From the NCBI GenBank assembly GCA_029862005.1, contig JAOTYD010000001.1:1-64000 (forward strand): a stretch of 64,000 nt of DNA, written 5' to 3'. A program made the translations under genes and the position numbers. Under the pieces are notes generated by a model. It worked only from the letters and a program-made list of their open reading frames with translations. It did not search any database and was not told the DNA's origin. Below, piece by piece: positions 1-64,000 of the stretch. The first letter of the stretch is position 1. Each line of letters starts with the position of its first letter. The DNA comes from Gammaproteobacteria bacterium (GTDB lineage: Bacteria > Pseudomonadota > Gammaproteobacteria > GCA-001735895).

Positions 1-142
1 GGTCCTGATAGTGAACCCTAATGTAAGCAGTCTCGATCCAACCAATTTCCTTTTGCCGCTTGTCGCTAAGTTGCGTCATTAACTCCGATAAATCGCTGCG
101 CAGTTGGTTTAGGTCGTAATCTATATTGGGAAGAGTAGCCAT
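1..142 (-). CDS. Cassette 6 hypothetical protein, truncated by window edge
   Basis: An open frame starts at ATG 142-140, a few bases inside cassette 6, and runs off the left end after 47 codons. It begins MATLPNIDYDLNQLRSDL, then a charged, probably helical stretch with a KRQKE segment. The short leader after the core site GTTAGGC is typical of cassette genes. I do not recognise the family and the rest of the gene is not visible. Confidence 0.6.
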   Translation of the reverse strand, partial: MATLPNIDYDLNQLRSDLSELMTQLSDKRQKEIGWIETAYIRVHYQD

Positions 143-147
143 AAGAC

Positions 148-208
148 GCCTAACGCTCAAATCAGCGGCGCGGCGTCAGCCGCGTCCGTCTGCATTTGCT
201 TGTTATGT
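148..208 (-). repeat. attC site of cassette 5
   Basis: A 61-bp imperfect palindrome. In cassette orientation it runs from inverse core ACATAAC (208-202) to core GTTAGGC (154-148). It keeps the family box CAGCGGC, although the usual GCATGCGC block reads GCATTTGC on the plus strand. The inverse core complements the core GTTATGT that begins cassette 5. Confidence 0.9.
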
Positions 209-497
209 TCTATCTTTCCAGTTATTAGGGTCACGGCTACCGTGCATTACTGCGACAATTGATACAAGAGCATTTTCTGCTCTGTAGTAAATTCCAAATG
301 GAAATTTCTTAATGACGGCTCTTCGAGTATTCGATGAACCACGGGAAACATTTCAGGATTTCGCCAATTAGGTCGCAGATCGACAAAACTTCGTCCAAAA
401 ATTCTGCTCCCAATCCTTATCTTTGAGTCTCATACCAGGCAGCTGCGTCTGCGACATCTGTTTCAGCATCCGGCTGGAAGTTGACTACGGACTTCAC
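203..497 (-). pseudogene. Decayed ParE/RelE-type toxin gene in cassette 5
   Basis: The reading frame starts at GTG 497, overlapping the antitoxin stop codon by GTGA, and ends at a TAA inside the attC site. It opens VNFQPDAETDVADAAAWYE, a ParE/RelE-superfamily N-terminus (ribosome-dependent RNase or gyrase toxin fold). Codon 27 is a stop (417-419). Further on, two one-base deletions are needed to restore the expected frame, one before EMFPVVHRILE and one before IKKFPFGIYYRAENAL; the tail VMHGSRDPNNWKDRT is then in frame. All three lesions are directly visible, so no full-length toxin can be made. Its partner antitoxin upstream is intact. Confidence 0.85.
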
Positions 498-700
498 AGC
501 CTGCTTTTTATATCCGCTATGACCTCAGAAGCTTCGCGCCCTTTGTCGCCATCCCCTTCATAGGCGTCTAGGCGTTTGTCTAGCTCCATCCTCTGAGCAT
601 CTGTCAATTCAAGTGAAGATTGTTCCGCCGCAATGCTGTCCCAGATATCTTCGACTAGTCGGATACGGTCTTCTAATGGAAGTTTTAATATGCTTGACAT
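494..700 (-). CDS. Addiction-module antitoxin, cassette 5
   Basis: A 68-residue acidic, helical protein starting MSSILKLPLEDRIRLVEDIW. This is the pattern of the short 'putative addiction module component' antitoxins that pair with ParE/RelE toxins: an N-terminal LPxxERLxLVExIWDSI segment, then a variable C-terminal toxin-binding region. It lies first in a two-gene cassette and overlaps the toxin reading frame by four bases. Toxin-antitoxin cassettes are common in large chromosomal integrons, where they are thought to stabilise the array. Because the toxin is broken, this gene is either a leftover or protects against a related toxin elsewhere. Confidence 0.85.
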   Translation of the reverse strand: MSSILKLPLEDRIRLVEDIWDSIAAEQSSLELTDAQRMELDKRLDAYEGDGDKGREASEVIADIKSRL

Positions 701-754
701 AGGTTAATCTCCGAGCGGTATTTTACCACCAATTACTCGTAGATGTGACATAGA

Positions 755-829
755 ACATAACGCCTGGCATCAGCGGCCAAAGTGAACGCGTAGCGGGCGC
801 TTTGGTCCGACTGCATGCGCTTGTTAGGC
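755..829 (-). repeat. attC site of cassette 4
   Basis: A 75-bp site. In cassette orientation it runs from inverse core GCCTAAC (829-823) to core GTTATGT (761-755). It has the shared CATCAGCGGC and CTGCATGCGCTTGTTA blocks around a variable inner palindrome. The inverse core matches the core at 1871-1865, the other end of cassette 4. Confidence 0.92.
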
Positions 830-857
830 GATAATGGTTGTAATTCGATATCGTTAC

Positions 858-1805
858 TCATGCGCGGCCAGTTTTGCGTAACGTATTGATCATTGACGCT
901 GCATATGTCTCGTCATTGGAAGGAGTTTCATCGCATGAATTTTCGCTGAATGCATTGGTACTGCTAAATAGATTGGGTTCCAGGAAAAATACGATGGAAT
1001 GACGGACCCTGTCCCAACCTAATACTCGATGCGGCGTTGCAACGAACTTCCGAGATGACTGCGTTTCGAGGGCCTCTCCCAAATGGACAGAAAGCCCTTC
1101 ACTTCTCTCGGGGACATCCAGCCACTCTCCGGTTGGCGTTTTAATTTGCAAACCTGGTTGATCTTGCCATTGGAAGGTGAGCCCGCCATTGTCGGTATGT
1201 TTTTTTCCGATAACGTTTTGATTTTGCCCAGTTGGATTACCTGGATATTTCAATAGTCGCATACTCGAGCTACTGTTCTGGTATCGAGCCGCTGCGGTTG
1301 TTTCATTGACATTCAAGTAGCGCGCCATGGCGCGAATAATTCTGACACCCAATGCCTCCATTTGCGTGAATCGTGCAGTCATTTCTTCTCGCCAGTTGGG
1401 GGCGGGCTCTACTGAAGGCCAGACATTTGTTTCGGTGACCAGTTCGATATCATCTATACCGGGACCAGAGGCGGGCATTTCTGGGCCAATATCGAAGATT
1501 TCATTGTAGGCAAAACCACCGGCTCGCCTATCGACGTAGCCGCGCATACAGCGTCGACTGGTGGGGCACATTTCCCGCTTCCCCATTTCATATAGCACTG
1601 GCTGTGATAGGTCAAACAGGGAAAATAGTTTCTCGATTATTTTAGATTCTGGTTTTAACGGGGCAGGTAAGCCGACCGCCATGAATCCCCCAATGGTTTC
1701 ACATGCTTTTCCTATTGCTTGATCTACAGGCACCCAGATTTCGGGCTTGTCGTCATACAACACTCGGATATCGATTATCGGTAAGGTGTTTCGTTTATTA
1801 ATCAC
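858..1805 (-). CDS. 2OG-Fe(II) oxygenase (isopenicillin N synthase-like), cassette 4
   Basis: A non-heme iron, 2-oxoglutarate-type dioxygenase. The N-terminus LPIIDIRVL matches the DIOX_N segment. The C-terminal jelly roll shows the iron triad as HTD in KKHTDNGGLTF and His in ATPHRVL, and the co-substrate Arg-x-Ser in RHSIVFF. The substrate cannot be read from sequence. The frame is open to an ATG at 1880, but that codon lies inside the attC of cassette 3, outside this cassette. The first start inside the cassette that keeps the whole fold is GTG at 1805; no clear ribosome-binding site is seen for either. At about 1.1 kb this is the largest cassette here. It probably acts on a small metabolite in the cytoplasm. 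Confidence 0.83.
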   Translation of the reverse strand: MINKRNTLPIIDIRVLYDDKPEIWVPVDQAIGKACETIGGFMAVGLPAPLKPESKIIEKLFSLFDLSQPVLYEMGKREMCPTSRRCMRGYVDRRAGGFAYNEIFDIGPEMPASGPGIDDIELVTETNVWPSVEPAPNWREEMTARFTQMEALGVRIIRAMARYLNVNETTAAARYQNSSSSMRLLKYPGNPTGQNQNVIGKKHTDNGGLTFQWQDQPGLQIKTPTGEWLDVPERSEGLSVHLGEALETQSSRKFVATPHRVLGWDRVRHSIVFFLEPNLFSSTNAFSENSCDETPSNDETYAASMINTLRKTGRA

Positions 1806-1864
1806 GGGTTTTGTATGGAATTTTACTGGGTTTAAAATCGAAATAATTGAAGATTTCTGAAATC

Positions 1865-1927
1865 GCCTAACGCTCGGCATCAGCGGCGTGGCCGTAGGCC
1901 ACGTCCGTCTGCATGCCCTTGTTAGGC
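1865..1927 (-). repeat. attC site of cassette 3
   Basis: A 63-bp site. Inverse core GCCTAAC is at 1927-1921 and core GTTAGGC at 1871-1865 in cassette orientation. The inner palindrome is centred on GGCCGTAGGCC. The inverse core differs by one base from the complement of cassette 3's own core, GTTAGGG at 2386-2380. Confidence 0.92.
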
Positions 1928-1946
1928 GCGTTTTGTTTAGTGTTAC

Positions 1947-2315
1947 CTACTTTGTAGAATATTTGCTCGCGTAATAATAGCTGTACGTCATCAGGCTAAT
2001 CAGACCAATTGCAAATAGAAACAGGACCAAATTAAATTCAACAGTTCCATCCAAAGAAAACTTCGTTCTTACGACCGTAATCAATGTTACAACGAGAATT
2101 GTTGGAATCAGTATCCATTTTCGCTCTATTGGTTTTCTATCTGCTATTAGCAACATTACAGTCCATGAGAATATGGTAACAGACGCCAGACCCATCGGAT
2201 AAGCTACTTCGTCTACACCCATTCTTTCCGGTATCCACACTAAAATTGCAACAATGAAATCTGCTATTGCCGCAATCCAATAACTCAGTCTCAATAATAG
2301 AATTGATTTTGTCAT
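1947..2315 (-). CDS. Small four-helix membrane protein, cassette 3
   Basis: A 122-residue hydrophobic protein with about four membrane segments: roughly residues 8-27, 40-57, 67-85 and 94-112. A basic loop (DRKPIERKW) comes before the third. No enzymatic motif is visible and I do not recognise a family. It is the only gene of cassette 3, starts about 70 bases after the cassette boundary and stops just before the attC. It is an inner-membrane protein of unknown role. Confidence 0.7.
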   Translation of the reverse strand: MTKSILLLRLSYWIAAIADFIVAILVWIPERMGVDEVAYPMGLASVTIFSWTVMLLIADRKPIERKWILIPTILVVTLITVVRTKFSLDGTVEFNLVLFLFAIGLISLMTYSYYYASKYSTK

Positions 2316-2379
2316 ATCATTTTGTCCCTAAAGACGTAGAAATCGGATACTGTCGCGGAGGTAGGGATTTGTCTAAGCG

Positions 2380-2452
2380 CCCTAACGCCTCGCATCAGCG
2401 GCAGACAAAGCGCGTAGCGGTTTGGCTGTCCGGCTGCATGCGCTTGTTAGGC
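2380..2452 (-). repeat. attC site of cassette 2
   Basis: A 73-bp site. Inverse core GCCTAAC is at 2452-2446 and core GTTAGGG at 2386-2380. It shares the flanking CATCAGCGGC and CTGCATGCGCTTGTTA blocks and has a longer variable inner palindrome. Confidence 0.9.
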
Positions 2453-2493
2453 GGCTTTGTTGGCTCATGCTTAGTAGCTGCGTCTTAGGAGCT

Positions 2494-2931
2494 TTATAGC
2501 TCATTGAATGTGCCTGCCTGCGTAGAATTTACACCTGCCGTTGTAGTTTCAGTTGCGACATATGTCCCAGAGAAAGCAGTATTAAATGTAAACGAATAAG
2601 CAATACTCCCACCCACAGAATCTGTTACTTTAACAGTACCACTGGCACCATTAGAGCTATAGATGTACATCCCCCATGAATCGGGAAAATTAACTCCATC
2701 ACCTTGTACGGTGTACCAAGGCTGAGAACTTAAAAAAACAACGGTAAATGTGCCCGTTTTTGAGAACTCACCTGAACCAGATTCAGCTGTTACTCGATAC
2801 GTTTTACCAGCTAATGTACTTGGTGCCGAAACTGCTGCTGCATCGTCATCACTGCTGCTAATACCACCAATACTGCATGATATTAATGACATAGTTAGGG
2901 AGAGAAATGAGATACAGGCCATTGCTTTCAT
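2494..2931 (-). CDS. Small secreted lipoprotein, cassette 2
   Basis: A 145-residue protein with a lipoprotein signal: Lys near the start, a hydrophobic core, then lipobox LISC with Cys near position 19. The mature part is Ser/Thr/Gly-rich and probably all-beta (GKTYRVTAESGSGEF, TFTVVFLSSQPWYTVQ), with few charged residues. It is likely anchored to an outer envelope membrane. No family recognised. It is the sole gene of a 610-bp cassette. Secreted and membrane proteins of unknown function are frequent integron cargo. Confidence 0.72.
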   Translation of the reverse strand: MKAMACISFLSLTMSLISCSIGGISSSDDDAAAVSAPSTLAGKTYRVTAESGSGEFSKTGTFTVVFLSSQPWYTVQGDGVNFPDSWGMYIYSSNGASGTVKVTDSVGGSIAYSFTFNTAFSGTYVATETTTAGVNSTQAGTFNEL

Positions 2932-2989
2932 TTTATATCTACATTGTCCTATATGGATGATTACTGTTATGACGAAGGACTCATTAAAC

Positions 2990-3050
2990 GCCTAACGCCT
3001 CGCATCAGCGGCCGGCCGTAGGCCGGTCCGACTGCATGCGCTTGTTATGG
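2990..3050 (-). repeat. attC site of cassette 1
   Basis: A 61-bp site. Inverse core CCATAAC is at 3050-3044 and core GTTAGGC at 2996-2990. The inverse core exactly complements GTTATGG at the attI junction (3472-3466), so cassette 1 is bounded by a matched pair. The inner palindrome is GGCCGGCCGTAGGCCGG. Confidence 0.93.
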
Positions 3051-3454
3051 GTAAATTTGAACTCTTTACTCAAACTGCTGAAGTACACCAATGCTAATAT
3101 GAAGCCATCTATAATACTCATTACCTGAAGATACACAGTTGAAAGCTCAGTTAAGACAGTAATTCCATAAAAGAACGATGAGACAACCGAAAGGATTGTT
3201 AACCAAAGAAACGCCAATCTGGCCCAGGGCTTAAAGTAAATAAGGCCAATACTGACGACACCATAAGCAATTAGAAATGCATATGAAATGTTACTCAGTG
3301 CCTCCCAGCTAAAAACACGACCAACGTGCGCCCAAGACAATGCGTCAATTGTCTCTGGGCTGTAGAAATGCGATTCAATTCTGGGCAGGAATCCCCAAAT
3401 TACATAGAGAGCCACTGATGCAATCACTAAGATTCGAAAGTAAAGTTTGAACAT
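3005..3454 (-). CDS. Small four-helix membrane protein, cassette 1
   Basis: A 149-residue protein with four predicted membrane helices (about residues 5-23, 55-73, 80-98 and 108-127). It is the first cassette next to attI and so the one most likely to be expressed from an integron promoter. The last 13 residues, NKRMQSDRPTAGR, are translated from the attC site itself, because the frame reads through most of attC; this peptide follows from the attC sequence and carries no functional information. The ATG lies 17 bases inside the cassette. The family is not recognised. Confidence 0.7.
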   Translation of the reverse strand: MFKLYFRILVIASVALYVIWGFLPRIESHFYSPETIDALSWAHVGRVFSWEALSNISYAFLIAYGVVSIGLIYFKPWARLAFLWLTILSVVSSFFYGITVLTELSTVYLQVMSIIDGFILALVYFSSLSKEFKFTHNKRMQSDRPTAGR

Positions 3455-3479
3455 TTATGATTTACCCATAACAGCCTAT

Positions 3480-3502
3480 TTAAAAGGTCTTCGACCTTTT
3501 AA
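3480..3502. promoter_or_regulatory. Perfect hairpin beside the attI crossover point
   Basis: TTAAAAGGTC, then a TTC loop, then GACCTTTTAA: a 10-bp perfect stem 8 bases from the cassette insertion point, followed by an AATATATATT palindrome. Read towards the cassettes, the stem ends in a short U-rich run, so it could act as an attenuator for cassette transcription or as a protein-binding palindrome. The function is inferred only. Confidence 0.4.
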
Positions 3503-3604
3503 TATATATTAGCGGGTGGACTTGATAACTGGGGGGTTGTGTTTGGTATGTTGCCAAGTTTCTGATTTACCCACTAAATTTGTTGCTGATTATTAGATTC
3601 ATTG

Positions 3605-3627
3605 TTATCGAGTAAATGACTCGATAA
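3605..3627. promoter_or_regulatory. Operator-like 9-bp inverted repeat upstream of intI
   Basis: TTATCGAGT, spacer AAATG, ACTCGATAA: perfect 9-bp arms about 68 bases before the integrase start codon. It contains a possible -10 element (GATAAT). It does not fit the CTG-N10-CAG LexA box that controls many integron integrases, so a different regulator is suggested. Confidence 0.4.
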
Positions 3628-3694
3628 TACCCTTGATTTGGCGGCTGAGGTTGGTAAGGTGGCTGGGAATAGTTTCACGAAAGGATTCGTTACT

Positions 3695-4687
3695 ATGCCC
3701 ACCTTACAAAAGCCTGTTGCCTCGCCGTTTCTTGCCTCCGTGTCTGATTATATGGCGGTGCGTCGCTATAGCAAACGCACGATCAAATCATATCTCTACT
3801 GGATCAGGTATTTTATCGTGCACCACGGTATGCGCCACCCGTCTGAAATAGGTTCGAAGGAGATTGAGCAATTCCTGACCTATCTCGCGGTGGAACGGGA
3901 GGTTTCCATTGCCACTCAGAAAATTGCGCTGAATGCGTTGGCTTTCCTGTACAACCGGGTGCTTGAAAACCCGTTGGGGGAACTGGGCAATTTCAATCGC
4001 GCCAGGCGTCAGCGCAATCTCCCGGTTGTGTTAACCCGGCTCGAGATCGCTCAGTTGCTGCAACACCTGTCAGGCACGGCCCTGTTGATTGCGTCGCTGC
4101 TCTATGGCTCGGGCTTACGCCGTACCGAAGCGGTTAGGCTAAGAGTCAAGGATATCGATTTGGAGCGCCACCAGTTACAGGTGTGGAATGGCAAGGGATA
4201 CCATAACCGTTTGACCACGCTGGCACCTGAACTGGTGCCACCGTTGCGAAGCCAGATCGAAAGGGTGCGCCTGTACCTGCAGGAAGACAGCCGGCATGCG
4301 CACTATGCGGGTGTCTGGATGCCGGATGCGCTGGCGCGAAAATATTCCGCAGCGGCCAAAACCCTGGGGTGGCAGTACCTGTTCCCGTCTCCGCGCCTGG
4401 CGCTAGACTCGCACAGCAGTTTACTCCGGCGTCACCATCTCCATGAGGCCAACATCAATCGGTCAATCCGGCAGGCGGCGCGCCAGGCACGCATCGACAA
4501 GCACGTCACCAGCCATGCCCTGCGGCACTCGTTTGCCACCCACCTGCTCGAAGCGGGCGCCGACATCCGCACCGTGCAGGAGCAGCTGGGCCATCGGGAT
4601 GTCAAGACGACCGAGATCTATACCCATGTGCTTAAACGCGGCGCACGTGGAGTGCGTAGCCCGTTAAGCGATTTGAATAAAACGTGA
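3695..4687 (+). CDS. intI: Integron integrase (tyrosine recombinase)
   Basis: A site-specific recombinase that inserts and excises cassettes at attI/attC. Numbered from ATG 3695 (330 residues, normal for IntI), the catalytic set is complete: Arg142 (GSGLRRTE), Lys167 (GKGYHNR), His274 and Arg277 (SHALRHSF), His300 (LGHRD) and Tyr309 (EIYTHV). The extra helix that separates IntI from XerC/D is present around residues 201-245 (VWMPDALARKY, then SSLLRRHHLH). The frame is open upstream to a TTG at 3638, but ATG 3695 has an AAGGA about 10 bases before it and gives the family length. It is divergent from the cassettes, the standard integron layout. Nothing suggests inactivation. Confidence 0.95.
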   Translation: MPTLQKPVASPFLASVSDYMAVRRYSKRTIKSYLYWIRYFIVHHGMRHPSEIGSKEIEQFLTYLAVEREVSIATQKIALNALAFLYNRVLENPLGELGNFNRARRQRNLPVVLTRLEIAQLLQHLSGTALLIASLLYGSGLRRTEAVRLRVKDIDLERHQLQVWNGKGYHNRLTTLAPELVPPLRSQIERVRLYLQEDSRHAHYAGVWMPDALARKYSAAAKTLGWQYLFPSPRLALDSHSSLLRRHHLHEANINRSIRQAARQARIDKHVTSHALRHSFATHLLEAGADIRTVQEQLGHRDVKTTEIYTHVLKRGARGVRSPLSDLNKT

Positions 4688-4712
4688 TGGATTGGCACGG
4701 CACCGCTATAAT
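4684..4712 (+). promoter_or_regulatory. Sigma-70-like promoter for the esterase gene
   Basis: GTGATG (4684-4689), 17-bp spacer, consensus TATAAT (4707-4712), about 30 bases before the ATG at 4742. The -35 is weak and overlaps the integrase stop codon. Confidence 0.5.
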
Positions 4713-4741
4713 CCGGCCTTGGTTTTTGAGCGAGATCCGTA

Positions 4742-5410
4742 ATGGCTGACGAATCCCTGGTAATTGACACCGGCGTGCACGCGCCTGATGCCTGCGTCAT
4801 CTGGTTGCATGGCCTCGGCGCCGATGGTCACGATTTTGAGCCCATCGTGCCTGAACTGCGTCTCGACCCCGGCCTCAACATCCGCTTCGTTTTTCCGCAC
4901 GCGCCGATGATGCCGGTCACCATCAACCAGGGTTTCGTGATGCGCGCCTGGTTTGATATCGGTACTGCAGACATCAGCGCCGAGGTCGACGAGAAGGGTA
5001 TTCGTGCATCTGCCAACCTGGTCGATAAGCTCATCGATGCCGAAATTGCCAGTGGCATTGCACCTGAGCGCATCGTGCTTGCCGGTTTCTCGCAGGGTGG
5101 CGCCATTGTATTACACGCCGGCCTGCGTTACGGCAAGCAACTTGCCGGTATTATCGCTTTATCGAGTTTCCTGCCGCTCGCGGAAACACTGGAGCGCGAA
5201 AAGTCCAAGGTCAATGCAGGCCTTCCAATTCTGCTGGCGCATGGATCGGCTGACCCCGTGGTGCCGGTTGTCCTCGCTTACGAGACCCGTGGCGAGCTTG
5301 AAAAGCACGGTTACGCGGTTGAATGGCATGAGTACAAGGGCATGGCACACAGCGTTTCGGAACAGGAAATCTTCCATCTCGCCGAGTGGCTTGAACAGAG
5401 AATTATATAA
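4742..5410 (+). CDS. Alpha/beta-hydrolase, carboxylesterase/lysophospholipase type
   Basis: A 222-residue serine hydrolase of the phospholipase/carboxylesterase family (YpfH/EstB-like), which hydrolyses short acyl esters or lysophospholipids in the cytoplasm. Visible features are the oxyanion-hole HGLGADGHDF near the start, nucleophile Ser in GFSQGG, acid Asp in HGSADPVVP and catalytic His in KGMAHSV, all with standard spacing and full length. It lies just after the integron and has its own consensus -10 box. It converges on argH with only two bases between stop codons. The natural substrate cannot be told from sequence. Confidence 0.9.
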   Translation: MADESLVIDTGVHAPDACVIWLHGLGADGHDFEPIVPELRLDPGLNIRFVFPHAPMMPVTINQGFVMRAWFDIGTADISAEVDEKGIRASANLVDKLIDAEIASGIAPERIVLAGFSQGGAIVLHAGLRYGKQLAGIIALSSFLPLAETLEREKSKVNAGLPILLAHGSADPVVPVVLAYETRGELEKHGYAVEWHEYKGMAHSVSEQEIFHLAEWLEQRII

Positions 5411-5412
5411 CC

Positions 5413-6801
5413 TTAGTCCTTGATTCTTTCGCGGCCAGCGTTGACCTGGAACAGCACCTGTTCGGGCGCGGTTCCGCCGGTGATGTTGCGCGCATTGATT
5501 GAGCCTTCGAGCGTCAGCACCTCGAACACATCCTCTTCGATGCGCTTGTCGAACTTCTGCAATTCTTTCAACGTGCATGCACTGAGATCCTTGCCTTGCT
5601 TGATCGCAAATGCGACAGCCTTGCCGACTGCTTCGTGTGCGTCGCGGAAGGTCACGCCTTTTTTGACCAGGTAATCGGCGAGATCGGTCGCGGTCGCATA
5701 CCCCTGTTGCGCGGCCTGGTAGGTTTTTTCCCGGTTGACACTTAGTGCGGGCACCATGTCGGCGAACGCGCGCAGCGAATCGATCAAGGTGTCGAGGGTG
5801 TCGAACAACGGCTCCTTGTCTTCCTGGTTATCCTTGTTATACGCAAGCGGTTGCGCTTTCATCAGCATCAACAGGCTCATCAGGTGTCCGCTCACGCGCG
5901 CGGATTTACCACGCACCAGCTCGGGCACGTCCGGGTTTTTCTTTTGCGGCATGATCGAAGAGCCCGTGCAATAGCGATCGGGCAGCTGGATAAAATCGTA
6001 CTGTGCACTCGACCACAGCACCAGCTCCTCGGCCATGCGCGACAGGTGCATCATGCAGATCGCGGCAGCAGCGCAAAATTCGATCGCGAAATCGCGATCG
6101 CTAACCGCGTCGATCGAGTTGCGGCTGGGCATGTCAAAGCCCAGTAGTTCGGCCGTGTACTCCCGGTCGAGTTCGAAAGAAGTGCCAGCCAAAGCGGCAC
6201 TGCCCAGCGGCATCTGGTTCATGCGTACCGCGCAGTCTGACAGTCGTCCATGGTCGCGATCGAGCATTTCAAACCAGGCCAGCATGTGATGCCCGAAACT
6301 TACCGGTTGGGCGACCTGCAGGTGGGTAAAGCCGGGCATAATGGTTTCGACTTCGCGTTCGGCAACATCGAGCAGCCCGTTTTGAAAGCTGCGAATACCT
6401 TGCATGCAAACCGTGATCTGTTCACGCAGGTAAAGTCGAATATCGGTTGCGATCTGATCATTGCGCGAGCGACCGGTGTGCAGTTTCTTGCCGGCATCGC
6501 CGATCAGTTCGGTCAGGCGTGCCTCGATGTTCATATGCACGTCTTCGAGTGCCACCGACCAGGCGAACTTGCCGGCGTCGATTTCTTCACGAATTTGCTG
6601 CAGACCGTACTTGATTGCGGTCAGCTCATCCGAACTGAGCACGCCGATGTGTTTCAGCATCATGGCATGGGCGCGTGAACCTTCGATATCGGCATGCGCG
6701 AGCCGCCGATCGAAACCGACCGAAGCAGTAAAGGCCTGCACGAACTCGTCGGTGGGTTGATTGAAGCGCCCGCCCCACATGCGGGTATCATCTTTGCTCA
6801 T
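5413..6801 (-). CDS. argH: Argininosuccinate lyase
   Basis: Last step of arginine synthesis: argininosuccinate to arginine plus fumarate. A 462-residue protein from the start [13 protein letters not shown]; an upstream in-frame ATG at 6900 would add 33 residues unlike the family. The fumarase/aspartase-superfamily signature [12 protein letters not shown] is intact, as are TGRSRNDQ near residue 110 and the catalytic HTHLQ-type segment as [15 protein letters not shown]. It functions as a homotetramer. It is transcribed away from algZ, an arrangement also known in Pseudomonas, with the control region between them (6802-6906). Confidence 0.97.
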
Positions 6802-6906
6802 TGATTTCAGGTCGTTTGGCAGTCGTAAAATTGTGCGTAATACGGCAGCACATTGTGCTAGATATTGTTGTATGCTTGCAGCGCGGGACGAACAAATCAA
6901 CTCTTT

Positions 6907-7965
6907 ATGCCAGATAATACAGAAAAAAGTATACCCGGCTCCAAAAACTCGACTTACCTGCCCAACTTCTGCGATGGCGAGGCATTTTTACGCCTGTTGC
7001 TGGTGGTCGAATTGATCGCGATTGTATTCGCACTGGTCAGCTTCGGTGGCGGTAGCCTGTTCGTGCATATCTCGCTAATTTCGGTTGCGATGCTGTGGGT
7101 TGGCATGGCGACCGCGGCGGTGTTATGCGTGCTAATGCGTAAGAGTTGGCTCGGTAGTCATCTGCGCACCACGATCATCGCAATTTCGACAACCCTGCTG
7201 ATGACCTTGCTGGTCAGTTTCGGGAGTTTGAGCATGGGTGAAATGCTACGCTTTGGACCCACCGCGCAGGATGTCGGTTATACGTTGACGCGCAACCTGG
7301 CGGTAGCGGCAATCCTGATCGGTCTCGCGTTGCGTTACTTTTACCTCCACTACGAGTCCGATCAACGCCTTCAGGTGCAGGCACAGGCGCGACTGCAGGC
7401 ACTGCAGGCGCGCATACGACCGCATTTCCTGTTCAACAGCATGAATACCATCGCCAGTCTTACCCATGACCAGCCGGATCTCGCCGAACAGGCGATTGAG
7501 AATCTGTCGGACCTGTTTCGAGCAAGCCTGGCGGCTGAGTCCAGTATCTCCCTGCAACAGGAACTCGAGTTGACGCGCAGCTATATCGAGCTCGAGGCCC
7601 TGCGCCTGGGCGATCGGCTCGAGCTGATCTGGAAACTGCCATCACCGCCACCATCACTTAACCTGCCGGCGCTGACCCTGCAACCGCTGGTGGAAAACGC
7701 GATATACCATGGGATTGAACCCCTGCCCACCGGTGGCATCATCGAGATCGAAATTCGTCAATCTGACACCGATACTGAAATACTAATCTCCAACCCGGTG
7801 ATACCGGTACAACAGTCGGAACGCCGCCAGGGTAATCGCATGGCGATGGAGAATATTAAGGAACGCCTGGCGCTGGCTTTTGATGGACTGGCTTCAATGG
7901 CGTTATCCGAGACTGAGACACGCTATACTATAAAGTTAACGATTCCAACGGCGGAGACTTCGTGA
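6907..7965 (+). CDS. algZ: LytS-type sensor histidine kinase AlgZ/FimS
   Basis: Membrane sensor that signals to the AlgR regulator encoded next. From ATG 6907 the protein has about 352 residues. Four to five membrane segments lie in roughly residues 20-150. Next comes the His_kinase domain with phosphoacceptor [10 protein letters not shown], typical of LytS/AlgZ kinases rather than HisKA, and an ATPase N-box [10 protein letters not shown]. The gene overlaps algR by four bases (GTGA), so the pair is translationally coupled. In Pseudomonas this pair controls alginate, type IV pili and virulence; here that role is only inferred from orthology and the conserved argH-algZR-hemCD order. Confidence 0.9.
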
Positions 7966-8693
7966 AAATCCTGATAGTCGACGATGAAAAGCCGGCACGT
8001 GATCGCCTGGCGCGCATGGTAGGCGAACTCGATGCACATGAGCTGGTGGGCGAGGCGGTTAACGGGCTCGAGGCACTCGGCATGGCGCAAAGCCTGGAAC
8101 CCGATATCGTGCTACTCGATATCCGGATGCCGGGCATGGATGGCATTGAAGCCGCGCGCCATATCGCCAAGCTCGATGAACCACCAGCGGTCATTTTTAT
8201 TACCGCGTTTTCGGACCATGCCCTCGAAGCCTTCGAAACCCATGCGGTCGACTACCTGCTGAAGCCGGTCAAGCAGGAGCGCCTGCAGGCGGCGCTGGAT
8301 GCAACCATCCGTCCGACCCGCGCCCAGGCCTCCCGCAGCAACGGTGTGCTGTCAGGGCTCGAGGCGCGCCAGCATATTTGTGCACGGGTACGCGGCAGCC
8401 TAGTGCTGGTACCGATCGATAACATCTATTATTTTCACGCCGAACAGAAATATGTCACCGTACGCCATACCGAGGGCGAGGTTTTGATCGAGGACGCGCT
8501 CAAGGGCCTTGAGTCCGAGTTTGGCGACCGCTTCCATCGCATCCATCGTAACGCGCTGGTCAGCCTGTCGCGACTGGCCGGGATGCAATCCGAAAATGAC
8601 GGCCACCGGGTCATCTTCCGCGATATTGACGATACCCTCGAAGTCAGCCGCCGGCATTTGCCGGGCGTGCGCAAGATTATCAGGAACCTGTAA
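7962..8693 (+). CDS. algR: LytTR response regulator AlgR
   Basis: A 243-residue regulator. The N-terminal receiver has acidic residues in IVDDEK, phosphoacceptor Asp near 53 in LLDIRMPG, Thr in FITAFS and Lys in LLKPVK. The C-terminal LytTR DNA-binding domain (about residues 130-240) contains [15 protein letters not shown] and [11 protein letters not shown]. It starts with GTG inside the end of algZ and ends five bases before hemC, so it may share a transcript with the heme genes. Direct targets cannot be read from this window. Confidence 0.92.
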
Positions 8694-8698
8694 CGGGT

Positions 8699-9631
8699 AT
8701 GACCGAGACCCGATCTGAATTGCGCATCGCTACCCGTGCCAGCCCGCTGGCGCTGTGGCAGGCAGAGCATGTGGCGGCTCGTCTCGAAGCATTGCATTCA
8801 CATCTCAAGGTTTCGCTGGTGACGATGAAAACCCGCGGCGACAAGATGCTCGATTCACCGCTTGCCAAGGTTGGCGGCAAGGGCCTGTTTGTCAAGGAGC
8901 TGGAGCAGGGTTTGCTCGACGGTCGCGCCGACCTGGCGGTGCATTCACTCAAGGATGTGCCGGTACATTTTCCGGACGGGCTTGAGCTCGCACTCGTTAT
9001 GGAACGTGAAGACCCGCGCGATGCCTTCGTTTCGAATCGGTATGCCAGGCTCTCCGAAATGCCTGATGGCACGCTGGTCGGCACTTCCAGCCTGCGTCGT
9101 CAGACCCAGTTACGTGAACGTTATCCCGGGCTGCGAGTCGACTGGTTGCGCGGCAATGTCAATACCCGCCTGTCGAAACTTGATGCCGGCGAGTTCGATG
9201 CCATTATCCTCGCGGCAGCGGGATTGCAGCGCCTCGGCTTTGCCGAGCGCATCAAGGTCGCGATTGAGCCTGAAGAGTGCCTGCCAGCTATTGGCCAGGG
9301 CGTGCTCGGTATCGAGATTCGTGGCGATGACCAGCAACTGCGCGAACTGATTGCGCCGCTTGAGCATACTGAAACCACGCTCCGGATCGTGGCCGAGCGT
9401 GCCTTGAATCAAACCCTGAATGGTGGCTGCCAGGTACCGATCGCCGGGTATGCGGTACTTGAGCAGGATCAGATATACCTGCGGGGGTTGGTGGGGGAGC
9501 CCGACGGCAGTAAAATTCTACGAGCCGAAATCCGCGGTAACCGCTCCGAGGCGCACGATCTGGGAGTACAACTGGCACATCAACTGCTGGCACAGGGTGC
9601 CGATAGCATTCTCGCCAGGCTACGGGATTAA
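8699..9631 (+). CDS. hemC: Hydroxymethylbilane synthase (porphobilinogen deaminase)
   Basis: Joins four porphobilinogens into hydroxymethylbilane in tetrapyrrole synthesis. A 310-residue, full-length protein. Visible features: N-terminal [14 protein letters not shown], catalytic Asp in the loop [21 protein letters not shown] arginines that hold the growing chain, and Cys244 in [13 protein letters not shown], which binds the dipyrromethane cofactor. It is followed two bases later by hemD, the next enzyme. Confidence 0.97.
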
Positions 9632-9633
9632 GT

Positions 9634-10413
9634 ATGGTGTCAGGGCTGCAGGGCCAGGTAATTCTGAATACCCGGCCTCGGCATCAGCAGGCCGAACTCA
9701 CCGCGCTACTCGAGCGGGATGGTGCGCGGGTCTTGTCGTTTCCGGTAATTGAAATCGCACCAATTGAAAATCCTGACCTTGAACAACGCCTGGCCCGGGA
9801 GATCCCGCAGTTCGATATCCTATTGTTTGTCAGTCGTAACGCGGTCGATGGCGCATTTCGTATGCTCGACGCGTCGCGGCTTGCATCGAACCGGTCTTTT
9901 GGCGTGATCGGTACAGCGACACGACGCGCGCTGGCCGACCGGGTCGCGAACCTGGATCAGTGCCTGGTCGCGGGCGAACCCTATAACAGTGAAGCCTTGC
10001 TTGATGCCGATGAATTGCAGCAGGTTGCAGGTAAACGCATTATGATTTTTCGCGGTCAACAGGGGCGCAACCTGCTCGGAGAAGAACTGGTTGCACGCGG
10101 TGCCGAGGTCCGCTATTGCGAGGTCTATCGCCGCGAGCTGCCGCAACGTGATCTATCTGCCTTCAATCGACTGGTTGCCGAGACGTTTCCAACGCTTGCA
10201 ATATTGACCAGCAACGAGGGCATGCATAACCTGTTTGAGCTGGTGGATGCCGATGCCGCGGAGCGATTACGCCAGATCCCGTGGCTTTTGATCAGCGAAA
10301 GAATGCGTGAATCGGCGTTGAAACTGGGACATAATGCGACCATCGTTATCGCACGCAGCGCCAGCGACGAAGGCGTTCAGCAGTCGATAAGCGAATGGGC
10401 TGATCAGCGATAA
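9634..10413 (+). CDS. hemD: Uroporphyrinogen-III synthase
   Basis: Closes hydroxymethylbilane to uroporphyrinogen III with inversion of ring D. The 259-residue protein has the weakly conserved two-domain HemD fold: N-terminal VILNTRPRHQQAELTALLE, middle FDILLFVSRNAVDGAFRML, and the second-domain marker TLAILTSNEGMHNLFEL. HemD proteins have few invariant residues, so the call also relies on position between hemC and hemX. The start follows the hemC stop by two bases. Confidence 0.93.
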   Translation: MVSGLQGQVILNTRPRHQQAELTALLERDGARVLSFPVIEIAPIENPDLEQRLAREIPQFDILLFVSRNAVDGAFRMLDASRLASNRSFGVIGTATRRALADRVANLDQCLVAGEPYNSEALLDADELQQVAGKRIMIFRGQQGRNLLGEELVARGAEVRYCEVYRRELPQRDLSAFNRLVAETFPTLAILTSNEGMHNLFELVDADAAERLRQIPWLLISERMRESALKLGHNATIVIARSASDEGVQQSISEWADQR

Positions 10414-10432
10414 CATCGACACTAACCAGAAT

Positions 10433-11710
10433 ATGATTAAAGAAGAATCATCAGGCGACAAGGAAACCGGTACCGAGGTCCAGTCTACCGATACGGATAA
10501 CGCGGAGACAAGCGATCTCGAAATCGAGCTTGAAACTGAAGAATCTGGCAATGGCGAAATTTCGCCGGCAGCTGAACCCGAGGGAGAGGCACCTGTAGAA
10601 TCCGATACCTCGTCCGAACCCGGAGACGAGGTACCCGAAGAAGCTGAAATCTCGCCCGAGCCCAAACCCGAGACAGAACAGAATGTACCGCCTAAACCGC
10701 GCCGCTCCTGGTTCGGCTTTTTCAATTTCCTGTTAATCCTGGTGCTCGCGGGTGCCGCGGGTTATTACTGGTGGCAACAGCAACAGGTCGCTCGAGACTA
10801 TGAGTCCGCACTCACCGATCTCGAACAGCAACTCGCCAGCAAGGCTGAAAATGCCCGGCTCGAATCCAGCCTGTCGCCCCTTAAAAGCGATCTCGGCAGT
10901 CTCGGCAGAAAGCTCGACGAGCTCGGGGTCGAACAGCAGGGCTTGCGGGAGTCGAGCGAAAAGCTCTACGAGCTGTATGGTCGCGACAAGAATGACTGGC
11001 AGCTTGCAGAAGTCGAGTACCTGATGCGTGTAGCCCAGCACAAGCTGATCCTGCAGGACGACTTCGAAGGTGCCGCGATCACGCTGCAGGCGGCCAGTGA
11101 CCGGATCGCGCTCACCGCTGATCCCGGTTTATTGCCGGTCCGGGTCAAGATCAGCGAGGAAATCGCCGACCTCAAAACACGCAAGCGCGCCGACCTGGTG
11201 GGCATGACGCTGATCCTGGCGCAATTGCGGCGCCAGGTGCGGGTGCTTGAACCCGGCTTCGCGTTGCGCGTGGACGAACCTGCCTCGCCAGCACCGGAAA
11301 CTCCGGCATCACAGGACTGGTTCGATCGGTTCAACGCGTTTATCGATTCATTGGTCAAGGTGCGCAACGAGGCAACCCAGCCTTCCGAGATCGAGGCCAA
11401 TATTGCCGATGTCGGTGAAACCCTGGAAGACAACCTGAAGCTTGCGCGCTGGGCGGTGCTCGAGCGTGACGGCAGGCAGTACCTGCGTTTGATCGAGCAG
11501 AGCCTGCGCCTGTTTCGCGAATTCTACGATCTCGATAACGCGGCCAACCATGACTTCATGACCCAGTTGCAGGAACTGCAGAAAATGGAGTTAAAACCGG
11601 AAAAACCGGACATCACCGGTTCGTTGCGCGAATTGCTGCGCATTCTAAGCCAGCGTGAGAACGAACCGCAACCCGATGCAACCGAAGCCCCGGAGCCTGA
11701 CAATGGTTAA
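10433..11710 (+). CDS. hemX: HemX, membrane protein of the hemCDXY operon
   Basis: A 425-residue protein annotated by homology as 'uroporphyrinogen-III C-methyltransferase-like' in many genomes, although it lacks the SAM-binding methyltransferase fold. Residues 1-90 are a disordered, very acidic, Pro/Glu-rich region. A single membrane helix follows at about 99-113 (FFNFLLILVLAGAAGYYWW), then a coiled coil and a helical periplasmic domain with the typical QLAEVEYLMRVAQHKLIL. It overlaps hemY by eight bases. Its role is not established; a scaffold for heme-synthesis enzymes has been proposed. Confidence 0.9.
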   Translation: MIKEESSGDKETGTEVQSTDTDNAETSDLEIELETEESGNGEISPAAEPEGEAPVESDTSSEPGDEVPEEAEISPEPKPETEQNVPPKPRRSWFGFFNFLLILVLAGAAGYYWWQQQQVARDYESALTDLEQQLASKAENARLESSLSPLKSDLGSLGRKLDELGVEQQGLRESSEKLYELYGRDKNDWQLAEVEYLMRVAQHKLILQDDFEGAAITLQAASDRIALTADPGLLPVRVKISEEIADLKTRKRADLVGMTLILAQLRRQVRVLEPGFALRVDEPASPAPETPASQDWFDRFNAFIDSLVKVRNEATQPSEIEANIADVGETLEDNLKLARWAVLERDGRQYLRLIEQSLRLFREFYDLDNAANHDFMTQLQELQKMELKPEKPDITGSLRELLRILSQRENEPQPDATEAPEPDNG

Positions 11711-12896
11711 GTTTATCGTCGGCCTGTTAATCCTGGTAATTCTGGTGCTCGGCGCCGTATTGCTGGTGCGCGAAGATCCGGGTTTCCTGTTGCTGCGTTA
11801 CCGTGATTACTCGGTTGAAACCACGCTTGCGTTTGCGCTGGCAGCGCTGATCGTAGTGGTGATCGCGATTTATTATGCACTCCGGTTCCTGCGCGGCATC
11901 TGGCGCCTGCCCCGCACGGTGCGTCGCCAGTCGCAAAACCGGCGTTATGCCCGGGCAAGGCGGCAACTTAACATGGGTCTGATCGACCTCGCCGAGGGAC
12001 GATTCGAAAAGGCGGAGGTTCAGTTGATGCGCCTCGTCGATCACAGCGATAGCCCGCTGGTGCATTATCTTGCGGCGGCCCGCGCGGCCCAACTGCAGGG
12101 CAAACACGACGCCAGGGATAATTACCTGAAGGATGCCCACGAAGCCAATCCCGATGCGGAGCTCGCGATCGGTGTTACCCAGGCCGAACTCCAGCTTGCG
12201 CATAAGCAGACCGAGCAGGCATTGGCGACGTTGACCCATCTGCACAGTATCGCGCCGCGCCACGACTACGTGACCATGTTACTGGCACGCGCCTACCATG
12301 ATCTGAAAGACTGGGGGGCGTTGGTTGAAATTCTGCCGGAGGTGAGACGCAAGAAATTGTTCAAGGAAGCGCGAATCAAGGAGATCGAACAGGCGACCTA
12401 CCGCGGAATACTTGATCAGTCCCGCGATGACCAGCAAGGTTTTGAACAGGCCTGGAGTAAAATTCCCAAGGACCTGCAATCGGATGTTGTCATGACACGC
12501 TACTATCTCGACCTGGTGGCGAGCCAGGGCTGGCGCAGCAGTAAAGCCGAGCAGCTCTTCCTGAAATCGCTGGATAATCAATGGGATGACGAGTTGATAG
12601 AGAGCTACGGTCGATTCGAAGCGAAAGACGCGAACCTGCAACTGTCGCGCGCCGAAAAATGGCTCGATGACTTCGGTCAGAATGAAAATCTGCTGTTGGC
12701 GCTGGGGCGGATTGCGATGCGCGCGCGTCTGTGGGGTAAAGCCCAGGGCTATTTTGAAGCCAGTATTGGCGCCAGGGCAACACCGGCTGCCTGCCTCGCA
12801 CTTGCAGAGCTGTTCGAGGACCAGTTACAACAGCCCGATAAGGCTGCCCATTATTACCAGCAGGGACTCAAGCTCAGTCTTGAAAAAAATTCCTGA
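11703..12896 (+). CDS. hemY: HemY, TPR-containing inner-membrane protein
   Basis: From ATG 11703 it has about 397 residues. Two N-terminal membrane helices (about 3-22 and 42-60) flank VREDPGFLLLRYRDYSVETT, a hallmark of the HemY N-domain. The rest is a TPR-like alpha-solenoid. This is the gammaproteobacterial HemY, unrelated to the Bacillus protoporphyrinogen oxidase of the same name. An ATG 48 bases earlier is in frame but lies in the hemX coding end, so the later start was chosen. Last gene of the hemCDXY run; its precise role is unknown. Confidence 0.9.
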   Translation: MVKFIVGLLILVILVLGAVLLVREDPGFLLLRYRDYSVETTLAFALAALIVVVIAIYYALRFLRGIWRLPRTVRRQSQNRRYARARRQLNMGLIDLAEGRFEKAEVQLMRLVDHSDSPLVHYLAAARAAQLQGKHDARDNYLKDAHEANPDAELAIGVTQAELQLAHKQTEQALATLTHLHSIAPRHDYVTMLLARAYHDLKDWGALVEILPEVRRKKLFKEARIKEIEQATYRGILDQSRDDQQGFEQAWSKIPKDLQSDVVMTRYYLDLVASQGWRSSKAEQLFLKSLDNQWDDELIESYGRFEAKDANLQLSRAEKWLDDFGQNENLLLALGRIAMRARLWGKAQGYFEASIGARATPAACLALAELFEDQLQQPDKAAHYYQQGLKLSLEKNS

Positions 12897-12913
12897 AGTA
12901 GGTTTCAGGAGAT

Positions 12914-13687
12914 ATGGAAACCTATGATAAAAAAGCAGCCGAGCTGATCGAGCGCAGCTACCGGACCCCCGAAATTGTGAATCAACGGTTGCGCACGCTG
13001 GCCGCGCTCGCGCTTGCCAACGGTGAATCCGTTCTTGATGCCGGGTGCGGCACCGGGCTACTGCTGGAACAGGAGGCACTTGCCGTGGGTCCCGAGGGGC
13101 GAGCCGAGGGAGTTGATTTTAGCGAGGCAATGCTGGCCCACGCGCGCCGGCGTTGTGGTGGGCTCGAACAGGTCAACCTGCAGCAGGGTAGTATTGAAAC
13201 CCTGCCATTCGACGAGGCCAGTTTCGATGCACTGAGTTGCACCCAGACCTTGCTCTACGTAAAGGACCTGGAAAAAGCGCTGGCCGAGTTTTATCGTCTG
13301 CTAAGGCCGGGTGGACGCATCGCCATCATCGAAACCGACTGGAGCGGTGCGATCATCAACAGCCTTGACCAGTCCGTGACTCGCAAAATTCTTGATTCCT
13401 GGGGACGCGCCGTGATTAATCCGAGCCTGCCGCGCCGCTTGCGTCCCATTCTCAGGAAATTCGGCTTCGACGCAGTGCGCGTGGAAGCAATACCGGTACT
13501 CAACGCAAGTTACACGGAGAACAGTTTCTCGGCGAACATGCTGCAAAATTTTGCCAGTGCAGCACGCAAGGTGGATGCTATCTCGGCGGAGGAATCCGAG
13601 ACCTGGCTCGAAGGTATCGAGCGTATTATTCAGGCGGACGAATACTTTTTTTGTGTTAACCGATTCCTGTTTACCGCGATAAGATAG
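12914..13687 (+). CDS. Class I SAM-dependent methyltransferase
   Basis: A 257-residue protein with the Rossmann SAM-binding motif I VLDAGCGTGLLL (about residues 40-51), an acidic motif II GVDFSEAML, motif III with the SIETLPFDEASFDALSC segment, and the LRPGGRIAIIE strand. These fit the UbiE/Methyltransf_11 group. A strong ribosome-binding site (CAGGAG) precedes ATG 12914. The helical C-terminal part may bind substrate. The methyl acceptor is not predictable; ubiquinone- or arsenite-type enzymes have other marks not seen here. Confidence 0.85.
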   Translation: METYDKKAAELIERSYRTPEIVNQRLRTLAALALANGESVLDAGCGTGLLLEQEALAVGPEGRAEGVDFSEAMLAHARRRCGGLEQVNLQQGSIETLPFDEASFDALSCTQTLLYVKDLEKALAEFYRLLRPGGRIAIIETDWSGAIINSLDQSVTRKILDSWGRAVINPSLPRRLRPILRKFGFDAVRVEAIPVLNASYTENSFSANMLQNFASAARKVDAISAEESETWLEGIERIIQADEYFFCVNRFLFTAIR

Positions 13688-13717
13688 GGTCGGAGTCAAT
13701 TTCTGTGGGGAGAAGTC

Positions 13718-14077
13718 ATGACACATCACTACGAAGGTAGCTGCCACTGCGGCGCAGTCAGGTTTGCTTACGATGGTGAGGAAATCACGCAGGCACTGCG
13801 CTGCACCTGCTCGATTTGCCGGCGCAAGGGCGCGCTGATGAGTACCGAAGCGATCCCGGTGGAGGCGCTTAAAATCGAGGCCAACCCTGACGATATAGGG
13901 CTTTACCAGTTCGGTAGCAAAGTTGCCAAGCACTACTTCTGTAAACACTGCGGTATTTACACCCATAACGAAATGCTACGCATTCCGGGTCATTGCCGTG
14001 TTAACCTCGGTTGTATCGACGATATCGATACCAGCGACATGGAAGTTACCGTGTTTGATGGTAAAAACCTGCTCTAG
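13718..14077 (+). CDS. GFA/CENP-V family zinc protein
   Basis: A 119-residue protein with the zinc-binding cysteines of the GFA (glutathione-dependent formaldehyde-activating enzyme) family: GSCHCGAVRF, CTCSICRRKG and YFCKHCGIYTH. Members bind structural and catalytic zinc. The prototype speeds formation of S-hydroxymethylglutathione, but most relatives have unknown substrates. A GGGGAG ribosome-binding site lies before the ATG. A role in C1 or formaldehyde handling is possible because choline breakdown genes follow, but that is inference. Confidence 0.88.
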   Translation: MTHHYEGSCHCGAVRFAYDGEEITQALRCTCSICRRKGALMSTEAIPVEALKIEANPDDIGLYQFGSKVAKHYFCKHCGIYTHNEMLRIPGHCRVNLGCIDDIDTSDMEVTVFDGKNLL

Positions 14078-14105
14078 ATTGCGACTCGACCGGTAGATTA
14101 CCGAT

Positions 14106-15638
14106 ATGCAGAACATCCTCATCGTGATGGCCGACCAGCTCAGCGCGCTCGCGCTGGGTTGCTATCAAAATGCCGTTGTCAAAAGCCCGCATATCGATCG
14201 ACTCGCTGAAGAGGGCGTGATTTTCAACGCGGCTTATAGTTCGAGTCCGTTGTGCACGCCGGCACGCTATGCATTTATGACCGGCCAGAACGTCTCTGCC
14301 TGCGGCGGCTTCGACAACGCCTCCTACCTGCCTGCCACGATGCCGACTTTTGCGCACTACCTGCGCCTGATGGGCTACCGCACCTGTCTCTCGGGCAAGA
14401 TGCATTTTGTCGGGCCGGATCAGCTACATGGTTTCGAGGATCGCGTCACCACGGATATTTACCCGGCCGATTTCGGCTGGATTCCCGACTGGACAAAACC
14501 CGACGAGCGCATCGACCTGTGGTATCACAACATGTCCAGCGTGAAACAGGCCGGCGTTGCAGCGATCACCAATCAGCTGGCTTACGATGATGAAGTTGGC
14601 GCGCAGGCACTGCGCGTGCTTTACGATCATGCGCGCGGTGAAGATGAACGCCCGCTGTGCCTGGTGACGAGCTTTATTCATCCACACGATCCCTACGCCA
14701 CGCGGCAACAGTACTGGGATCTGTACCAAGACGTCGATATACCGCTGCCCTCGGTCCCGCGCCCGTCGCAGCAGGATGCACACAACGCACGCCTGGAAAA
14801 AGCGATTGCGCTGGATGCGGTCGATATCCAGGAGCAGGACATTCTGAACGCGCGTCGGGCCTACTACGGTAACGTCAGTTATGTCGATGAATGGGTAGGA
14901 CGATTGCGCTCAACCCTTGACGAGTGCGGTATGGGGGATAACACGACAATCATGTTTACCTCGGATCACGGCGACATGCTGGGTGAATTTGGACTTTGGT
15001 ACAAAATGAGTTTTCGGGAATGGTCAAATCGCATTCCGATGATTGTGCACCAGCCGCAGCGCTTCAAAGCGCGGCAGGTGAAGGCGCCGGTAGCACAGGT
15101 CGATGTTTTACCGACGTTGATCGATATCGCTGCCGAGGCCACGGGCAGTGAAAAACCGTTACCGATCGACCCGCTGCACGGACGTTCGCTGGTGCCACTT
15201 TGCGATGGTGATGCCAGCGGCGATCCTGATGCCTGTGTCAGTGAGTATCTGGCTGAGGGTACCGGCGCCCCAATGCTGATGATAAGACGGGGACAGTATA
15301 AATACATTTCCTGCAACACTGATCCCGAACAGTTATTCGATCTGGACGAGGATCCCAACGAACTGGAAAATTTGCAGCATCACGAGCGGCTCGAAAGTTT
15401 TCGTCGTGAAGCTGCGGACTACTGGGACGCTGCGGCACTTCGGGAATCGGTTATTCGTGACCAGCAGCGTCGGCGCGCGGTGCACGCGGCGTTGAGGGTC
15501 GGTCGTTACCAGAGCTGGGATTTCAACCCGACGCGGGAGGCATCGGAAGAGTATACCCGCAGCCATTTGGATTTGACCCGTTTTGACATTACCTCTCGTT
15601 TCCCGAGACCGGCGGCATTTAATCCGAAAAGAAAATGA
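14106..15638 (+). CDS. betC: Choline-sulfatase
   Basis: Hydrolyses choline-O-sulfate to choline and sulfate, giving the precursor of the osmoprotectant glycine betaine and also sulfur. A 510-residue sulfatase: metal-binding NILIVMADQ at the N-terminus, Cys50 in SPLCTPARYAFMTG as the residue converted to formylglycine, TSDHGDMLGE for metal binding, the family segment TTDIYPADFGW, and the choline-sulfatase C-terminal domain with RVGRYQSWDFNP. The stop overlaps the next gene, a sensor kinase, by four bases. No betA, betB or betI is seen nearby. Confidence 0.93.
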   Translation: MQNILIVMADQLSALALGCYQNAVVKSPHIDRLAEEGVIFNAAYSSSPLCTPARYAFMTGQNVSACGGFDNASYLPATMPTFAHYLRLMGYRTCLSGKMHFVGPDQLHGFEDRVTTDIYPADFGWIPDWTKPDERIDLWYHNMSSVKQAGVAAITNQLAYDDEVGAQALRVLYDHARGEDERPLCLVTSFIHPHDPYATRQQYWDLYQDVDIPLPSVPRPSQQDAHNARLEKAIALDAVDIQEQDILNARRAYYGNVSYVDEWVGRLRSTLDECGMGDNTTIMFTSDHGDMLGEFGLWYKMSFREWSNRIPMIVHQPQRFKARQVKAPVAQVDVLPTLIDIAAEATGSEKPLPIDPLHGRSLVPLCDGDASGDPDACVSEYLAEGTGAPMLMIRRGQYKYISCNTDPEQLFDLDEDPNELENLQHHERLESFRREAADYWDAAALRESVIRDQQRRRAVHAALRVGRYQSWDFNPTREASEEYTRSHLDLTRFDITSRFPRPAAFNPKRK

Positions 15639-17491
15639 ATCTATCCAGGCTTAAGCTGCGGCAGAAATTGTTGATTTTATTATTCAGCGTTGGCGGTATC
15701 GGACTTTCCGCTTACGTCATCGTGATCGCGTTTGCCGATCAACAATTGTCCGATAAATTTATTCCCGAGAATCGTTACTTGCGCGATGTTGAATCAAGAT
15801 CTACGTTGTTGCTCCAGAATCACTTTCGTTTCATGCTGACACCCGACATGGTCATCGCTGATGGTTTTGAACAGGACTTGAATTTGATCAGGGAAAGTCT
15901 CGCCACTTATACGCATTTGACTAAAGCCGAGCCCGCGAAGGAAGAACTGGCAGCCGCCATCGCAACCACCATTGATGCGTTGGAAACGACAGGTAATGAA
16001 ATGATTGCCTCCCGACGCGACTTCACCAGAATTTTTACCCGGCAATATCAACTTGAAAACGATATCGATCAGGTGTTTATGCAATACCGCGCCGCTATCA
16101 GTGTTGATATCGGAATCGCGATCGAAAACCAGAATTGGCGTGAATTAACCAGGGACTATATGCCGGAATTGCGCATGATCGACAATATCAACCAGCTTTT
16201 CCTGGCCTTGTCGCTTAAGACGCGTAAATATCAGATTGACTCCGGCAACGATCTAATTATTAGTGAAATTGAAGCGCTGAAACAGCGCATAAAGTCATCC
16301 AACGCGATGCTGGAACTTTACGCATCGAGTTCGAGTATAAGGGCGCGACTATCGGCACAAATTCTGGTTATTTATCAGGATCTGATTAACATTGTTGATG
16401 AATTTACCATGGCCCAGAAGCAGGCTGGGCTTGCGCTTGCCCGTGCCGAACAGACCGGCATTGATCTAAATGAGATCATGCAGCAGGCGATTGCCGCTAG
16501 CGAGACGGTCGGCTGGCGTGATTTGCGATTGTCCTTGTTTACATCGGGCAGCATTATATTTTTGACGCTAATCATCGGGTACCTGTTGATTTATTTAGGC
16601 CTGGATAGAATCCTGAAGCCTCTCGAGAGCCTGCAGCAGGTTATCGATCGCCTGGGTGAAGGCGACCTTAAACAACGTTCGATTAGTACCGGTAGAGCTG
16701 ATGAAGTCGGCCTGCTGGCGGATGCTTTTAATCGTATGGCCGATGAGCTTGAAGATAATGTCGGCCAAAAGCAGCGGTTCATTGATCAGCTTGAGCAGAA
16801 GAATATGGAGCTTGAGCAGTTTAGCTATAGCATTTCGCACGAATTGAAATCCCCGCTGGTCACCATGAGTGGTTTTGTCGGGCTGCTGGAAAAGGATCTG
16901 GCAGAGGATAATCGGGATCGAATCGAGAACGATATGAGCAGGATTCTGAATGCGATCAATATTATGGGAAAACAACTCGATGATTTACTCGAATTATCGC
17001 GAGTCGGTCGAATTACGGCCCCCCCTGCCTCTTTTTCGATTACCAGTCTGTGCCTGGAGGTAAAGGAAATGATGCAGGGTATGATCAATGAGCATAATGC
17101 ATTGATTGAGATAGAAGACGAAATGCCTCAGGTGCACGCCGATCAGGCCAGGATTCGGGAAGTCATCAAGAACCTGGTAGAAAACGGCATCAAGTTTGCC
17201 TCTGTTTTGCGGCGGCCACGTATTACGATTAATGCCGAGAAGGTGGAAGACAAGATCGAGTGCCGAGTTCAGGATAACGGGCCCGGTATCGAGCCGCGCT
17301 ACCAGGACAGAGTATTCGGATTGTTTGATCGTCTCGATACCGATGTTTCCGGAACCGGGATCGGACTCGCCCTGGTGAAGCGGATTATTGAAATCCACGA
17401 TGGCGATATCTGGATAGAATCGCAGGGTAATGGACGCGGCTGTTGTTTTTGTTTTACGCTACCCGTTCCAGGGGAGAATCTCGAAGTATGA
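15635..17491 (+). CDS. Membrane sensor histidine kinase (HAMP-HisKA-HATPase)
   Basis: A 618-residue kinase. Membrane helix at about 12-31; a large, mostly helical periplasmic sensor to about 300; second helix about 302-325; HAMP; a short coiled coil; then HisKA with phosphoacceptor His near 401 (YSISHELKSPLV); then HATPase_c with N-box NLVENGIKFA, DNGPGIEP and GTGIGLALVKRI. The dimerisation and ATPase parts resemble the phytochrome-like kinases that pair with Rcp1-type regulators, which fits the gene that follows. It starts inside the betC stop (ATGA) and overlaps its regulator by four bases, so the three genes are coupled. The signal is unknown. Confidence 0.92.
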   Translation: MNLSRLKLRQKLLILLFSVGGIGLSAYVIVIAFADQQLSDKFIPENRYLRDVESRSTLLLQNHFRFMLTPDMVIADGFEQDLNLIRESLATYTHLTKAEPAKEELAAAIATTIDALETTGNEMIASRRDFTRIFTRQYQLENDIDQVFMQYRAAISVDIGIAIENQNWRELTRDYMPELRMIDNINQLFLALSLKTRKYQIDSGNDLIISEIEALKQRIKSSNAMLELYASSSSIRARLSAQILVIYQDLINIVDEFTMAQKQAGLALARAEQTGIDLNEIMQQAIAASETVGWRDLRLSLFTSGSIIFLTLIIGYLLIYLGLDRILKPLESLQQVIDRLGEGDLKQRSISTGRADEVGLLADAFNRMADELEDNVGQKQRFIDQLEQKNMELEQFSYSISHELKSPLVTMSGFVGLLEKDLAEDNRDRIENDMSRILNAINIMGKQLDDLLELSRVGRITAPPASFSITSLCLEVKEMMQGMINEHNALIEIEDEMPQVHADQARIREVIKNLVENGIKFASVLRRPRITINAEKVEDKIECRVQDNGPGIEPRYQDRVFGLFDRLDTDVSGTGIGLALVKRIIEIHDGDIWIESQGNGRGCCFCFTLPVPGENLEV

Positions 17492-17943
17492 CCACCGATG
17501 CCGCTGCCGAGCCGTTTAGACTATTACTGGTCGAAGATAATGATGCGCATGCTGAAATGGTTAAGCGCAGCTTTGAACAACACAGAATTTCAAACGTGGT
17601 TTTCCATGTTGATGATGGCCAGAAGGCACTCGATTACGTTTTTCGAGAAGGCGAATACATTGACCAGGAAAAATACCCAAGCCCGCATTGTATCCTGCTG
17701 GATCTGCGCTTACCCAGGGTGGACGGACTCGAGGTGCTGCGCCGTATAAAATCGGATGAAAAAACGCGCAAGACACCGGTCGTTATCCTGACAACTTCTG
17801 CAGCGGACAACGATATCGCGCAATCTTACAAGTACCACGCCAACAGTTATGTCGTAAAACCAATGGACTTTTCCAGGTTTGAGGCTTTGATGAAAGATCT
17901 TGTTTATTACTGGCTTGTCTGGAACCAGACTCCCTGGCGATAA
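17488..17943 (+). CDS. Single-domain response regulator, Rcp1-like
   Basis: A 151-residue stand-alone receiver with LLVEDNDAHAEMV acidic residues, phosphoacceptor Asp72 in ILLDLRLPRVDG, Thr in ILTTSAADND and Lys in YVVKPMDF. The extended FREGEYIDQEKYPSPHCILL segment is characteristic of Rcp1-type regulators, which lack an output domain and act through protein contacts or a phosphorelay. The ATG at 17488 has GGGGAGAAT upstream and overlaps the kinase stop. It probably takes phosphate from the preceding kinase. Confidence 0.9.
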   Translation: MTTDAAAEPFRLLLVEDNDAHAEMVKRSFEQHRISNVVFHVDDGQKALDYVFREGEYIDQEKYPSPHCILLDLRLPRVDGLEVLRRIKSDEKTRKTPVVILTTSAADNDIAQSYKYHANSYVVKPMDFSRFEALMKDLVYYWLVWNQTPWR

Positions 17944-18048
17944 GCTTGCTTGCTGCGCGGCATCGTCGTGCGGATTAATTAATTATCCCGTCTATAATTA
18001 CGAATGATTTCGCAAGCCTGCGAGTAATTGGTAATTATTGGAGTCAGA

Positions 18049-18882
18049 GTGGAAACACCTCAGGCGTTGGTAGAAAACGTACTGCAGCTCATCAGCTTGC
18101 CTGAAATTTATCTACGCCTGCAACAAACGATCGACGATCCGGAGCACAGTCGTGAGCAAGTCGCTGGCATAATCGCTTACGATCCTTCCCTGAGCGCACG
18201 CGTTTTGCGCATTGCCAATAGTTCCTATTATGCTTTTCCGCGGGAGATAGAAACGGTCGCGAGTGCGGTTGGCATTATCGGCGAGCTCGATTTACGTAAC
18301 CTGGTGCTGGCCACCACCGTTGTCAATTCGATGAGTGCGTTAAGGTACCAGGGTATTAATATCGATGCGTTCTGGCTGCATAGCTTGCGTTGTGGAATCA
18401 TCGCCCGCCTGATTGCCAAATCGATAGGAGGGTCCAATGCCGAGGTATTGTTTCTTGCCGGTATCTTGCACGACCTCGGTATTCTCGTGATCTACCAGCA
18501 GGATGCCGCCCTGGCTGACGCGGTTAAACGCCAGATCGAGGAACAGCATCAGCTTCGTGACCAGGCCGAACGCGAGGTAATGGGCTTTGATCACGCCGAG
18601 GTCGGTGCGCTGTTGATCGGCGCCTGGGGATTGTCACCAGCGCTTGTCGAACTGACGCGTTGTCACCACCAGTATCAACTGGCCCAAACCGATCGACGGT
18701 CTGCCATGATCCTGTCACTGGCAAATCTGTTGACTAACAGTGACCAGGTGTCTGCCGGCGAAACGGATATCAGACACGAATTCCTGATCGAGCAGCTCGA
18801 GCTCGATAAAAACAACCTGGTTGAGATCGTTGCAACTGGCGAACAGCAATGTGAGGAGGTCAAAAGTATTATCTTAGGATAA
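18049..18882 (+). CDS. HDOD-domain signalling protein
   Basis: About 277 residues forming one HDOD domain, an HD-fold relative without nuclease residues found in signalling proteins. Marks include an SLPEIYLRLQQTI opening, YDPSLSARVLRIANSSYY, a VGIIGELDLRNLVLA helix and GILHDLGILVIY. Only part of the metal-binding HD signature remains, so a scaffold role is likely. The chosen start is GTG 18049 with GGAG six bases before it; a TTG at 18028 is also in frame. A consensus TATAAT sits at 17993-17998, suggesting its own promoter. Confidence 0.87.
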   Translation: METPQALVENVLQLISLPEIYLRLQQTIDDPEHSREQVAGIIAYDPSLSARVLRIANSSYYAFPREIETVASAVGIIGELDLRNLVLATTVVNSMSALRYQGINIDAFWLHSLRCGIIARLIAKSIGGSNAEVLFLAGILHDLGILVIYQQDAALADAVKRQIEEQHQLRDQAEREVMGFDHAEVGALLIGAWGLSPALVELTRCHHQYQLAQTDRRSAMILSLANLLTNSDQVSAGETDIRHEFLIEQLELDKNNLVEIVATGEQQCEEVKSIILG

Positions 18883-18948
18883 TCGCGCGTCTGCCGATAA
18901 ATCGGCCAGAAGTTTGCTTACGGGGACACCAGGTACAAACGCTGCGCC

Positions 18949-21045
18949 ATGCCCATCCAGCCCGAATACAATATACTAGTCGTCGAGGATGACCCTCGTC
19001 ATGCGTCCTTGATTAACCGGGCATTCGAAACCGAGGTCAATTACAAGCTGGTTATCACCGCTACGCTGGAACAGGCAAAGTCCCTGATTAAGCGCACTAA
19101 TCCCGACTTGATCATTACCGATGTCCGCCTGCCTGATGGGCAGGGTACCGAACTTCTGGTTCCCAATGCCAACTGTCCGACTATCGTCATGTCCAGTCTA
19201 AGTGATGAAATCGTTGCGGTTAGCGCGATGAAGTCCGGTGCGTCGGAGTATATCGTCAAAACCCAGGAATCCATATCATCGTTGCCGCGCACTGCCACCC
19301 GGGTCATGCGCGAATGGCGCCTTGTTATCGACCAGAGGCTTGCCAAGGAACGTCAACAACGCCTGACCGCAATTCTCGAGGCGACCCCTGATCTGATCTG
19401 TATCGCAAACCTGGATGGCTTTCTGACCTATATCAACCAGTCGGGTCGAAAGCTGCTCGGCATCGGCGAAAACGAGGACATACGCCGCGTTCGCCTTGCC
19501 GACTTTCATTTGCCTGCCGATGGTCAGAAAATACTCAGCGAAGGAATACCCCAGGCGATGCGCGAGGGTATGTGGACGGATGAAACCACTTTTCTGTCGC
19601 TCGATGGTGAAAAAATTCTTACTTCCCAAGTACTGATTTCGCATCGAAATAATCACGGTGATATCGAGTTCTTTTCTACCATCGCACGCGATATTCGCCA
19701 CCTGCGTGCCGCCGAAGAGCGTGTCGAGTTTCTCGCGTACTACGATACCCTGACCGGTTTACCGAACCGTAACGAGCTCGCCAAGCGTCTCGATATGGAG
19801 GTCGCACGGGTGCAACGCACGCTCAGTTTTGGGGCACTGCTTTTCATCGACCTGGATAACTTTAAAAACATCAACGATTCGCTCGGGCATCCTGCTGGCG
19901 ACCTGGTGTTGCAGGAAATGGCGCAACGACTGAAGGCGCATGTGCGTGGGGACGATACCGTTGCGCGGCTCGGCGGGGATGAGTTTATCGTAATTCTGAC
20001 CAGCTTGAGCGGGGATGGAAGGCAGGCTATGTCGCGCGCGCGTGAAATCGCCAACAAGATCCGTGACACGATCTCGATGGAATGTCGAATCCATGACGAC
20101 GAGCTGCATGTCACTGCGAGCATCGGGATTTCGATGATTTCCGGGGACGATACCAGCGGTCATGACTTGTTGCGTTTTGCCGACACCGCGATGTACCAGG
20201 CCAAGCGCGAGGGACGCAACCGGCTCGAATTTTTCAGTGAAAGCATGAGCAGCGAGGTGACCCGTCAACTGGAACTCGAAAATCAACTGCATCGAGCGCT
20301 CAAGGAAGACCAGTACCGACTATTTTATCAACCGCTTGTCAATACCGCGATGAAAACGATTGGAGTAGAGGCCCTGATTCGCTGGGAGAATCCCGAGCTG
20401 GGTGTGGTCGCACCCGCTGAGTTTCTTGACGTGCTCGAATCATCGGGCCAGATTGTCGAGGTTGGTAACTGGGTCATCGAAACCGCACTCAAGCAATTAA
20501 CCTTGTGGATCGATCAGGGGCTGGTCGCAAAAGACTTTATGCTGTGCATTAACATCAGTCCGCGTCAATTCCGGGATGCCCAGTTTGCAAATAATATCCA
20601 TAGTCAACTCGAACGTATCAACGTTCCGACGCAAAACATCATGATGGAAGTTACCGAACACAATATTATCCATAACCTCGAAGATGCCATTTCGCGGATG
20701 CAGGAACTCATCCTCAGTGGTATCAGCTTTTCACTGGACGATTTCGGTACCGGTTATTCTTCGTTGGCGCATCTGAAAAACCTGCCGGTAAATCACATCA
20801 AGATCGATCGCTCGTTCGTCAAGGATATTTGCGACGATCCGGGCGACCAGGCCATGGTGGCGTCGATTCTGGCGCTTTCCAAGCATCTTGGTCTCGAAGT
20901 CGTTGCCGAAGGTGTCGAGGCGCTGGAACAGTTCCATCTGCTGAAGCAATATGGTTGCAAGATTTACCAGGGTTATTATTTCAGCGAGCCGCTCTCTGCA
21001 GAAAAAATAACCGATTACCTGGAGACGAATTCGCCAGAAGCCTGA
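18949..21045 (+). CDS. REC-PAS-GGDEF-EAL cyclic-di-GMP signalling protein
   Basis: A 698-residue protein. The receiver (1-125) has ILVVEDD and phosphoacceptor Asp in LIITDVRLPDG. The PAS domain (about 140-260) is followed by GGDEF (about 265-430) with an intact active site (LGGDEFIVIL) and an inhibitory RxxD site five residues before it (RGDD). The EAL domain (about 440-690) keeps EALIRW, NISPRQF, DDFGTGYSSL, KIDRSFV and VAEGVE. Both the cyclase and phosphodiesterase halves therefore look catalytically complete. Net direction is unpredictable. The Rcp1-type regulator, HDOD protein and this one probably form one signalling group, but phosphate flow between them is inference. Confidence 0.94.
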   Translation: MPIQPEYNILVVEDDPRHASLINRAFETEVNYKLVITATLEQAKSLIKRTNPDLIITDVRLPDGQGTELLVPNANCPTIVMSSLSDEIVAVSAMKSGASEYIVKTQESISSLPRTATRVMREWRLVIDQRLAKERQQRLTAILEATPDLICIANLDGFLTYINQSGRKLLGIGENEDIRRVRLADFHLPADGQKILSEGIPQAMREGMWTDETTFLSLDGEKILTSQVLISHRNNHGDIEFFSTIARDIRHLRAAEERVEFLAYYDTLTGLPNRNELAKRLDMEVARVQRTLSFGALLFIDLDNFKNINDSLGHPAGDLVLQEMAQRLKAHVRGDDTVARLGGDEFIVILTSLSGDGRQAMSRAREIANKIRDTISMECRIHDDELHVTASIGISMISGDDTSGHDLLRFADTAMYQAKREGRNRLEFFSESMSSEVTRQLELENQLHRALKEDQYRLFYQPLVNTAMKTIGVEALIRWENPELGVVAPAEFLDVLESSGQIVEVGNWVIETALKQLTLWIDQGLVAKDFMLCINISPRQFRDAQFANNIHSQLERINVPTQNIMMEVTEHNIIHNLEDAISRMQELILSGISFSLDDFGTGYSSLAHLKNLPVNHIKIDRSFVKDICDDPGDQAMVASILALSKHLGLEVVAEGVEALEQFHLLKQYGCKIYQGYYFSEPLSAEKITDYLETNSPEA

Positions 21046-21067
21046 CGTCAATCCAGTGGATTGGCTG

Positions 21068-21098
21068 TTGATCTTTCCTTGCATAAGCGCCGTATAAT
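21068..21098 (+). promoter_or_regulatory. Sigma-70-like promoter before the MBL-fold lipoprotein gene
   Basis: TTGATC (21068-21073), 19-bp spacer, consensus TATAAT (21093-21098), 30 bases before ATG 21128. The spacer is long, so strength is uncertain. Confidence 0.45.
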
Positions 21099-21127
21099 CT
21101 CTGCATGAGCTTGATGAGAGATATTTG

Positions 21128-22174
21128 ATGCAACATAAGCAAACCCGGGAAACCATCCTGGGCGCGTTGTGCCTGCTGTTAGCAGGCTGCAGCTCCTATA
21201 CGGGCGTGGTCTATGATCCATCGAAAGCGCATCATGGTAATGGCGAATTTGTCAGTGCCAAGCAGGGATCGTTTTTCGGACATTTCCTGATGCGTATGCG
21301 CGAGGATAGCCCACCCCCGCCTGATCCCGCGGAGATCAGATCCATCGTCGGTGCAGCTGACCAGGAGTTAATCGGGTCTTTTGCCTTGCGTCCGCGGGCA
21401 ACCTGGATCGGGCATGCGACTGCACTGGTGCAGTATGATGGCGTCAGCTACCTGACCGATCCACATCTGACTCAATACCCGTTTTACTACGAAATTATCG
21501 CCAAACCGCGCTACACCCAGCCCGCTCTGACATTTGAGCAGATGCCAAAGATCGACTTCGTTTTGATTTCACACAACCATTACGATTCACTGGATCATCG
21601 TACCGTCGACATGTTCGGTGATTCGGTACTCTGGTATGTTCCGTTGGGGGTAAAGGCATGGTTTCTCAAACGCGGTATTTCCGGGGAGCGTGTCATCGAA
21701 CTCGACTGGTGGGAGAGTCATCGCTTCAACGACCGGGTTGAAGTGACGATGACCCCGGCTCAGCATTGGTCGAAACGCACCCCATGGGATACCAACAAGA
21801 GCCTGTGGGGCGGCTGGTCCGTCGAAATTGCGGGTTTCAGGAGCTGGTTTGCCGGTGACACCGGCTATAACGAGGGCTATTTCAAGGAAATCGGCCAGCG
21901 CCTCGGGCCCTTTCGGCTGGCGATGATTCCGATCGGTGCCTACGCACCGAGATACTTCATGGAGAATGCACACGTCGACCCGGCTCAGGCTATCGATATT
22001 CATCTCGAGGTCAGGGCGCAACAATCGTTGCCAATTCACTGGGGTACTTTTCAGCTGACCATCGAACCGATGTTGGAACCCGCGCAACTGCTGACCGAGG
22101 AAATGACTCGGCGAGGCCTCCCGCTCGATCAGTTCCAGCCGGTTAAAATCGGCGACACCCTCATCCTCGACTAG
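21128..22174 (+). CDS. Metallo-beta-lactamase-fold lipoprotein, NAPE-PLD-like
   Basis: About 348 residues. An N-terminal lipoprotein signal ends in LLAGC, so the protein is probably anchored on the periplasmic side. The rest is an MBL fold of the NAPE-PLD/UlaG type: WIGHATALVQYDG, then metal motif SHNHYDSLDH, then PAQHWSKRTPWDTNKSLWGGW, WFAGDTGYN, and a late His in LPIHWGTFQLT. The classic HxHxDH motif reads HxHxDS here, so one ligand of the second metal site appears changed. Family members hydrolyse phosphodiester bonds in phospholipids or RNA-like substrates; the substrate here is unknown. Confidence 0.87.
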   Translation: MQHKQTRETILGALCLLLAGCSSYTGVVYDPSKAHHGNGEFVSAKQGSFFGHFLMRMREDSPPPPDPAEIRSIVGAADQELIGSFALRPRATWIGHATALVQYDGVSYLTDPHLTQYPFYYEIIAKPRYTQPALTFEQMPKIDFVLISHNHYDSLDHRTVDMFGDSVLWYVPLGVKAWFLKRGISGERVIELDWWESHRFNDRVEVTMTPAQHWSKRTPWDTNKSLWGGWSVEIAGFRSWFAGDTGYNEGYFKEIGQRLGPFRLAMIPIGAYAPRYFMENAHVDPAQAIDIHLEVRAQQSLPIHWGTFQLTIEPMLEPAQLLTEEMTRRGLPLDQFQPVKIGDTLILD

Positions 22175-22270
22175 TTCGACTGTACTCACGGCATTTCCGA
22201 AACAATGCGCCGCAGATCTCGCAGGTATTAACCAATTTCAACGAAAAATCCTGTGCTAATCTGATAATCA

Positions 22271-22299
22271 TTGACGGCGCGCCTACCCGGATTTATGGT
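22271..22299 (+). promoter_or_regulatory. Sigma-70-like promoter for the aldehyde dehydrogenase operon
   Basis: TTGACG (22271-22276), 17-bp spacer, TATGGT (22294-22299), 35 bases before ATG 22335. The -35 matches five of six consensus positions and the -10 four of six. Confidence 0.5.
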
Positions 22300-22334
22300 T
22301 TAATGCTACTTCTGAGCCGTTGCCGGGAAATATA

Positions 22335-23786
22335 ATGTCCAACCTTAATCAAAACTTTATCGCCGGTGAATGGCTTGCCGGCGCGAGCGAAATCGCCAAC
22401 ATCAATCCCTCCGATTTATCAGACACCATCGGCCATTATGCACAGGCCGATAGTGCGCAGTTGCAACGCGCACTCGACGCCGCACAAGCCGCGCAGCGTG
22501 AATGGGCAGCTGCCGGAATCGAACGGAAGTACAGCGTATTGATGGCAATCGGTAACGAATTGATCGCCCGCTGCGAGGAGCTTGGCACCCTGCTTGCGCG
22601 CGAAGAAGGCAAGACCCAGCCCGAGGGTAAGGGGGAAGTTTATCGTTCCGGTCAGTTTTTCACCTACTACGCGGCCGAGGTGTTGCGCCAAATCGGCGAC
22701 AATGCCGACTCGGTGCGCGAAGGCATCGAAGTCGATGTGCGCCGCGAACCGGTGGGAACCGTGGCCGTTATTTCACCCTGGAATTTCCCGACCGCGACCG
22801 CGGTCTGGAAAATAGCGCCCGCGCTCGCGTTTGGTAACGCGGTGATCTGGAAGCCCGCTAACCTGGTGCCGGCAAGCGCGGTTGCACTTGCGGAAATCAT
22901 CGCGCGCCAGGACCTCCCGGCAGGATTATTCAACCTGGTCATGGGTTCGGGTAGTGGCGTCGGCCAGGAACTGGTTGAAAGCCCGCAGGTCAATGCGATC
23001 AGCTTTACTGGTTCGGTACCGGTAGGTCGAGGTATCGCGCAGTCGGCGGTGACTAACTTCACCCGGGTACAGCTGGAGATGGGCTCCAAGAACGCGCTCG
23101 CGGTAATGGATGATGCCGACCTCGACACCGCACTCGCCTGCGCACTGAATGGAGCCTTCGGCAGTGCCGGACAAAAATGTACCGCTTCTTCACGCATCGT
23201 GGTGCATAAAAATATTCATGACCGTTTCGTCGAACGCCTGGTCGAGGGCGCCAGCAACATGGTGGTTGGACATGCGCTCGAGCCTGCCACCCAGATCGGC
23301 CCGGTTTCGAGCGACGCGCAATTGCAGCAGAACCTCGCCAATGTCGAGCTCGCCAGGCAAGAGGGCGGGGAGCTGCTTTGCGGCGGGGAGCACGTCGAAC
23401 GCGATACCGAGGGTTACTTTATGACACCGGCAGTATTCGCCGGAACGCGAAATGACTGGCAGGTTAATCGCGAGGAGCTGTTCGCACCGATTGCCTGCGT
23501 GATCAAGGTCGATTCCTACGACGAGGCGCTCGCAACCGTGAACGATACTCGATTCGGGCTTACCGCCGGAATTATTACCGGCAGCCTCGCGCGCGCGACG
23601 CATTTCCGCCGTAACGTCAAGACCGGCTGTGTCATGGTCAACCTGCCGACGGCCGGAACCGATTACCATGTGCCCTTCGGTGGTCGCGGCGAGTCGTCCT
23701 ATGGACCCCGCGAGCAGGGACAGTATGCGAAAGAGTTCTACACCACTGTGAAGACCGCCTATATCAGCAGCGGTAACCCGGCATGA
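22335..23786 (+). CDS. NAD(P)-dependent aldehyde dehydrogenase, semialdehyde type
   Basis: 483 residues from ATG 22335 (GGGAAA upstream). Oxidises an aldehyde to its acid. The ALDH superfamily markers are present: SPWNFPTAT for cofactor, KPANLVPASAVALAE, FTGSVPVGRGI, Glu in LEMGSKNALAV and catalytic Cys282 in GSAGQKCTASSR. The sequence resembles alpha-ketoglutaric semialdehyde and succinic semialdehyde dehydrogenases. First gene of a coupled operon: its stop overlaps the dipeptidase start by ATGA. The substrate is likely a semialdehyde made by an upstream enzyme not seen here. Confidence 0.9.
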   Translation: MSNLNQNFIAGEWLAGASEIANINPSDLSDTIGHYAQADSAQLQRALDAAQAAQREWAAAGIERKYSVLMAIGNELIARCEELGTLLAREEGKTQPEGKGEVYRSGQFFTYYAAEVLRQIGDNADSVREGIEVDVRREPVGTVAVISPWNFPTATAVWKIAPALAFGNAVIWKPANLVPASAVALAEIIARQDLPAGLFNLVMGSGSGVGQELVESPQVNAISFTGSVPVGRGIAQSAVTNFTRVQLEMGSKNALAVMDDADLDTALACALNGAFGSAGQKCTASSRIVVHKNIHDRFVERLVEGASNMVVGHALEPATQIGPVSSDAQLQQNLANVELARQEGGELLCGGEHVERDTEGYFMTPAVFAGTRNDWQVNREELFAPIACVIKVDSYDEALATVNDTRFGLTAGIITGSLARATHFRRNVKTGCVMVNLPTAGTDYHVPFGGRGESSYGPREQGQYAKEFYTTVKTAYISSGNPA

Positions 23787-24784
23787 GCGGGGATGAGTTT
23801 ATTGAAGGGGCCTATCGTATCGACGCACTGCAGTATGCTAACTGGTCGGAAAAAATCTTTGACCAGATGCGCGCCGGCGGGGTTGACGCAGTCCATGTCA
23901 CCATTGCCTATCACGAAAACTTTCGTGAAACCGTGGCCAACATGGAGCAGTGGAACAGTTACTTCGAACGCTTTCCGCACCTGATCTTCCAGGGTTTCAC
24001 CGGTGACGATGTACGCCTCGCCCGCGATACCAATCGCACCGCTATTTTTTATGGGTTTCAAAATCCTTCGCCGATGGAGGATGACATCCGCCTGGTTGAA
24101 ATCCTGCATACGCTCGGTGCCCGTTTCATGCAGCTGACTTATAACAACCAGTCGCTGTTGGCCACGGGCTGTTACGAAACCGAAGACACCGGCGTCACGC
24201 GCATGGGTCGCGAGGTGATCGAGGAAATGAATCGGGTCGGGCTCGTCGTCGACATGAGCCACTCGGCCGAGCGTTCGACCCTCGATGCGATTGAAATCAG
24301 TAGCCGACCGATCGTCATTACCCATGCGAACCCGGCGTTCTGGCACCCGGCATTGCGCAACAAGTCGGAGGCAATCCTGCAAGGGCTTGGCGAAACCGGT
24401 GGCATGCTCGGTTTCAGCATGTACCCGCACCACTTGAAGGATGGTAGTGACTGCAGTTTGCAAAGCTTTTGCCAGATGATTGCCAATTGCGCCGAAATCA
24501 TGGGCGTCGATCATATCGGGCTCGGCTCCGACCTGTGCCAGGATCAGCCGGACTCGGTGGTCGAATGGATGCGCGTCGGTCGCTGGACCAAGAAAATCGA
24601 TTACGGTGAGGGCTCCGCCAGCAATGCCGGCTTTCCGCCGATGCCGGAATGGTTCAACGACAATCGCGACTTCGGTAATGTCGAGAAGGGCCTGCTCGAG
24701 GTCGGTTTTGACGCTGCGGATGCCGCTAAAATCATGGGTAATAACTGGTTGCGATTCTTCGACGAAAATTTTGGACCGGTTTAA
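23783..24784 (+). CDS. Membrane-dipeptidase family (M19) zinc hydrolase
   Basis: A 333-residue protein of the renal dipeptidase family, an amidohydrolase-type barrel. Visible marks: Asp in YRIDALQY at the metal site near the start, QLTYNNQSLLATGCYE, VVDMSHSAERSTLDAI, VITHANPAF, and HIGLGSDLC near residue 250. The usual metal HxD near the N-terminus is only partly kept as RID, which may shift metal binding. Members cleave dipeptides or D-amino-acid amides; similar genes lie near betaine and amino-acid breakdown clusters. It is coupled to the aldehyde dehydrogenase and followed five bases later by the next gene. Confidence 0.85.
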   Translation: MSGDEFIEGAYRIDALQYANWSEKIFDQMRAGGVDAVHVTIAYHENFRETVANMEQWNSYFERFPHLIFQGFTGDDVRLARDTNRTAIFYGFQNPSPMEDDIRLVEILHTLGARFMQLTYNNQSLLATGCYETEDTGVTRMGREVIEEMNRVGLVVDMSHSAERSTLDAIEISSRPIVITHANPAFWHPALRNKSEAILQGLGETGGMLGFSMYPHHLKDGSDCSLQSFCQMIANCAEIMGVDHIGLGSDLCQDQPDSVVEWMRVGRWTKKIDYGEGSASNAGFPPMPEWFNDNRDFGNVEKGLLEVGFDAADAAKIMGNNWLRFFDENFGPV

Positions 24785-24789
24785 CAGGC

Positions 24790-26466
24790 ATGAAAAATTT
24801 CGCTGACAACAACCCGATGCCGGCGGCGGCAGATTACCGCAGACCACCCGAGGTGGTGATGCGGCTTGCGCGCATGGGTAGCTTTCACCAGACCCGACTG
24901 TCGTTTATGCGCACGCTGTTGCGGCGCCTCAAACGGGAGGACTGGAAATTCAAGCGCAGCCTGTGGGCGATCGATGACCAGGGGTTCGGGCGAGCGGTAT
25001 ACACGGTTTTCGGACCCGAGCGAACTTACTCGCTGGTTGCTTTTTCGCACGACCTGCCGGACGAAATGCGTTCCGATCGCGTTATTGCAACAGCCTGGGA
25101 TGCGACTTTCGCGCTGTATGATGGTATTCCGAACACGGCTGATCTCGATCGTCTCGAGCAGAACGTACCCAAACAGGAGGCAGGCAGAATTTCTGACTCC
25201 GAGCTCAGCCTGTCACGGGCCAACCGTTCTGTGCGGCTCTGGCAGCACGTGATCGATCGCCTGTCGACGGGTAAACAACCGGATCGTGACCAGCTTGAAG
25301 CGGTAGGTTACCTGGTGCGCACGACCGCGGTTTACGGTTCCGGTAAATTCGGTGCCGCCGATCGCCTGACGATTGCCGAACGTCCCGAGCTCAGCGGGCC
25401 GTTTCAGGCCGAATTGCTATCGGTATGGCTGACGCGCGCGTTTTCGATCGACCTGGTCGAGCATATTGCCCGTGCGCAGGGCGGTGATCAGGCGGTCACC
25501 ATCGATCCGGAATTGCGCCGCCGCATCGGCGTGGGTAATTCGACCGGACTTGGCATGGCGCCGTTTCTGATCAATCATCCGGCACTCCTCAATAACTGGA
25601 TGATGGCACGCGAAGAAGCCCTCGCACGCGTGCGTTCATTACCCGAGACCGAGCCGGCAGCTGTCGATGCGTTCAAACAGCATTTCGAACAGGCTCGCTT
25701 CAACGTCTCGCAATGGCATTCGGAGCACCCGATCCAGATTGAAAAATTGAAATCCCTGACCTCTGACCTGGAGCAAATGGCAGGCTACATTGTCAATGAG
25801 TCGCTTAGCGATGATCATCCCTGGGACCGGTTCTATCGTTGGGCCGAGGATAACCTGTCACTGGAAGGCCAGGAGCAGCTGGTATCACTGCTACTCGAAC
25901 CCTACGGCGAGTTGGTCGATGAATTGGCGCAGTGTATGGACGCTGATGAGCATGTAAGCTTTTTTATCGATGGCGCAATGCCGGTTGCGCGCCTGCAGGA
26001 GATAATCGATACCCAGTGCCGCTGGGCCCTGGGTGTTGACTACGACCTTCCCGAAAATCATGCCCGTTTTTGGTACACCTCGGCGGAGAAACTGGAGCCG
26101 CGCGTCGGTGAGCGGTTCGAGGAAACCGGTGCTGAATATGAACTGCCGCTTGGCGTAGGCCGTGATATCAAGCTGATGTCTACGGAATTACAGGCATGGC
26201 GTGGCGGGTCGACGACTGCGGAATTTCTGCTGGCCCACCCCGAGCATCGCCACACGGCACGACGGGTGCAAAACCTGGCTTCGTGTCCCTACGCCGAAAT
26301 CCAGGACAACCTGATTGCGGCCGACATGCTGCCGATCGATATTCTGCGTTGCAAGCTGTCGTACTTCGGCGCCACTAAATTTGATCCGCGCTCGGATCGC
26401 TGGGTACGTATCTGCATGTACCAGGATGCGCCCTTTCCACACGAGTTACTCGTCGCGGCACCGTGA
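24790..26466 (+). CDS. Unrecognised 558-residue protein
   Basis: Soluble, with no signal peptide or membrane segment. The opening is basic (RLARMGSFHQTRLSFMRTLLRRLKREDWKF). A stretch with GYLVRTTAVYGSGKFGAADR and RRIGVGNSTGLGMAPFLINH looks like a conserved active-site or ligand-binding loop, and the C-terminal region ends with a conserved-looking CKLSYFGATKFDPRSDRWVR. I do not recognise the family. It is embedded between a dipeptidase and a DUF3726-like gene and overlaps the latter by four bases, so it most likely acts in the same pathway. Its length, complete frame and coupling argue that it is a real enzyme-like gene. Confidence 0.85.
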   Translation: MKNFADNNPMPAAADYRRPPEVVMRLARMGSFHQTRLSFMRTLLRRLKREDWKFKRSLWAIDDQGFGRAVYTVFGPERTYSLVAFSHDLPDEMRSDRVIATAWDATFALYDGIPNTADLDRLEQNVPKQEAGRISDSELSLSRANRSVRLWQHVIDRLSTGKQPDRDQLEAVGYLVRTTAVYGSGKFGAADRLTIAERPELSGPFQAELLSVWLTRAFSIDLVEHIARAQGGDQAVTIDPELRRRIGVGNSTGLGMAPFLINHPALLNNWMMAREEALARVRSLPETEPAAVDAFKQHFEQARFNVSQWHSEHPIQIEKLKSLTSDLEQMAGYIVNESLSDDHPWDRFYRWAEDNLSLEGQEQLVSLLLEPYGELVDELAQCMDADEHVSFFIDGAMPVARLQEIIDTQCRWALGVDYDLPENHARFWYTSAEKLEPRVGERFEETGAEYELPLGVGRDIKLMSTELQAWRGGSTTAEFLLAHPEHRHTARRVQNLASCPYAEIQDNLIAADMLPIDILRCKLSYFGATKFDPRSDRWVRICMYQDAPFPHELLVAAP

Positions 26467-27116
26467 GCTATAACCTCACGCTCGCCGAATCTGAATCCTA
26501 CCTGCGCAAGGCTGCGCGCGCCTGTGGTCTCGACTGGGGAATCGCCGAGGAGGCTGGCAAGGCGGCACGCTGGCTGGCCGCCTTTAATTTGCCAGGCCCC
26601 GAAATCATGCTTGCCCATCTGCAGGATCTCAAAGGCCAGAACTACCGCAGTTTTGTTCCGGATTGCAGCACCCAACCCTGGCAGTCCAGCGGCGCTCTGC
26701 TGTGTCCGATCATTACGGGAGCGGCGCTTGCCGATCGCTCGGCACAGATGCTCGAAGGTGCACAATTCAGTCTTGGCCCCACCGCCTATCCGCTGTTACT
26801 TGCCGCAACCGTGGGACAGGCAGCCCGTTGTCACCAGACGGTGTTTACCACTGCCTGGGCCGGGGTGAGCGTGAGCTGTTTTGAGAACGGGCTCAGCATT
26901 GAAGGTAATCGGGATGACTTGACTTTATCGGTTGTCGACGCGGCCAGTTGTTATCGCGACGACCTGGAGATTCCTCAACAAATGCCCTCGACGTTGGCTT
27001 ATAAAATCGATAGTGCAGCTTTTAAAAAGATTGCTGAACTTGCCTTCCAGACTTATGCGCCAGCCACCGAAGCGTCACGCGCCGGTGCCGGTGCCGGACT
27101 CACCGACAACGATTAG
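26463..27116 (+). CDS. DUF3726-like protein
   Basis: A 217-residue protein opening LAESESYLRKAARACGLDWGIAEEAGKAARWLAA (given in parts: an ARKAARAxG-type helix, then GIAEEAGKAARWL), which matches my memory of DUF3726. The middle has LLCPIITGAALADRS and YPLLLAATVGQAARC. No catalytic motif is evident. It starts with GTG overlapping the stop of the preceding gene and ends the four-gene operon. DUF3726 genes are typically found beside catabolic enzymes; the function is unknown. Confidence 0.8.
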   Translation: MSYNLTLAESESYLRKAARACGLDWGIAEEAGKAARWLAAFNLPGPEIMLAHLQDLKGQNYRSFVPDCSTQPWQSSGALLCPIITGAALADRSAQMLEGAQFSLGPTAYPLLLAATVGQAARCHQTVFTTAWAGVSVSCFENGLSIEGNRDDLTLSVVDAASCYRDDLEIPQQMPSTLAYKIDSAAFKKIAELAFQTYAPATEASRAGAGAGLTDND

Positions 27117-27228
27117 ACCAGGATCATCCAGATCCCCGAATCCGATATTAGATCATGCTGAACAGAGATATGTAGACCTATCTAGTGTAGAATTGGCGGG
27201 ATTCGACGAAGTCGACCGAATACACCAC

Positions 27229-27399
27229 ATGGATTTTAAGCAAAATATCCGCAAGCTAACTGCCCTGGTTCCAGAACTGAGACAAGTCCTGCCGCACGCG
27301 GCCAGGCTTTCAAATGACATCGAGAAACTCGCTAAAGGCTCGCTGAGATACCCCATGCCACAGCCTGATTATTACGGATTTAGGAAAATATATGGTTAA
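27229..27399 (+). CDS. Small hypothetical protein
   Basis: About 57 residues if it starts at ATG 27229: MDFKQNIRKLTALVPELRQ, then helical, then GSLRYPMPQPDYYGFRKIYG. The frame is open much further upstream, with coding-like residues (VDLSSVELAGFDEVDRIHH) before the ATG, so a longer protein from a TTG at 27193 or another start is possible. The stop overlaps the start of the next gene (ATGGTTAA), which supports translation. No family recognised. Confidence 0.5.
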   Translation: MDFKQNIRKLTALVPELRQVLPHAARLSNDIEKLAKGSLRYPMPQPDYYGFRKIYG

Positions 27400-27667
27400 G
27401 TCATCCGACAGTGAACTAGATGTACGCAAGTTTCCCGTTACTAGCATCGAGAAAACGGATCCTCCAAAGGGTGTGACCGAGGGCGAGTGGTACGAATACG
27501 TAATCGGCCAGGGCACGTCCGAAATCAAGGGCAAACGCTCCGGCAGCCTCAAGTCGGTTACCGCCTACGTCAAGGAATACGCCGAGAATCTCAACCAGCG
27601 CTCGACACTCGGATACTCGGCTTATGCTGCGCGCAAACCAGCCGTCAAAACCCCCGCTAAAACCTGA
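27392..27667 (+). CDS. Small conserved-looking hypothetical protein
   Basis: A 91-residue basic protein. The core VRKFPVTSIEKTDPPKGV, EGEWYEYVIGQGTSEI and GKRSGSLKSVTAYVKEY has the aromatic/Gly pattern of a small folded domain. The tail (AARKPAVKTPAKT) is a Lys/Pro/Ala-rich extension of the type found in nucleic-acid-associated proteins. It overlaps the previous small gene by eight bases. I cannot name the family. Confidence 0.65.
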   Translation: MVKSSDSELDVRKFPVTSIEKTDPPKGVTEGEWYEYVIGQGTSEIKGKRSGSLKSVTAYVKEYAENLNQRSTLGYSAYAARKPAVKTPAKT

Positions 27668-27737
27668 TACCGGCCGGGCGCTGCGGAGAAGCCTTGCGCA
27701 CAGCGTCATCGCTTAGCGGCCTGCTATTCTTCGTTAC

Positions 27738-27767
27738 TTGTAGACACGACCGGGCAGGTAATATACT
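27738..27767 (+). promoter_or_regulatory. Sigma-70-like promoter for the DDAH-like gene
   Basis: TTGTAG (27738-27743), 18-bp spacer, TATACT (27762-27767), 32 bases before ATG 27800. Confidence 0.5.
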
Positions 27768-27799
27768 CCAGTCCTCGCGCCGCGGCCCGGAGTATTCCA

Positions 27800-28753
27800 A
27801 TGAACGCACCTGTCAGCAACCCTGAAATCATACAAAATCCCCTGCGCGCCCGGAAAATCGGCGGTGGAACGCAGGAAATGACCGAGTGGTACCTGAAATC
27901 CGAAACCGGACCCCTGCTCGATGTGCTGCTGGGACCGGTCGATACTTTCCGTTGGCTAGGCCCTGAAAACGCCGAATTCAGCTCTCTGGTTCGCGATTCA
28001 CTGCGTCGGGGCCGGATTTACGACCCGGCGCTGGCCGCAAGTCAGCATGCCGAAATGGTCCATGCGTATCAACAGGCCGGCACCCAATGTCATTTTCTTC
28101 CCGTGGATGAAGGCACGCCGATGCAGGTGTATGCGCGGGATTCTTCGTTTATGACGCCCTACGGTGCCGTCATCTGTCAACTGGCCAATCCCAGGCGTCG
28201 CGGTGAATACGCACCCGCGCTGCGTTTTTACCTGGAAAATAATGTTCCCATTTACGAAATGGTATCGATGGGTAATTTTGAAGGTGGAGATTTTAATATT
28301 ATCAGGCCGGGCGTTGCGCTGGTCGGGTATACCGATCATCGCAGCGAGGGTGTTGCAGCCCGGCAGGTAGCCCAGTGGTTTATCGATGAGGGTTGGGAAA
28401 TCAAGTTTGCCCCGATCGATCCCTTCTACGTGCACATCGACTTGATGGTCTGCATGCTGACAGAAAATTGTGCCGCGGTTTGCCTTGAAACCACCGATGA
28501 CGATATTGTCGACTGGTTGAAACAGAAAAAAATCGAAATTGTACCGGCGACATTCGCGGAGACCATGGCGCTTGGTTGTAATGTCGTGGCGCTTGGAAAC
28601 GACAAGGTATTATCGACCCGGGTAGCAAAAGACCTGAACCAGAAAATGCGCGCCATCGGGCTTGAAGTCTATGACCCGGATATGACGATGTTTACCTGGG
28701 CCGGAGGCGGCGTCCATTGCATGTGCCAACCTTTACGCCGGGATCCAGCTTAA
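27800..28753 (+). CDS. Amidinotransferase/DDAH-family hydrolase
   Basis: A 317-residue guanidine-modifying enzyme related to dimethylarginine dimethylaminohydrolase, arginine deiminase and amidinotransferases. Marks: MQVYARDSSFMTPYG (substrate Asp), GNFEGGDF, catalytic His in FYVHIDLMVCML and nucleophile Cys in GGGVHCMCQPLRR near the C-terminus. Hydrolysis of methylarginine to citrulline is the best guess; another guanidine or an amidino transfer is possible. It has its own promoter-like sequence. It lies upstream of a SET-domain gene by 73 bases. Confidence 0.87.
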   Translation: MNAPVSNPEIIQNPLRARKIGGGTQEMTEWYLKSETGPLLDVLLGPVDTFRWLGPENAEFSSLVRDSLRRGRIYDPALAASQHAEMVHAYQQAGTQCHFLPVDEGTPMQVYARDSSFMTPYGAVICQLANPRRRGEYAPALRFYLENNVPIYEMVSMGNFEGGDFNIIRPGVALVGYTDHRSEGVAARQVAQWFIDEGWEIKFAPIDPFYVHIDLMVCMLTENCAAVCLETTDDDIVDWLKQKKIEIVPATFAETMALGCNVVALGNDKVLSTRVAKDLNQKMRAIGLEVYDPDMTMFTWAGGGVHCMCQPLRRDPA

Positions 28754-28826
28754 CCGGTTTAGCCATTGCCTGTTTGATGATCAAAAGTCTGTCTTTGCGG
28801 CGAATCGTTCGCGCCCGGAACCCGAA

Positions 28827-29318
28827 ATGAAGACCTGGCGCTCGCCCAGCATCGAGGTCCGGCAGGACACCCTGTCCGGGCGTGGCGTGGTCGCAATTGC
28901 GGATATCGCCAGGGATGAAATTGTTGCGATCAAGGCAGGCAATATTATCACCCGCGCAGAACTCAATCAGGCAACCGCTGCTGCCGGTGACATGGCCTTG
29001 CAGATCGACGACGATTTTTACCTTGCCCCACGCACTGCCGATGAAGTGGAGGATATGTCGGTATTTATCAATCACTCCTGCGAACCGAATGTCGGCTTTC
29101 GCGGGCAGGTGGTCTATGTCGCGATGCGCGACATCAAGGCGGGTGAAGAATTGTTCCATGATTACTCGATGGAGCGTTCTGACGATTACAGGCTCGATTG
29201 TCATTGCGGAAGTGCTTTATGTCGGGGTAAGGTAACCGGTCAGGACTGGAAACTTCCCGAATTGCAACAACGCTACGGGGATTATTTTTCGATTTATATC
29301 AGGAACAAGTTTCAGTGA
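28827..29318 (+). CDS. SET-domain protein
   Basis: A 163-residue, single-domain protein of the SET lysine-methyltransferase fold. Key segments: LSGRGVVAIADIARDE (SAM-side strand), FINHSCEPNVGFRG (the NHS/CxPN pseudoknot motif), GEELFHDYSM (catalytic Tyr region) and a post-SET zinc cluster LDCHCGSALCRG. The protein is complete, although free-standing SET proteins are a minority in bacteria. The substrate may be a ribosomal or other cellular protein. The next gene begins ten bases later, so the two are probably cotranscribed. Confidence 0.88.
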   Translation: MKTWRSPSIEVRQDTLSGRGVVAIADIARDEIVAIKAGNIITRAELNQATAAAGDMALQIDDDFYLAPRTADEVEDMSVFINHSCEPNVGFRGQVVYVAMRDIKAGEELFHDYSMERSDDYRLDCHCGSALCRGKVTGQDWKLPELQQRYGDYFSIYIRNKFQ

Positions 29319-29328
29319 GGATAGGCTT

Positions 29329-30132
29329 ATGAATGTCGCAGCCGACCCGGTAGTCGATCAACCCATTCTGTTGCGCGAAGACAGCGACGGGATTACCACG
29401 CTGACGCTGAATCGCCCGCGGCAATACAATGCGCTTTCCGGCGAGATGCTAACCGAATTGCAGGCGGCGCTCGACGATATCGGACAGGACGATTCGATTC
29501 GCGTCGTCATTATCGGTGCAAGCGGCAAGGCGTTTTGCCCCGGCCATGATCTGAAGGAAATGCGCAGCAGCGAAGAGCGCGAGTTTCACCAGGCCCTGTT
29601 TAATCAATGCAGCAAGATGATGTTGACGATCAACCAGTTGCAGCAGCCCGTTATAGCCCGGGTCAACGGTATCGCCACCGCCGCTGGTTGCCAGCTGGTC
29701 GCAAATTGCGATCTTGCGGTAGCGTCAGACGAGGCGCGTTTCGCCGTGTCGGGGATCAACGTCGGCCTGTTCTGTTCAACCCCGGCGGTACCGTTAAGCC
29801 GCAACATGGGGCGCAAGCAGGCAATGCATATGCTGCTGACCGGTGATTTTATTTCGGCCCCGACCGCTCAACAGTGCGGTTTGATCAACGAAGTCGTGCC
29901 TGTCGCTGAACTTGAGCAGGCAACCCTCGCATTGGCGCAGAAAATCGTCGCCAAGTCCGCACATGCGATAAAGCTTGGTAAGGATATGTTTTATAAGCAG
30001 TTGCCGATGGATTTGTCCGACGCCTATGCTTACGCCGCCGAACGCATGACCTGCAACATGGATTCGCACGATGCGCGTGAAGGCATCGACGCTTTTATTC
30101 AAAAACGCAAACCCGAATGGAAAGGGAATTGA
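29329..30132 (+). CDS. Crotonase-fold protein, ECHDC3-like, lacking usual catalytic Glu
   Basis: A 267-residue enoyl-CoA hydratase/isomerase-superfamily protein. The CoA pocket and oxyanion hole are recognisable (GKAFCPGHDLKEM and IATAAGCQLVANCDLAVAS). In the two positions where hydratases carry glutamates, this protein has Gln (AGCQL) and Gly (AVSGINVG). The GLFCSTPAVPLSRNMGRK block is typical of the ECHDC3 subgroup. Classical hydration is therefore doubtful; another CoA thioester reaction is more likely. Its end overlaps the acyl-CoA ligase start. Confidence 0.88.
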   Translation: MNVAADPVVDQPILLREDSDGITTLTLNRPRQYNALSGEMLTELQAALDDIGQDDSIRVVIIGASGKAFCPGHDLKEMRSSEEREFHQALFNQCSKMMLTINQLQQPVIARVNGIATAAGCQLVANCDLAVASDEARFAVSGINVGLFCSTPAVPLSRNMGRKQAMHMLLTGDFISAPTAQQCGLINEVVPVAELEQATLALAQKIVAKSAHAIKLGKDMFYKQLPMDLSDAYAYAAERMTCNMDSHDAREGIDAFIQKRKPEWKGN

Positions 30133-31760
30133 ATTCGTCCAGTCAGTATTCGACCGATCTTGACAAGAACGCGGCTAACTATTCACCTCTTTCGCCGTTG
30201 ACTTTTATTGAGCGTGCGGCCTCGGTATACCCCGATCGCAATGCGCTGATCTACGGTGCCAAACAGCAGACCTGGGAGCAGACCTATGCCAGGTGCCGAC
30301 GGTTTGCATCGGCGTTGCAAAAACATGGATTGCAACAGGACGAAACCGTCGCATTGATGCTGCCCAATGTTCCAGCGATGTATGAAGCCCATTTCGCAAT
30401 CCCGATGGCGGGCGGAGTGATTAATGGTCTCAATATTCGGCTTGATGCCGACGCTATCGCGTTTCAACTAAAGCACGGTGACGCAAAAGTTTTGCTAACC
30501 GATCGCGAGTTTTCAGACACCATAGAAGCCGCCGTTTCCCAGCTTGAAAACAGACCCCTGATCATCGATGTTGATGATCCCGAATTTGGTGGTGGTGAGC
30601 TTGTCGGTAATTTTGAGTATGAAGATTTTCTCAAGCTTGGTGATGCTGAATTCAGTTGGCAACCGCCGCGGGATGAATGGCAGGCGATCGCGCTTGGTTA
30701 TACCTCGGGCACCACCGGAGATCCCAAGGGCGTGGTGACTCATCATCGCGGCGCCTACCTGAACGCGGTGTCGAATGTACTTGGCTGGAATATGAGCGCT
30801 CACCCGGTTTACCTGTGGACATTACCTTTATTTCACTGCAACGGCTGGTGTTTTCCGTGGACGATCGCCGCGTTGAATGGAACCAATGTGTGTTTGCGTG
30901 CAGTCAGGGCGGACGATATCTTCAACGCGATCAAGCAGCACAATGTCACCCATCTTTGCGGTGCGCCGATCGTCATGAACCTGATGGCCAATGCCGACGA
31001 GGAATTAAAAGCGGGTGTTGATCACCAGGTGAATATCATGACGGCCGCGTCGGCTCCACCGCCGGCGATACTCGAGGCGATGCAGAAATTGAATTTCAAA
31101 GTGACTCATGCCTATGGTCTGACTGAAGTGTATGGTCCGGCAGTAGTATGTGCCTGGCACGAGGAGTGGGACGAATTATCGACTGCCGAACAGGCAGCCA
31201 TGAAAGCCCGCCAGGGCGTGCGTTACCCGATGTTGGAGGAACTCGTAGTCATGGATCCCGGGACCATGAAGCCGGTGCCACGTGATGGAGAAACCATCGG
31301 CGAAATCATGTTCCGGGGCAATATCGTTATGAAGGGATACCTGAAAAATCCCCGTGCCAGTGAAGAAGCCTTTGCTGGCGGTTATTTCCACAGCGGCGAC
31401 CTCGCGGTTTGTCATCCGGACGGTTATATCCAGATCATGGATCGCTCCAAGGACATCATCATTTCCGGCGGCGAAAATATTTCCAGTATCGAGGTTGAAG
31501 GGACGCTGTATCGTCACCCCGCCGTTCTGGAAGCTGCGGTTGCCGGCATGCCCGATGAAAAATGGGGCGAAACGCCCTGCGCGTTTGTCACGTTGCACGA
31601 TGATGCGGGTGCAGTAAACGAGCAGGAAATAATCGATTTTTGTCGCACAAACATGGCGCATTTCAAGGCCCCACGTAAAGTGGTATTTGGATCCTTACCG
31701 AAAACTTCGACCGGTAAAATTCAGAAGTTTGTTTTGCGCGAGCGTGCCAAAAGACTATGA
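30117..31760 (+). CDS. AMP-forming acyl-CoA ligase
   Basis: A 547-residue adenylate-forming enzyme that activates a carboxylic acid with ATP and CoA. Motifs: P-loop YTSGTTGDPKGVV, FHCNGWCFPW, AYGLTEVYGP, YFHSGDLAV, DRSKDIIISGGENIS and the catalytic Lys in KTSTGKIQKF. It belongs to the branch with plant AAE enzymes and the bacterial methylmercaptopropionyl-CoA ligase-like proteins, but the acid is unknown. ATG 30117 overlaps the preceding gene by 16 bases; a TTG at 30129 with AAAGGGAA upstream is an alternative start. The stop overlaps the next gene (ATGA). Confidence 0.92.
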   Translation: MERELNSSSQYSTDLDKNAANYSPLSPLTFIERAASVYPDRNALIYGAKQQTWEQTYARCRRFASALQKHGLQQDETVALMLPNVPAMYEAHFAIPMAGGVINGLNIRLDADAIAFQLKHGDAKVLLTDREFSDTIEAAVSQLENRPLIIDVDDPEFGGGELVGNFEYEDFLKLGDAEFSWQPPRDEWQAIALGYTSGTTGDPKGVVTHHRGAYLNAVSNVLGWNMSAHPVYLWTLPLFHCNGWCFPWTIAALNGTNVCLRAVRADDIFNAIKQHNVTHLCGAPIVMNLMANADEELKAGVDHQVNIMTAASAPPPAILEAMQKLNFKVTHAYGLTEVYGPAVVCAWHEEWDELSTAEQAAMKARQGVRYPMLEELVVMDPGTMKPVPRDGETIGEIMFRGNIVMKGYLKNPRASEEAFAGGYFHSGDLAVCHPDGYIQIMDRSKDIIISGGENISSIEVEGTLYRHPAVLEAAVAGMPDEKWGETPCAFVTLHDDAGAVNEQEIIDFCRTNMAHFKAPRKVVFGSLPKTSTGKIQKFVLRERAKRL

Positions 31761-32227
31761 CCGATATTAATACACTGCGCCGAATCCTGATCGAGAATAA
31801 ACGCGTTGCGATCGTCGGACTTTCCGACAACTGGTCCCGACCGAGTAACTTTGTCGGTAAGTACCTGCTAGAGCATGGCTTCGAAGTGATTCCCGTGAAT
31901 CCGAAGTACGACGAAATTCTCGGGCAGAAATGCTATGCCGATCTAAAAGATATTCCGACCCCGGTTGATATCGTCGATCTGTTTCAGCGCTCCGATCGCG
32001 TCATGCCGTTTGTCGAGGACGCAATCAAAATCGGCGCCAAGGTAGTGTGGATGCAGCTCGGTATCGTTAACGAGGAAGCGGCGCAAAAAGCCCGCGACGC
32101 GGGACTCGAAGTCATCATGGATCGTTGCGTCAAGATCGAGTATGCGCGGTTATTTGGTGGGCTCAATACGGCAGGGGTAAATACTGGCGTAATTTCATCT
32201 CAACGACCAACCGTATTTAACCGGTAA
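31757..32227 (+). CDS. CoA-binding (YccU-like) Rossmann protein
   Basis: A 156-residue protein with a succinyl-CoA-synthetase-like CoA-binding fold: VAIVGLSDNWSRPSNFVGKY at the nucleotide loop, VIPVNPKYDEILGQKCY, VDIVDLFQRSDRV, GAKVVWMQLGI and EVIMDRCVKIEY. These small proteins bind CoA or acyl-CoA, but a catalytic role is not established. It is coupled to the ligase by a four-base overlap and lies 12 bases before a sulfhydrylase gene, a neighbour pair that I recall as common. Confidence 0.9.
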   Translation: MTDINTLRRILIENKRVAIVGLSDNWSRPSNFVGKYLLEHGFEVIPVNPKYDEILGQKCYADLKDIPTPVDIVDLFQRSDRVMPFVEDAIKIGAKVVWMQLGIVNEEAAQKARDAGLEVIMDRCVKIEYARLFGGLNTAGVNTGVISSQRPTVFNR

Positions 32228-33523
<1,296 letters not shown>

Positions 33524-33580
33524 AGTAATTTGCCCTCGACCTGGCCTAGTCGGTTCAGTGTCCACTCAAATTGTGCCAAA

Positions 33581-33710
33581 GCCACCGCGGGATAACGCCC
33601 CCAAAAGGCGCTCCCAACCGGCGTAAACGCCGGTCGGTCCATCCATGGAATCGCTTGGAGCACGGCATCCATGCCGCGCTACACTTTTGGGGGCGTTATC
33701 CCGCGGTGGC
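33581..33710 (-). repeat. Structured inverted-repeat element, copy 1
   Basis: A 130-bp element with perfect 27-bp terminal arms (33581-33607 and 33684-33710) enclosing two inner hairpins. Its core is the reverse complement of the copy at 35929. The arms are homologous to those of copy 2 but differ at eight of 27 positions, with every difference matched on the opposite arm. The inner hairpins also show paired changes. No transposase is present, so it is non-autonomous or structural. It lies between metY and the NfeD-like gene and could also end transcription. Confidence 0.9.
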
Positions 33711-33808
33711 TCTTCGCGAGAGACCATGACTGCATGGAAGCGGGACGAATGGCTTGACTGTGCCCGCATCGGGGCTAAGATGAATTCTGAATATGACGGG
33801 AGAACGCT

Positions 33809-34252
33809 ATGCCCTGGTGGGGATGGATGATAGTCGGTGCGTTGCTGCTTGGCTCGGAACTAATGATTGTCGATGCCGGTTTCTACCTCGTGTTTCTCGG
33901 CATAGCGGCAGCCATAACCGGGCTGATCGAGCTTGCCGGGGCCGATCTCGAACCCTGGGTGCAGTGGATACTGTTCTCGATCATCGCGCTGGTGTTCATG
34001 GTTCTGTTCCGTAAAAAACTTTACGCCAAGTTGCGCGGTTCCGGTATCGGCTACGAGGTTGGACCGACGGGTGAAATCGTCACTGTCGAGCAGGCCTTGC
34101 AACCTGGCGAAACCGGGCGCATGGCTTATCGCGGTACCGAATGGACCGTGGTCAATACCAGCGACCAGGCTTTTGAGCAGGGGCAGCACGTTCAGATCAG
34201 CAGCGTAGACGGGCTTACGTTGAAGCTCGACGCCGTCAAAACCCAAGAATAA
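33809..34252 (+). CDS. NfeD-like membrane protein
   Basis: A 147-residue short NfeD protein. Two or three membrane helices occupy about residues 5-70 (MPWWGWMIVGALLLGSEL opening), and then an OB-fold domain follows with GPTGEIVTVEQALQPGETGRMAYRGTEWTVV. NfeD proteins partner with SPFH/stomatin proteins, and one is encoded next with overlapping codons (TAATG). A GGGAGA ribosome-binding site precedes the ATG. The pair likely acts in membrane quality control. Confidence 0.9.
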   Translation: MPWWGWMIVGALLLGSELMIVDAGFYLVFLGIAAAITGLIELAGADLEPWVQWILFSIIALVFMVLFRKKLYAKLRGSGIGYEVGPTGEIVTVEQALQPGETGRMAYRGTEWTVVNTSDQAFEQGQHVQISSVDGLTLKLDAVKTQE

Positions 34253-34263
34253 TGGAGAACATC

Positions 34264-35199
34264 ATGTACGGTAATTTCGCTTTCTGGGTATCGATTGCAA
34301 TCGCGATCGTCGTCATTCTCGTCATTTTCAAAACCGCGGTGGTGGTGCCGCAACAAAGCGCCTTTGTGGTCGAAAGCCTGGGTAAATACAGCCGCACGCT
34401 GCGCGCGGGCTTTCACATCCTGATACCGTTTATCGAACGGGTAGCCTATCGGCATAGCCTTAAGGAGCTGGCGCTCGATATCCCCGAGCAGGTCTGTATT
34501 ACCAACGATAATGTGCAGGTCGGGGTCGACGGCGTGCTCTACCTGCAGGTGCTCGACCCGGAACGCGCTTCGTACGGCATTTCTGACTACGTGTTTGCGA
34601 TCTCGCAGCTAGCGCAAACCACGCTGCGGAGCGAAATCGGCAAGATCGCGCTGGATCGAACCTTCGAGGAGCGCGCGATGATAAACGCCAGCGTCGTCGC
34701 CGAACTCGACAAGGCATCGGACCCCTGGGGCGTCAAGGTTTTGCGTTACGAGATCAAGAACATCAATCCTCCACAGGATGTGCTCAGTGCGATGGAAAAA
34801 CAGATGCGCGCGGAACGTGAAAAACGTGCGGTGATCCTGACTTCCGAAGGTGAGCGGGATGCCAAGATCAACGAGGCCGAGGGTGAAAAGCAGCGCGTCA
34901 TCAAGGAATCGGAGGCCGCCAAGCAGCAACAGATCAACGAGGCCGCGGGTGAAGCCGAGGCGATACTCGCGGTAGCTACCGCAACCTCGAAGGGATTATA
35001 CCGGGTAGCCCAATCGCTGGTCGTCGAGGGTGGCGATGCCGCGATGCATCTGCGCATCGCCGAGGCTTACATCACGCAGTTCGGCAACCTGGCCAAGGAG
35101 GGCAATACCCTGGTCGTGCCATCGAACCTGACCGACCTGTCGTCGATGATTGCGCTGGCAACCACCATTGCGAAAAAAGAGCCGCCCGGGACGGTTTAA
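34264..35199 (+). CDS. SPFH/stomatin-like protein (QmcA type)
   Basis: A 311-residue inner-membrane protein with one N-terminal helix (about 3-22), then an SPFH domain (VVPQQSAFVVESLGKYSRTLRAG region, seen as QQSAFVVESLGKY and GFHILIPFIERVAYR), and a charged coiled coil (REKRAVILTSEGERDAKINE region) ending in the YITQFGNLAKEGNTLVVPSN tail typical of QmcA/YbbK. An earlier ATG at 34252 is in frame, but GGAG lies eight bases before 34264. It forms oligomeric membrane rings and is thought to help organise membranes or proteolysis with NfeD. Confidence 0.92.
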   Translation: MYGNFAFWVSIAIAIVVILVIFKTAVVVPQQSAFVVESLGKYSRTLRAGFHILIPFIERVAYRHSLKELALDIPEQVCITNDNVQVGVDGVLYLQVLDPERASYGISDYVFAISQLAQTTLRSEIGKIALDRTFEERAMINASVVAELDKASDPWGVKVLRYEIKNINPPQDVLSAMEKQMRAEREKRAVILTSEGERDAKINEAEGEKQRVIKESEAAKQQQINEAAGEAEAILAVATATSKGLYRVAQSLVVEGGDAAMHLRIAEAYITQFGNLAKEGNTLVVPSNLTDLSSMIALATTIAKKEPPGTV

Positions 35200-35871
35200 T
35201 TGGGTAACAGTTTTGACCTGATTATCTTCGATTGCGACGGGGTGCTGGTTAACAGCGAGCGCGTCGCTAACGAAGTGTTCGCGAGTGTACTGGAAGAGGT
35301 TTGCGGCCTGCAGTTCACCCTCGAAGACATGTTCGATACCTTCGTCGGACACTCACGCGATCAGTGCCTGCAAAAAATCGAGGCCATCATCGGCGAGCCA
35401 CCCCCTCCAGAACTTGATCGTCGCTACCAGCAGGATATCAATCGCGCACTGGCAGAATCCGTTGCCGCGATCGACGGCATCGAAACTGTATTGGAGCAGC
35501 TGGCCCTGCCTTATTGCGTTGCATCGAGTGGCTCCCACGACAAGATGCGCTTGACCCTGGGTAAAACCGACCTGATCCGCTTTTTTACCAATAAGATTTT
35601 CAGTACCAGTGATGTTGAACGCGGCAAACCGCACCCCGATATCTACCTGCATGCCGCGCAGACCATGGGAATCGACGATCCCGGACGCTGCCTCGTCATC
35701 GAAGACAGCCCCATCGGCGTCACTGGCGCGGTCGCCGCGGGCATGAAAGTTTTCGGATTTGCTGAGCTCATGCCCGCGCACAGGCTCCACGGCAGCGGTG
35801 CCCACATCGTGTTTGATCGCATGCACGACCTCCCAGACCTCATCGCCACCCACTCCCCTGGTAGCGAGTAA
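35200..35871 (+). CDS. HAD-superfamily phosphatase/phosphoglucomutase-like hydrolase
   Basis: A 223-residue HAD hydrolase of subfamily IA. Nucleophile and acid Asp are in FDLIIFDCDGVLVNSE; motif II Ser in YCVASSGSHDK; motif III Lys in ERGKPHPDIYL; motif IV in CLVIEDSPIGVTGA. The cap region (about 17-85) resembles beta-phosphoglucomutase or 6-phosphogluconate phosphatase. The start is TTG at 35200, directly after the SPFH stop codon, so it probably ends the same operon. The substrate is unknown. Confidence 0.9.
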   Translation: MGNSFDLIIFDCDGVLVNSERVANEVFASVLEEVCGLQFTLEDMFDTFVGHSRDQCLQKIEAIIGEPPPPELDRRYQQDINRALAESVAAIDGIETVLEQLALPYCVASSGSHDKMRLTLGKTDLIRFFTNKIFSTSDVERGKPHPDIYLHAAQTMGIDDPGRCLVIEDSPIGVTGAVAAGMKVFGFAELMPAHRLHGSGAHIVFDRMHDLPDLIATHSPGSE

Positions 35872-35928
35872 CGTCACCTCCCTTTCACCGGAATGACCCC
35901 CTTTGTTTCCAAAGTTAGTAAGGTTGGA

Positions 35929-36058
35929 GCTACGTCGGGTATATGCCTCCAAAAGTGTAGCGCGGCAGGGATGCCGCGCTCCAAGCGATCCCATGGATGG
36001 GCCAACTGGCGCTCGCGCCAGTTGGAAGCGACTTTTGGAGGCATATACCCGACGTAGC
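35929..36058 (+). repeat. Structured inverted-repeat element, copy 2
   Basis: Perfect 28-bp terminal arms (35929-35956 and 36031-36058). Inside are hairpin A at 35959-35980 (AGCGCGGCA / TGCCGCGCT, loop GGGA) and hairpin B at 36002-36025 (CCAACTGGCGC / GCGCCAGTTGG, loop TC), with an ATCCCATGGAT block between them. The whole can fold into a three-way junction. It is inverted relative to copy 1; together the two copies bracket the NfeD-SPFH-HAD genes. It ends 16 bases before the mnmG promoter. Confidence 0.9.
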
Positions 36059-36073
36059 GTTCGAAGCGATTTT

Positions 36074-36102
36074 TTGGAAAAGGCGGACTATTGCGCTAGA
36101 AT
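36074..36102 (+). promoter_or_regulatory. Sigma-70-like promoter for mnmG
   Basis: TTGGAA (36074-36079), 17-bp spacer, TAGAAT (36097-36102), 29 bases before ATG 36132. Confidence 0.55.
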
Positions 36103-36131
36103 GCGCGCCCTTTTTGGTATTATGACCGGTT

Positions 36132-38021
36132 ATGGAATTTAACAAGCGTTTCGATGTGATTGTGGTCGGCGGCGGGCATGCGGGCACCGAGGCCGCGCTC
36201 GCGGCTGCGCGCATGGGTGTCGAGACGCTGCTGCTGACACACAGTATCGAAACCCTGGGGCAGATGTCCTGCAATCCGGCAATCGGTGGTATTGGCAAGG
36301 GTCACCTGGTCAAGGAAATCGATGCCCTCGGTGGCGAAATGGCACTTGCCGCCGACAAGGCCGGTATCCAGTTCAGAATACTGAATCGCCGTAAGGGTCC
36401 CGCGGTGCGCGCGACACGCGCCCAGGCCGACCGCCAACTGTACCGCATGGCGATTCGCGAAAAGCTCGAAAACCAGCCGGGCCTGTCGATATTCCAGCAG
36501 CCCGTGGTTGACCTGCTCGAAAACGGAACTGCGATTGAAGGTGTAGTGACACAAATGGGGGTACGTTTTTATGCACCCTGCGTGGTACTGACCGTCGGCA
36601 CCTTTCTCGATGGTAAGATTCACATCGGTGATTCGAACTATGCCGGCGGGCGTGCCGGTGATCCGCCGGCGACCGCACTCGCCGAACGACTGCGCGCGCG
36701 TCCGTTTCGAATCGGTCGTTTAAAGACCGGGACCCCGCCACGCATCGATCGCAAAACAATCGATTTCACGCGGCTCGAGGAACAGCCTGGCGATGATCCA
36801 CTGCCGGTATTTTCAACCATGGGTAGCCTCGATTTGCACCCGCAGCAGATCAGTTGTCATATCACCCATACCAATGCAAAAACCCACGATATCATCCGCG
36901 AAAGTCTGCACCGATCGCCGCTGTTCAGTGGTGACATCGAGGGTGTTGGTCCGCGCTATTGTCCATCGATCGAAGATAAAGTCGTGCGCTTCGCTGACAA
37001 GAATTCGCACCAGGTATTTGTTGAGCCCGAGGGCCTGAAACTCGGCGAGATTTACCCCAACGGGATATCCACCAGCCTGCCCTTTGACGTGCAGTGCAAG
37101 CTCGTGAACAGCATGGTCGGATTCGAACAAGCGCAAATAACGCGCCCGGGATACGCGATCGAGTACGATTATTTTGATCCACGCGATCTGCGCACAACGC
37201 TGGAAACCCGGTTCATCGAAGGGCTGTATTTTGCCGGGCAAATCAACGGCACGACCGGTTACGAAGAGGCGGCGGCGCAGGGGTTGATGGCGGGTGCCAA
37301 TGCCGCGGCGAGGGTGCAGGGTAAGAAGCCGCTTGAACTGAAGCGTTCAGAAGCTTACCTGGGAGTGCTGGTCGATGATTTGATCACGCGCGGCACCAAC
37401 GAACCTTATCGCATGTTTACTTCGCGCGCCGAGTACCGGCTGATGCTGCGCGAAGACAACGCGGACCTGCGTCTGACCGAAACCGGGCGTGAACTCGGTC
37501 TGGTCGAAGACGAGCGCTGGCAGTCTTTCGAACAGTACCGTGAACAGCTCGAACGTTTGAACCAGGCACTGCGCGATCAATGGTTACGGCCCGATACGGA
37601 CGCTGCCCTGGCCCTGGGTGAAGTTTTACGCAAGCCGGTAACGCGTGAATATCGATATAGCGAAATGCTGAAACGCCCCGAAATTGAAATCGGTCACCTG
37701 ATACCTTTTATCAAAGATAGCGGGTCTTTTCCGCCAAAGGTACACGCCCAGGCCGAGGTCAATGCCAAGTACGCCGGCTATCTTGATCGCCAGCAACAGG
37801 AAATTGAAAAAGCCACTCAGCACGAGCAAACCGAGTTACCAGAAGACCTCGACTACAGCGAGGTCCGCGGGCTTTCCAATGAAGTTTGCCAGAAGCTGGC
37901 GCAGCATCGTCCGGCCACGATTGGTCAGGCAAGCCGCATTTCAGGTATTACCCCGGCCGCTATTTCTTTGTTATTGGTGCACCTGAAGCGGCATCAGTAC
38001 CAGGCCAGAAAGACGGCTTGA
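36132..38021 (+). CDS. mnmG: tRNA uridine-34 carboxymethylaminomethyl enzyme MnmG
   Basis: A 629-residue flavoprotein that, with MnmE, modifies uridine 34 of certain tRNAs. FAD-binding motif [21 protein letters not shown] near the start ([11 protein letters not shown]), then [20 protein letters not shown] with a catalytic Cys, [22 protein letters not shown], and [16 protein letters not shown]. Full length. It heads the standard mnmG-rsmG-parA-parB-atp block close to the replication origin in many gammaproteobacteria. Confidence 0.98.
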
Positions 38022-38648
38022 ATGAATCTCGCTGGTGAACTCCGCGCAGGTACCGAGGCGCTGGGAATCACGCTCCAACAATCTCAGCACGATCAATTAC
38101 TCGAGTACCTGCGGCTTCTTGAAAAGTGGAACCAGGTTTATAACCTGACCTCGATTCGCGGATTACCGCGCATGCTGAGCTATCACTTGCTGGACAGTCT
38201 CTCGGTTTTGCCACTGCTGGTTAACGGCCGGAAAGCGATTGATGTCGGTAGCGGTGCGGGTCTGCCAGGAATTCCGCTTGCAATTGCCATGCCTGACGTC
38301 ATCTGGATTCTTCTCGACAGCAATGCGCGCAAGACTCGATTCATACGCCAGGCGATTGCGCATTGTGGTCTGAAAAATGCGCAAGTTGTACAGTCACGGG
38401 TTCAGGACTATCATGCGCCGGACGCGCTGGATTTCATCGTTAGCCGTGCCTATGCACCGCTGGCGGAATTTTGCGATAGCGTCGCCCACTTGATGGAACC
38501 TAAAACCCGATTGATTACCATGAAAACCGGACTCAGGCAGGAAGAGGTAAAGCAGCTGGATACCGGCAGGTTTGCCTACAAAGAGAAAACCATAAAAGTA
38601 CCCGGCATCGTCGAAAGCCGCAGCCTGGTTACAATTAGCGCGCTATGA
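38022..38648 (+). CDS. rsmG: 16S rRNA G527 methyltransferase
   Basis: A 208-residue SAM-dependent enzyme that makes 7-methylguanosine at 16S position 527 (GidB). Marks: LLEKWNQVYNLTSIR, HLLDSLSVLPLL, motif I AIDVGSGAGLPGIPLAI, VWILLDSNARKTRF and VSRAYAPLAEFCD. The ATG immediately follows the mnmG stop codon, and the stop overlaps the parA start by four bases, so it is translationally linked on both sides. Confidence 0.97.
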   Translation: MNLAGELRAGTEALGITLQQSQHDQLLEYLRLLEKWNQVYNLTSIRGLPRMLSYHLLDSLSVLPLLVNGRKAIDVGSGAGLPGIPLAIAMPDVIWILLDSNARKTRFIRQAIAHCGLKNAQVVQSRVQDYHAPDALDFIVSRAYAPLAEFCDSVAHLMEPKTRLITMKTGLRQEEVKQLDTGRFAYKEKTIKVPGIVESRSLVTISAL

Positions 38649-39433
38649 CCAGGACCATTACCATAGCCAATCAAAAAGGCGGGGTTGGTAAAACCACCAC
38701 CACGGTCAACCTCGCGGCCGCACTGGCGGCAACCAGGCGACGGGTATTGCTGGTCGATATGGATCCACAGGGTAATGCCACTATGGGCAGCGGGATCGAT
38801 AAAAATGAATTGATACTCAGTGTCTGCGATGTGTTGCTCGGCGAAGCCAGCGCGACCCAGGCGTTACAATATTCGAGCGGGGCCGGTTACGATATTTTAC
38901 CGTCCAATGCTGATCTTACCGCGGCCGAGGTGCAGCTGGTGAACAAGATCGGTCGTGAACGGCAGTTGACACTTGCCCTCGAAACGTTACGCGACAACTA
39001 CGAATATATCCTTATTGATTGTCCGCCATCATTGAATATGCTGACGGTCAATGCGCTGGTTGCCGCCGATGGTGTTATGATTCCGATGCAATGCGAATAC
39101 TACGCGCTCGAAGGCCTGTCCTCGTTGCTCGATACGATCGAGCAGATCCGCATCAGCGTCAACCCGGAAATTCGGCTCGAAGGCTTGCTGCGCACGATGT
39201 ATGACCCGCGTAACAACCTTTCCGGTGATGTTTCCAATGAACTGGTCGAGCATTTTGGCGATCGCGTGTATCGCACTGTAATCCCGCGCAATGTCGCGCT
39301 TGCCGAGGCTCCGAGTTATGGCCAAACGATCTTGAACTACAGTAAGAATTCGCGCGGCTCGATGGCCTATCTTGCGCTGGCCGGAGAAGTGCTGCGGCGG
39401 GATGCCAAGCAAAACCATTACCTGACACAATGA
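38645..39433 (+). CDS. parA: Chromosome-partition ATPase ParA
   Basis: A 262-residue Walker-type ATPase (Soj). The deviant Walker A is QKGGVGKTTTTVNLAAALA with both signature lysines. Walker A' is VLLVDMDPQGNAT and Walker B YILIDCPPSLNML. It acts with ParB and parS sites in origin segregation. No N-terminal DNA-binding extension is present, so this is the chromosomal type. It overlaps rsmG and parB by four bases each. Confidence 0.96.
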   Translation: MTRTITIANQKGGVGKTTTTVNLAAALAATRRRVLLVDMDPQGNATMGSGIDKNELILSVCDVLLGEASATQALQYSSGAGYDILPSNADLTAAEVQLVNKIGRERQLTLALETLRDNYEYILIDCPPSLNMLTVNALVAADGVMIPMQCEYYALEGLSSLLDTIEQIRISVNPEIRLEGLLRTMYDPRNNLSGDVSNELVEHFGDRVYRTVIPRNVALAEAPSYGQTILNYSKNSRGSMAYLALAGEVLRRDAKQNHYLTQ

Positions 39434-40302
39434 CTACTATGAAAAAAAAGCGCCTCGGAAGAGGACTCGGATCGTTAATCGGTAATCTCGATGATCTCAC
39501 CGCCGAGGCAGGTAGGGATCAGTTAACCGGCCTGACTGAAATTGATATCGATCGGATTCAGCGTGGCAAGTACCAGCCACGGCAGGTATTTGAACAGGAG
39601 TCCCTGCAGGAACTGGCTGATTCGATTCGCGTCCAGGGCATCGTGCAACCCATTGTCGTTCGCGCCGAGGGCAGCCATTTCGAACTGGTAGCAGGTGAAC
39701 GACGCTGGCGCGCCGCGCAGCTTGCCGGTTTGCAGAAAATACCTGCGGTAATTCGTGAGCTGGATGCAAAATCGGCCGCCGCCATCGGCCTGATCGAAAA
39801 TATCCAGCGCGAGGATTTAAACCCGCTCGAGCAGGCACAGGCATTTTCGCGCTTGATTGAAGAATTTGACCTTACGCATCAACAGGTTGCGGATTCTGTG
39901 GGGCGCTCTCGCGCAGCCGTCAGCAACCTGCTGCGCCTGCTCGATCTTGCCGAACCGGTTAAACAGCAGGTCAACAAGGGCTTGCTCGACATGGGACATG
40001 CGCGTGCGCTGCTGGCGCTCATTCGCCATGACCAGATCGAAATTGCCAAACTGGTCGTCAATCGCGGCCTGTCGGTGCGGGAAACCGAATTGCTGGTTAA
40101 AAGAACGCTGGCCGCCGCAAACACTGTAAAAGTCAAACCGAAGGCCTCGGATCCTGACATCAAACGGCTGGAGAACCAGATCAGTGAAAAGCTGGGCGCA
40201 AATGTCAAAATCAGGCCGGGGAAAAAGGGCTCCGGACAGCTTGTAATCAGCTTTCACAGTGCCGCAGAACTCGATGGAATCCTCGAACATTTGTCTTTAT
40301 AA
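39430..40302 (+). CDS. parB: Chromosome-partition protein ParB
   Basis: A 290-residue CTP-dependent DNA clamp. N-terminal KKKRLGRGLGSLIG is the ParA-contact segment; the CTP-binding domain contains GIVQPIVVR and GERRWRAAQLAG; NIQREDLNPLEQAQAF and the HTH THQQVADSVGRSRAAVSNLLRL bind parS; and a C-terminal dimerisation domain follows. No parS-like TGTTTCACGTGAAACA was noticed in this window. It is followed by a promoter and the atp operon. Confidence 0.96.
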   Translation: MTTMKKKRLGRGLGSLIGNLDDLTAEAGRDQLTGLTEIDIDRIQRGKYQPRQVFEQESLQELADSIRVQGIVQPIVVRAEGSHFELVAGERRWRAAQLAGLQKIPAVIRELDAKSAAAIGLIENIQREDLNPLEQAQAFSRLIEEFDLTHQQVADSVGRSRAAVSNLLRLLDLAEPVKQQVNKGLLDMGHARALLALIRHDQIEIAKLVVNRGLSVRETELLVKRTLAAANTVKVKPKASDPDIKRLENQISEKLGANVKIRPGKKGSGQLVISFHSAAELDGILEHLSL

Positions 40303-40320
40303 ATATATTTGTTCGGGTCA

Positions 40321-40350
40321 TTGATTATTCTCGTTTAACTCGTTTATACT
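40321..40350 (+). promoter_or_regulatory. Sigma-70-like promoter of the atp operon
   Basis: TTGATT (40321-40326), 18-bp spacer, TATACT (40345-40350). It gives a leader of about 50 bases before atpI at 40406 and sits in the only sizeable gap between parB and the atp genes. Confidence 0.6.
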
Positions 40351-40405
40351 CTTGATCCGCTTTTTCAGACGGGTACTGAGGCTCGGATTGTGCCTGTAAA
40401 AAGCG

Positions 40406-40765
40406 ATGAAAAATCAGATTACTAGGATACTGGTCTTTCAATACATTCTGGGGGCTACTTACCTGATAGTTACAGGTCTCTGGGATATAGCGTTTATGCC
40501 ATCGGCCCTGGTTGGATGCCTCGCCGCGCTGTTACCGAAAACATATTTCAGTATCAGAATGCTGCGAGTGACAGAAAATAATAATGCGCCGCAATGGTTG
40601 GGTTACGTGTATCGGTCCGCGATCGGGAAATGGGTGATCATGAGCATGATACTGGTGCTTGCCTTCACTTCGGGTTATTCCTGGGATCCGGTTGTTTTGT
40701 TTGTCGGGTTTGTAATGATCCAGCTATCCGGCTGGTTTGCACCGTTTGTTACAAAAGGTAATTGA
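40406..40765 (+). CDS. atpI: ATP synthase accessory protein I
   Basis: A 119-residue membrane protein with four helices, first in the atp operon. Typical AtpI features are a helix that includes GLWDIAFMPSALVGCLAALLP and the final pair near ISMILVLAFTSGYSWDP and FVMIQLSGW. AtpI helps assemble the c-ring and may transport Mg2+. It is followed six bases later by atpB. The sequence is poorly conserved in general, so the call rests partly on position. Confidence 0.88.
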   Translation: MKNQITRILVFQYILGATYLIVTGLWDIAFMPSALVGCLAALLPKTYFSIRMLRVTENNNAPQWLGYVYRSAIGKWVIMSMILVLAFTSGYSWDPVVLFVGFVMIQLSGWFAPFVTKGN

Positions 40766-41614
<849 letters not shown>

Positions 41615-41627
41615 ACTTTATATTTAA

Positions 41628-41885
<258 letters not shown>

Positions 41886-41922
41886 GCGCGACAGGCCTGA
41901 CATTTAAAGCGAGGACAGCAAT

Positions 41923-42393
41923 ATGAATTTCAATGCGACGCTGATAGGGCAAACCATCACCTTTATCGTGTTTGTCTGGTTCTGCATGAAATATATATGG
42001 CCACCACTCATGGCAGCACTGGAAGAGCGTAATGCTCGAATTTCAGAGGGCCTGGCCGCAGCACAACGTGGTCAACAGGACCTGGAAGAGGCCCAGGCGA
42101 AAGTCAGCGACAGCCTGAAAGATGCCAAGCAACAGGCACAGGAAATTATCAACCAGGCGCAGAAACGTGCCAACGAGATCGTCGACGAGGCCAAGGACGC
42201 CGCGCGTGAAGAAGCCGATAAAATCAAGGCCGCGGCCAGCGCCGATATCGATCAGCAAATCAATTCGGCACGCGACGAACTGCGCAAAGAGGTATCCTCG
42301 ATAGCGCTCGCCGGTGCCGGTCAGATCCTGAAGCGCGAAGTCGATGCCAATGCGCATGCGGCTGTGCTTGATGAACTGGTTGCCCAGATTTAG
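41923..42393 (+). CDS. atpF: F0F1 ATP synthase subunit b
   Basis: A 156-residue peripheral stalk subunit. One N-terminal membrane helix (about 5-25, [20 protein letters not shown]) is followed by a long charged coiled coil rich in Ala, Glu, Gln and Lys. It dimerises and links subunit a to delta. Length matches E. coli AtpF. It is followed ten bases later by atpH. Confidence 0.97.
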
Positions 42394-42403
42394 GGTTTAG
42401 AAG

Positions 42404-42949
42404 ATGGCTGATTTTGAAACCGCCGCCCGACCCTACGCCAGGGCTATTTTCGAACTGGCGAGTGACGAAGGCAAGCTGGATCAATGGCAGAATAACCTGC
42501 GGTTGGCCGCCGCGATTGCGGCGGACGAATCCATGAAGACTTTTCTGGAGCAGCCTGACGTGCTACCGCGGGAGCTGGGCGTACTGTTCCTGTCGGTACT
42601 CGAGGGTGCCGGGGTCGAGGACGATGGTGACTTTGGCAACACCGTCCGCCTGCTTGCTGAAAACCGACGCCTGGCGGCGCTGCCGGCAATTGCCGATGTG
42701 TTTACCAACCTCAAGCAGGAGGCCGAGGGCAAAATCGAAGTGCGGGTCAGAAGTGCCCAGGCCTTGAGTGCCGAGCAACAGGAAAGTATCGCCAGCAGCA
42801 TGGCCAAACGGCTCGGTAAGGAAGTCAGCATTACGACCGAAGTAGATGACAGTTTGATCGCCGGTGCGATCGTCACCGCGGGTGATCTTGTTATCGATGG
42901 TTCGGCCAGCGGGCGCATGGAAAAATTAACCATAGCGGTCAACAAATAA
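42404..42949 (+). CDS. atpH: F0F1 ATP synthase subunit delta
   Basis: A 181-residue stator subunit. N-terminal TAARPYARAIFELA (seen as ARPYARAIFELASDEG) is the six-helix bundle that binds the alpha subunit. C-terminal EVRVRSAQALSAEQQES and EVDDSLIAGAIVTAGDLVIDGS match the family. It connects the b stalk to the F1 head. Confidence 0.97.
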   Translation: MADFETAARPYARAIFELASDEGKLDQWQNNLRLAAAIAADESMKTFLEQPDVLPRELGVLFLSVLEGAGVEDDGDFGNTVRLLAENRRLAALPAIADVFTNLKQEAEGKIEVRVRSAQALSAEQQESIASSMAKRLGKEVSITTEVDDSLIAGAIVTAGDLVIDGSASGRMEKLTIAVNK

Positions 42950-42979
42950 CAGATTTTTACGATTACGGGATAAAACGCG

Positions 42980-44521
42980 ATGCAACTTAATCCGTCAGAA
43001 ATTAGCGAACTTATCAAAGATCGCATCAAGAATTTTGAAAGTGTAGCCGAAGCCAGAACCGAGGGCACAATTGTCAGCCTGATGGACGGCATCGCACGTA
43101 TTCACGGCCTTGCCGACGTCATGTCGGGCGAGATGATCGAGTTTCCAGGCAATACCTACGGTATGGCGCTTAACCTTGAGCGGGACTCGGTTGGCGCGGT
43201 AATTCTGGGTGACTACGAGCACATCTCCGAGGGGGACAAGGTTAAGTGTACTGGGCGGATTCTCGAAGTGCCGGTGGGCGAGCAGATGCTCGGTCGGGTC
43301 GTTAACTCACTCGGGGAACCCATCGACGGCAAGGGCGCTATCGACGCCAAGCAATTCGAACCGATTGAAAAGGTAGCACCTGGCGTTATCGCGCGCCAGT
43401 CGGTATCGCAGCCGGTGCAGACAGGCCTCAAGTCGATTGACGCGATGGTACCGATCGGTCGTGGCCAGCGCGAGTTGATCATCGGTGACCGTCAGACCGG
43501 CAAATCCGCGGTTGCTATCGATGCCATCATCAATCAGAAAGGCACCGGTATCAAGTGTGTCTACGTCGGTATCGGCCAGAAGGCCTCGACGATATCCAAC
43601 GTAGTGCGCAAGCTTGAAGAATTCGGCGCCATGGAGCACACCATCGTGGTCGCGGCGAACGCATCGGACTCGGCGGCACTGCAGTTTATCGCGCCCTATT
43701 CCGGCTGTACCATGGGTGAATACTTCCGCGATCGTGGCGAAGATGCACTGATTGTCTACGACGACCTGACCAAGCAGGCCTGGGCTTATCGCCAGGTTTC
43801 GTTGCTGCTGCGTCGTCCGCCGGGTCGGGAAGCCTACCCGGGTGATGTTTTCTACCTGCACTCACGCTTACTTGAGCGCGCCGCGCGTATCAACCCCGAC
43901 TACGTCGAAAAAATTACCGACGGTAAGATCAAGGGCCAGACCGGTTCGCTGACGGCGCTGCCGATCATCGAAACCCAGGGTGGTGACGTGTCGGCTTTCG
44001 TGCCGACTAACGTTATCTCGATCACCGACGGTCAGATCTTCCTCGAATCGGATCTGTTCAATGCCGGTATCCGGCCTGCGATCAACGCCGGTCTGTCGGT
44101 ATCCCGCGTCGGTGGTGCGGCGCAGACTCCGATCATCAAGAAACTTGGCGGTGGCGTGCGCCTGGCGCTCGCACAGTACCGCGAACTGGCGGCCTTCTCG
44201 CAGTTCGCCTCCGACCTTGACGAAGCCACGCGCAAGCAGCTGGAACGCGGTCAGCGCGTAACCGAACTGATGAAGCAGCGCCAGTATTCACCGATGTCGG
44301 TGGCTGAAATGGCGATCTCGCTGTACGCGGCAAACGAAGGTTATCTCGACGACGTCGTCGTCACCAACGTGGTTGCCTTCGAGGATGCGATGCTCGCACA
44401 TATCCGTTCCAACAAACAGGACATGCTCGACAAGATCAACGAGTCCGGCGATTACAGCGACGATATCGCGGCCGAGATCAAACAGGCAATTGACGACTTC
44501 AAGGCCAACGGCGTTTACTAA
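42980..44521 (+). CDS. atpA: F0F1 ATP synthase subunit alpha
   Basis: A 513-residue nucleotide-binding subunit. Walker [16 protein letters not shown], Walker [16 protein letters not shown], signature [20 protein letters not shown] and Arg finger region [17 protein letters not shown]. Full length; forms the hexamer with beta. Its codon use is strongly biased, as expected for a highly expressed gene. Confidence 0.98.
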
Positions 44522-44533
44522 GGGAGCTTAGAT

Positions 44534-45394
44534 ATGGCTGGCGGCAAGGAGATAAAGACCAAGATCACGAGTGTTAAGAATACTCAGAAGATCACCGCGG
44601 CGATGGAAATGGTGGCTGCGAGCAAGATGCGCCGCGCCCAGGACCAGATGTTCGCCGCGCGCCCCTACGCACAGCGTATCGCCGACGTGGTCAGCCATGT
44701 CGCCAGTTCGAATCCCGAGTACAAGCATCCGTTTCTGATCGAGCGTCCGGTCAAGCGCGCCGGAATTGTTGCCGTGGCTACCGACCGGGGGCTTTGCGGT
44801 GGTCTTAATACCAACATGTTTAAAAAGGCGCTCAACCACATCGGGGACCTCGATGAAAAAGGTATTGAAATCGAGGTAGTGACTTTCGGCACCAAGGCGC
44901 TGAACTTCTTCAAGCGCATCGGTGCAAAAGTTGTCGCGGAGACTAGCCATATCGGTGACAGCCCCGAAATCTCGCAAATCATAGGACCGGTGACGACCCT
45001 GTTGAAGAGTTACGAAAAGGGCGAAATCGATGTCATTTACCTGATCGCCAACGAGTTTGTGAACACCATGACCCAGCAGCCGAAGATGGTGCAGCTGGTG
45101 CCGGTGGAACCCGCACCCGACAAGGAGCTCAGCCATCACTGGGATTATATTTACGAGCCCGATTCGAAAGAGGTGCTCGACGGCGTGCTGGAGCGCTATA
45201 TCGAGTCGCTGGTGTACTGGGCCGTGGTCGAGAACGTGGCCTGCGAAATGGCGGCACGCATGCTGGCGATGAAAAACGCAACCGATAACGCCGGTGCGAT
45301 GATCGACGAGCTGCAGTTAATTTATAACCGCGAGCGCCAGGCTTCGATTACGCAGGAAATCAGCGAAATCGTCGGCGGCGCGGCGGCAGTTTAA
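44534..45394 (+). CDS. atpG: F0F1 ATP synthase subunit gamma
   Basis: A 286-residue central shaft subunit. N-terminal helix [18 protein letters not shown] and [18 protein letters not shown]; middle [16 protein letters not shown]-terminal helix [18 protein letters not shown], with the signature region ending [18 protein letters not shown]. Both long terminal helices are intact. Confidence 0.98.
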
Positions 45395-45430
45395 GACTTT
45401 TTACGCATATTGAGATTGACAGAGGAATAA

Positions 45431-46813
<1,383 letters not shown>

Positions 46814-46822
46814 GGTAACGTC

Positions 46823-47236
46823 ATGGCCACCATCCAGGTAGAAATCGTCAGCGCCGAGGAGCAGATCTTCTCGGGCGAGGCGCACATGGTGTATGCGCCG
46901 GCGATTATGGGTGAAGTCGGTATTGCGCCGCGCCATACGCCACTGATTTCACCGCTCAAACCGGGCGAAGTACGCCTCGATATGGGCGACGGCAAGGAAG
47001 AGTTTTTCTTCATATCCGGGGGTATTCTGGAAGTCCAGCCACACCTCGTAACAGTACTCTCCGACACCGCGATTCGCGCAGATGATCTCGACGAGGCCGC
47101 CGCCATCGAGGCCCAGAAGCGCGCCGAGGCGGCACTGGCCGACCAGCAATCCGATCTCGACGTCGCCAAGGCCAAGGCCGAACTTGCCGCCGCCGCCGCG
47201 CAAATCCAGGCAATCAGGAAACTCAAGCGAAAGTGA
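46823..47236 (+). CDS. atpC: F0F1 ATP synthase subunit epsilon
   Basis: A 137-residue regulatory subunit. N-terminal beta-sandwich ([59 protein letters not shown]) and a C-terminal Ala-rich helical hairpin that can inhibit ATP hydrolysis. Last gene of the operon and directly followed by a terminator. Confidence 0.97.
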
Positions 47237-47248
47237 CGAGGCATATAG

Positions 47249-47270
47249 AAAGGGGCATAGGCCCTTTTTA
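47249..47270 (+). terminator. Rho-independent terminator of the atp operon
   Basis: AAAGGGGC, loop ATAG, GCCCTTTTT: an eight-pair stem (one G-U pair) running into a T-tract, 12 bases after the atpC stop codon. Confidence 0.8.
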
Positions 47271-47281
47271 CATGCCCTGTC

Positions 47282-47313
47282 ATCCCGGAAGCTGCGCAGC
47301 AGCTATCCGGGAT
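47282..47313. repeat. REP-like palindrome between atpC and glmU
   Basis: ATCCCGGA...AGCTGC, loop GCA, GCAGCT...TCCGGGAT: a long imperfect hairpin with one bulged base. It resembles short extragenic palindromes scattered in gammaproteobacterial genomes. Only one copy is seen here. Confidence 0.55.
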
Positions 47314-47448
47314 CTCGCAATCATCAGTCCGATACCAGCGCAGGGATATAATCTCCTGTTACGACTTATCTCGCCAAAACCTTCAGGATAATGAAAAAAA
47401 TGTGCGCTGTTTTACGGTTATTGAAGCATTTTCCATTATTATTCGCAT

Positions 47449-48819
47449 ATGCCACTTAGTATTGTCATTCTCGCCGCGGGCCAGGGAACACGCATGAAAT
47501 CTGCGCGTCCCAAGGTGATCCATGAGCTCGCCGGCAAGCCGTTGCTGCAACATGTCGTCGATATCGGTCGTGCGCTCGAACCCGAGCAGTTAATTGTCGT
47601 GGTCGGACACGGTGCCGTGCGGGTGCAGGAATCGATGCAGGAACCGGACCTGATCTTTGTCGAACAGCGCGAGCAGTTGGGCACCGGGCATGCCCTGGCG
47701 CAATGCCTGGAGCAGGTAACCGCAGGTAACGAGGTGCTGGTGCTGTACGGGGACGTCCCGTTAATTCGCGCCGCAACCCTGTCACAGATGATCGAACAGG
47801 GTCAGGATGCCGTGGTTCGCATACTGAGCTTCAAACCCGACAATCCTTCCGGTTATGGCCGTATAGTGCGTCAGGGTGATTTATCGGTGCGCGCTATCGT
47901 CGAGCATAAAGACGCCAGTCCGGAACAGCTTGGCATCGATGAATGCTATTCCGGCATCATGGTGATTCGCGGAGATCGATTGCAATTCCTTGTCAGCGCG
48001 ATCGATAAGGATAACGCCCAGGGCGAGTATTATCTGACCGACGTGGTAGATATTGCGGTAGCCAATGGTGATGTCGTTAACGCGGTAATTTGCGCGAATC
48101 CAGATGAAGTGATCGGCATTAATGACCAACGACAGCTGGCAGATGTTGAAGCCATTTACCGGTCTCACCAGGCCGAGCTGCTGATGGCGCAGGGCGTCAA
48201 ATTATACGATCCAACGCGTATCGATATTCGCGGTGAGGTGACGGTCGGCCGCGATGTCGAAATCGATATCAATTGCCTGTTAGAGGGCACGGTTTCGCTT
48301 GGAGATAACGTGCGCATCGGTGCCAATTGCGTGATACGAAACACCAGCATCGGTGACGGCAGTGAAATCCATCCCATGACCTCGATCGATGACGCGGTGA
48401 TCGGTTGCGACGTCAGTATCGGTCCGTTTGCACGGATTCGTCCCGGTGCCGAGTTTGACAATACGGTCAAAATAGGAAATTTCGTGGAAGTAAAGAAATC
48501 GCATATTGGTGAAGGCAGCAAGATCAGTCATCTGAGCTATATTGGTGACACCGAGATGGGTGCCGGGGTCAACATCGGTGCGGGCACCATCGTGTGTAAC
48601 TACGACGGCGTTAACAAGTTCAAGACCGTGATCGAAGACGGGGTATTTATTGGCTCGGATACGCAGCTGGTAGCACCGGTAACGGTTGCACGTAATGCGA
48701 CCATTGGCGCGGGATCAACTATTACCAGGGATGCACCGGCCGACAGGCTTACCCTGTCACGCGCGAAACAGGTTACCATTAACAGTTGGTCTAAACCATC
48801 GAAGCAGGAGGAGAGTTAG
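47449..48819 (+). CDS. glmU: Bifunctional GlmU: UDP-N-acetylglucosamine pyrophosphorylase / acetyltransferase
   Basis: A 456-residue enzyme making UDP-GlcNAc for peptidoglycan and LPS. The N-terminal uridyltransferase has the signature ILAAGQGTRMKSARPKVIHE region (AAGQGTRMKSARPK) and YGDVPLI. The C-terminal left-handed beta-helix of hexapeptide repeats (about residues 250-456) carries the acetyltransferase, with ATGNYDGVNK-like CNYDGVNKFKT and His of GNFVEVKKSHIGEGSK. It is followed three bases later by glmS. Confidence 0.97.
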   Translation: MPLSIVILAAGQGTRMKSARPKVIHELAGKPLLQHVVDIGRALEPEQLIVVVGHGAVRVQESMQEPDLIFVEQREQLGTGHALAQCLEQVTAGNEVLVLYGDVPLIRAATLSQMIEQGQDAVVRILSFKPDNPSGYGRIVRQGDLSVRAIVEHKDASPEQLGIDECYSGIMVIRGDRLQFLVSAIDKDNAQGEYYLTDVVDIAVANGDVVNAVICANPDEVIGINDQRQLADVEAIYRSHQAELLMAQGVKLYDPTRIDIRGEVTVGRDVEIDINCLLEGTVSLGDNVRIGANCVIRNTSIGDGSEIHPMTSIDDAVIGCDVSIGPFARIRPGAEFDNTVKIGNFVEVKKSHIGEGSKISHLSYIGDTEMGAGVNIGAGTIVCNYDGVNKFKTVIEDGVFIGSDTQLVAPVTVARNATIGAGSTITRDAPADRLTLSRAKQVTINSWSKPSKQEES

Positions 48820-48822
48820 TCC

Positions 48823-50646
48823 ATGTGTGGCATCGTAGGCGCATTAGCGCAACGCAACGTCAGTTCGATACTGCTTGAGGGTTTATACCGCCTCGAGTAC
48901 CGCGGTTATGACTCCGCCGGTATGGCGCTTATAGAAAATCATAAGCTGTCACGATTCCGTGCGCTCGGCAAGGTCAGTGAGCTTGAAACCCGGATGCCGG
49001 TTGAACAACCGGGACATGTCGGAATCGCGCACACCCGCTGGGCCACCCACGGTGCGCCTTCCGAAACCAACGCCCATCCACACTTTTCCAACGACCGCAT
49101 CGCGGTTGTTCACAACGGGATTATCGAGAATTACAAGGCCATTCGTGAACGTTTGCTTAAAGCAGGATACGAGTTCAGTTCTGAAACCGACAGTGAAGTT
49201 GTTGCGCATTTAATCGACAGTTATTTCAACGGCGACCTGTTTGATGCCGTAAAAAAAGCGGTCGACGAACTAGAAGGCGCATTTGCGCTCGGCATTATTG
49301 CCGTCGATGATCCGCAAACACTCGTCGCCTGTCGTCGTGGTAATCCGTTGGTGGTTGGCGTGGGGATCAAGGAGAATTTTGTTGCATCCGATGTATCGGC
49401 GCTGTTGCCGGTGACCAACCGGTTCGTATATCTTGAAGAGGGTGACTACGTCGTTCTGCATAATGGCGATTACCAGGTCTACAACTCGTCAGGTAAAGCC
49501 AGGCAACATGACGTAAAGATCAGCGAGTTGAATAGCGACTCGGCCAACAAGGGCGAGTACCGTCATTACATGCTGAAGGAAATTCACGAGCAGGGACAGG
49601 CGATTGCCGAATGCCTGGAAGGCCGCATCAGCGACAAGACCGTGCTCGATTCGATTTTTGGCTATGACGCCGATGCGATTTTCGAGCGCGTCGAGAATGT
49701 CCAGATCATTGCCTGCGGTACCAGTTATCACGCTGGAATTGTCGCCCGCTACTGGATCGAGTCGCTGCTGGATATACCCTGCCAGGTCGAAGTCGCGAGC
49801 GAGTTCCGTTATCGCAAGGCGGTAGTTCCCGAGAATACATTGTTCCTGACCCTGTCGCAGTCGGGGGAAACCGCCGATACGCTTTCGGCACTGCGTAGCC
49901 TCGAGTCGAAAAATTATTGTGGCTCCCTGAGCATTTGCAATGCACCGGAATCGTCAATGGTACGCGAGTCGGACCTGGTCATGATGACCCGCGCCGGACC
50001 CGAAATCGGGGTTGCGTCGACCAAGGCTTTTACCACGCAACTGGTGGCGATGCTGTTATTTGTTGCGGCACTCGGCAAGCGGCAAAAGCGACTCGACGAT
50101 AAAATCATAGCCGACATTATCGGTGAATTGAATGCCCTGCCCGCGCTGATCGAAAAATTACTCGGGCTCGAAGCGCAGATCGAAGTCATCGCCGAGGATT
50201 TTGTCGATAAAGAACACGCGCTGTTTCTCGGCCGCGGTGAGCATCACGCCATCGCGATGGAGGGCGCGCTCAAGCTCAAGGAAATTTCCTATATCCACGC
50301 CGAGGCCTATCCTGCCGGTGAACTCAAGCATGGGCCGTTGGCCCTGGTCGACGCCGAGATGCCGGTGATCGTGGTGGCGCCAAACGACGATCTGCTCGAG
50401 AAGCTGCACTCCAATATGCAGGAGGTCAAGGCGCGTGGCGGCAAGCTTTACGTATTTGCCCACCGTGGGGCACACCTTGAAACCGATTCCGACGATATCG
50501 TGATCGAGATGGATTGTGACACCGACTGGGTGACCCCGATCCTGTCGACGATTCCACTGCAGCTATTCAGCTATCACGTCGCGGTATTACGCGGCACGGA
50601 TGTCGATCAACCGCGTAACCTCGCCAAATCGGTCACTGTTGAATAA
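48823..50646 (+). CDS. glmS: Glucosamine-6-phosphate synthase
   Basis: A 607-residue enzyme converting fructose-6-phosphate and glutamine to glucosamine-6-phosphate. The N-terminal glutaminase starts MCGIVGA with nucleophile Cys2 and has TRWATHGAPSETNAHPH. Two SIS domains follow (CGTSYHAGIVARYW, SQSGETADT) and the C-terminal tail [13 protein letters not shown]. No leader ribozyme is present in the three-base gap to glmU, as expected outside Firmicutes. Confidence 0.98.
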   Translation: MCGIVGALAQRNVSSILLEGLYRLEYRGYDSAGMALIENHKLSRFRALGKVSELETRMPVEQPGHVGIAHTRWATHGAPSETNAHPHFSNDRIAVVHNGIIENYKAIRERLLKAGYEFSSETDSEVVAHLIDSYFNGDLFDAVKKAVDELEGAFALGIIAVDDPQTLVACRRGNPLVVGVGIKENFVASDVSALLPVTNRFVYLEEGDYVVLHNGDYQVYNSSGKARQHDVKISELNSDSANKGEYRHYMLKEIHEQGQAIAECLEGRISDKTVLDSIFGYDADAIFERVENVQIIACGTSYHAGIVARYWIESLLDIPCQVEVASEFRYRKAVVPENTLFLTLSQSGETADTLSALRSLESKNYCGSLSICNAPESSMVRESDLVMMTRAGPEIGVASTKAFTTQLVAMLLFVAALGKRQKRLDDKIIADIIGELNALPALIEKLLGLEAQIEVIAEDFVDKEHALFLGRGEHHAIAMEGALKLKEISYIHAEAYPAGELKHGPLALVDAEMPVIVVAPNDDLLEKLHSNMQEVKARGGKLYVFAHRGAHLETDSDDIVIEMDCDTDWVTPILSTIPLQLFSYHVAVLRGTDVDQPRNLAKSVTVE

Positions 50647-50941
50647 CGCTGACGTCGATCGATCCGGGTCCAGAATTGTGGCGATTGCCATCACCCCGCT
50701 GCCGCTATCAATACTGCTGTCACTGGTCGCCTGTAGTGCGGGTCAGCAGCGTCCGATCCCGGTGGACAGGCCACAGACTGCATGCGTCGATCCGCGTCCG
50801 CAGATATGTACCATGGATTACACCCCCGTCTGCGCCGAACTCAGAAGTGGTGAATTGAAAACCTATTCCAACGCCTGCTCGGCCTGTGCTGACGCATACG
50901 TGGTTTCATATCGCCTAGATCCTTGTGTTGCTGAGTCGTAG
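50639..50941 (+). CDS. Small lipoprotein with Kazal-like domain
   Basis: About 100 residues. A hydrophobic segment ending LSLVAC gives a lipobox. The mature part has six cysteines in the pattern [19 protein letters not shown] ... [11 protein letters not shown] ... YRLDPC, which fits a Kazal-type serine-protease-inhibitor fold. The start is uncertain: TTG 50639 overlaps the glmS stop, ATG 50600 lies inside glmS, and GTG 50678 would leave a signal with no positive charge. Its 3' end overlaps copA tail to tail by 27 bases. It may inhibit or bind proteases at the cell surface. Confidence 0.7.
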
Positions 50942-53347
50942 TGCATTGCCGATAACTGACACCGAGCTCAAGCTCATCGCGGCGGCGGCAATCATGGGCG
51001 ATAATAACAACCCGAATATCGGGTACAACACGCCGGCGGCGACGGGAACGCCCATCGAGTTGTAAATAAATGCGAAGAACAGGTTCTGGCGGATATTTCG
51101 CATCGTCGCCCTGCTCAGGCGCTGCGCCCGCACGATACCGCGCAGGTCACCCTTGACCAGGGTGACACCCGCGCTTTCCATCGCAACATCGGTACCGGTA
51201 CCCATGGCGATGCCGACATGGGATTGTGCCAGGGCCGGGGCATCGTTGATGCCGTCGCCGGCCATCGCAACAATGCGCCCCTCTGCCTGTAACTTTTTGA
51301 TGACCTCTACCTTTTGCTCTGGTGAAACCTCGGCTTCGATACGATCGATACCAAGCGGGCCGGCGATCGCGTTGGCGGTGGTCACGTTATCCCCGGTCAG
51401 CATGACGATATCAATCCCTCCTGCGTGCAGGTCAAGTATCGCCTCCGGGGTTGATGCCTTGACGGGGTCGGCCACGCTGAGCAGTCCGGCGGCTATGCTA
51501 TCGATAGCAACGTACATGACGGTCTGTCCCTGGTTACGGCCGGTCTCGGCAATTGAGGGTAAATTTCCGGAATCGATCGAAAGGGATTGCAGCAACTTCA
51601 AATTACCCAGTGCAATCTGGTGTTCTCCGACGCTGCCAGTGACGCCCTCGCCCGTCATCGAAACAAAGTTTGCAACCGTTTTGAGATCGATATTCCGATC
51701 CCTGGCGCCTTCAACAATGGCCGTCGCCAACGGATGTTCGCTGGCGCGCTCGAGACTCGCTGCGAGCTGTAGCACGATGTTTTCGTCATAACCATCGCCG
51801 GGATGTACCGATACCAGCCGTGGCTTACCCTCGGTCAGGGTGCCGGTTTTATCCACCACCAGCGTATCGACTTTCTCCATGACTTCGAGTGCTTCGGCGT
51901 TCTTGATCAATACACCCATGGTGGCACCTTTGCCGGTGCCTACCATGATCGACATGGGTGTGGCGAGGCCCAGCGCACAGGGGCAGGCGATAATGAGAAC
52001 CGCAACCGAGTTGATGATGGCATACGCGAGTCGGGGTTCGGGACCGACCAGTCCCCAGGCGATCAGGGTAATGACCGCAACCGCTACCACGGCTGGTACG
52101 AAATACCCGGCCACGACGTCGGCCAGTTTTTGTATCGGAGCACGTGAGCGCTGTGCCTCGCTGACCATTGTCACAATTTGTGCGAGCAAGGTTTCGGCAC
52201 CCACTCTTTCTGCCTGCATCAACAGGCTGCCGGTGCCATTAACAGTTGCGCCAATCACGACGTCACCCGCAACTTTCTCTACCGGGATCGGTTCGCCGGT
52301 AACCATGGACTCATCCACGGCGCTGTTGCCGCTGCTGACAATGCCGTCTACGGGTATCTTTTCCCCGGGCCTGACGCGCAGTATGTTCCCGGGTTTGACA
52401 AGGTCCAGGGCGATATCTTCTTCGTTTCCGTCTGCATGCACGATGCGGGCGGTGTTTGGAGCGAGCCCCAACAGCAACTTGAGCGCGGCGTTGGTATGGC
52501 TGCGCGCGCGTAACTCAAGCACCTGGCCGAGTAGTACCAGGGTTGTGATGACGGCGGCCGCTTCGAAATAAACCGGAATCGTGCCGTCGCCGTGCAGCAT
52601 ATCAGCCGGGAAAATACCGGGTAACAACAATGCAACCACGCTGTAACTCCAGGCAACGCCGACACCAATCGCGATCAGCGTAAACATGTTGAGATTCCGG
52701 GTCCGCAGCGACAGCCAGCCGCGCTGAAAAAAAGGCCAGCCACACCACAGCACAACCGGGGTTGCGAGTACGAACTGGATCCATTGCGCTGTCTTCATCG
52801 ACAGGCCCGGTGGCAATAAAGCCGGTGCGAGGTCGGCGATCATCGCCAGCACAAAAACCGGCAAGGCGAGCGACAGGCCGATCCAGAAACGCCGGCTCAT
52901 GTCGATCAGCTCTTCATTCTTCTCTTCGATCTCGATCGTGCGGGATTCCAGAGCCATGCCACATTTGGGGCAACTGCCGGGATGGTCCTGTACGATCTCG
53001 GGGTGCATCGGGCAGGTATATTCAATTCGCGTGGACCGCAACGGGGTGCCTGCCGGTTCCAGCGCCATGCCGCATATCGGGCAGCTACCGGGGTGATCCT
53101 GTTCGATTTCAGGATCCATCGGACAAATGTATAAACTCGCATCGGCAACCGGATCAGTGACAGCAGGCCTGTCCGGGTTCAGATAGAAATTCGGGTCGTT
53201 ACTGAATTTTTGTGCACAGCCCTGGCAACAGAAAAAATAATCAGTGCCTTTATACTGAACCGAGAATTCGCTTTCGGTTGACACTTTCATACCGCAAACC
53301 GGATCGTACAAATCGGTTGAAATATGATTTTCGGCGGTGCCTTGCAT
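50915..53347 (-). CDS. copA: Copper-exporting P1B-type ATPase
   Basis: About 810 residues from ATG 53347 (GAGA upstream); a GTG at 53410 would add an odd hydrophobic N-terminus. N-terminal YHS domain ([19 protein letters not shown]), then two heavy-metal-binding repeats ([20 protein letters not shown] and [20 protein letters not shown]), then eight membrane helices with CPC in [23 protein letters not shown], phosphorylated Asp in [11 protein letters not shown], and [10 protein letters not shown]. These identify a soft-metal exporter, most likely Cu(I) or Ag(I). Classical HMA domains with CxxC are absent; the YHS and repeat modules take their place. Confidence 0.93.
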
Positions 53348-53494
53348 CGGTTTCTCAAGATTTGAAGGAGCAATGAAATAGATTATAAAGCCTGTAGTAA
53401 CTACCGACACAAGGATAAAGATCCACGCTTATGCTGTGGTCGCGTCGTAGCTGTTCGATTGAACGGTACATCGAAATCGGTGTTGTTCCAGTCC

Positions 53495-53520
53495 AAAAAA
53501 AAACCCCGCCGAAGCGGGGT
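53495..53520 (-). terminator. Rho-independent terminator after the VWA-lipoprotein gene
   Basis: On the minus strand: ACCCCGC, loop TTCG, GCGGGGT, then nine T. A seven-pair GC-rich stem with a stable tetraloop, about 58 bases past the stop codon at 53578. Confidence 0.88.
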
Positions 53521-53577
53521 AGACGTGAGGAAAATCGAATAGTGATTTAACTGCAGGTTATGGCACCTGGAGTAGAA

Positions 53578-54249
53578 TTATTTGACGTTATAGATAAATT
53601 CCTGGATCTTGGTCGCGTCAATCAACGTGTTCCAGCTTCTTGCACCAGAATCAACGATTCGCTGGTTCCATTTTTTAATACGCTTACGGTAGACTTCCGG
53701 ATTGGCGCTGTCGTCGGTGAGCTTGATGACATTCATGGCAGCGATGTCGATGCCGTCAAATTCATCCTCGGCAAATTTTCGGACCACACCCGACGGCAGT
53801 TCCTCTTTCATATCGCTAAAGACGAACATCACCTGGGTACCGGATTTGGTCGCTTTTAGATAATCAGAGCAAAGCATTAAAGCGCCACTGATATCGGTAA
53901 GTCGGGACTTGGCATTACCCCTGCCAAATTTGTCCAGTGTTTTTGCAATTGCCAGTTTTTGAGTGTTGGCTTTTGTGGGCCTGTAATCCAGGGTCAGTTT
54001 TGTCACCAGATTTTCTTCCGCGTAGCTGTTACTGTCGATCTTGACCAAGAACAGGCTATCGCCAGGAATCATTTCGGGTACGATGCCGGCCTTGATGATA
54101 TTGGCCACGTTTGCCTTCTCACCGGCGTAAGTGCCGGATATATCCATCAATGCACAGAATGATGTTTCATATTCTTTACTGTCGGTGCAGGCTGAAACAA
54201 CGACTGATACCGATAGCGCGAGCAGAATACGGGTGATTATTTTTTCCAT
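53578..54249 (-). CDS. VWA-like lipoprotein of an uncharacterised envelope cluster
   Basis: 223 residues. A lipoprotein signal ends in VVSAC (Cys about 21). The mature part looks like a von Willebrand A fold: MIDAS-like DxSxT in FCALMDISGTYAGEK near the start of the domain, a middle Thr/Asp segment LTDISGALMLCSDYL, and VMFVFSDMKEELPSG as the third metal strand. Metal-dependent protein binding in the periplasm is therefore likely. It is the last gene before a strong terminator and 14 bases after the coiled-coil membrane protein, so the two are cotranscribed. Function unknown. Confidence 0.8.
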   Translation of the reverse strand: MEKIITRILLALSVSVVVSACTDSKEYETSFCALMDISGTYAGEKANVANIIKAGIVPEMIPGDSLFLVKIDSNSYAEENLVTKLTLDYRPTKANTQKLAIAKTLDKFGRGNAKSRLTDISGALMLCSDYLKATKSGTQVMFVFSDMKEELPSGVVRKFAEDEFDGIDIAAMNVIKLTDDSANPEVYRKRIKKWNQRIVDSGARSWNTLIDATKIQEFIYNVK

Positions 54250-54263
54250 TGTATTCTCCCAGC

Positions 54264-55664
54264 TTAGCTTGCGCTGACATGTTTCCCGCTAATCAGATTA
54301 GCGATCTGCACGGGGATAATGATGTAGATGTCAAACACGTGCACCAATATATTAAAGAATCCCTCGATTAGATAAGCGATCATGTTAGCCAGATGGCAGA
54401 GCAAGGTGATGAATACGGTATACATCTTGGCGAATGCATGTTGGCTGGCCTCGATAAACATTTCCAGTGGTATCGCGATTACCGCCAGAATCCATGGCAG
54501 CACAAAGCCGAGCATTGCTTGTCCAATCACAGTAATTCTTGAGTTGATTTCATCGGAAACCGTCGCCGATCCTCCGGCCAGGCTGATATCAAGAGCGTTT
54601 TTGGCTTCTGCCAGGTTTTCCCGCAGGATCGCGAGCGACGCTTCTACCGTAGACAGAAACAAAAGCCCCAGCAGACAACCAAATAATATGATTTTACGCT
54701 TGGCCCGAGTCATATTGGCAATCTGGGGAAAGGTGTGGGTTACCCCTATTGCTTCAAATAGAAATATGCCTAAAACCAGTTCCAACGCGACAATAACCAG
54801 TGCGGAGATTTCTGATACTGCCATTCCGGCGACGCGAACTCCGGCAGGTACCAGTTCGGACATCGGCAGCGCTATCAGGTTAAAGTTGATAAAAGCGCCA
54901 ACCAGGCCCACACAGATGACGATCAGTGAGATGATAAAAAGCTTGGTCACCTTTGAGGAGAGCATATCGATCGATTCGGGTTCAGCGGCCGAAATTTTTT
55001 CGTATTGAGTCATATATTTTTCAATATTACGGCTGTTTTCGGTCACCTTATCGACCTGACTACTGATCTCCTTGCCCAGTTTTTCAACCCGTTTCCAGAT
55101 CGGTGCCATCGATCCCAGTATCTTGTGGCGTTTTGCTGAAACCTCGCGAAGTTCAGACAGGGCTTTCTTTTCTCCCTCAACCGCAGATTTATGAATTTCA
55201 CCCAACATACCTTCGATAATTCGGTCAGAGGTCGAACCCTTTACCTTGGCGATACTCTTGACGACTTCACTCCATCCGGGTGCTTCGGGTGTGACCTGCC
55301 CACACTCGTTATAATCGGCCTCAAGCTGGCTGATTTTTTCGTCGAGTTTTAATTGTAATTTGGGGTAACCGGCAAGACTTTTGGTATTCGCCATATCGAT
55401 TTTGGAAAATTCCTGAAGAATTTCGCCCTGAATTTTGGCAACCCCGGATTCCAGCAGGACTTTTCTATCCTTCTCGCGCATGGCCTCGGCCGTATTTTTG
55501 GTCCATTCGGCCAATTTTCTCAGGCCGCCGGCGGTTGCATCAGAAAAAGTCTGGATCATTTTATGCACGGGTTCCCTGGCAAAAAACAGGAAAATCATGC
55601 TAGCTGCTATCCAGACTGCGATTGAAACACCAGGCATTTCTGGCAAAAAGTAAAAACTCTTCAT
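54264..55664 (-). CDS. Coiled-coil multi-pass membrane protein, unrecognised
   Basis: 466 residues. One membrane helix near the start (about 14-31), then a long charged helical/coiled-coil region (about 40-235; for example KLDEKISQLEADYNE and KLGKEISSQVDKVTENSRN), then about five or six membrane segments from residue 243 to 460. No known transporter or enzyme motif is seen. The layout suggests a structural or signalling membrane protein that could work with the VWA-like lipoprotein encoded 14 bases downstream. I do not recognise the family. Confidence 0.8.
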   Translation of the reverse strand: MKSFYFLPEMPGVSIAVWIAASMIFLFFAREPVHKMIQTFSDATAGGLRKLAEWTKNTAEAMREKDRKVLLESGVAKIQGEILQEFSKIDMANTKSLAGYPKLQLKLDEKISQLEADYNECGQVTPEAPGWSEVVKSIAKVKGSTSDRIIEGMLGEIHKSAVEGEKKALSELREVSAKRHKILGSMAPIWKRVEKLGKEISSQVDKVTENSRNIEKYMTQYEKISAAEPESIDMLSSKVTKLFIISLIVICVGLVGAFINFNLIALPMSELVPAGVRVAGMAVSEISALVIVALELVLGIFLFEAIGVTHTFPQIANMTRAKRKIILFGCLLGLLFLSTVEASLAILRENLAEAKNALDISLAGGSATVSDEINSRITVIGQAMLGFVLPWILAVIAIPLEMFIEASQHAFAKMYTVFITLLCHLANMIAYLIEGFFNILVHVFDIYIIIPVQIANLISGKHVSAS

Positions 55665-55728
55665 GGTGAGCTTCCTAATTTAATCTATGTTCGTGAGTAA
55701 TAGAGAATAGATGCCTTTTGAAGGAATG

Positions 55729-55917
55729 CTATTCGTTGTTGGCAATCGAAAGTGCGTAATGCTTCAATTTCGGACTTTTTGTCGCCGAAAAATAGTGCAA
55801 CAAGAATGCCTTTCTAGCCCTGCTCCAGCCATGCTTTTTCGCGACAATCCCGCTATTCCAGAGGGCTACGGTAATGCCGGGAACCGTTGACCAGGCCTTG
55901 ATAATTTTTGTAAACAT
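55729..55917 (-). CDS. Small 62-residue hypothetical protein
   Basis: A short basic protein opening MFTKIIKAWSTVPGITVAL with an amphipathic or membrane-touching helix, then a basic segment (VAKKHGWSRARKAFLLHYF). GAGG lies eight bases before the ATG, supporting translation. It is 64 bases upstream of the coiled-coil membrane protein gene, probably in the same transcript. Nothing similar comes to mind. Confidence 0.55.
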   Translation of the reverse strand: MFTKIIKAWSTVPGITVALWNSGIVAKKHGWSRARKAFLLHYFSATKSPKLKHYALSIANNE

Positions 55918-55959
55918 GGGATTAACCTCAGTTTTACTAAATGTATGAAGACTTTAGGC

Positions 55960-56079
55960 AGGCGCTGTGAAAAATCGGTGAAAAACATGAAAAAAAGGCT
56001 ATAAATTTCTGCAAGGCGCTGTTTTATTTCGAAATATTTCGCATTCTGAGGCGCCACACAGCAGCCCTTGCAGGCGCCT
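55960..56079. promoter_or_regulatory. Repeated AGGCGC boxes in a divergent control region
   Basis: The hexamer AGGCGC occurs at 55960, 56014, 56049 and 56072, the first pair extended as AGGCGCTGT and the second as AGGCGCC. All lie in the 207 bases between the small-protein gene (minus strand) and the response-regulator gene (plus strand). This suggests operator sites for the neighbouring regulator; no promoter boxes could be fixed with confidence. Confidence 0.4.
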
Positions 56080-56124
56080 ATTATAGTTGAAATCTATGTT
56101 TAAAAAGCTTTACTGGACGCGCTG

Positions 56125-56928
56125 ATGGCGGCTATTTTCTGGGTCGAAGATCAATCGCACTGGATCAAGAAGTTTTCTCCCGTGCTCGAAAACGAGGACT
56201 TTGACGGTAAGCCGAATTCGCTCGCAATTTATAATTTTGCCGAGGCCGCGCGGCAAAAGATTGCATTGACCGATAAGGAATCTCCGCCGGATGTGGCGCT
56301 GCTTGATGCGCGCATGAACGGCAATGACCAGGCCGGCTTTTCCGTTTCCAACGCGTTACGCAAGAAGTGGCCGCAATTGCCGATAATTTACCTGTCGGAG
56401 CACAGCGGTACCGAGATCGAGCGTGAAGCGCTGGAGCAGTTTTCCGCCACCGATTTTATTGCCAAACATCAAAACAATGTCGAGCAGGTTTTGTGCTGGC
56501 GTATCAAGGCAGTACTCAGGCAAGCGTCGATCGATACCGATTTATCATCGACGTTAAATATAATCAGCAGCGGCGAGCTGACGATCGATTTGAATACCTG
56601 GAATGTCTACTGGAAGGGTCAGCGTTTGATGAATCCGAGCAACGCCAAGCGTCCACTGGCACCAACGCCGAGGAAATTGTTGCGTGAGCTGATGGAGTCA
56701 TCTCCCAGGCCGCTGACTGCCGGACAGATTGCCGAACGGCTCGATATGGACCCCGAAAAGTTTTCCTACGCCAGTTACCGCCAGCATATCAAGACGCTGC
56801 GGCGGGCTTTCGATGCGGTTGAGGACGGGACTGCCAGTTTCAGCGAGCTATGTAACCAGGGCCAGGGCATTGTCACTTTCGGCGATGAAGGGGCTTACTA
56901 CTGGAAACCGCCTGGCAACAAAAAATGA
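56125..56928 (+). CDS. Response regulator with atypical receiver and winged helix
   Basis: 267 residues. The receiver (about 1-130) opens IFWVEDQSHWIKKF and has candidate phosphoacceptor Asp near 60 in VALLDARMNG, but the usual Lys region reads TDFIAKHQ. The C-terminal domain (about 145-260) looks like an OmpR-type winged helix: ELTIDLNTWNVYWKGQ, LAPTPRKLLRELMES, RLDMDPEKFSYASYRQHIKTLRRAF and GQGIVTFGDEGAYYW. It is coupled to the kinase by a four-base overlap. It likely controls the divergent envelope genes through the repeats between them. Confidence 0.82.
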   Translation: MAAIFWVEDQSHWIKKFSPVLENEDFDGKPNSLAIYNFAEAARQKIALTDKESPPDVALLDARMNGNDQAGFSVSNALRKKWPQLPIIYLSEHSGTEIEREALEQFSATDFIAKHQNNVEQVLCWRIKAVLRQASIDTDLSSTLNIISSGELTIDLNTWNVYWKGQRLMNPSNAKRPLAPTPRKLLRELMESSPRPLTAGQIAERLDMDPEKFSYASYRQHIKTLRRAFDAVEDGTASFSELCNQGQGIVTFGDEGAYYWKPPGNKK

Positions 56929-58439
56929 AACCCGCTCGAGTTTATTATCCATGGCCTAGCACCCTGGCGGCACTGGCGGTTATCACCTGGCAATTCCTGC
57001 TGGCCAATGCCGCACTGTTCACGGAGCATCCCCTGCCTGAATCCATGCGCCAGCAGGACAGGCTGTTGATCGCGGGCGCGGTACTGGTGCTATTGATGAC
57101 TTTTGACGCCTGGCGCTTTCTGAAGGCAAGTGCCCGCTGCAAGGAACAATTAAGGCAGCACCAGGACCAGATCAGCGAACTGTTTGATTCCAAGCGCGAA
57201 CTCGGCACGCGCGCGCGCACCTACTCCGATCATGCGGACAAGTTGAAAATGTTCATCAGTGAACGGTTGCTCGAATATATCGAGTACGATGAAAAGTATT
57301 TGCACTTCAAAAATATTGCCTCCGAGGTGCGCCACAATGGTGTCATCAGTTATGACAAGGCGCAGACGGCGCTTAAGCATGCCCAGCTTACCTGTGAAGT
57401 AGGCGAGCAACAGCAATATCGTGAAGCTGCAGACGGTCTGCTTTATCTATGGGATTTGCTCGATCTGTCCACTACCGACAACATTACACTACATGTTGCA
57501 AACCAGATTTACGACTGCGAAGAACATTATTTTCAGGCGTTATTGAACGACGACGCAACCGAGCCCACGCCCTTTCAGCCTACCTTCATGATGAGCCACG
57601 CGCTGCGACGCGCGTTACTCCCTATTACCGATAATCCTGACCAGCTTGGATTGAACAACGGGTGGCCGAAGCGCGGCAGTTACCGCGATGAAAAATTCAA
57701 GATCCTGTTGCAGGCTGATAGCGAAATGCTCGGTAATGAAAACCACATGGTGTTGCTGATCGAGAACCTGCTCAACAACGCGCTTTTCTATGCGCAGCAG
57801 AAAGCTTACAAGAATCGCTACAGCAGCGTTTCGATACGCCTGGCACAACGTGGCGGTGAAGTGGTACTGGAAGTCTATAACCGGGGTCCGAGAATCAACG
57901 ATGACGAAAAAGACAAGATCTATCAGCTCGGTTTTTCATCGCGGCGTATCCGCGAACATCACGGCAAGGGTCTTGGACTGTATTTTGTCAATGAAATCAC
58001 CAAGGGCTTTGAAGGCTCGATCGTGTTTAACAATATCGACAATCGGGAAGACAGTATTTCGCTCAGCATCAAGCTGGTCAACGGCGAAATTCATAAGGAA
58101 CAGCTTGAGATCGTCGAGGTAGATGGCAGGCCGATGTGTCGGCTCACGGGGTCGGAAGACAAGCATGCCAGACGTAATGAATGGTCATACGCTGCTCCGA
58201 TTGCAAGCATAGAAATCAGTCCGGGCGCGGTAAAAAAACCACAGGTTATCTCCGGGTTGAAGAGTGGCGAGGATAGCAGCTACTTAGATGCAACCGATTC
58301 ATTGCTGCCGCGCTGGGTGCTCGACGTCAAAAATCGCAAGCGCTCAGCGAAGCTGGTATTTATGCCGCTCGACGTGCGCGGTGTCGAGTTTGTAGCGCGC
58401 GTCCCCACCGCCAAATCAAGACTGGATAATCAGGACTAA
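56925..58439 (+). CDS. Atypical membrane histidine kinase-like protein
   Basis: 504 residues. Two N-terminal membrane helices (about 10-30 and 46-62), then a long helical region with a possible phosphoacceptor His (FKNIASEVRHNGVIS, about 130-145), not a standard HisKA box. The GHKL ATPase fold is recognisable by N-box ENLLNNALFYA (about 279) and GKGLGLYFVNEI (about 347), but the D-x-G-x-G box reads YNRGPRIN. A C-terminal extension of about 130 residues (VDGRPMCRL ... VLDVKNRKRS) is unusual. It belongs with the regulator before it. Whether it phosphorylates is not certain. Confidence 0.8.
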   Translation: MKPARVYYPWPSTLAALAVITWQFLLANAALFTEHPLPESMRQQDRLLIAGAVLVLLMTFDAWRFLKASARCKEQLRQHQDQISELFDSKRELGTRARTYSDHADKLKMFISERLLEYIEYDEKYLHFKNIASEVRHNGVISYDKAQTALKHAQLTCEVGEQQQYREAADGLLYLWDLLDLSTTDNITLHVANQIYDCEEHYFQALLNDDATEPTPFQPTFMMSHALRRALLPITDNPDQLGLNNGWPKRGSYRDEKFKILLQADSEMLGNENHMVLLIENLLNNALFYAQQKAYKNRYSSVSIRLAQRGGEVVLEVYNRGPRINDDEKDKIYQLGFSSRRIREHHGKGLGLYFVNEITKGFEGSIVFNNIDNREDSISLSIKLVNGEIHKEQLEIVEVDGRPMCRLTGSEDKHARRNEWSYAAPIASIEISPGAVKKPQVISGLKSGEDSSYLDATDSLLPRWVLDVKNRKRSAKLVFMPLDVRGVEFVARVPTAKSRLDNQD

Positions 58440-58458
58440 GATCTCGATAATCAGCATC

Positions 58459-59850
58459 ATGTCCGATGCTATCTACTGGTCAGCGAGCAGAATTGCACGT
58501 GAAATTCGCGCAGGTAACCTGTCCGCGCGAGAAATGGTTGATACCTGTCTCGACCGCATCGATCAGGTTAATCCCAAAATCAACGCGGTGGTGCAGCTGG
58601 CGTGCGAACGCGCCCGCAGCGAGGCCGACGCGCTCGACCGGCAGGCGGCCCGCGGACAATTCAAAGGACCGCTGCACGGGGTGCCAATTACGGTCAAGGA
58701 TTCGCTCGATACCGAGGGTATAATCTCGACTGGTGGTACCCTGGGACGAAAATCATTTACCCCGGTGCATGATGCACCGGTTGTTGCACGGTTACGTAAC
58801 GCGGGCGCTGTTTTGCTGGGGAAGACCAATACGCCGGAGCTTACCTTCAGTGGTGAAACCAATAACCTGATTTATGGCAGGACCAATAATCCCTATGATC
58901 TTGAGTGCAGTCCGGGTGGCAGCAGTGGCGGTTCAGCTGCCGTGATCGCTTGCGGGGGCTCGGCGCTGGAACTGGGGTCAGATACTGGCGGCAGTATTCG
59001 CGAACCCGCGCACCTTTGCGGAATCACCGGGATCAAACCGACTTCGGGGCGTACCCCGCGCACTGGGCATATCGTACCCTTTGGCGGTGGTGTGCTTGAT
59101 TCTTTAACCCAAGTTGGGCCGATGGCGCGCAACGTTGAGGATCTCACATTGGCATTGCCGTTGATTTGTGGTCCTGACGGAACGGATCCCGCGATAGTGC
59201 CAGTCCCGATGCGCGATTCGCATGACGTGGATTTGTCGGCGCTGCGCATTGCCTGGTATGCCGATAACGGTATTGTCTCACCGCACGAAGATATTCAGCG
59301 TGTCGTCACCGAGACCGCCCGGGTGTTGCAACAGCGGGGATTAAACCTGACGGCCCAGTTGCTGCCGGGCACACGCCACCTGGTCAACCTCACCACACAA
59401 TTGCGCGAAGCAACCAATGCCGGTTTCATCCTGCGCCTGCTGGAGCGTTATGGCACCGTTCGGCATGGCCCCGAGCTTGACGGCTACCTGACCGAACAAG
59501 GTATCGCCAACGCCAATCATCTTGACCCGGCCCTGCTCGAACAGGTAGACGAGGCGCGCAGTCGTGCGCTGGGATTTTTTAAGGATTTTGACGCGATTCT
59601 CTGCCCGGCTTCCTTCGCGGTTGCCCGACCTCACCAGGCTTCCCATGCTGACAGCTTTGACGACTGGGGTTATATCCAGATTCATAACCTACTGGGATGG
59701 CCGGGAGCGTCGGTACGTGCCGGTACCAGCACCGGGGGATTACCCGTTGGTGTGCAGTTGATTGCCGCGCCCTGGCGCGAAGATATCGTGCTGGCGCTGG
59801 CGCAGGAAATTGAAATGGTGATGGGTGGTTTTCAGCCACCAGGCCTGTAA
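58459..59850 (+). CDS. Amidase-signature hydrolase
   Basis: A 463-residue cytoplasmic amidase. The Ser-cisSer-Lys triad is visible: Lys in PITVKDSLDTEG, cis-Ser in CSPGGSSGGSAA and nucleophile Ser in GSDTGGSIREPA. Family members cleave amides such as acetamide, aryl amides or carbamoyl groups; GatA-specific features for tRNA amidation are not evident. It begins 19 bases after the kinase gene. Its 3' end overlaps the convergent yibQ gene by 111 bases. Confidence 0.9.
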   Translation: MSDAIYWSASRIAREIRAGNLSAREMVDTCLDRIDQVNPKINAVVQLACERARSEADALDRQAARGQFKGPLHGVPITVKDSLDTEGIISTGGTLGRKSFTPVHDAPVVARLRNAGAVLLGKTNTPELTFSGETNNLIYGRTNNPYDLECSPGGSSGGSAAVIACGGSALELGSDTGGSIREPAHLCGITGIKPTSGRTPRTGHIVPFGGGVLDSLTQVGPMARNVEDLTLALPLICGPDGTDPAIVPVPMRDSHDVDLSALRIAWYADNGIVSPHEDIQRVVTETARVLQQRGLNLTAQLLPGTRHLVNLTTQLREATNAGFILRLLERYGTVRHGPELDGYLTEQGIANANHLDPALLEQVDEARSRALGFFKDFDAILCPASFAVARPHQASHADSFDDWGYIQIHNLLGWPGASVRAGTSTGGLPVGVQLIAAPWREDIVLALAQEIEMVMGGFQPPGL

Positions 59851-60642
59851 TAACGGGATTACCGACTGCAGTGTGGTTAACGGATTGAGCCAGTTTGCGG
59901 ACAAACGTCGAACTTCTCGCTCGCGGATCAATTGCGAAAGGTGCATGAATTTAAAATTCCGATCGGCCTCAGGCAGGTTTTGACGCAATACATCGATGGT
60001 ATGCGTATAGGGGTGTCCAATCGCAATAGCCGAGCCACGTTCGCGCGCCCGGGTTAGCCAGATATTGTACTGCAACCGGATTGCCTCGGGATTGGCGTCG
60101 TTGTCGAGAAATATATCGCGCGTGGTTGAACTCAGGCCAGCGTTGAGCGCCTGTGCGTATGCCACGCTGCGGGGTGAAGTGCGGCTATCGAGGAAATACA
60201 GCCGGGGATTGTAACCACGAATGCTTTCCATAACCGGGCGCATGAAAAAATCGAACTCGGTCAGGTGGCTGCCCATGTGGTTGTTAACGCCGCGGACAAA
60301 CGGAATCTGTGCCAGCAGTGAATGTACCCTGGTCGTTAATTCGTCTTCGTCCATCGCCTCATTCAGCGCATTGGCTTCATGGGCTGCTTTCGAATGAATC
60401 GATTGCATGGGTAAATGCAGAATAACTTCCTTGTTTCGACTGTGCGCGAGGCGGGCCAGTCGTTGACTATAAACTGCACCCGGGAGTATCGCGTAAGTGT
60501 GATCGCCATCGAGGCCGATGGCAGCCTGACCGCTTTCCAGTGAGTACCCGAGATCGTCGATGACGAGCGACAGAACCGGACGCTGATCAGCCTGTGCCCC
60601 GAATGCAAATACGATTAGCAGAATCGACCAGGTTCGGGGCAT
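59740..60642 (-). CDS. yibQ: YibQ-type divergent polysaccharide deacetylase
   Basis: 300 residues. A signal peptide (about 1-18) precedes a TIM-barrel NodB-like fold: LSLVIDDLGYSLESG, HTYAILPG, EVILHLPMQ, VNNHMGSHLTE, LYFLDSRTSP, AIAIGHPYTHTIDVL. Conserved HMGS and DSRTS segments are typical of YibQ. Its exact periplasmic substrate is unknown, although genes of this family always travel with envC and ctpA. The last 37 codons run antiparallel into the amidase gene and look like a non-conserved tail. It follows ctpA by eight bases. Confidence 0.9.
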   Translation of the reverse strand: MPRTWSILLIVFAFGAQADQRPVLSLVIDDLGYSLESGQAAIGLDGDHTYAILPGAVYSQRLARLAHSRNKEVILHLPMQSIHSKAAHEANALNEAMDEDELTTRVHSLLAQIPFVRGVNNHMGSHLTEFDFFMRPVMESIRGYNPRLYFLDSRTSPRSVAYAQALNAGLSSTTRDIFLDNDANPEAIRLQYNIWLTRARERGSAIAIGHPYTHTIDVLRQNLPEADRNFKFMHLSQLIREREVRRLSANWLNPLTTLQSVIPLLQAWWLKTTHHHFNFLRQRQHDIFAPGRGNQLHTNG

Positions 60643-60650
60643 CGCGCGAG

Positions 60651-61949
60651 CTAGCTGCTGATATTGTTCATGATGATCAGGCCCTTCAGCAGGTTGAGTG
60701 CTTCGTACAGCTGGAAGTCGGTTTTGGCTAATGTCTCGCCTTCATCTTTTTCATTGCCTGCACCAGATTTCTCACCGTTCGGATTGCTCAGGCGCCCCTC
60801 AAGATCACTCTCGGAATAGGTATCACGCGCTTTTTCGTCAGCTTCCGACAGTTTCACGGTGCTCAATTTGATATCGGGTTCGATACCGGTGGCCTGGATT
60901 GAGCGCCCGTTCGGCGTAAAGTAACGCGCGGTGGTCAACTTTACTGCCGAGCCGTTACGCAATTCCTGGATGGTCTGCACCGAGCCCTTGCCGAAAGATT
61001 TGGTTCCCATGATGATGCCGCGTTTGTGATCCTGTATCGCGCCGGCTACTATCTCCGAGGCCGAGGCCGAGCCACCGTTGACCAGTACCACCAGCGGCGC
61101 GCCATTGAGGCTATCGCCGGGCGTGGCCAGGTAGCGATGACTGGAATCATCGATGCGCCCTTCCGTGTAGACGATCAGGCCATCGTCGATAAACGCGTCG
61201 GAGACACCCACGGCACCGTTCAGGACACCGCCCGGGTTATTACGCAGGTCAAGCACCATGCCCTTGAGCCGCTCCTCTTTTTGCAGGTCGGAAACGGCCT
61301 TCAGTAAATCGGTGGTGGTGCGTGACTGGAAGTTGGTGATGCGAACATAACCAAATCCCGGTTCAAGCATACGATTCTTGACACTTTTAACCCGGATAAT
61401 TTCACGCGTTATTGTAATCACCAACGGCTTTGGCTCACCCTCGCGTACGATGGTCAGGTCGATTGAGGTATTGGGCTTGCCGCGCATAATCTTGACGGCT
61501 TCGTTAAGCGTCATCCCTTTTACCGATCGCTCGTCGAGCTTGATAATCAAATCGCTAGCCTGCACGCCAGCACGTGATGCCGGGGTATCGTCAATGGGTG
61601 AAATAACCTTAACGAAACCGTTTTCCATACCGACCTCGATACCAAGACCACCAAACTGGCCGGTGGTGCCGATTTTCAAATCACTGAATTCACTGGTATT
61701 GAGGAATGCCGAGTGCGGGTCGAGCCCGCTTAGCATGCCACGGATGGCGTCTTCGATTAGCTTTTTATCGTCAACCGATTCGACGTAGTCTGATTTAACC
61801 TTGGAAAAAACCTCGGTAAAAGCCTGTAAATCCTCGAACGGGATTTGATCGTTTTCCTTGAGCGCATAAACACTGTGGCCGACCGCCAGTGACAGGCCAA
61901 GTAAGGTTCCACTCAAAAACCAGGTGGATGTTCGCAGATTTTTTAACAT
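60651..61949 (-). CDS. ctpA: Carboxy-terminal processing protease (S41)
   Basis: A 432-residue periplasmic serine protease. Signal/anchor (about 9-29); PDZ domain (about 95-180; GGLGIEVGMENGFVKVIS, ASRAGVQASDLIIKLD); protease core with MVLDLRNNPGGVLNGAV, catalytic Ser in NGGSASASEIVAGA and Lys in TKSFGKGSVQTI. It trims periplasmic proteins, and in relatives controls peptidoglycan hydrolases. Located between envC and yibQ, the usual gammaproteobacterial order. Confidence 0.95.
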   Translation of the reverse strand: MLKNLRTSTWFLSGTLLGLSLAVGHSVYALKENDQIPFEDLQAFTEVFSKVKSDYVESVDDKKLIEDAIRGMLSGLDPHSAFLNTSEFSDLKIGTTGQFGGLGIEVGMENGFVKVISPIDDTPASRAGVQASDLIIKLDERSVKGMTLNEAVKIMRGKPNTSIDLTIVREGEPKPLVITITREIIRVKSVKNRMLEPGFGYVRITNFQSRTTTDLLKAVSDLQKEERLKGMVLDLRNNPGGVLNGAVGVSDAFIDDGLIVYTEGRIDDSSHRYLATPGDSLNGAPLVVLVNGGSASASEIVAGAIQDHKRGIIMGTKSFGKGSVQTIQELRNGSAVKLTTARYFTPNGRSIQATGIEPDIKLSTVKLSEADEKARDTYSESDLEGRLSNPNGEKSGAGNEKDEGETLAKTDFQLYEALNLLKGLIIMNNISS

Positions 61950-62114
61950 TCGTTTCTCCGATGGCGCGCGCTGTCAGCGGTCGTGATTAAGTATAATAGA
62001 CCAGATATTGCCGTATAAGTTGTAATCAGTTCAAAAGTTAGGGTTATGACAGACGAATTCTACGGCAAAATTCGAGAATTTTCAGATTTATGACTCTGGC
62101 TGACGGGATCAGGG

Positions 62115-63293
62115 CTAACCCGAAGCAAACTTGTTACGCGCTTTACACCAGCCCGTAGGATTCTGTGGCTTACCCTTTTTACGTATTTCGAAGTAGAGAC
62201 CGGGTTTTTTCTGTCCACCACTAGTGCCGATCGTGCTGATGATATCGCCGGCTTCAACCCATTCACCCGCGGTTTTAAATAGCGATTCATTGTGGCCATA
62301 AAGCGACAGGTAGGAATTGCCATGATCGATAATGATCAGGTTTCCAAGCCCGCGTAACCAGTCAGCGAATGCAATCCGTCCATGAGAGACTGCCTTGACC
62401 TCGCGACCGCCGGGTGCCTCGATCATGACACCCTGCCAACGCAGTTGAGACAATGGCTTGGTGCGACCGAAAAGTTTCTTGAGCTTACCCTTGACAGGCC
62501 AGGCCAGTTTTCCTTTTAACTCAGCAAAGGCTTTCTGTGAAATCTCGGATTCGGGTGCATCGACGAATATCTCCTCGATCGACTTGATCAGATTCTGTAA
62601 CTGCCTGGCCTCGTCTTCCAGCCTGGAGAGACTGCCGCTGTGTTGTTTTAACTCTTTGTCGAGTGAACCAATGATTGTTTTGCGTTTTCCGAGATCGACA
62701 CCCAACTCCTTTTTCTGTTGACCGAGTTGTTGCTGGTTTTTCTCCAGGTCTGCCTTTGCCTGCTGAATCAGCTGCTCTGTTTCGATAATTTTATCGATAT
62801 TGCCCTGCACTTCATTGATCAAAGCGACCCGGGCGTTTGAAAAATACTGGTAGTAAACAAGGTTACGTTGCAGCGCCTGCGGGTCCTGCTGGGAGAACAG
62901 CAGCTTTGCTTTTTCCTGTCTGCCAACGGTAAATGCCGCGTATACCTGTTCGGCCAGGTAATCGTGCTCCTTGCTGAGTTGACGTTGATGTTTCGAACGC
63001 GTGGCTCGTAACTTGGAGAGTTCCGATTTCTTGGCCTTGATTTTCTTACCTGTCGCCCTTATTTGTTGATTGACCTTGCCAATCTTGCGCTCAATCGATT
63101 TAAGTTCCTTGATTGAACTCGATTTGCTGTCTTCCTTGCGATCGATGTTCTGTTTTAATTTATCAATCTTGCGCAGCAGCGTTTTGAGCTGTTTCTCCTT
63201 AGCTGACTTGTCATCCGCCATCGACACCGGATGCACCACGAGAGTGATAAGCAGCAATGGCAGTAACAGTTTATAGAGCGGTGATGTAGACAT
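62115..63293 (-). CDS. envC: Murein hydrolase activator EnvC
   Basis: A 392-residue periplasmic protein. Signal peptide (about 1-25), long coiled coil (about 28-250), then a degenerate LytM domain (about 275-392) ending VGAGTIGTSGG-like IISTIGTSGGQKKPGLYFEIR. The zinc-binding residues of active LytM peptidases are missing (GLYFEIR replaces HLHFEIR), as expected for an activator of AmiA/AmiB amidases in septum splitting. First gene of the envC-ctpA-yibQ operon and divergent from the arsR-type gene. Confidence 0.95.
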   Translation of the reverse strand: MSTSPLYKLLLPLLLITLVVHPVSMADDKSAKEKQLKTLLRKIDKLKQNIDRKEDSKSSSIKELKSIERKIGKVNQQIRATGKKIKAKKSELSKLRATRSKHQRQLSKEHDYLAEQVYAAFTVGRQEKAKLLFSQQDPQALQRNLVYYQYFSNARVALINEVQGNIDKIIETEQLIQQAKADLEKNQQQLGQQKKELGVDLGKRKTIIGSLDKELKQHSGSLSRLEDEARQLQNLIKSIEEIFVDAPESEISQKAFAELKGKLAWPVKGKLKKLFGRTKPLSQLRWQGVMIEAPGGREVKAVSHGRIAFADWLRGLGNLIIIDHGNSYLSLYGHNESLFKTAGEWVEAGDIISTIGTSGGQKKPGLYFEIRKKGKPQNPTGWCKARNKFASG

Positions 63294-63354
63294 TGGCTCG
63301 ATGTTTATCCATAATTATTCTCTAATATTAACGTTTGGTAATACTCCTAGGCAA

Positions 63355-63687
63355 ATGAAAACTGAATCCCAGGCAGCAATTGATAGCGAGCAGCTACTGG
63401 CGCGAGCAGCAGACATCGAAGTTGCTTCACGCTCACTGAAGGCCATGTCGCACCCATTGCGACTGAAAATCCTCTGTACACTCGGGAATCGGGAAGTCTG
63501 CGTGCAGGGAATCGTCGAAAATGTCGGCACTTCGCAAAGTAATATCTCGCAACATCTCGCCATTTTAAGGGATAAAGGTATACTGTCGTCGCGCAAGGAT
63601 GCGAACAAGGTTTTTTACCGTGTCGGTGATGAACGCACCCTGCGTCTGATCGGAATGATGCAGGAAGTATTTTGTTCCGCCGACTGA
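63355..63687 (+). CDS. ArsR-family regulator with BigR/SqrR-type cysteine pair
   Basis: 110 residues from ATG 63355 (an ATG at 63301 would add 18 hydrophobic residues). Winged helix: LKAMSHPLRLKILCTLG, then recognition helix TSQSNISQHLAILRDKG, then the wing RKDANKVFYRVGD. Cys41 in ILCTLG and Cys107 in EVFCSAD sit exactly where persulfide sensors SqrR and BigR carry their dithiol pair. Metal sites of classical ArsR/SmtB proteins are not evident. A rhodanese gene follows, which supports a role in sulfide or persulfide response. Confidence 0.85.
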   Translation: MKTESQAAIDSEQLLARAADIEVASRSLKAMSHPLRLKILCTLGNREVCVQGIVENVGTSQSNISQHLAILRDKGILSSRKDANKVFYRVGDERTLRLIGMMQEVFCSAD

Positions 63688-63723
63688 AACTTTACCCCTG
63701 ACGATTCGTTTTTTTCAGCACGT

Positions 63724-64000
63724 ATGTTGACTCAAATTTCTGAATTTGCGGTGAATCATCCATATCTGGTGATGGCATTTGTGGTGTTGCTGGCGCTGGT
63801 TTTTTTTAACGAGTTGAAAATCGCGACCCAGCGCTTTGCCAGCCTGACACCGGCCGCTGCGGTACAGTTGATGAATAAAGAAGATGTCGTCGTGCTCGAT
63901 GTGCGCGAACCATCCGAAACGGTTGGTGGAAAAATTGCGAAAGCAATCCAGATTCCCGTTAGTGCGATCGCTAAACGCGTGGGTGAACTGGAAAAATATA
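63724..64000 (+). CDS. Membrane-anchored rhodanese-like protein, truncated by window edge
   Basis: 92 codons are visible. One membrane helix at about 13-29 (PYLVMAFVVLLALVFF), then the start of a rhodanese domain: LTPAAAVQLMNKEDVVVLDVREPSETVGGKI in parts (VVVLDVREPSE, IQIPVSAIAKRV). The persulfide-carrying Cys would lie beyond the window, so activity cannot be judged. The layout is that of YibN, normally next to grxC and secB. It lies 36 bases after the ArsR gene. Confidence 0.85.
   Translation, partial: MLTQISEFAVNHPYLVMAFVVLLALVFFNELKIATQRFASLTPAAAVQLMNKEDVVVLDVREPSETVGGKIAKAIQIPVSAIAKRVGELEKY

Follow-up and report, generated by a model that had tools for sequence, protein, structure and literature searches.

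Response regulators of the OmpR/PhoB two-component systems combine a receiver with a winged helix, and in class II pho promoters the regulator box is followed by a -10 element at 10 bp. In the proteobacterial dedicated sortase system (PdsR, TIGR03787; PdsS, TIGR03785; VWA target, TIGR03788), a two-component pair is found beside a VWA protein. The intramembrane-sensing kinases BceS and LiaS have two TM helices separated by a very short extracytoplasmic loop, and the calcium-channel alpha2-delta protein is a lipid-anchored VWA protein with a MIDAS that is located beside a polytopic membrane protein. VWA domains with a MIDAS are also present in Bd0875 (PMC11003981) and ViaA (PMC3893208). For PhoP of M. 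tuberculosis, the binding site is reported to consist of 7-bp direct repeats with a 4-bp spacer (PMC4832192). The locus described here shares features with each of these systems.

The window, which is the whole stretch of 64,000 nucleotides that was analysed, is chromosomal, with gidAB, parAB, the atp operon and glmUS on its left, and belongs to a 4-Mb gammaproteobacterial genome. An earlier note had described five ORFs in two coupled units that diverge from a 207-bp region, and all five were re-found in the window with the same strands and lengths. On the minus strand lie the genes for SML, a 62-aa protein (55729-55917), for CCM, a 466-aa inner-membrane coiled-coil protein (54264-55664), and for a VWA lipoprotein of 223 aa (53578-54249). 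The strong terminator noticed after these genes is an intrinsic one on the minus strand (53503-53520), with a 7-bp stem (6 GC), a 4-nt loop and 8 T, and ends the effector operon. On the plus strand, the genes for a response regulator of 267 aa (56125-56928) and a histidine kinase of 504 aa (56925-58439) are joined by an ATGA overlap. The best explanation of the locus is an envelope module that is activated by the two-component pair, a reading to which we give about an even chance.

A scan of genome contigs found 465 relatives of CCM, and 80 loci were kept for comparison. In all 80 loci, which span the Gamma-, Beta- and Deltaproteobacteria, Nitrospirota and Myxococcota, the VWA gene lies directly 3' of the CCM gene on the same strand, frequently with a 4-bp overlap. 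Over 75 loci, the pairwise identities of CCM and VWA are correlated with an r of 0.91-0.92, part of which is accounted for by shared phylogeny, and this correlation fits co-inheritance of the two genes. At wider range, no VWA gene was recognised after CCM in two genomes (G212 and G372), and the pair is broken in a third (G098). Among 95 relatives of the source genome, 36 carry a CCM relative. The relatives of this genome include the Olavius algarvensis Gamma 3 symbiont. As judged from gene order, CCM-VWA is a conserved two-gene unit, joined by the regulator pair in a minority of loci. The conserved cluster in many species that the earlier note had proposed to look for is supported for CCM-VWA; the regulator pair was found in 13 of the 80 loci. 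Thiohalophilus thiocyanatoxydans DSM 16326 is a cultivable carrier of CCM-VWA.

The genes around the pair differ (fliA-cheBDR, M23-bactofilin, secDF and others), each set being confined to one lineage, and gene context was rejected as a guide to function, because these neighbours vary and yield no consistent pathway. CCM-VWA is present in hundreds of environmental genomes from several phyla, and no family library that was searched covers CCM. A description of the pair was not found in the open-access literature, and it may already bear a name in subscription journals or in AlphaFold DB.

For the VWA lipoprotein, the AF2 model has a pLDDT of 92.4 and was matched by Foldseek to solved VWA domains with a probability of 1.0; the match to Pfam VWA_2 falls under the cut-off of that family. 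The predicted VWA fold is secure. The lipobox cysteine (Cys21, in VSAC) is invariant (52/52 VWA members), and the MIDAS ligands are retained in nearly all members, both in the D36-x-S38-x-T40 motif (51/52, 50/52 and 51/52, respectively) and at T118 (51/52) and D146 (52/52). These results agree with the VWA-like lipoprotein with a DxSxT motif that had been recognised previously. The further proposal that this lipoprotein binds a partner is plausible.

For CCM, both the multi-pass coiled-coil architecture and the unrecognised family claimed previously were upheld. The family-average hydropathy has an N-terminal TM peak, a helical region of ~200 residues and then more TM peaks, and the protein of the window has 5 clear hydrophobic peaks and weaker C-terminal ones; the helical region would be cytoplasmic by positive-inside topology. 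No convincing match to CCM was found in Pfam, NCBIfam or PDB sequences. The weak Pfam matches to COG6_N, DUF7341, Duo1 and Prominin were taken as coiled-coil or compositional noise, and the weak sequence matches to an angiotensin receptor (E 0.006) and to stathmin were taken as chance. The confidence of the CCM model is moderate (pLDDT 77, pTM 0.53), and the fold search in the PDB returned generic coiled-coil matches only, none at E 0.001 or better. In an alignment of 60 CCM sequences, E295, E304, E341, E401, R30, D117, W131, R179 and H180 are invariant. The glutamates among them are acidic residues in or beside membrane helices.

Invariant glutamates at such positions, and a lipid-anchored VWA protein with an intact MIDAS, would suit an ion- or solute-conducting complex in which VWA serves as an alpha2-delta-like auxiliary subunit and the kinase sets the amount of the complex. 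The VWA model does match alpha2-delta, but as one of many VWA structures, so that the match is generic, and CCM has neither a channel or transporter match nor a fold hit beyond those given above. We therefore consider a conducting complex rather unlikely.

In the response regulator, the receiver was matched by Pfam Response_reg (5e-10), and its residues E8, D9, D61, S91 and K114 are conserved. The probable OmpR/PhoB-like winged helix was matched by HTH_20 just above the cut-off (27.2 bits; cut-off 27) and by Trans_reg_C under the cut-off (6e-5, 23.5 bits; cut-off 26.2), in accordance with the earlier assignment as a receiver/winged-helix protein. The best NCBIfam match of the regulator is PdsR, and TIGR03788 weakly matches 7 of the 52 VWA members. 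The dedicated sortase system was nevertheless rejected, since the scores of the PdsR and PdsS models are far under their cut-offs (48 vs 335.7 bits and 39.7 vs 612.2 bits, respectively).

For the histidine kinase, the sequence contains two TM segments (~12-30 and ~46-66), a periplasmic loop of ~15 aa, a HATPase_c domain (2.4e-13, 50.9 bits) with the boxes ENLLNNA, VYNRGP (an Asn variant of G1) and GKGLGL, and a C-terminal extension of ~110 aa. By motif register, the H box, IASEVRHN as compared with SHELRTP, has Ser133 (or Ala) at the position of the His, and the H-box region matched no DHp family in Pfam, HisKA-type or other. H137, four residues after S133, is invariant among 13 aligned kinases, as are H103 and H127. 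Since this register leaves no His at the canonical phospho-acceptor position, the activity of the kinase is uncertain. Working kinases, CusS among them, commonly have the N-x-G variant of G1, and for this reason it was not read as degenerate; the box is probably ordinary. The description of the kinase as atypical therefore stands for the lack of a standard H box, whereas the Asn that replaces Asp in G1 probably adds nothing to it.

Kinase homologues were found in 25 of the 95 relatives, and all 25 carry CCM and/or VWA (24 carry CCM; the remaining one, G016, has VWA at a contig edge). Since the kinase occurs only together with CCM and/or VWA and many CCM-VWA carriers have no kinase, the regulator pair is nested in the system. 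Outside the genus, the regulator is present in G059, G092, L110 and L129, and the kinase in G085, where its gene lies ~6 kb away from the CCM-VWA pair. Because most pair carriers have no regulator, the two-component control is an add-on that is little informative on the core function.

The near absence of a periplasmic domain in the kinase, and the fact that the regulator pair never occurs without CCM or VWA in the 95 relatives, could also mean that CCM-VWA is itself a sensor, which signals to the kinase with its short loop and so acts back on the promoter of CCM-VWA, in a BceAB/BceS-like manner. However, one regulator-kinase lineage is combined with two effector types that are only ~30% identical, and a tight interface between kinase and CCM is less likely for that reason; we regard this arrangement as unlikely.

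The two effector types of the genus, type A (that of the window) and type B, lie beside the same regulator; in G009, for example, the regulator is 97.8% identical to that of the window and CCM is of type B. On the regulator-kinase tree, the effector type switches 7 times, with at least 4 switches forced by well-supported branches. A part of the rows are fragments at contig edges, and the genomes are for the most part MAGs or symbiont assemblies, so that mis-binning could inflate the number of changes. The A/B labels are no more clustered on this tree than shuffled labels, and holding type A together was rejected (p-AU 7e-57). Repeated effector exchange beside one regulator offers a natural experiment in which the capture of new effectors by existing regulatory wiring can be followed.

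The small protein SML bears on this exchange. Its start position is that of the type-B CCM in sister loci, and its first 20 codons (55858-55917) align with the type-B CCM N-terminus (45% at the protein level) and then diverge; the match has an E of 0.07 for the window copy and 0.003 for the best copy. SML is found in a subset of the type-A loci next to the regulator. At the other end of the operon, the type-A pair and terminator of L045 are followed by a decayed type-B CCM (219-276) joined to a type-B VWA (93-199), with 57-81% identity to type-B sequences from sister genomes. Most simply, a type-A pair was inserted into a type-B operon downstream of the regulated promoter, and both ends of that operon were left behind, SML probably being the kept start of the displaced type-B CCM. 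The dN/dS of SML is 0.2-0.7, and within the group the 3' part of the ORF is conserved. SML is probably still translated and, because it is under purifying selection, may be retained because it couples translation or has a separate role. The 62-residue protein that the earlier note had counted in the effector unit is thus a real ORF; as an independent component it is disfavoured, given the match of those 20 codons to the start of type-B CCM.

The alternation of A and B, 4-7 times and no more clustered than shuffled labels, and the decayed type-B piece in L045 would also fit if CCM-VWA were a surface or target component in conflict with a phage, bacteriocin or competitor, with two divergent versions maintained by diversifying selection. 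Against this, the pair is conserved across many lineages, no CCM or VWA relative was found in phage records, plasmid records or viral contigs, and, among the PADLOC defence families, VWA had no match and CCM had only an unconvincing one to LmuB (E 0.019). A role in conflict is quite improbable in our estimation; a defence system, or a phage or plasmid origin, is unsupported by the same searches.

As sites at which binding of the regulator could be tested, the earlier note had named four AGGCGC boxes in the shared control region. These boxes are present (55960, 56014, 56049 and 56072), but relatives that share the layout have them at other positions or not at all (21 regulator-to-effector intergenic regions), and for this lack of conservation they were rejected as the operator. 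The number of AGGCGC copies in the window, 60, is close to the 53 expected. The one constant element in the 21 intergenic regions is TTTTCAC-N4-TTTTCAC, in the effector direction. In the window, this putative regulator box reads TTTTCAC-CGAT-TTTTCAC, a direct repeat with an 11-bp period (55967-55984, minus strand), and is expected 0.01 times. In the most distant loci, the outer repeat is less strictly kept. Within the genus, the box usually lies 48-50 bp 5' of the start codon of the first effector gene, and it is followed by a -10 hexamer, TAAAGT in the window (55951-55956, minus strand). In an alignment of 35 promoters, the position exactly 10 bp downstream of the box gives 4.29 of 6 matches to TATAAT, as compared with 2.6 or fewer at other offsets.

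The strict form of the box, GTGAAAA-N4-GTGA, is present upstream of CCM in 13/13 regulator-linked loci (one of which, with a split CCM gene, was checked separately) and in 0/67 loci without the regulator. In L122, where the regulator genes follow VWA, the box is still 5' of CCM; the divergent layout emphasised previously is therefore usual, yet dispensable. The box was first spotted by eye in these promoters, and only once it had been defined were loci lacking the regulator compared, whole genomes searched and the SecP sites described below examined. From sequence, these comparisons make a strong case for an association of the regulator and its targets with TTTTCAC-N4-TTTTCAC, the putative operator. 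They also accord with the claim of an undescribed envelope module with a specifically linked regulator pair, given that CCM and VWA occur together in 80/80 loci, the kinase is nested and the box is tied to the regulator.

In the source genome, the exact box occurs twice, and a search for the box plus the -10 with 3 mismatches allowed still found two sites only in the 4 Mb. Among the 30 genomes of the genus that were searched, the exact box was found in 21/21 kinase-positive and 0/8 kinase-negative genomes; in the 30th, G022 (66% complete), the box is present and no kinase was found. In 19 of the 21 stretches with a site outside the module, the sequence encodes SecP, which starts 50-60 bp downstream of the box. 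SecP is a small secreted protein of 140-165 aa with a signal peptide and no convincing Pfam match, and its genomic location differs between genomes. It is present in 19/22 kinase-positive and 1/9 kinase-negative genus genomes (one-sided hypergeometric P ~2e-4, computed by hand and ignoring relatedness). From the box, the regulator is predicted to control SML-CCM-VWA and, at an unlinked site, SecP. DUF2238 was rejected as a further partner, since it adjoins SecP in few genus genomes and CCM in two genomes of the f90 family, which is too few. With one putative operator at two promoters, the function becomes testable, since a regulator, a DNA site and a secreted partner are all specified.

That the regulator and effector pairs are unrelated neighbours that merely share a divergent region, as the many CCM-VWA pairs without a regulator and the distant kinase gene of G085 might suggest, is close to refuted by the strict nesting of the kinase, the restriction of the box to regulator-linked loci and the recurrence of this box ahead of SecP, which is unlinked.

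In the preferred reading, that of an activated envelope module, the kinase would sense an envelope or membrane condition via the two membrane helices and the very short loop that joins them in the periplasm, and would transfer phosphate to the regulator, probably through the shifted invariant His137. The regulator would bind TTTTCAC-N4-TTTTCAC head-to-tail and recruit polymerase to the -10, as in PhoB-like class II activation, turning on both SML-CCM-VWA and the unlinked SecP. CCM would be an inner-membrane protein whose helical arm extends into the cytoplasm and whose periplasmic loops are short and conserved, and the lipid-anchored VWA may use its MIDAS metal to dock either to CCM or to a ligand in the envelope. 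The CCM-VWA complex may then stabilise or monitor the envelope. The location in the envelope is predicted from the VWA lipobox (52/52), the SecP signal peptide and the positive-inside topology of CCM; the signal, the phosphotransfer, activation as opposed to repression, the CCM-VWA contact and the role of the complex are what we infer. We only tentatively extend this to a fuller picture, in which a new and widespread two-gene envelope machine is exchanged in plug-and-play fashion as diverged versions behind one regulator and promoter, the old start is kept as a small protein, the phospho-acceptor is shifted by one helical turn and the regulon comprises two promoters.

Compared with the systems described at the outset, the regulator of the window is like those of the OmpR/PhoB systems in its receiver and probable winged helix; the TTTTCAC box, the two target promoters, the kinase with its non-standard H box and the unfamiliar effector genes differ from them. 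The repeat geometry of the box (7 bp, N4) is the same as that reported for PhoP of M. tuberculosis, and the 10-bp spacing to the -10 fits the class II pho promoters. In the dedicated sortase system, too, the VWA protein and a two-component pair are neighbours, whereas the VWA here is a lipoprotein and the gene lists contained no ORF noticed as sortase-like beside the pair. The kinase resembles BceS and LiaS in its two TM segments and very short loop, but is that of a Gram-negative bacterium, has another H box and another effector, and has no ABC transporter partner. The VWA protein shares the MIDAS-bearing VWA domain with Bd0875 and ViaA, unlike which it is lipid-anchored and nearly always paired with CCM; to our knowledge, no homology to them extends beyond that domain. 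The resemblance to alpha2-delta, a lipid-anchored MIDAS VWA beside a polytopic membrane protein, is an analogy only, and CCM differs from the alpha2-delta partner in having no detectable channel homology. Overall, the effector pair is new to the libraries and open-access papers searched, whereas its regulation is of a known kind.

The second predicted regulon promoter (G000:C26:38141-38172; locus L173, about 4614-5200) is located upstream of the gene for SecP, the small signal-peptide protein unlinked to the effector operon, and no Pfam family was found for SecP itself. The gene divergent to SecP at this locus encodes a DUF2238 (PF09997) membrane protein. A DUF2238 gene was observed beside SecP or its box in several genomes of the genus (L173, L208, and L221), and DUF2238 genes also adjoin that of the coiled-coil inner-membrane protein, CCM, in two genomes of the f90 family (L266 and L268). 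DUF2238 is a possible third partner. Genes judged by eye to resemble CvpA were also seen, close to SecP in genome G003 (L209) and near an extra box in genome G013 (L214, G013:C139).

CCM is broken by stop codons or frameshifts in two f90 genomes (L269, G098:C7; L268, G106:C24), indicating that the pair of CCM and the VWA lipoprotein can be lost. A decayed type-B remnant of the pair (L045:8640-9206) lies 3' of an intact type-A pair.

In the window, the effector operon is adjoined by a copper-type P-ATPase gene (50915-53410). The N-terminus of the ATPase is YHS-like, and the protein contains two [23 protein letters not shown] repeats. Elsewhere, fliA and/or cheR-cheD-cheB were seen near the pair in gammaproteobacterial genomes, among them Ectothiorhodospiraceae-like and Chromatiales ones (L087, L116, L118, L107, L095, L099, and L071), a proximity that may reflect either lineage synteny or a link to motility. 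In some Desulfobacterota and related MAGs (L106, L113, L117, and L130), the pair is followed by genes resembling, by eye, those for M23 peptidases and bactofilins.
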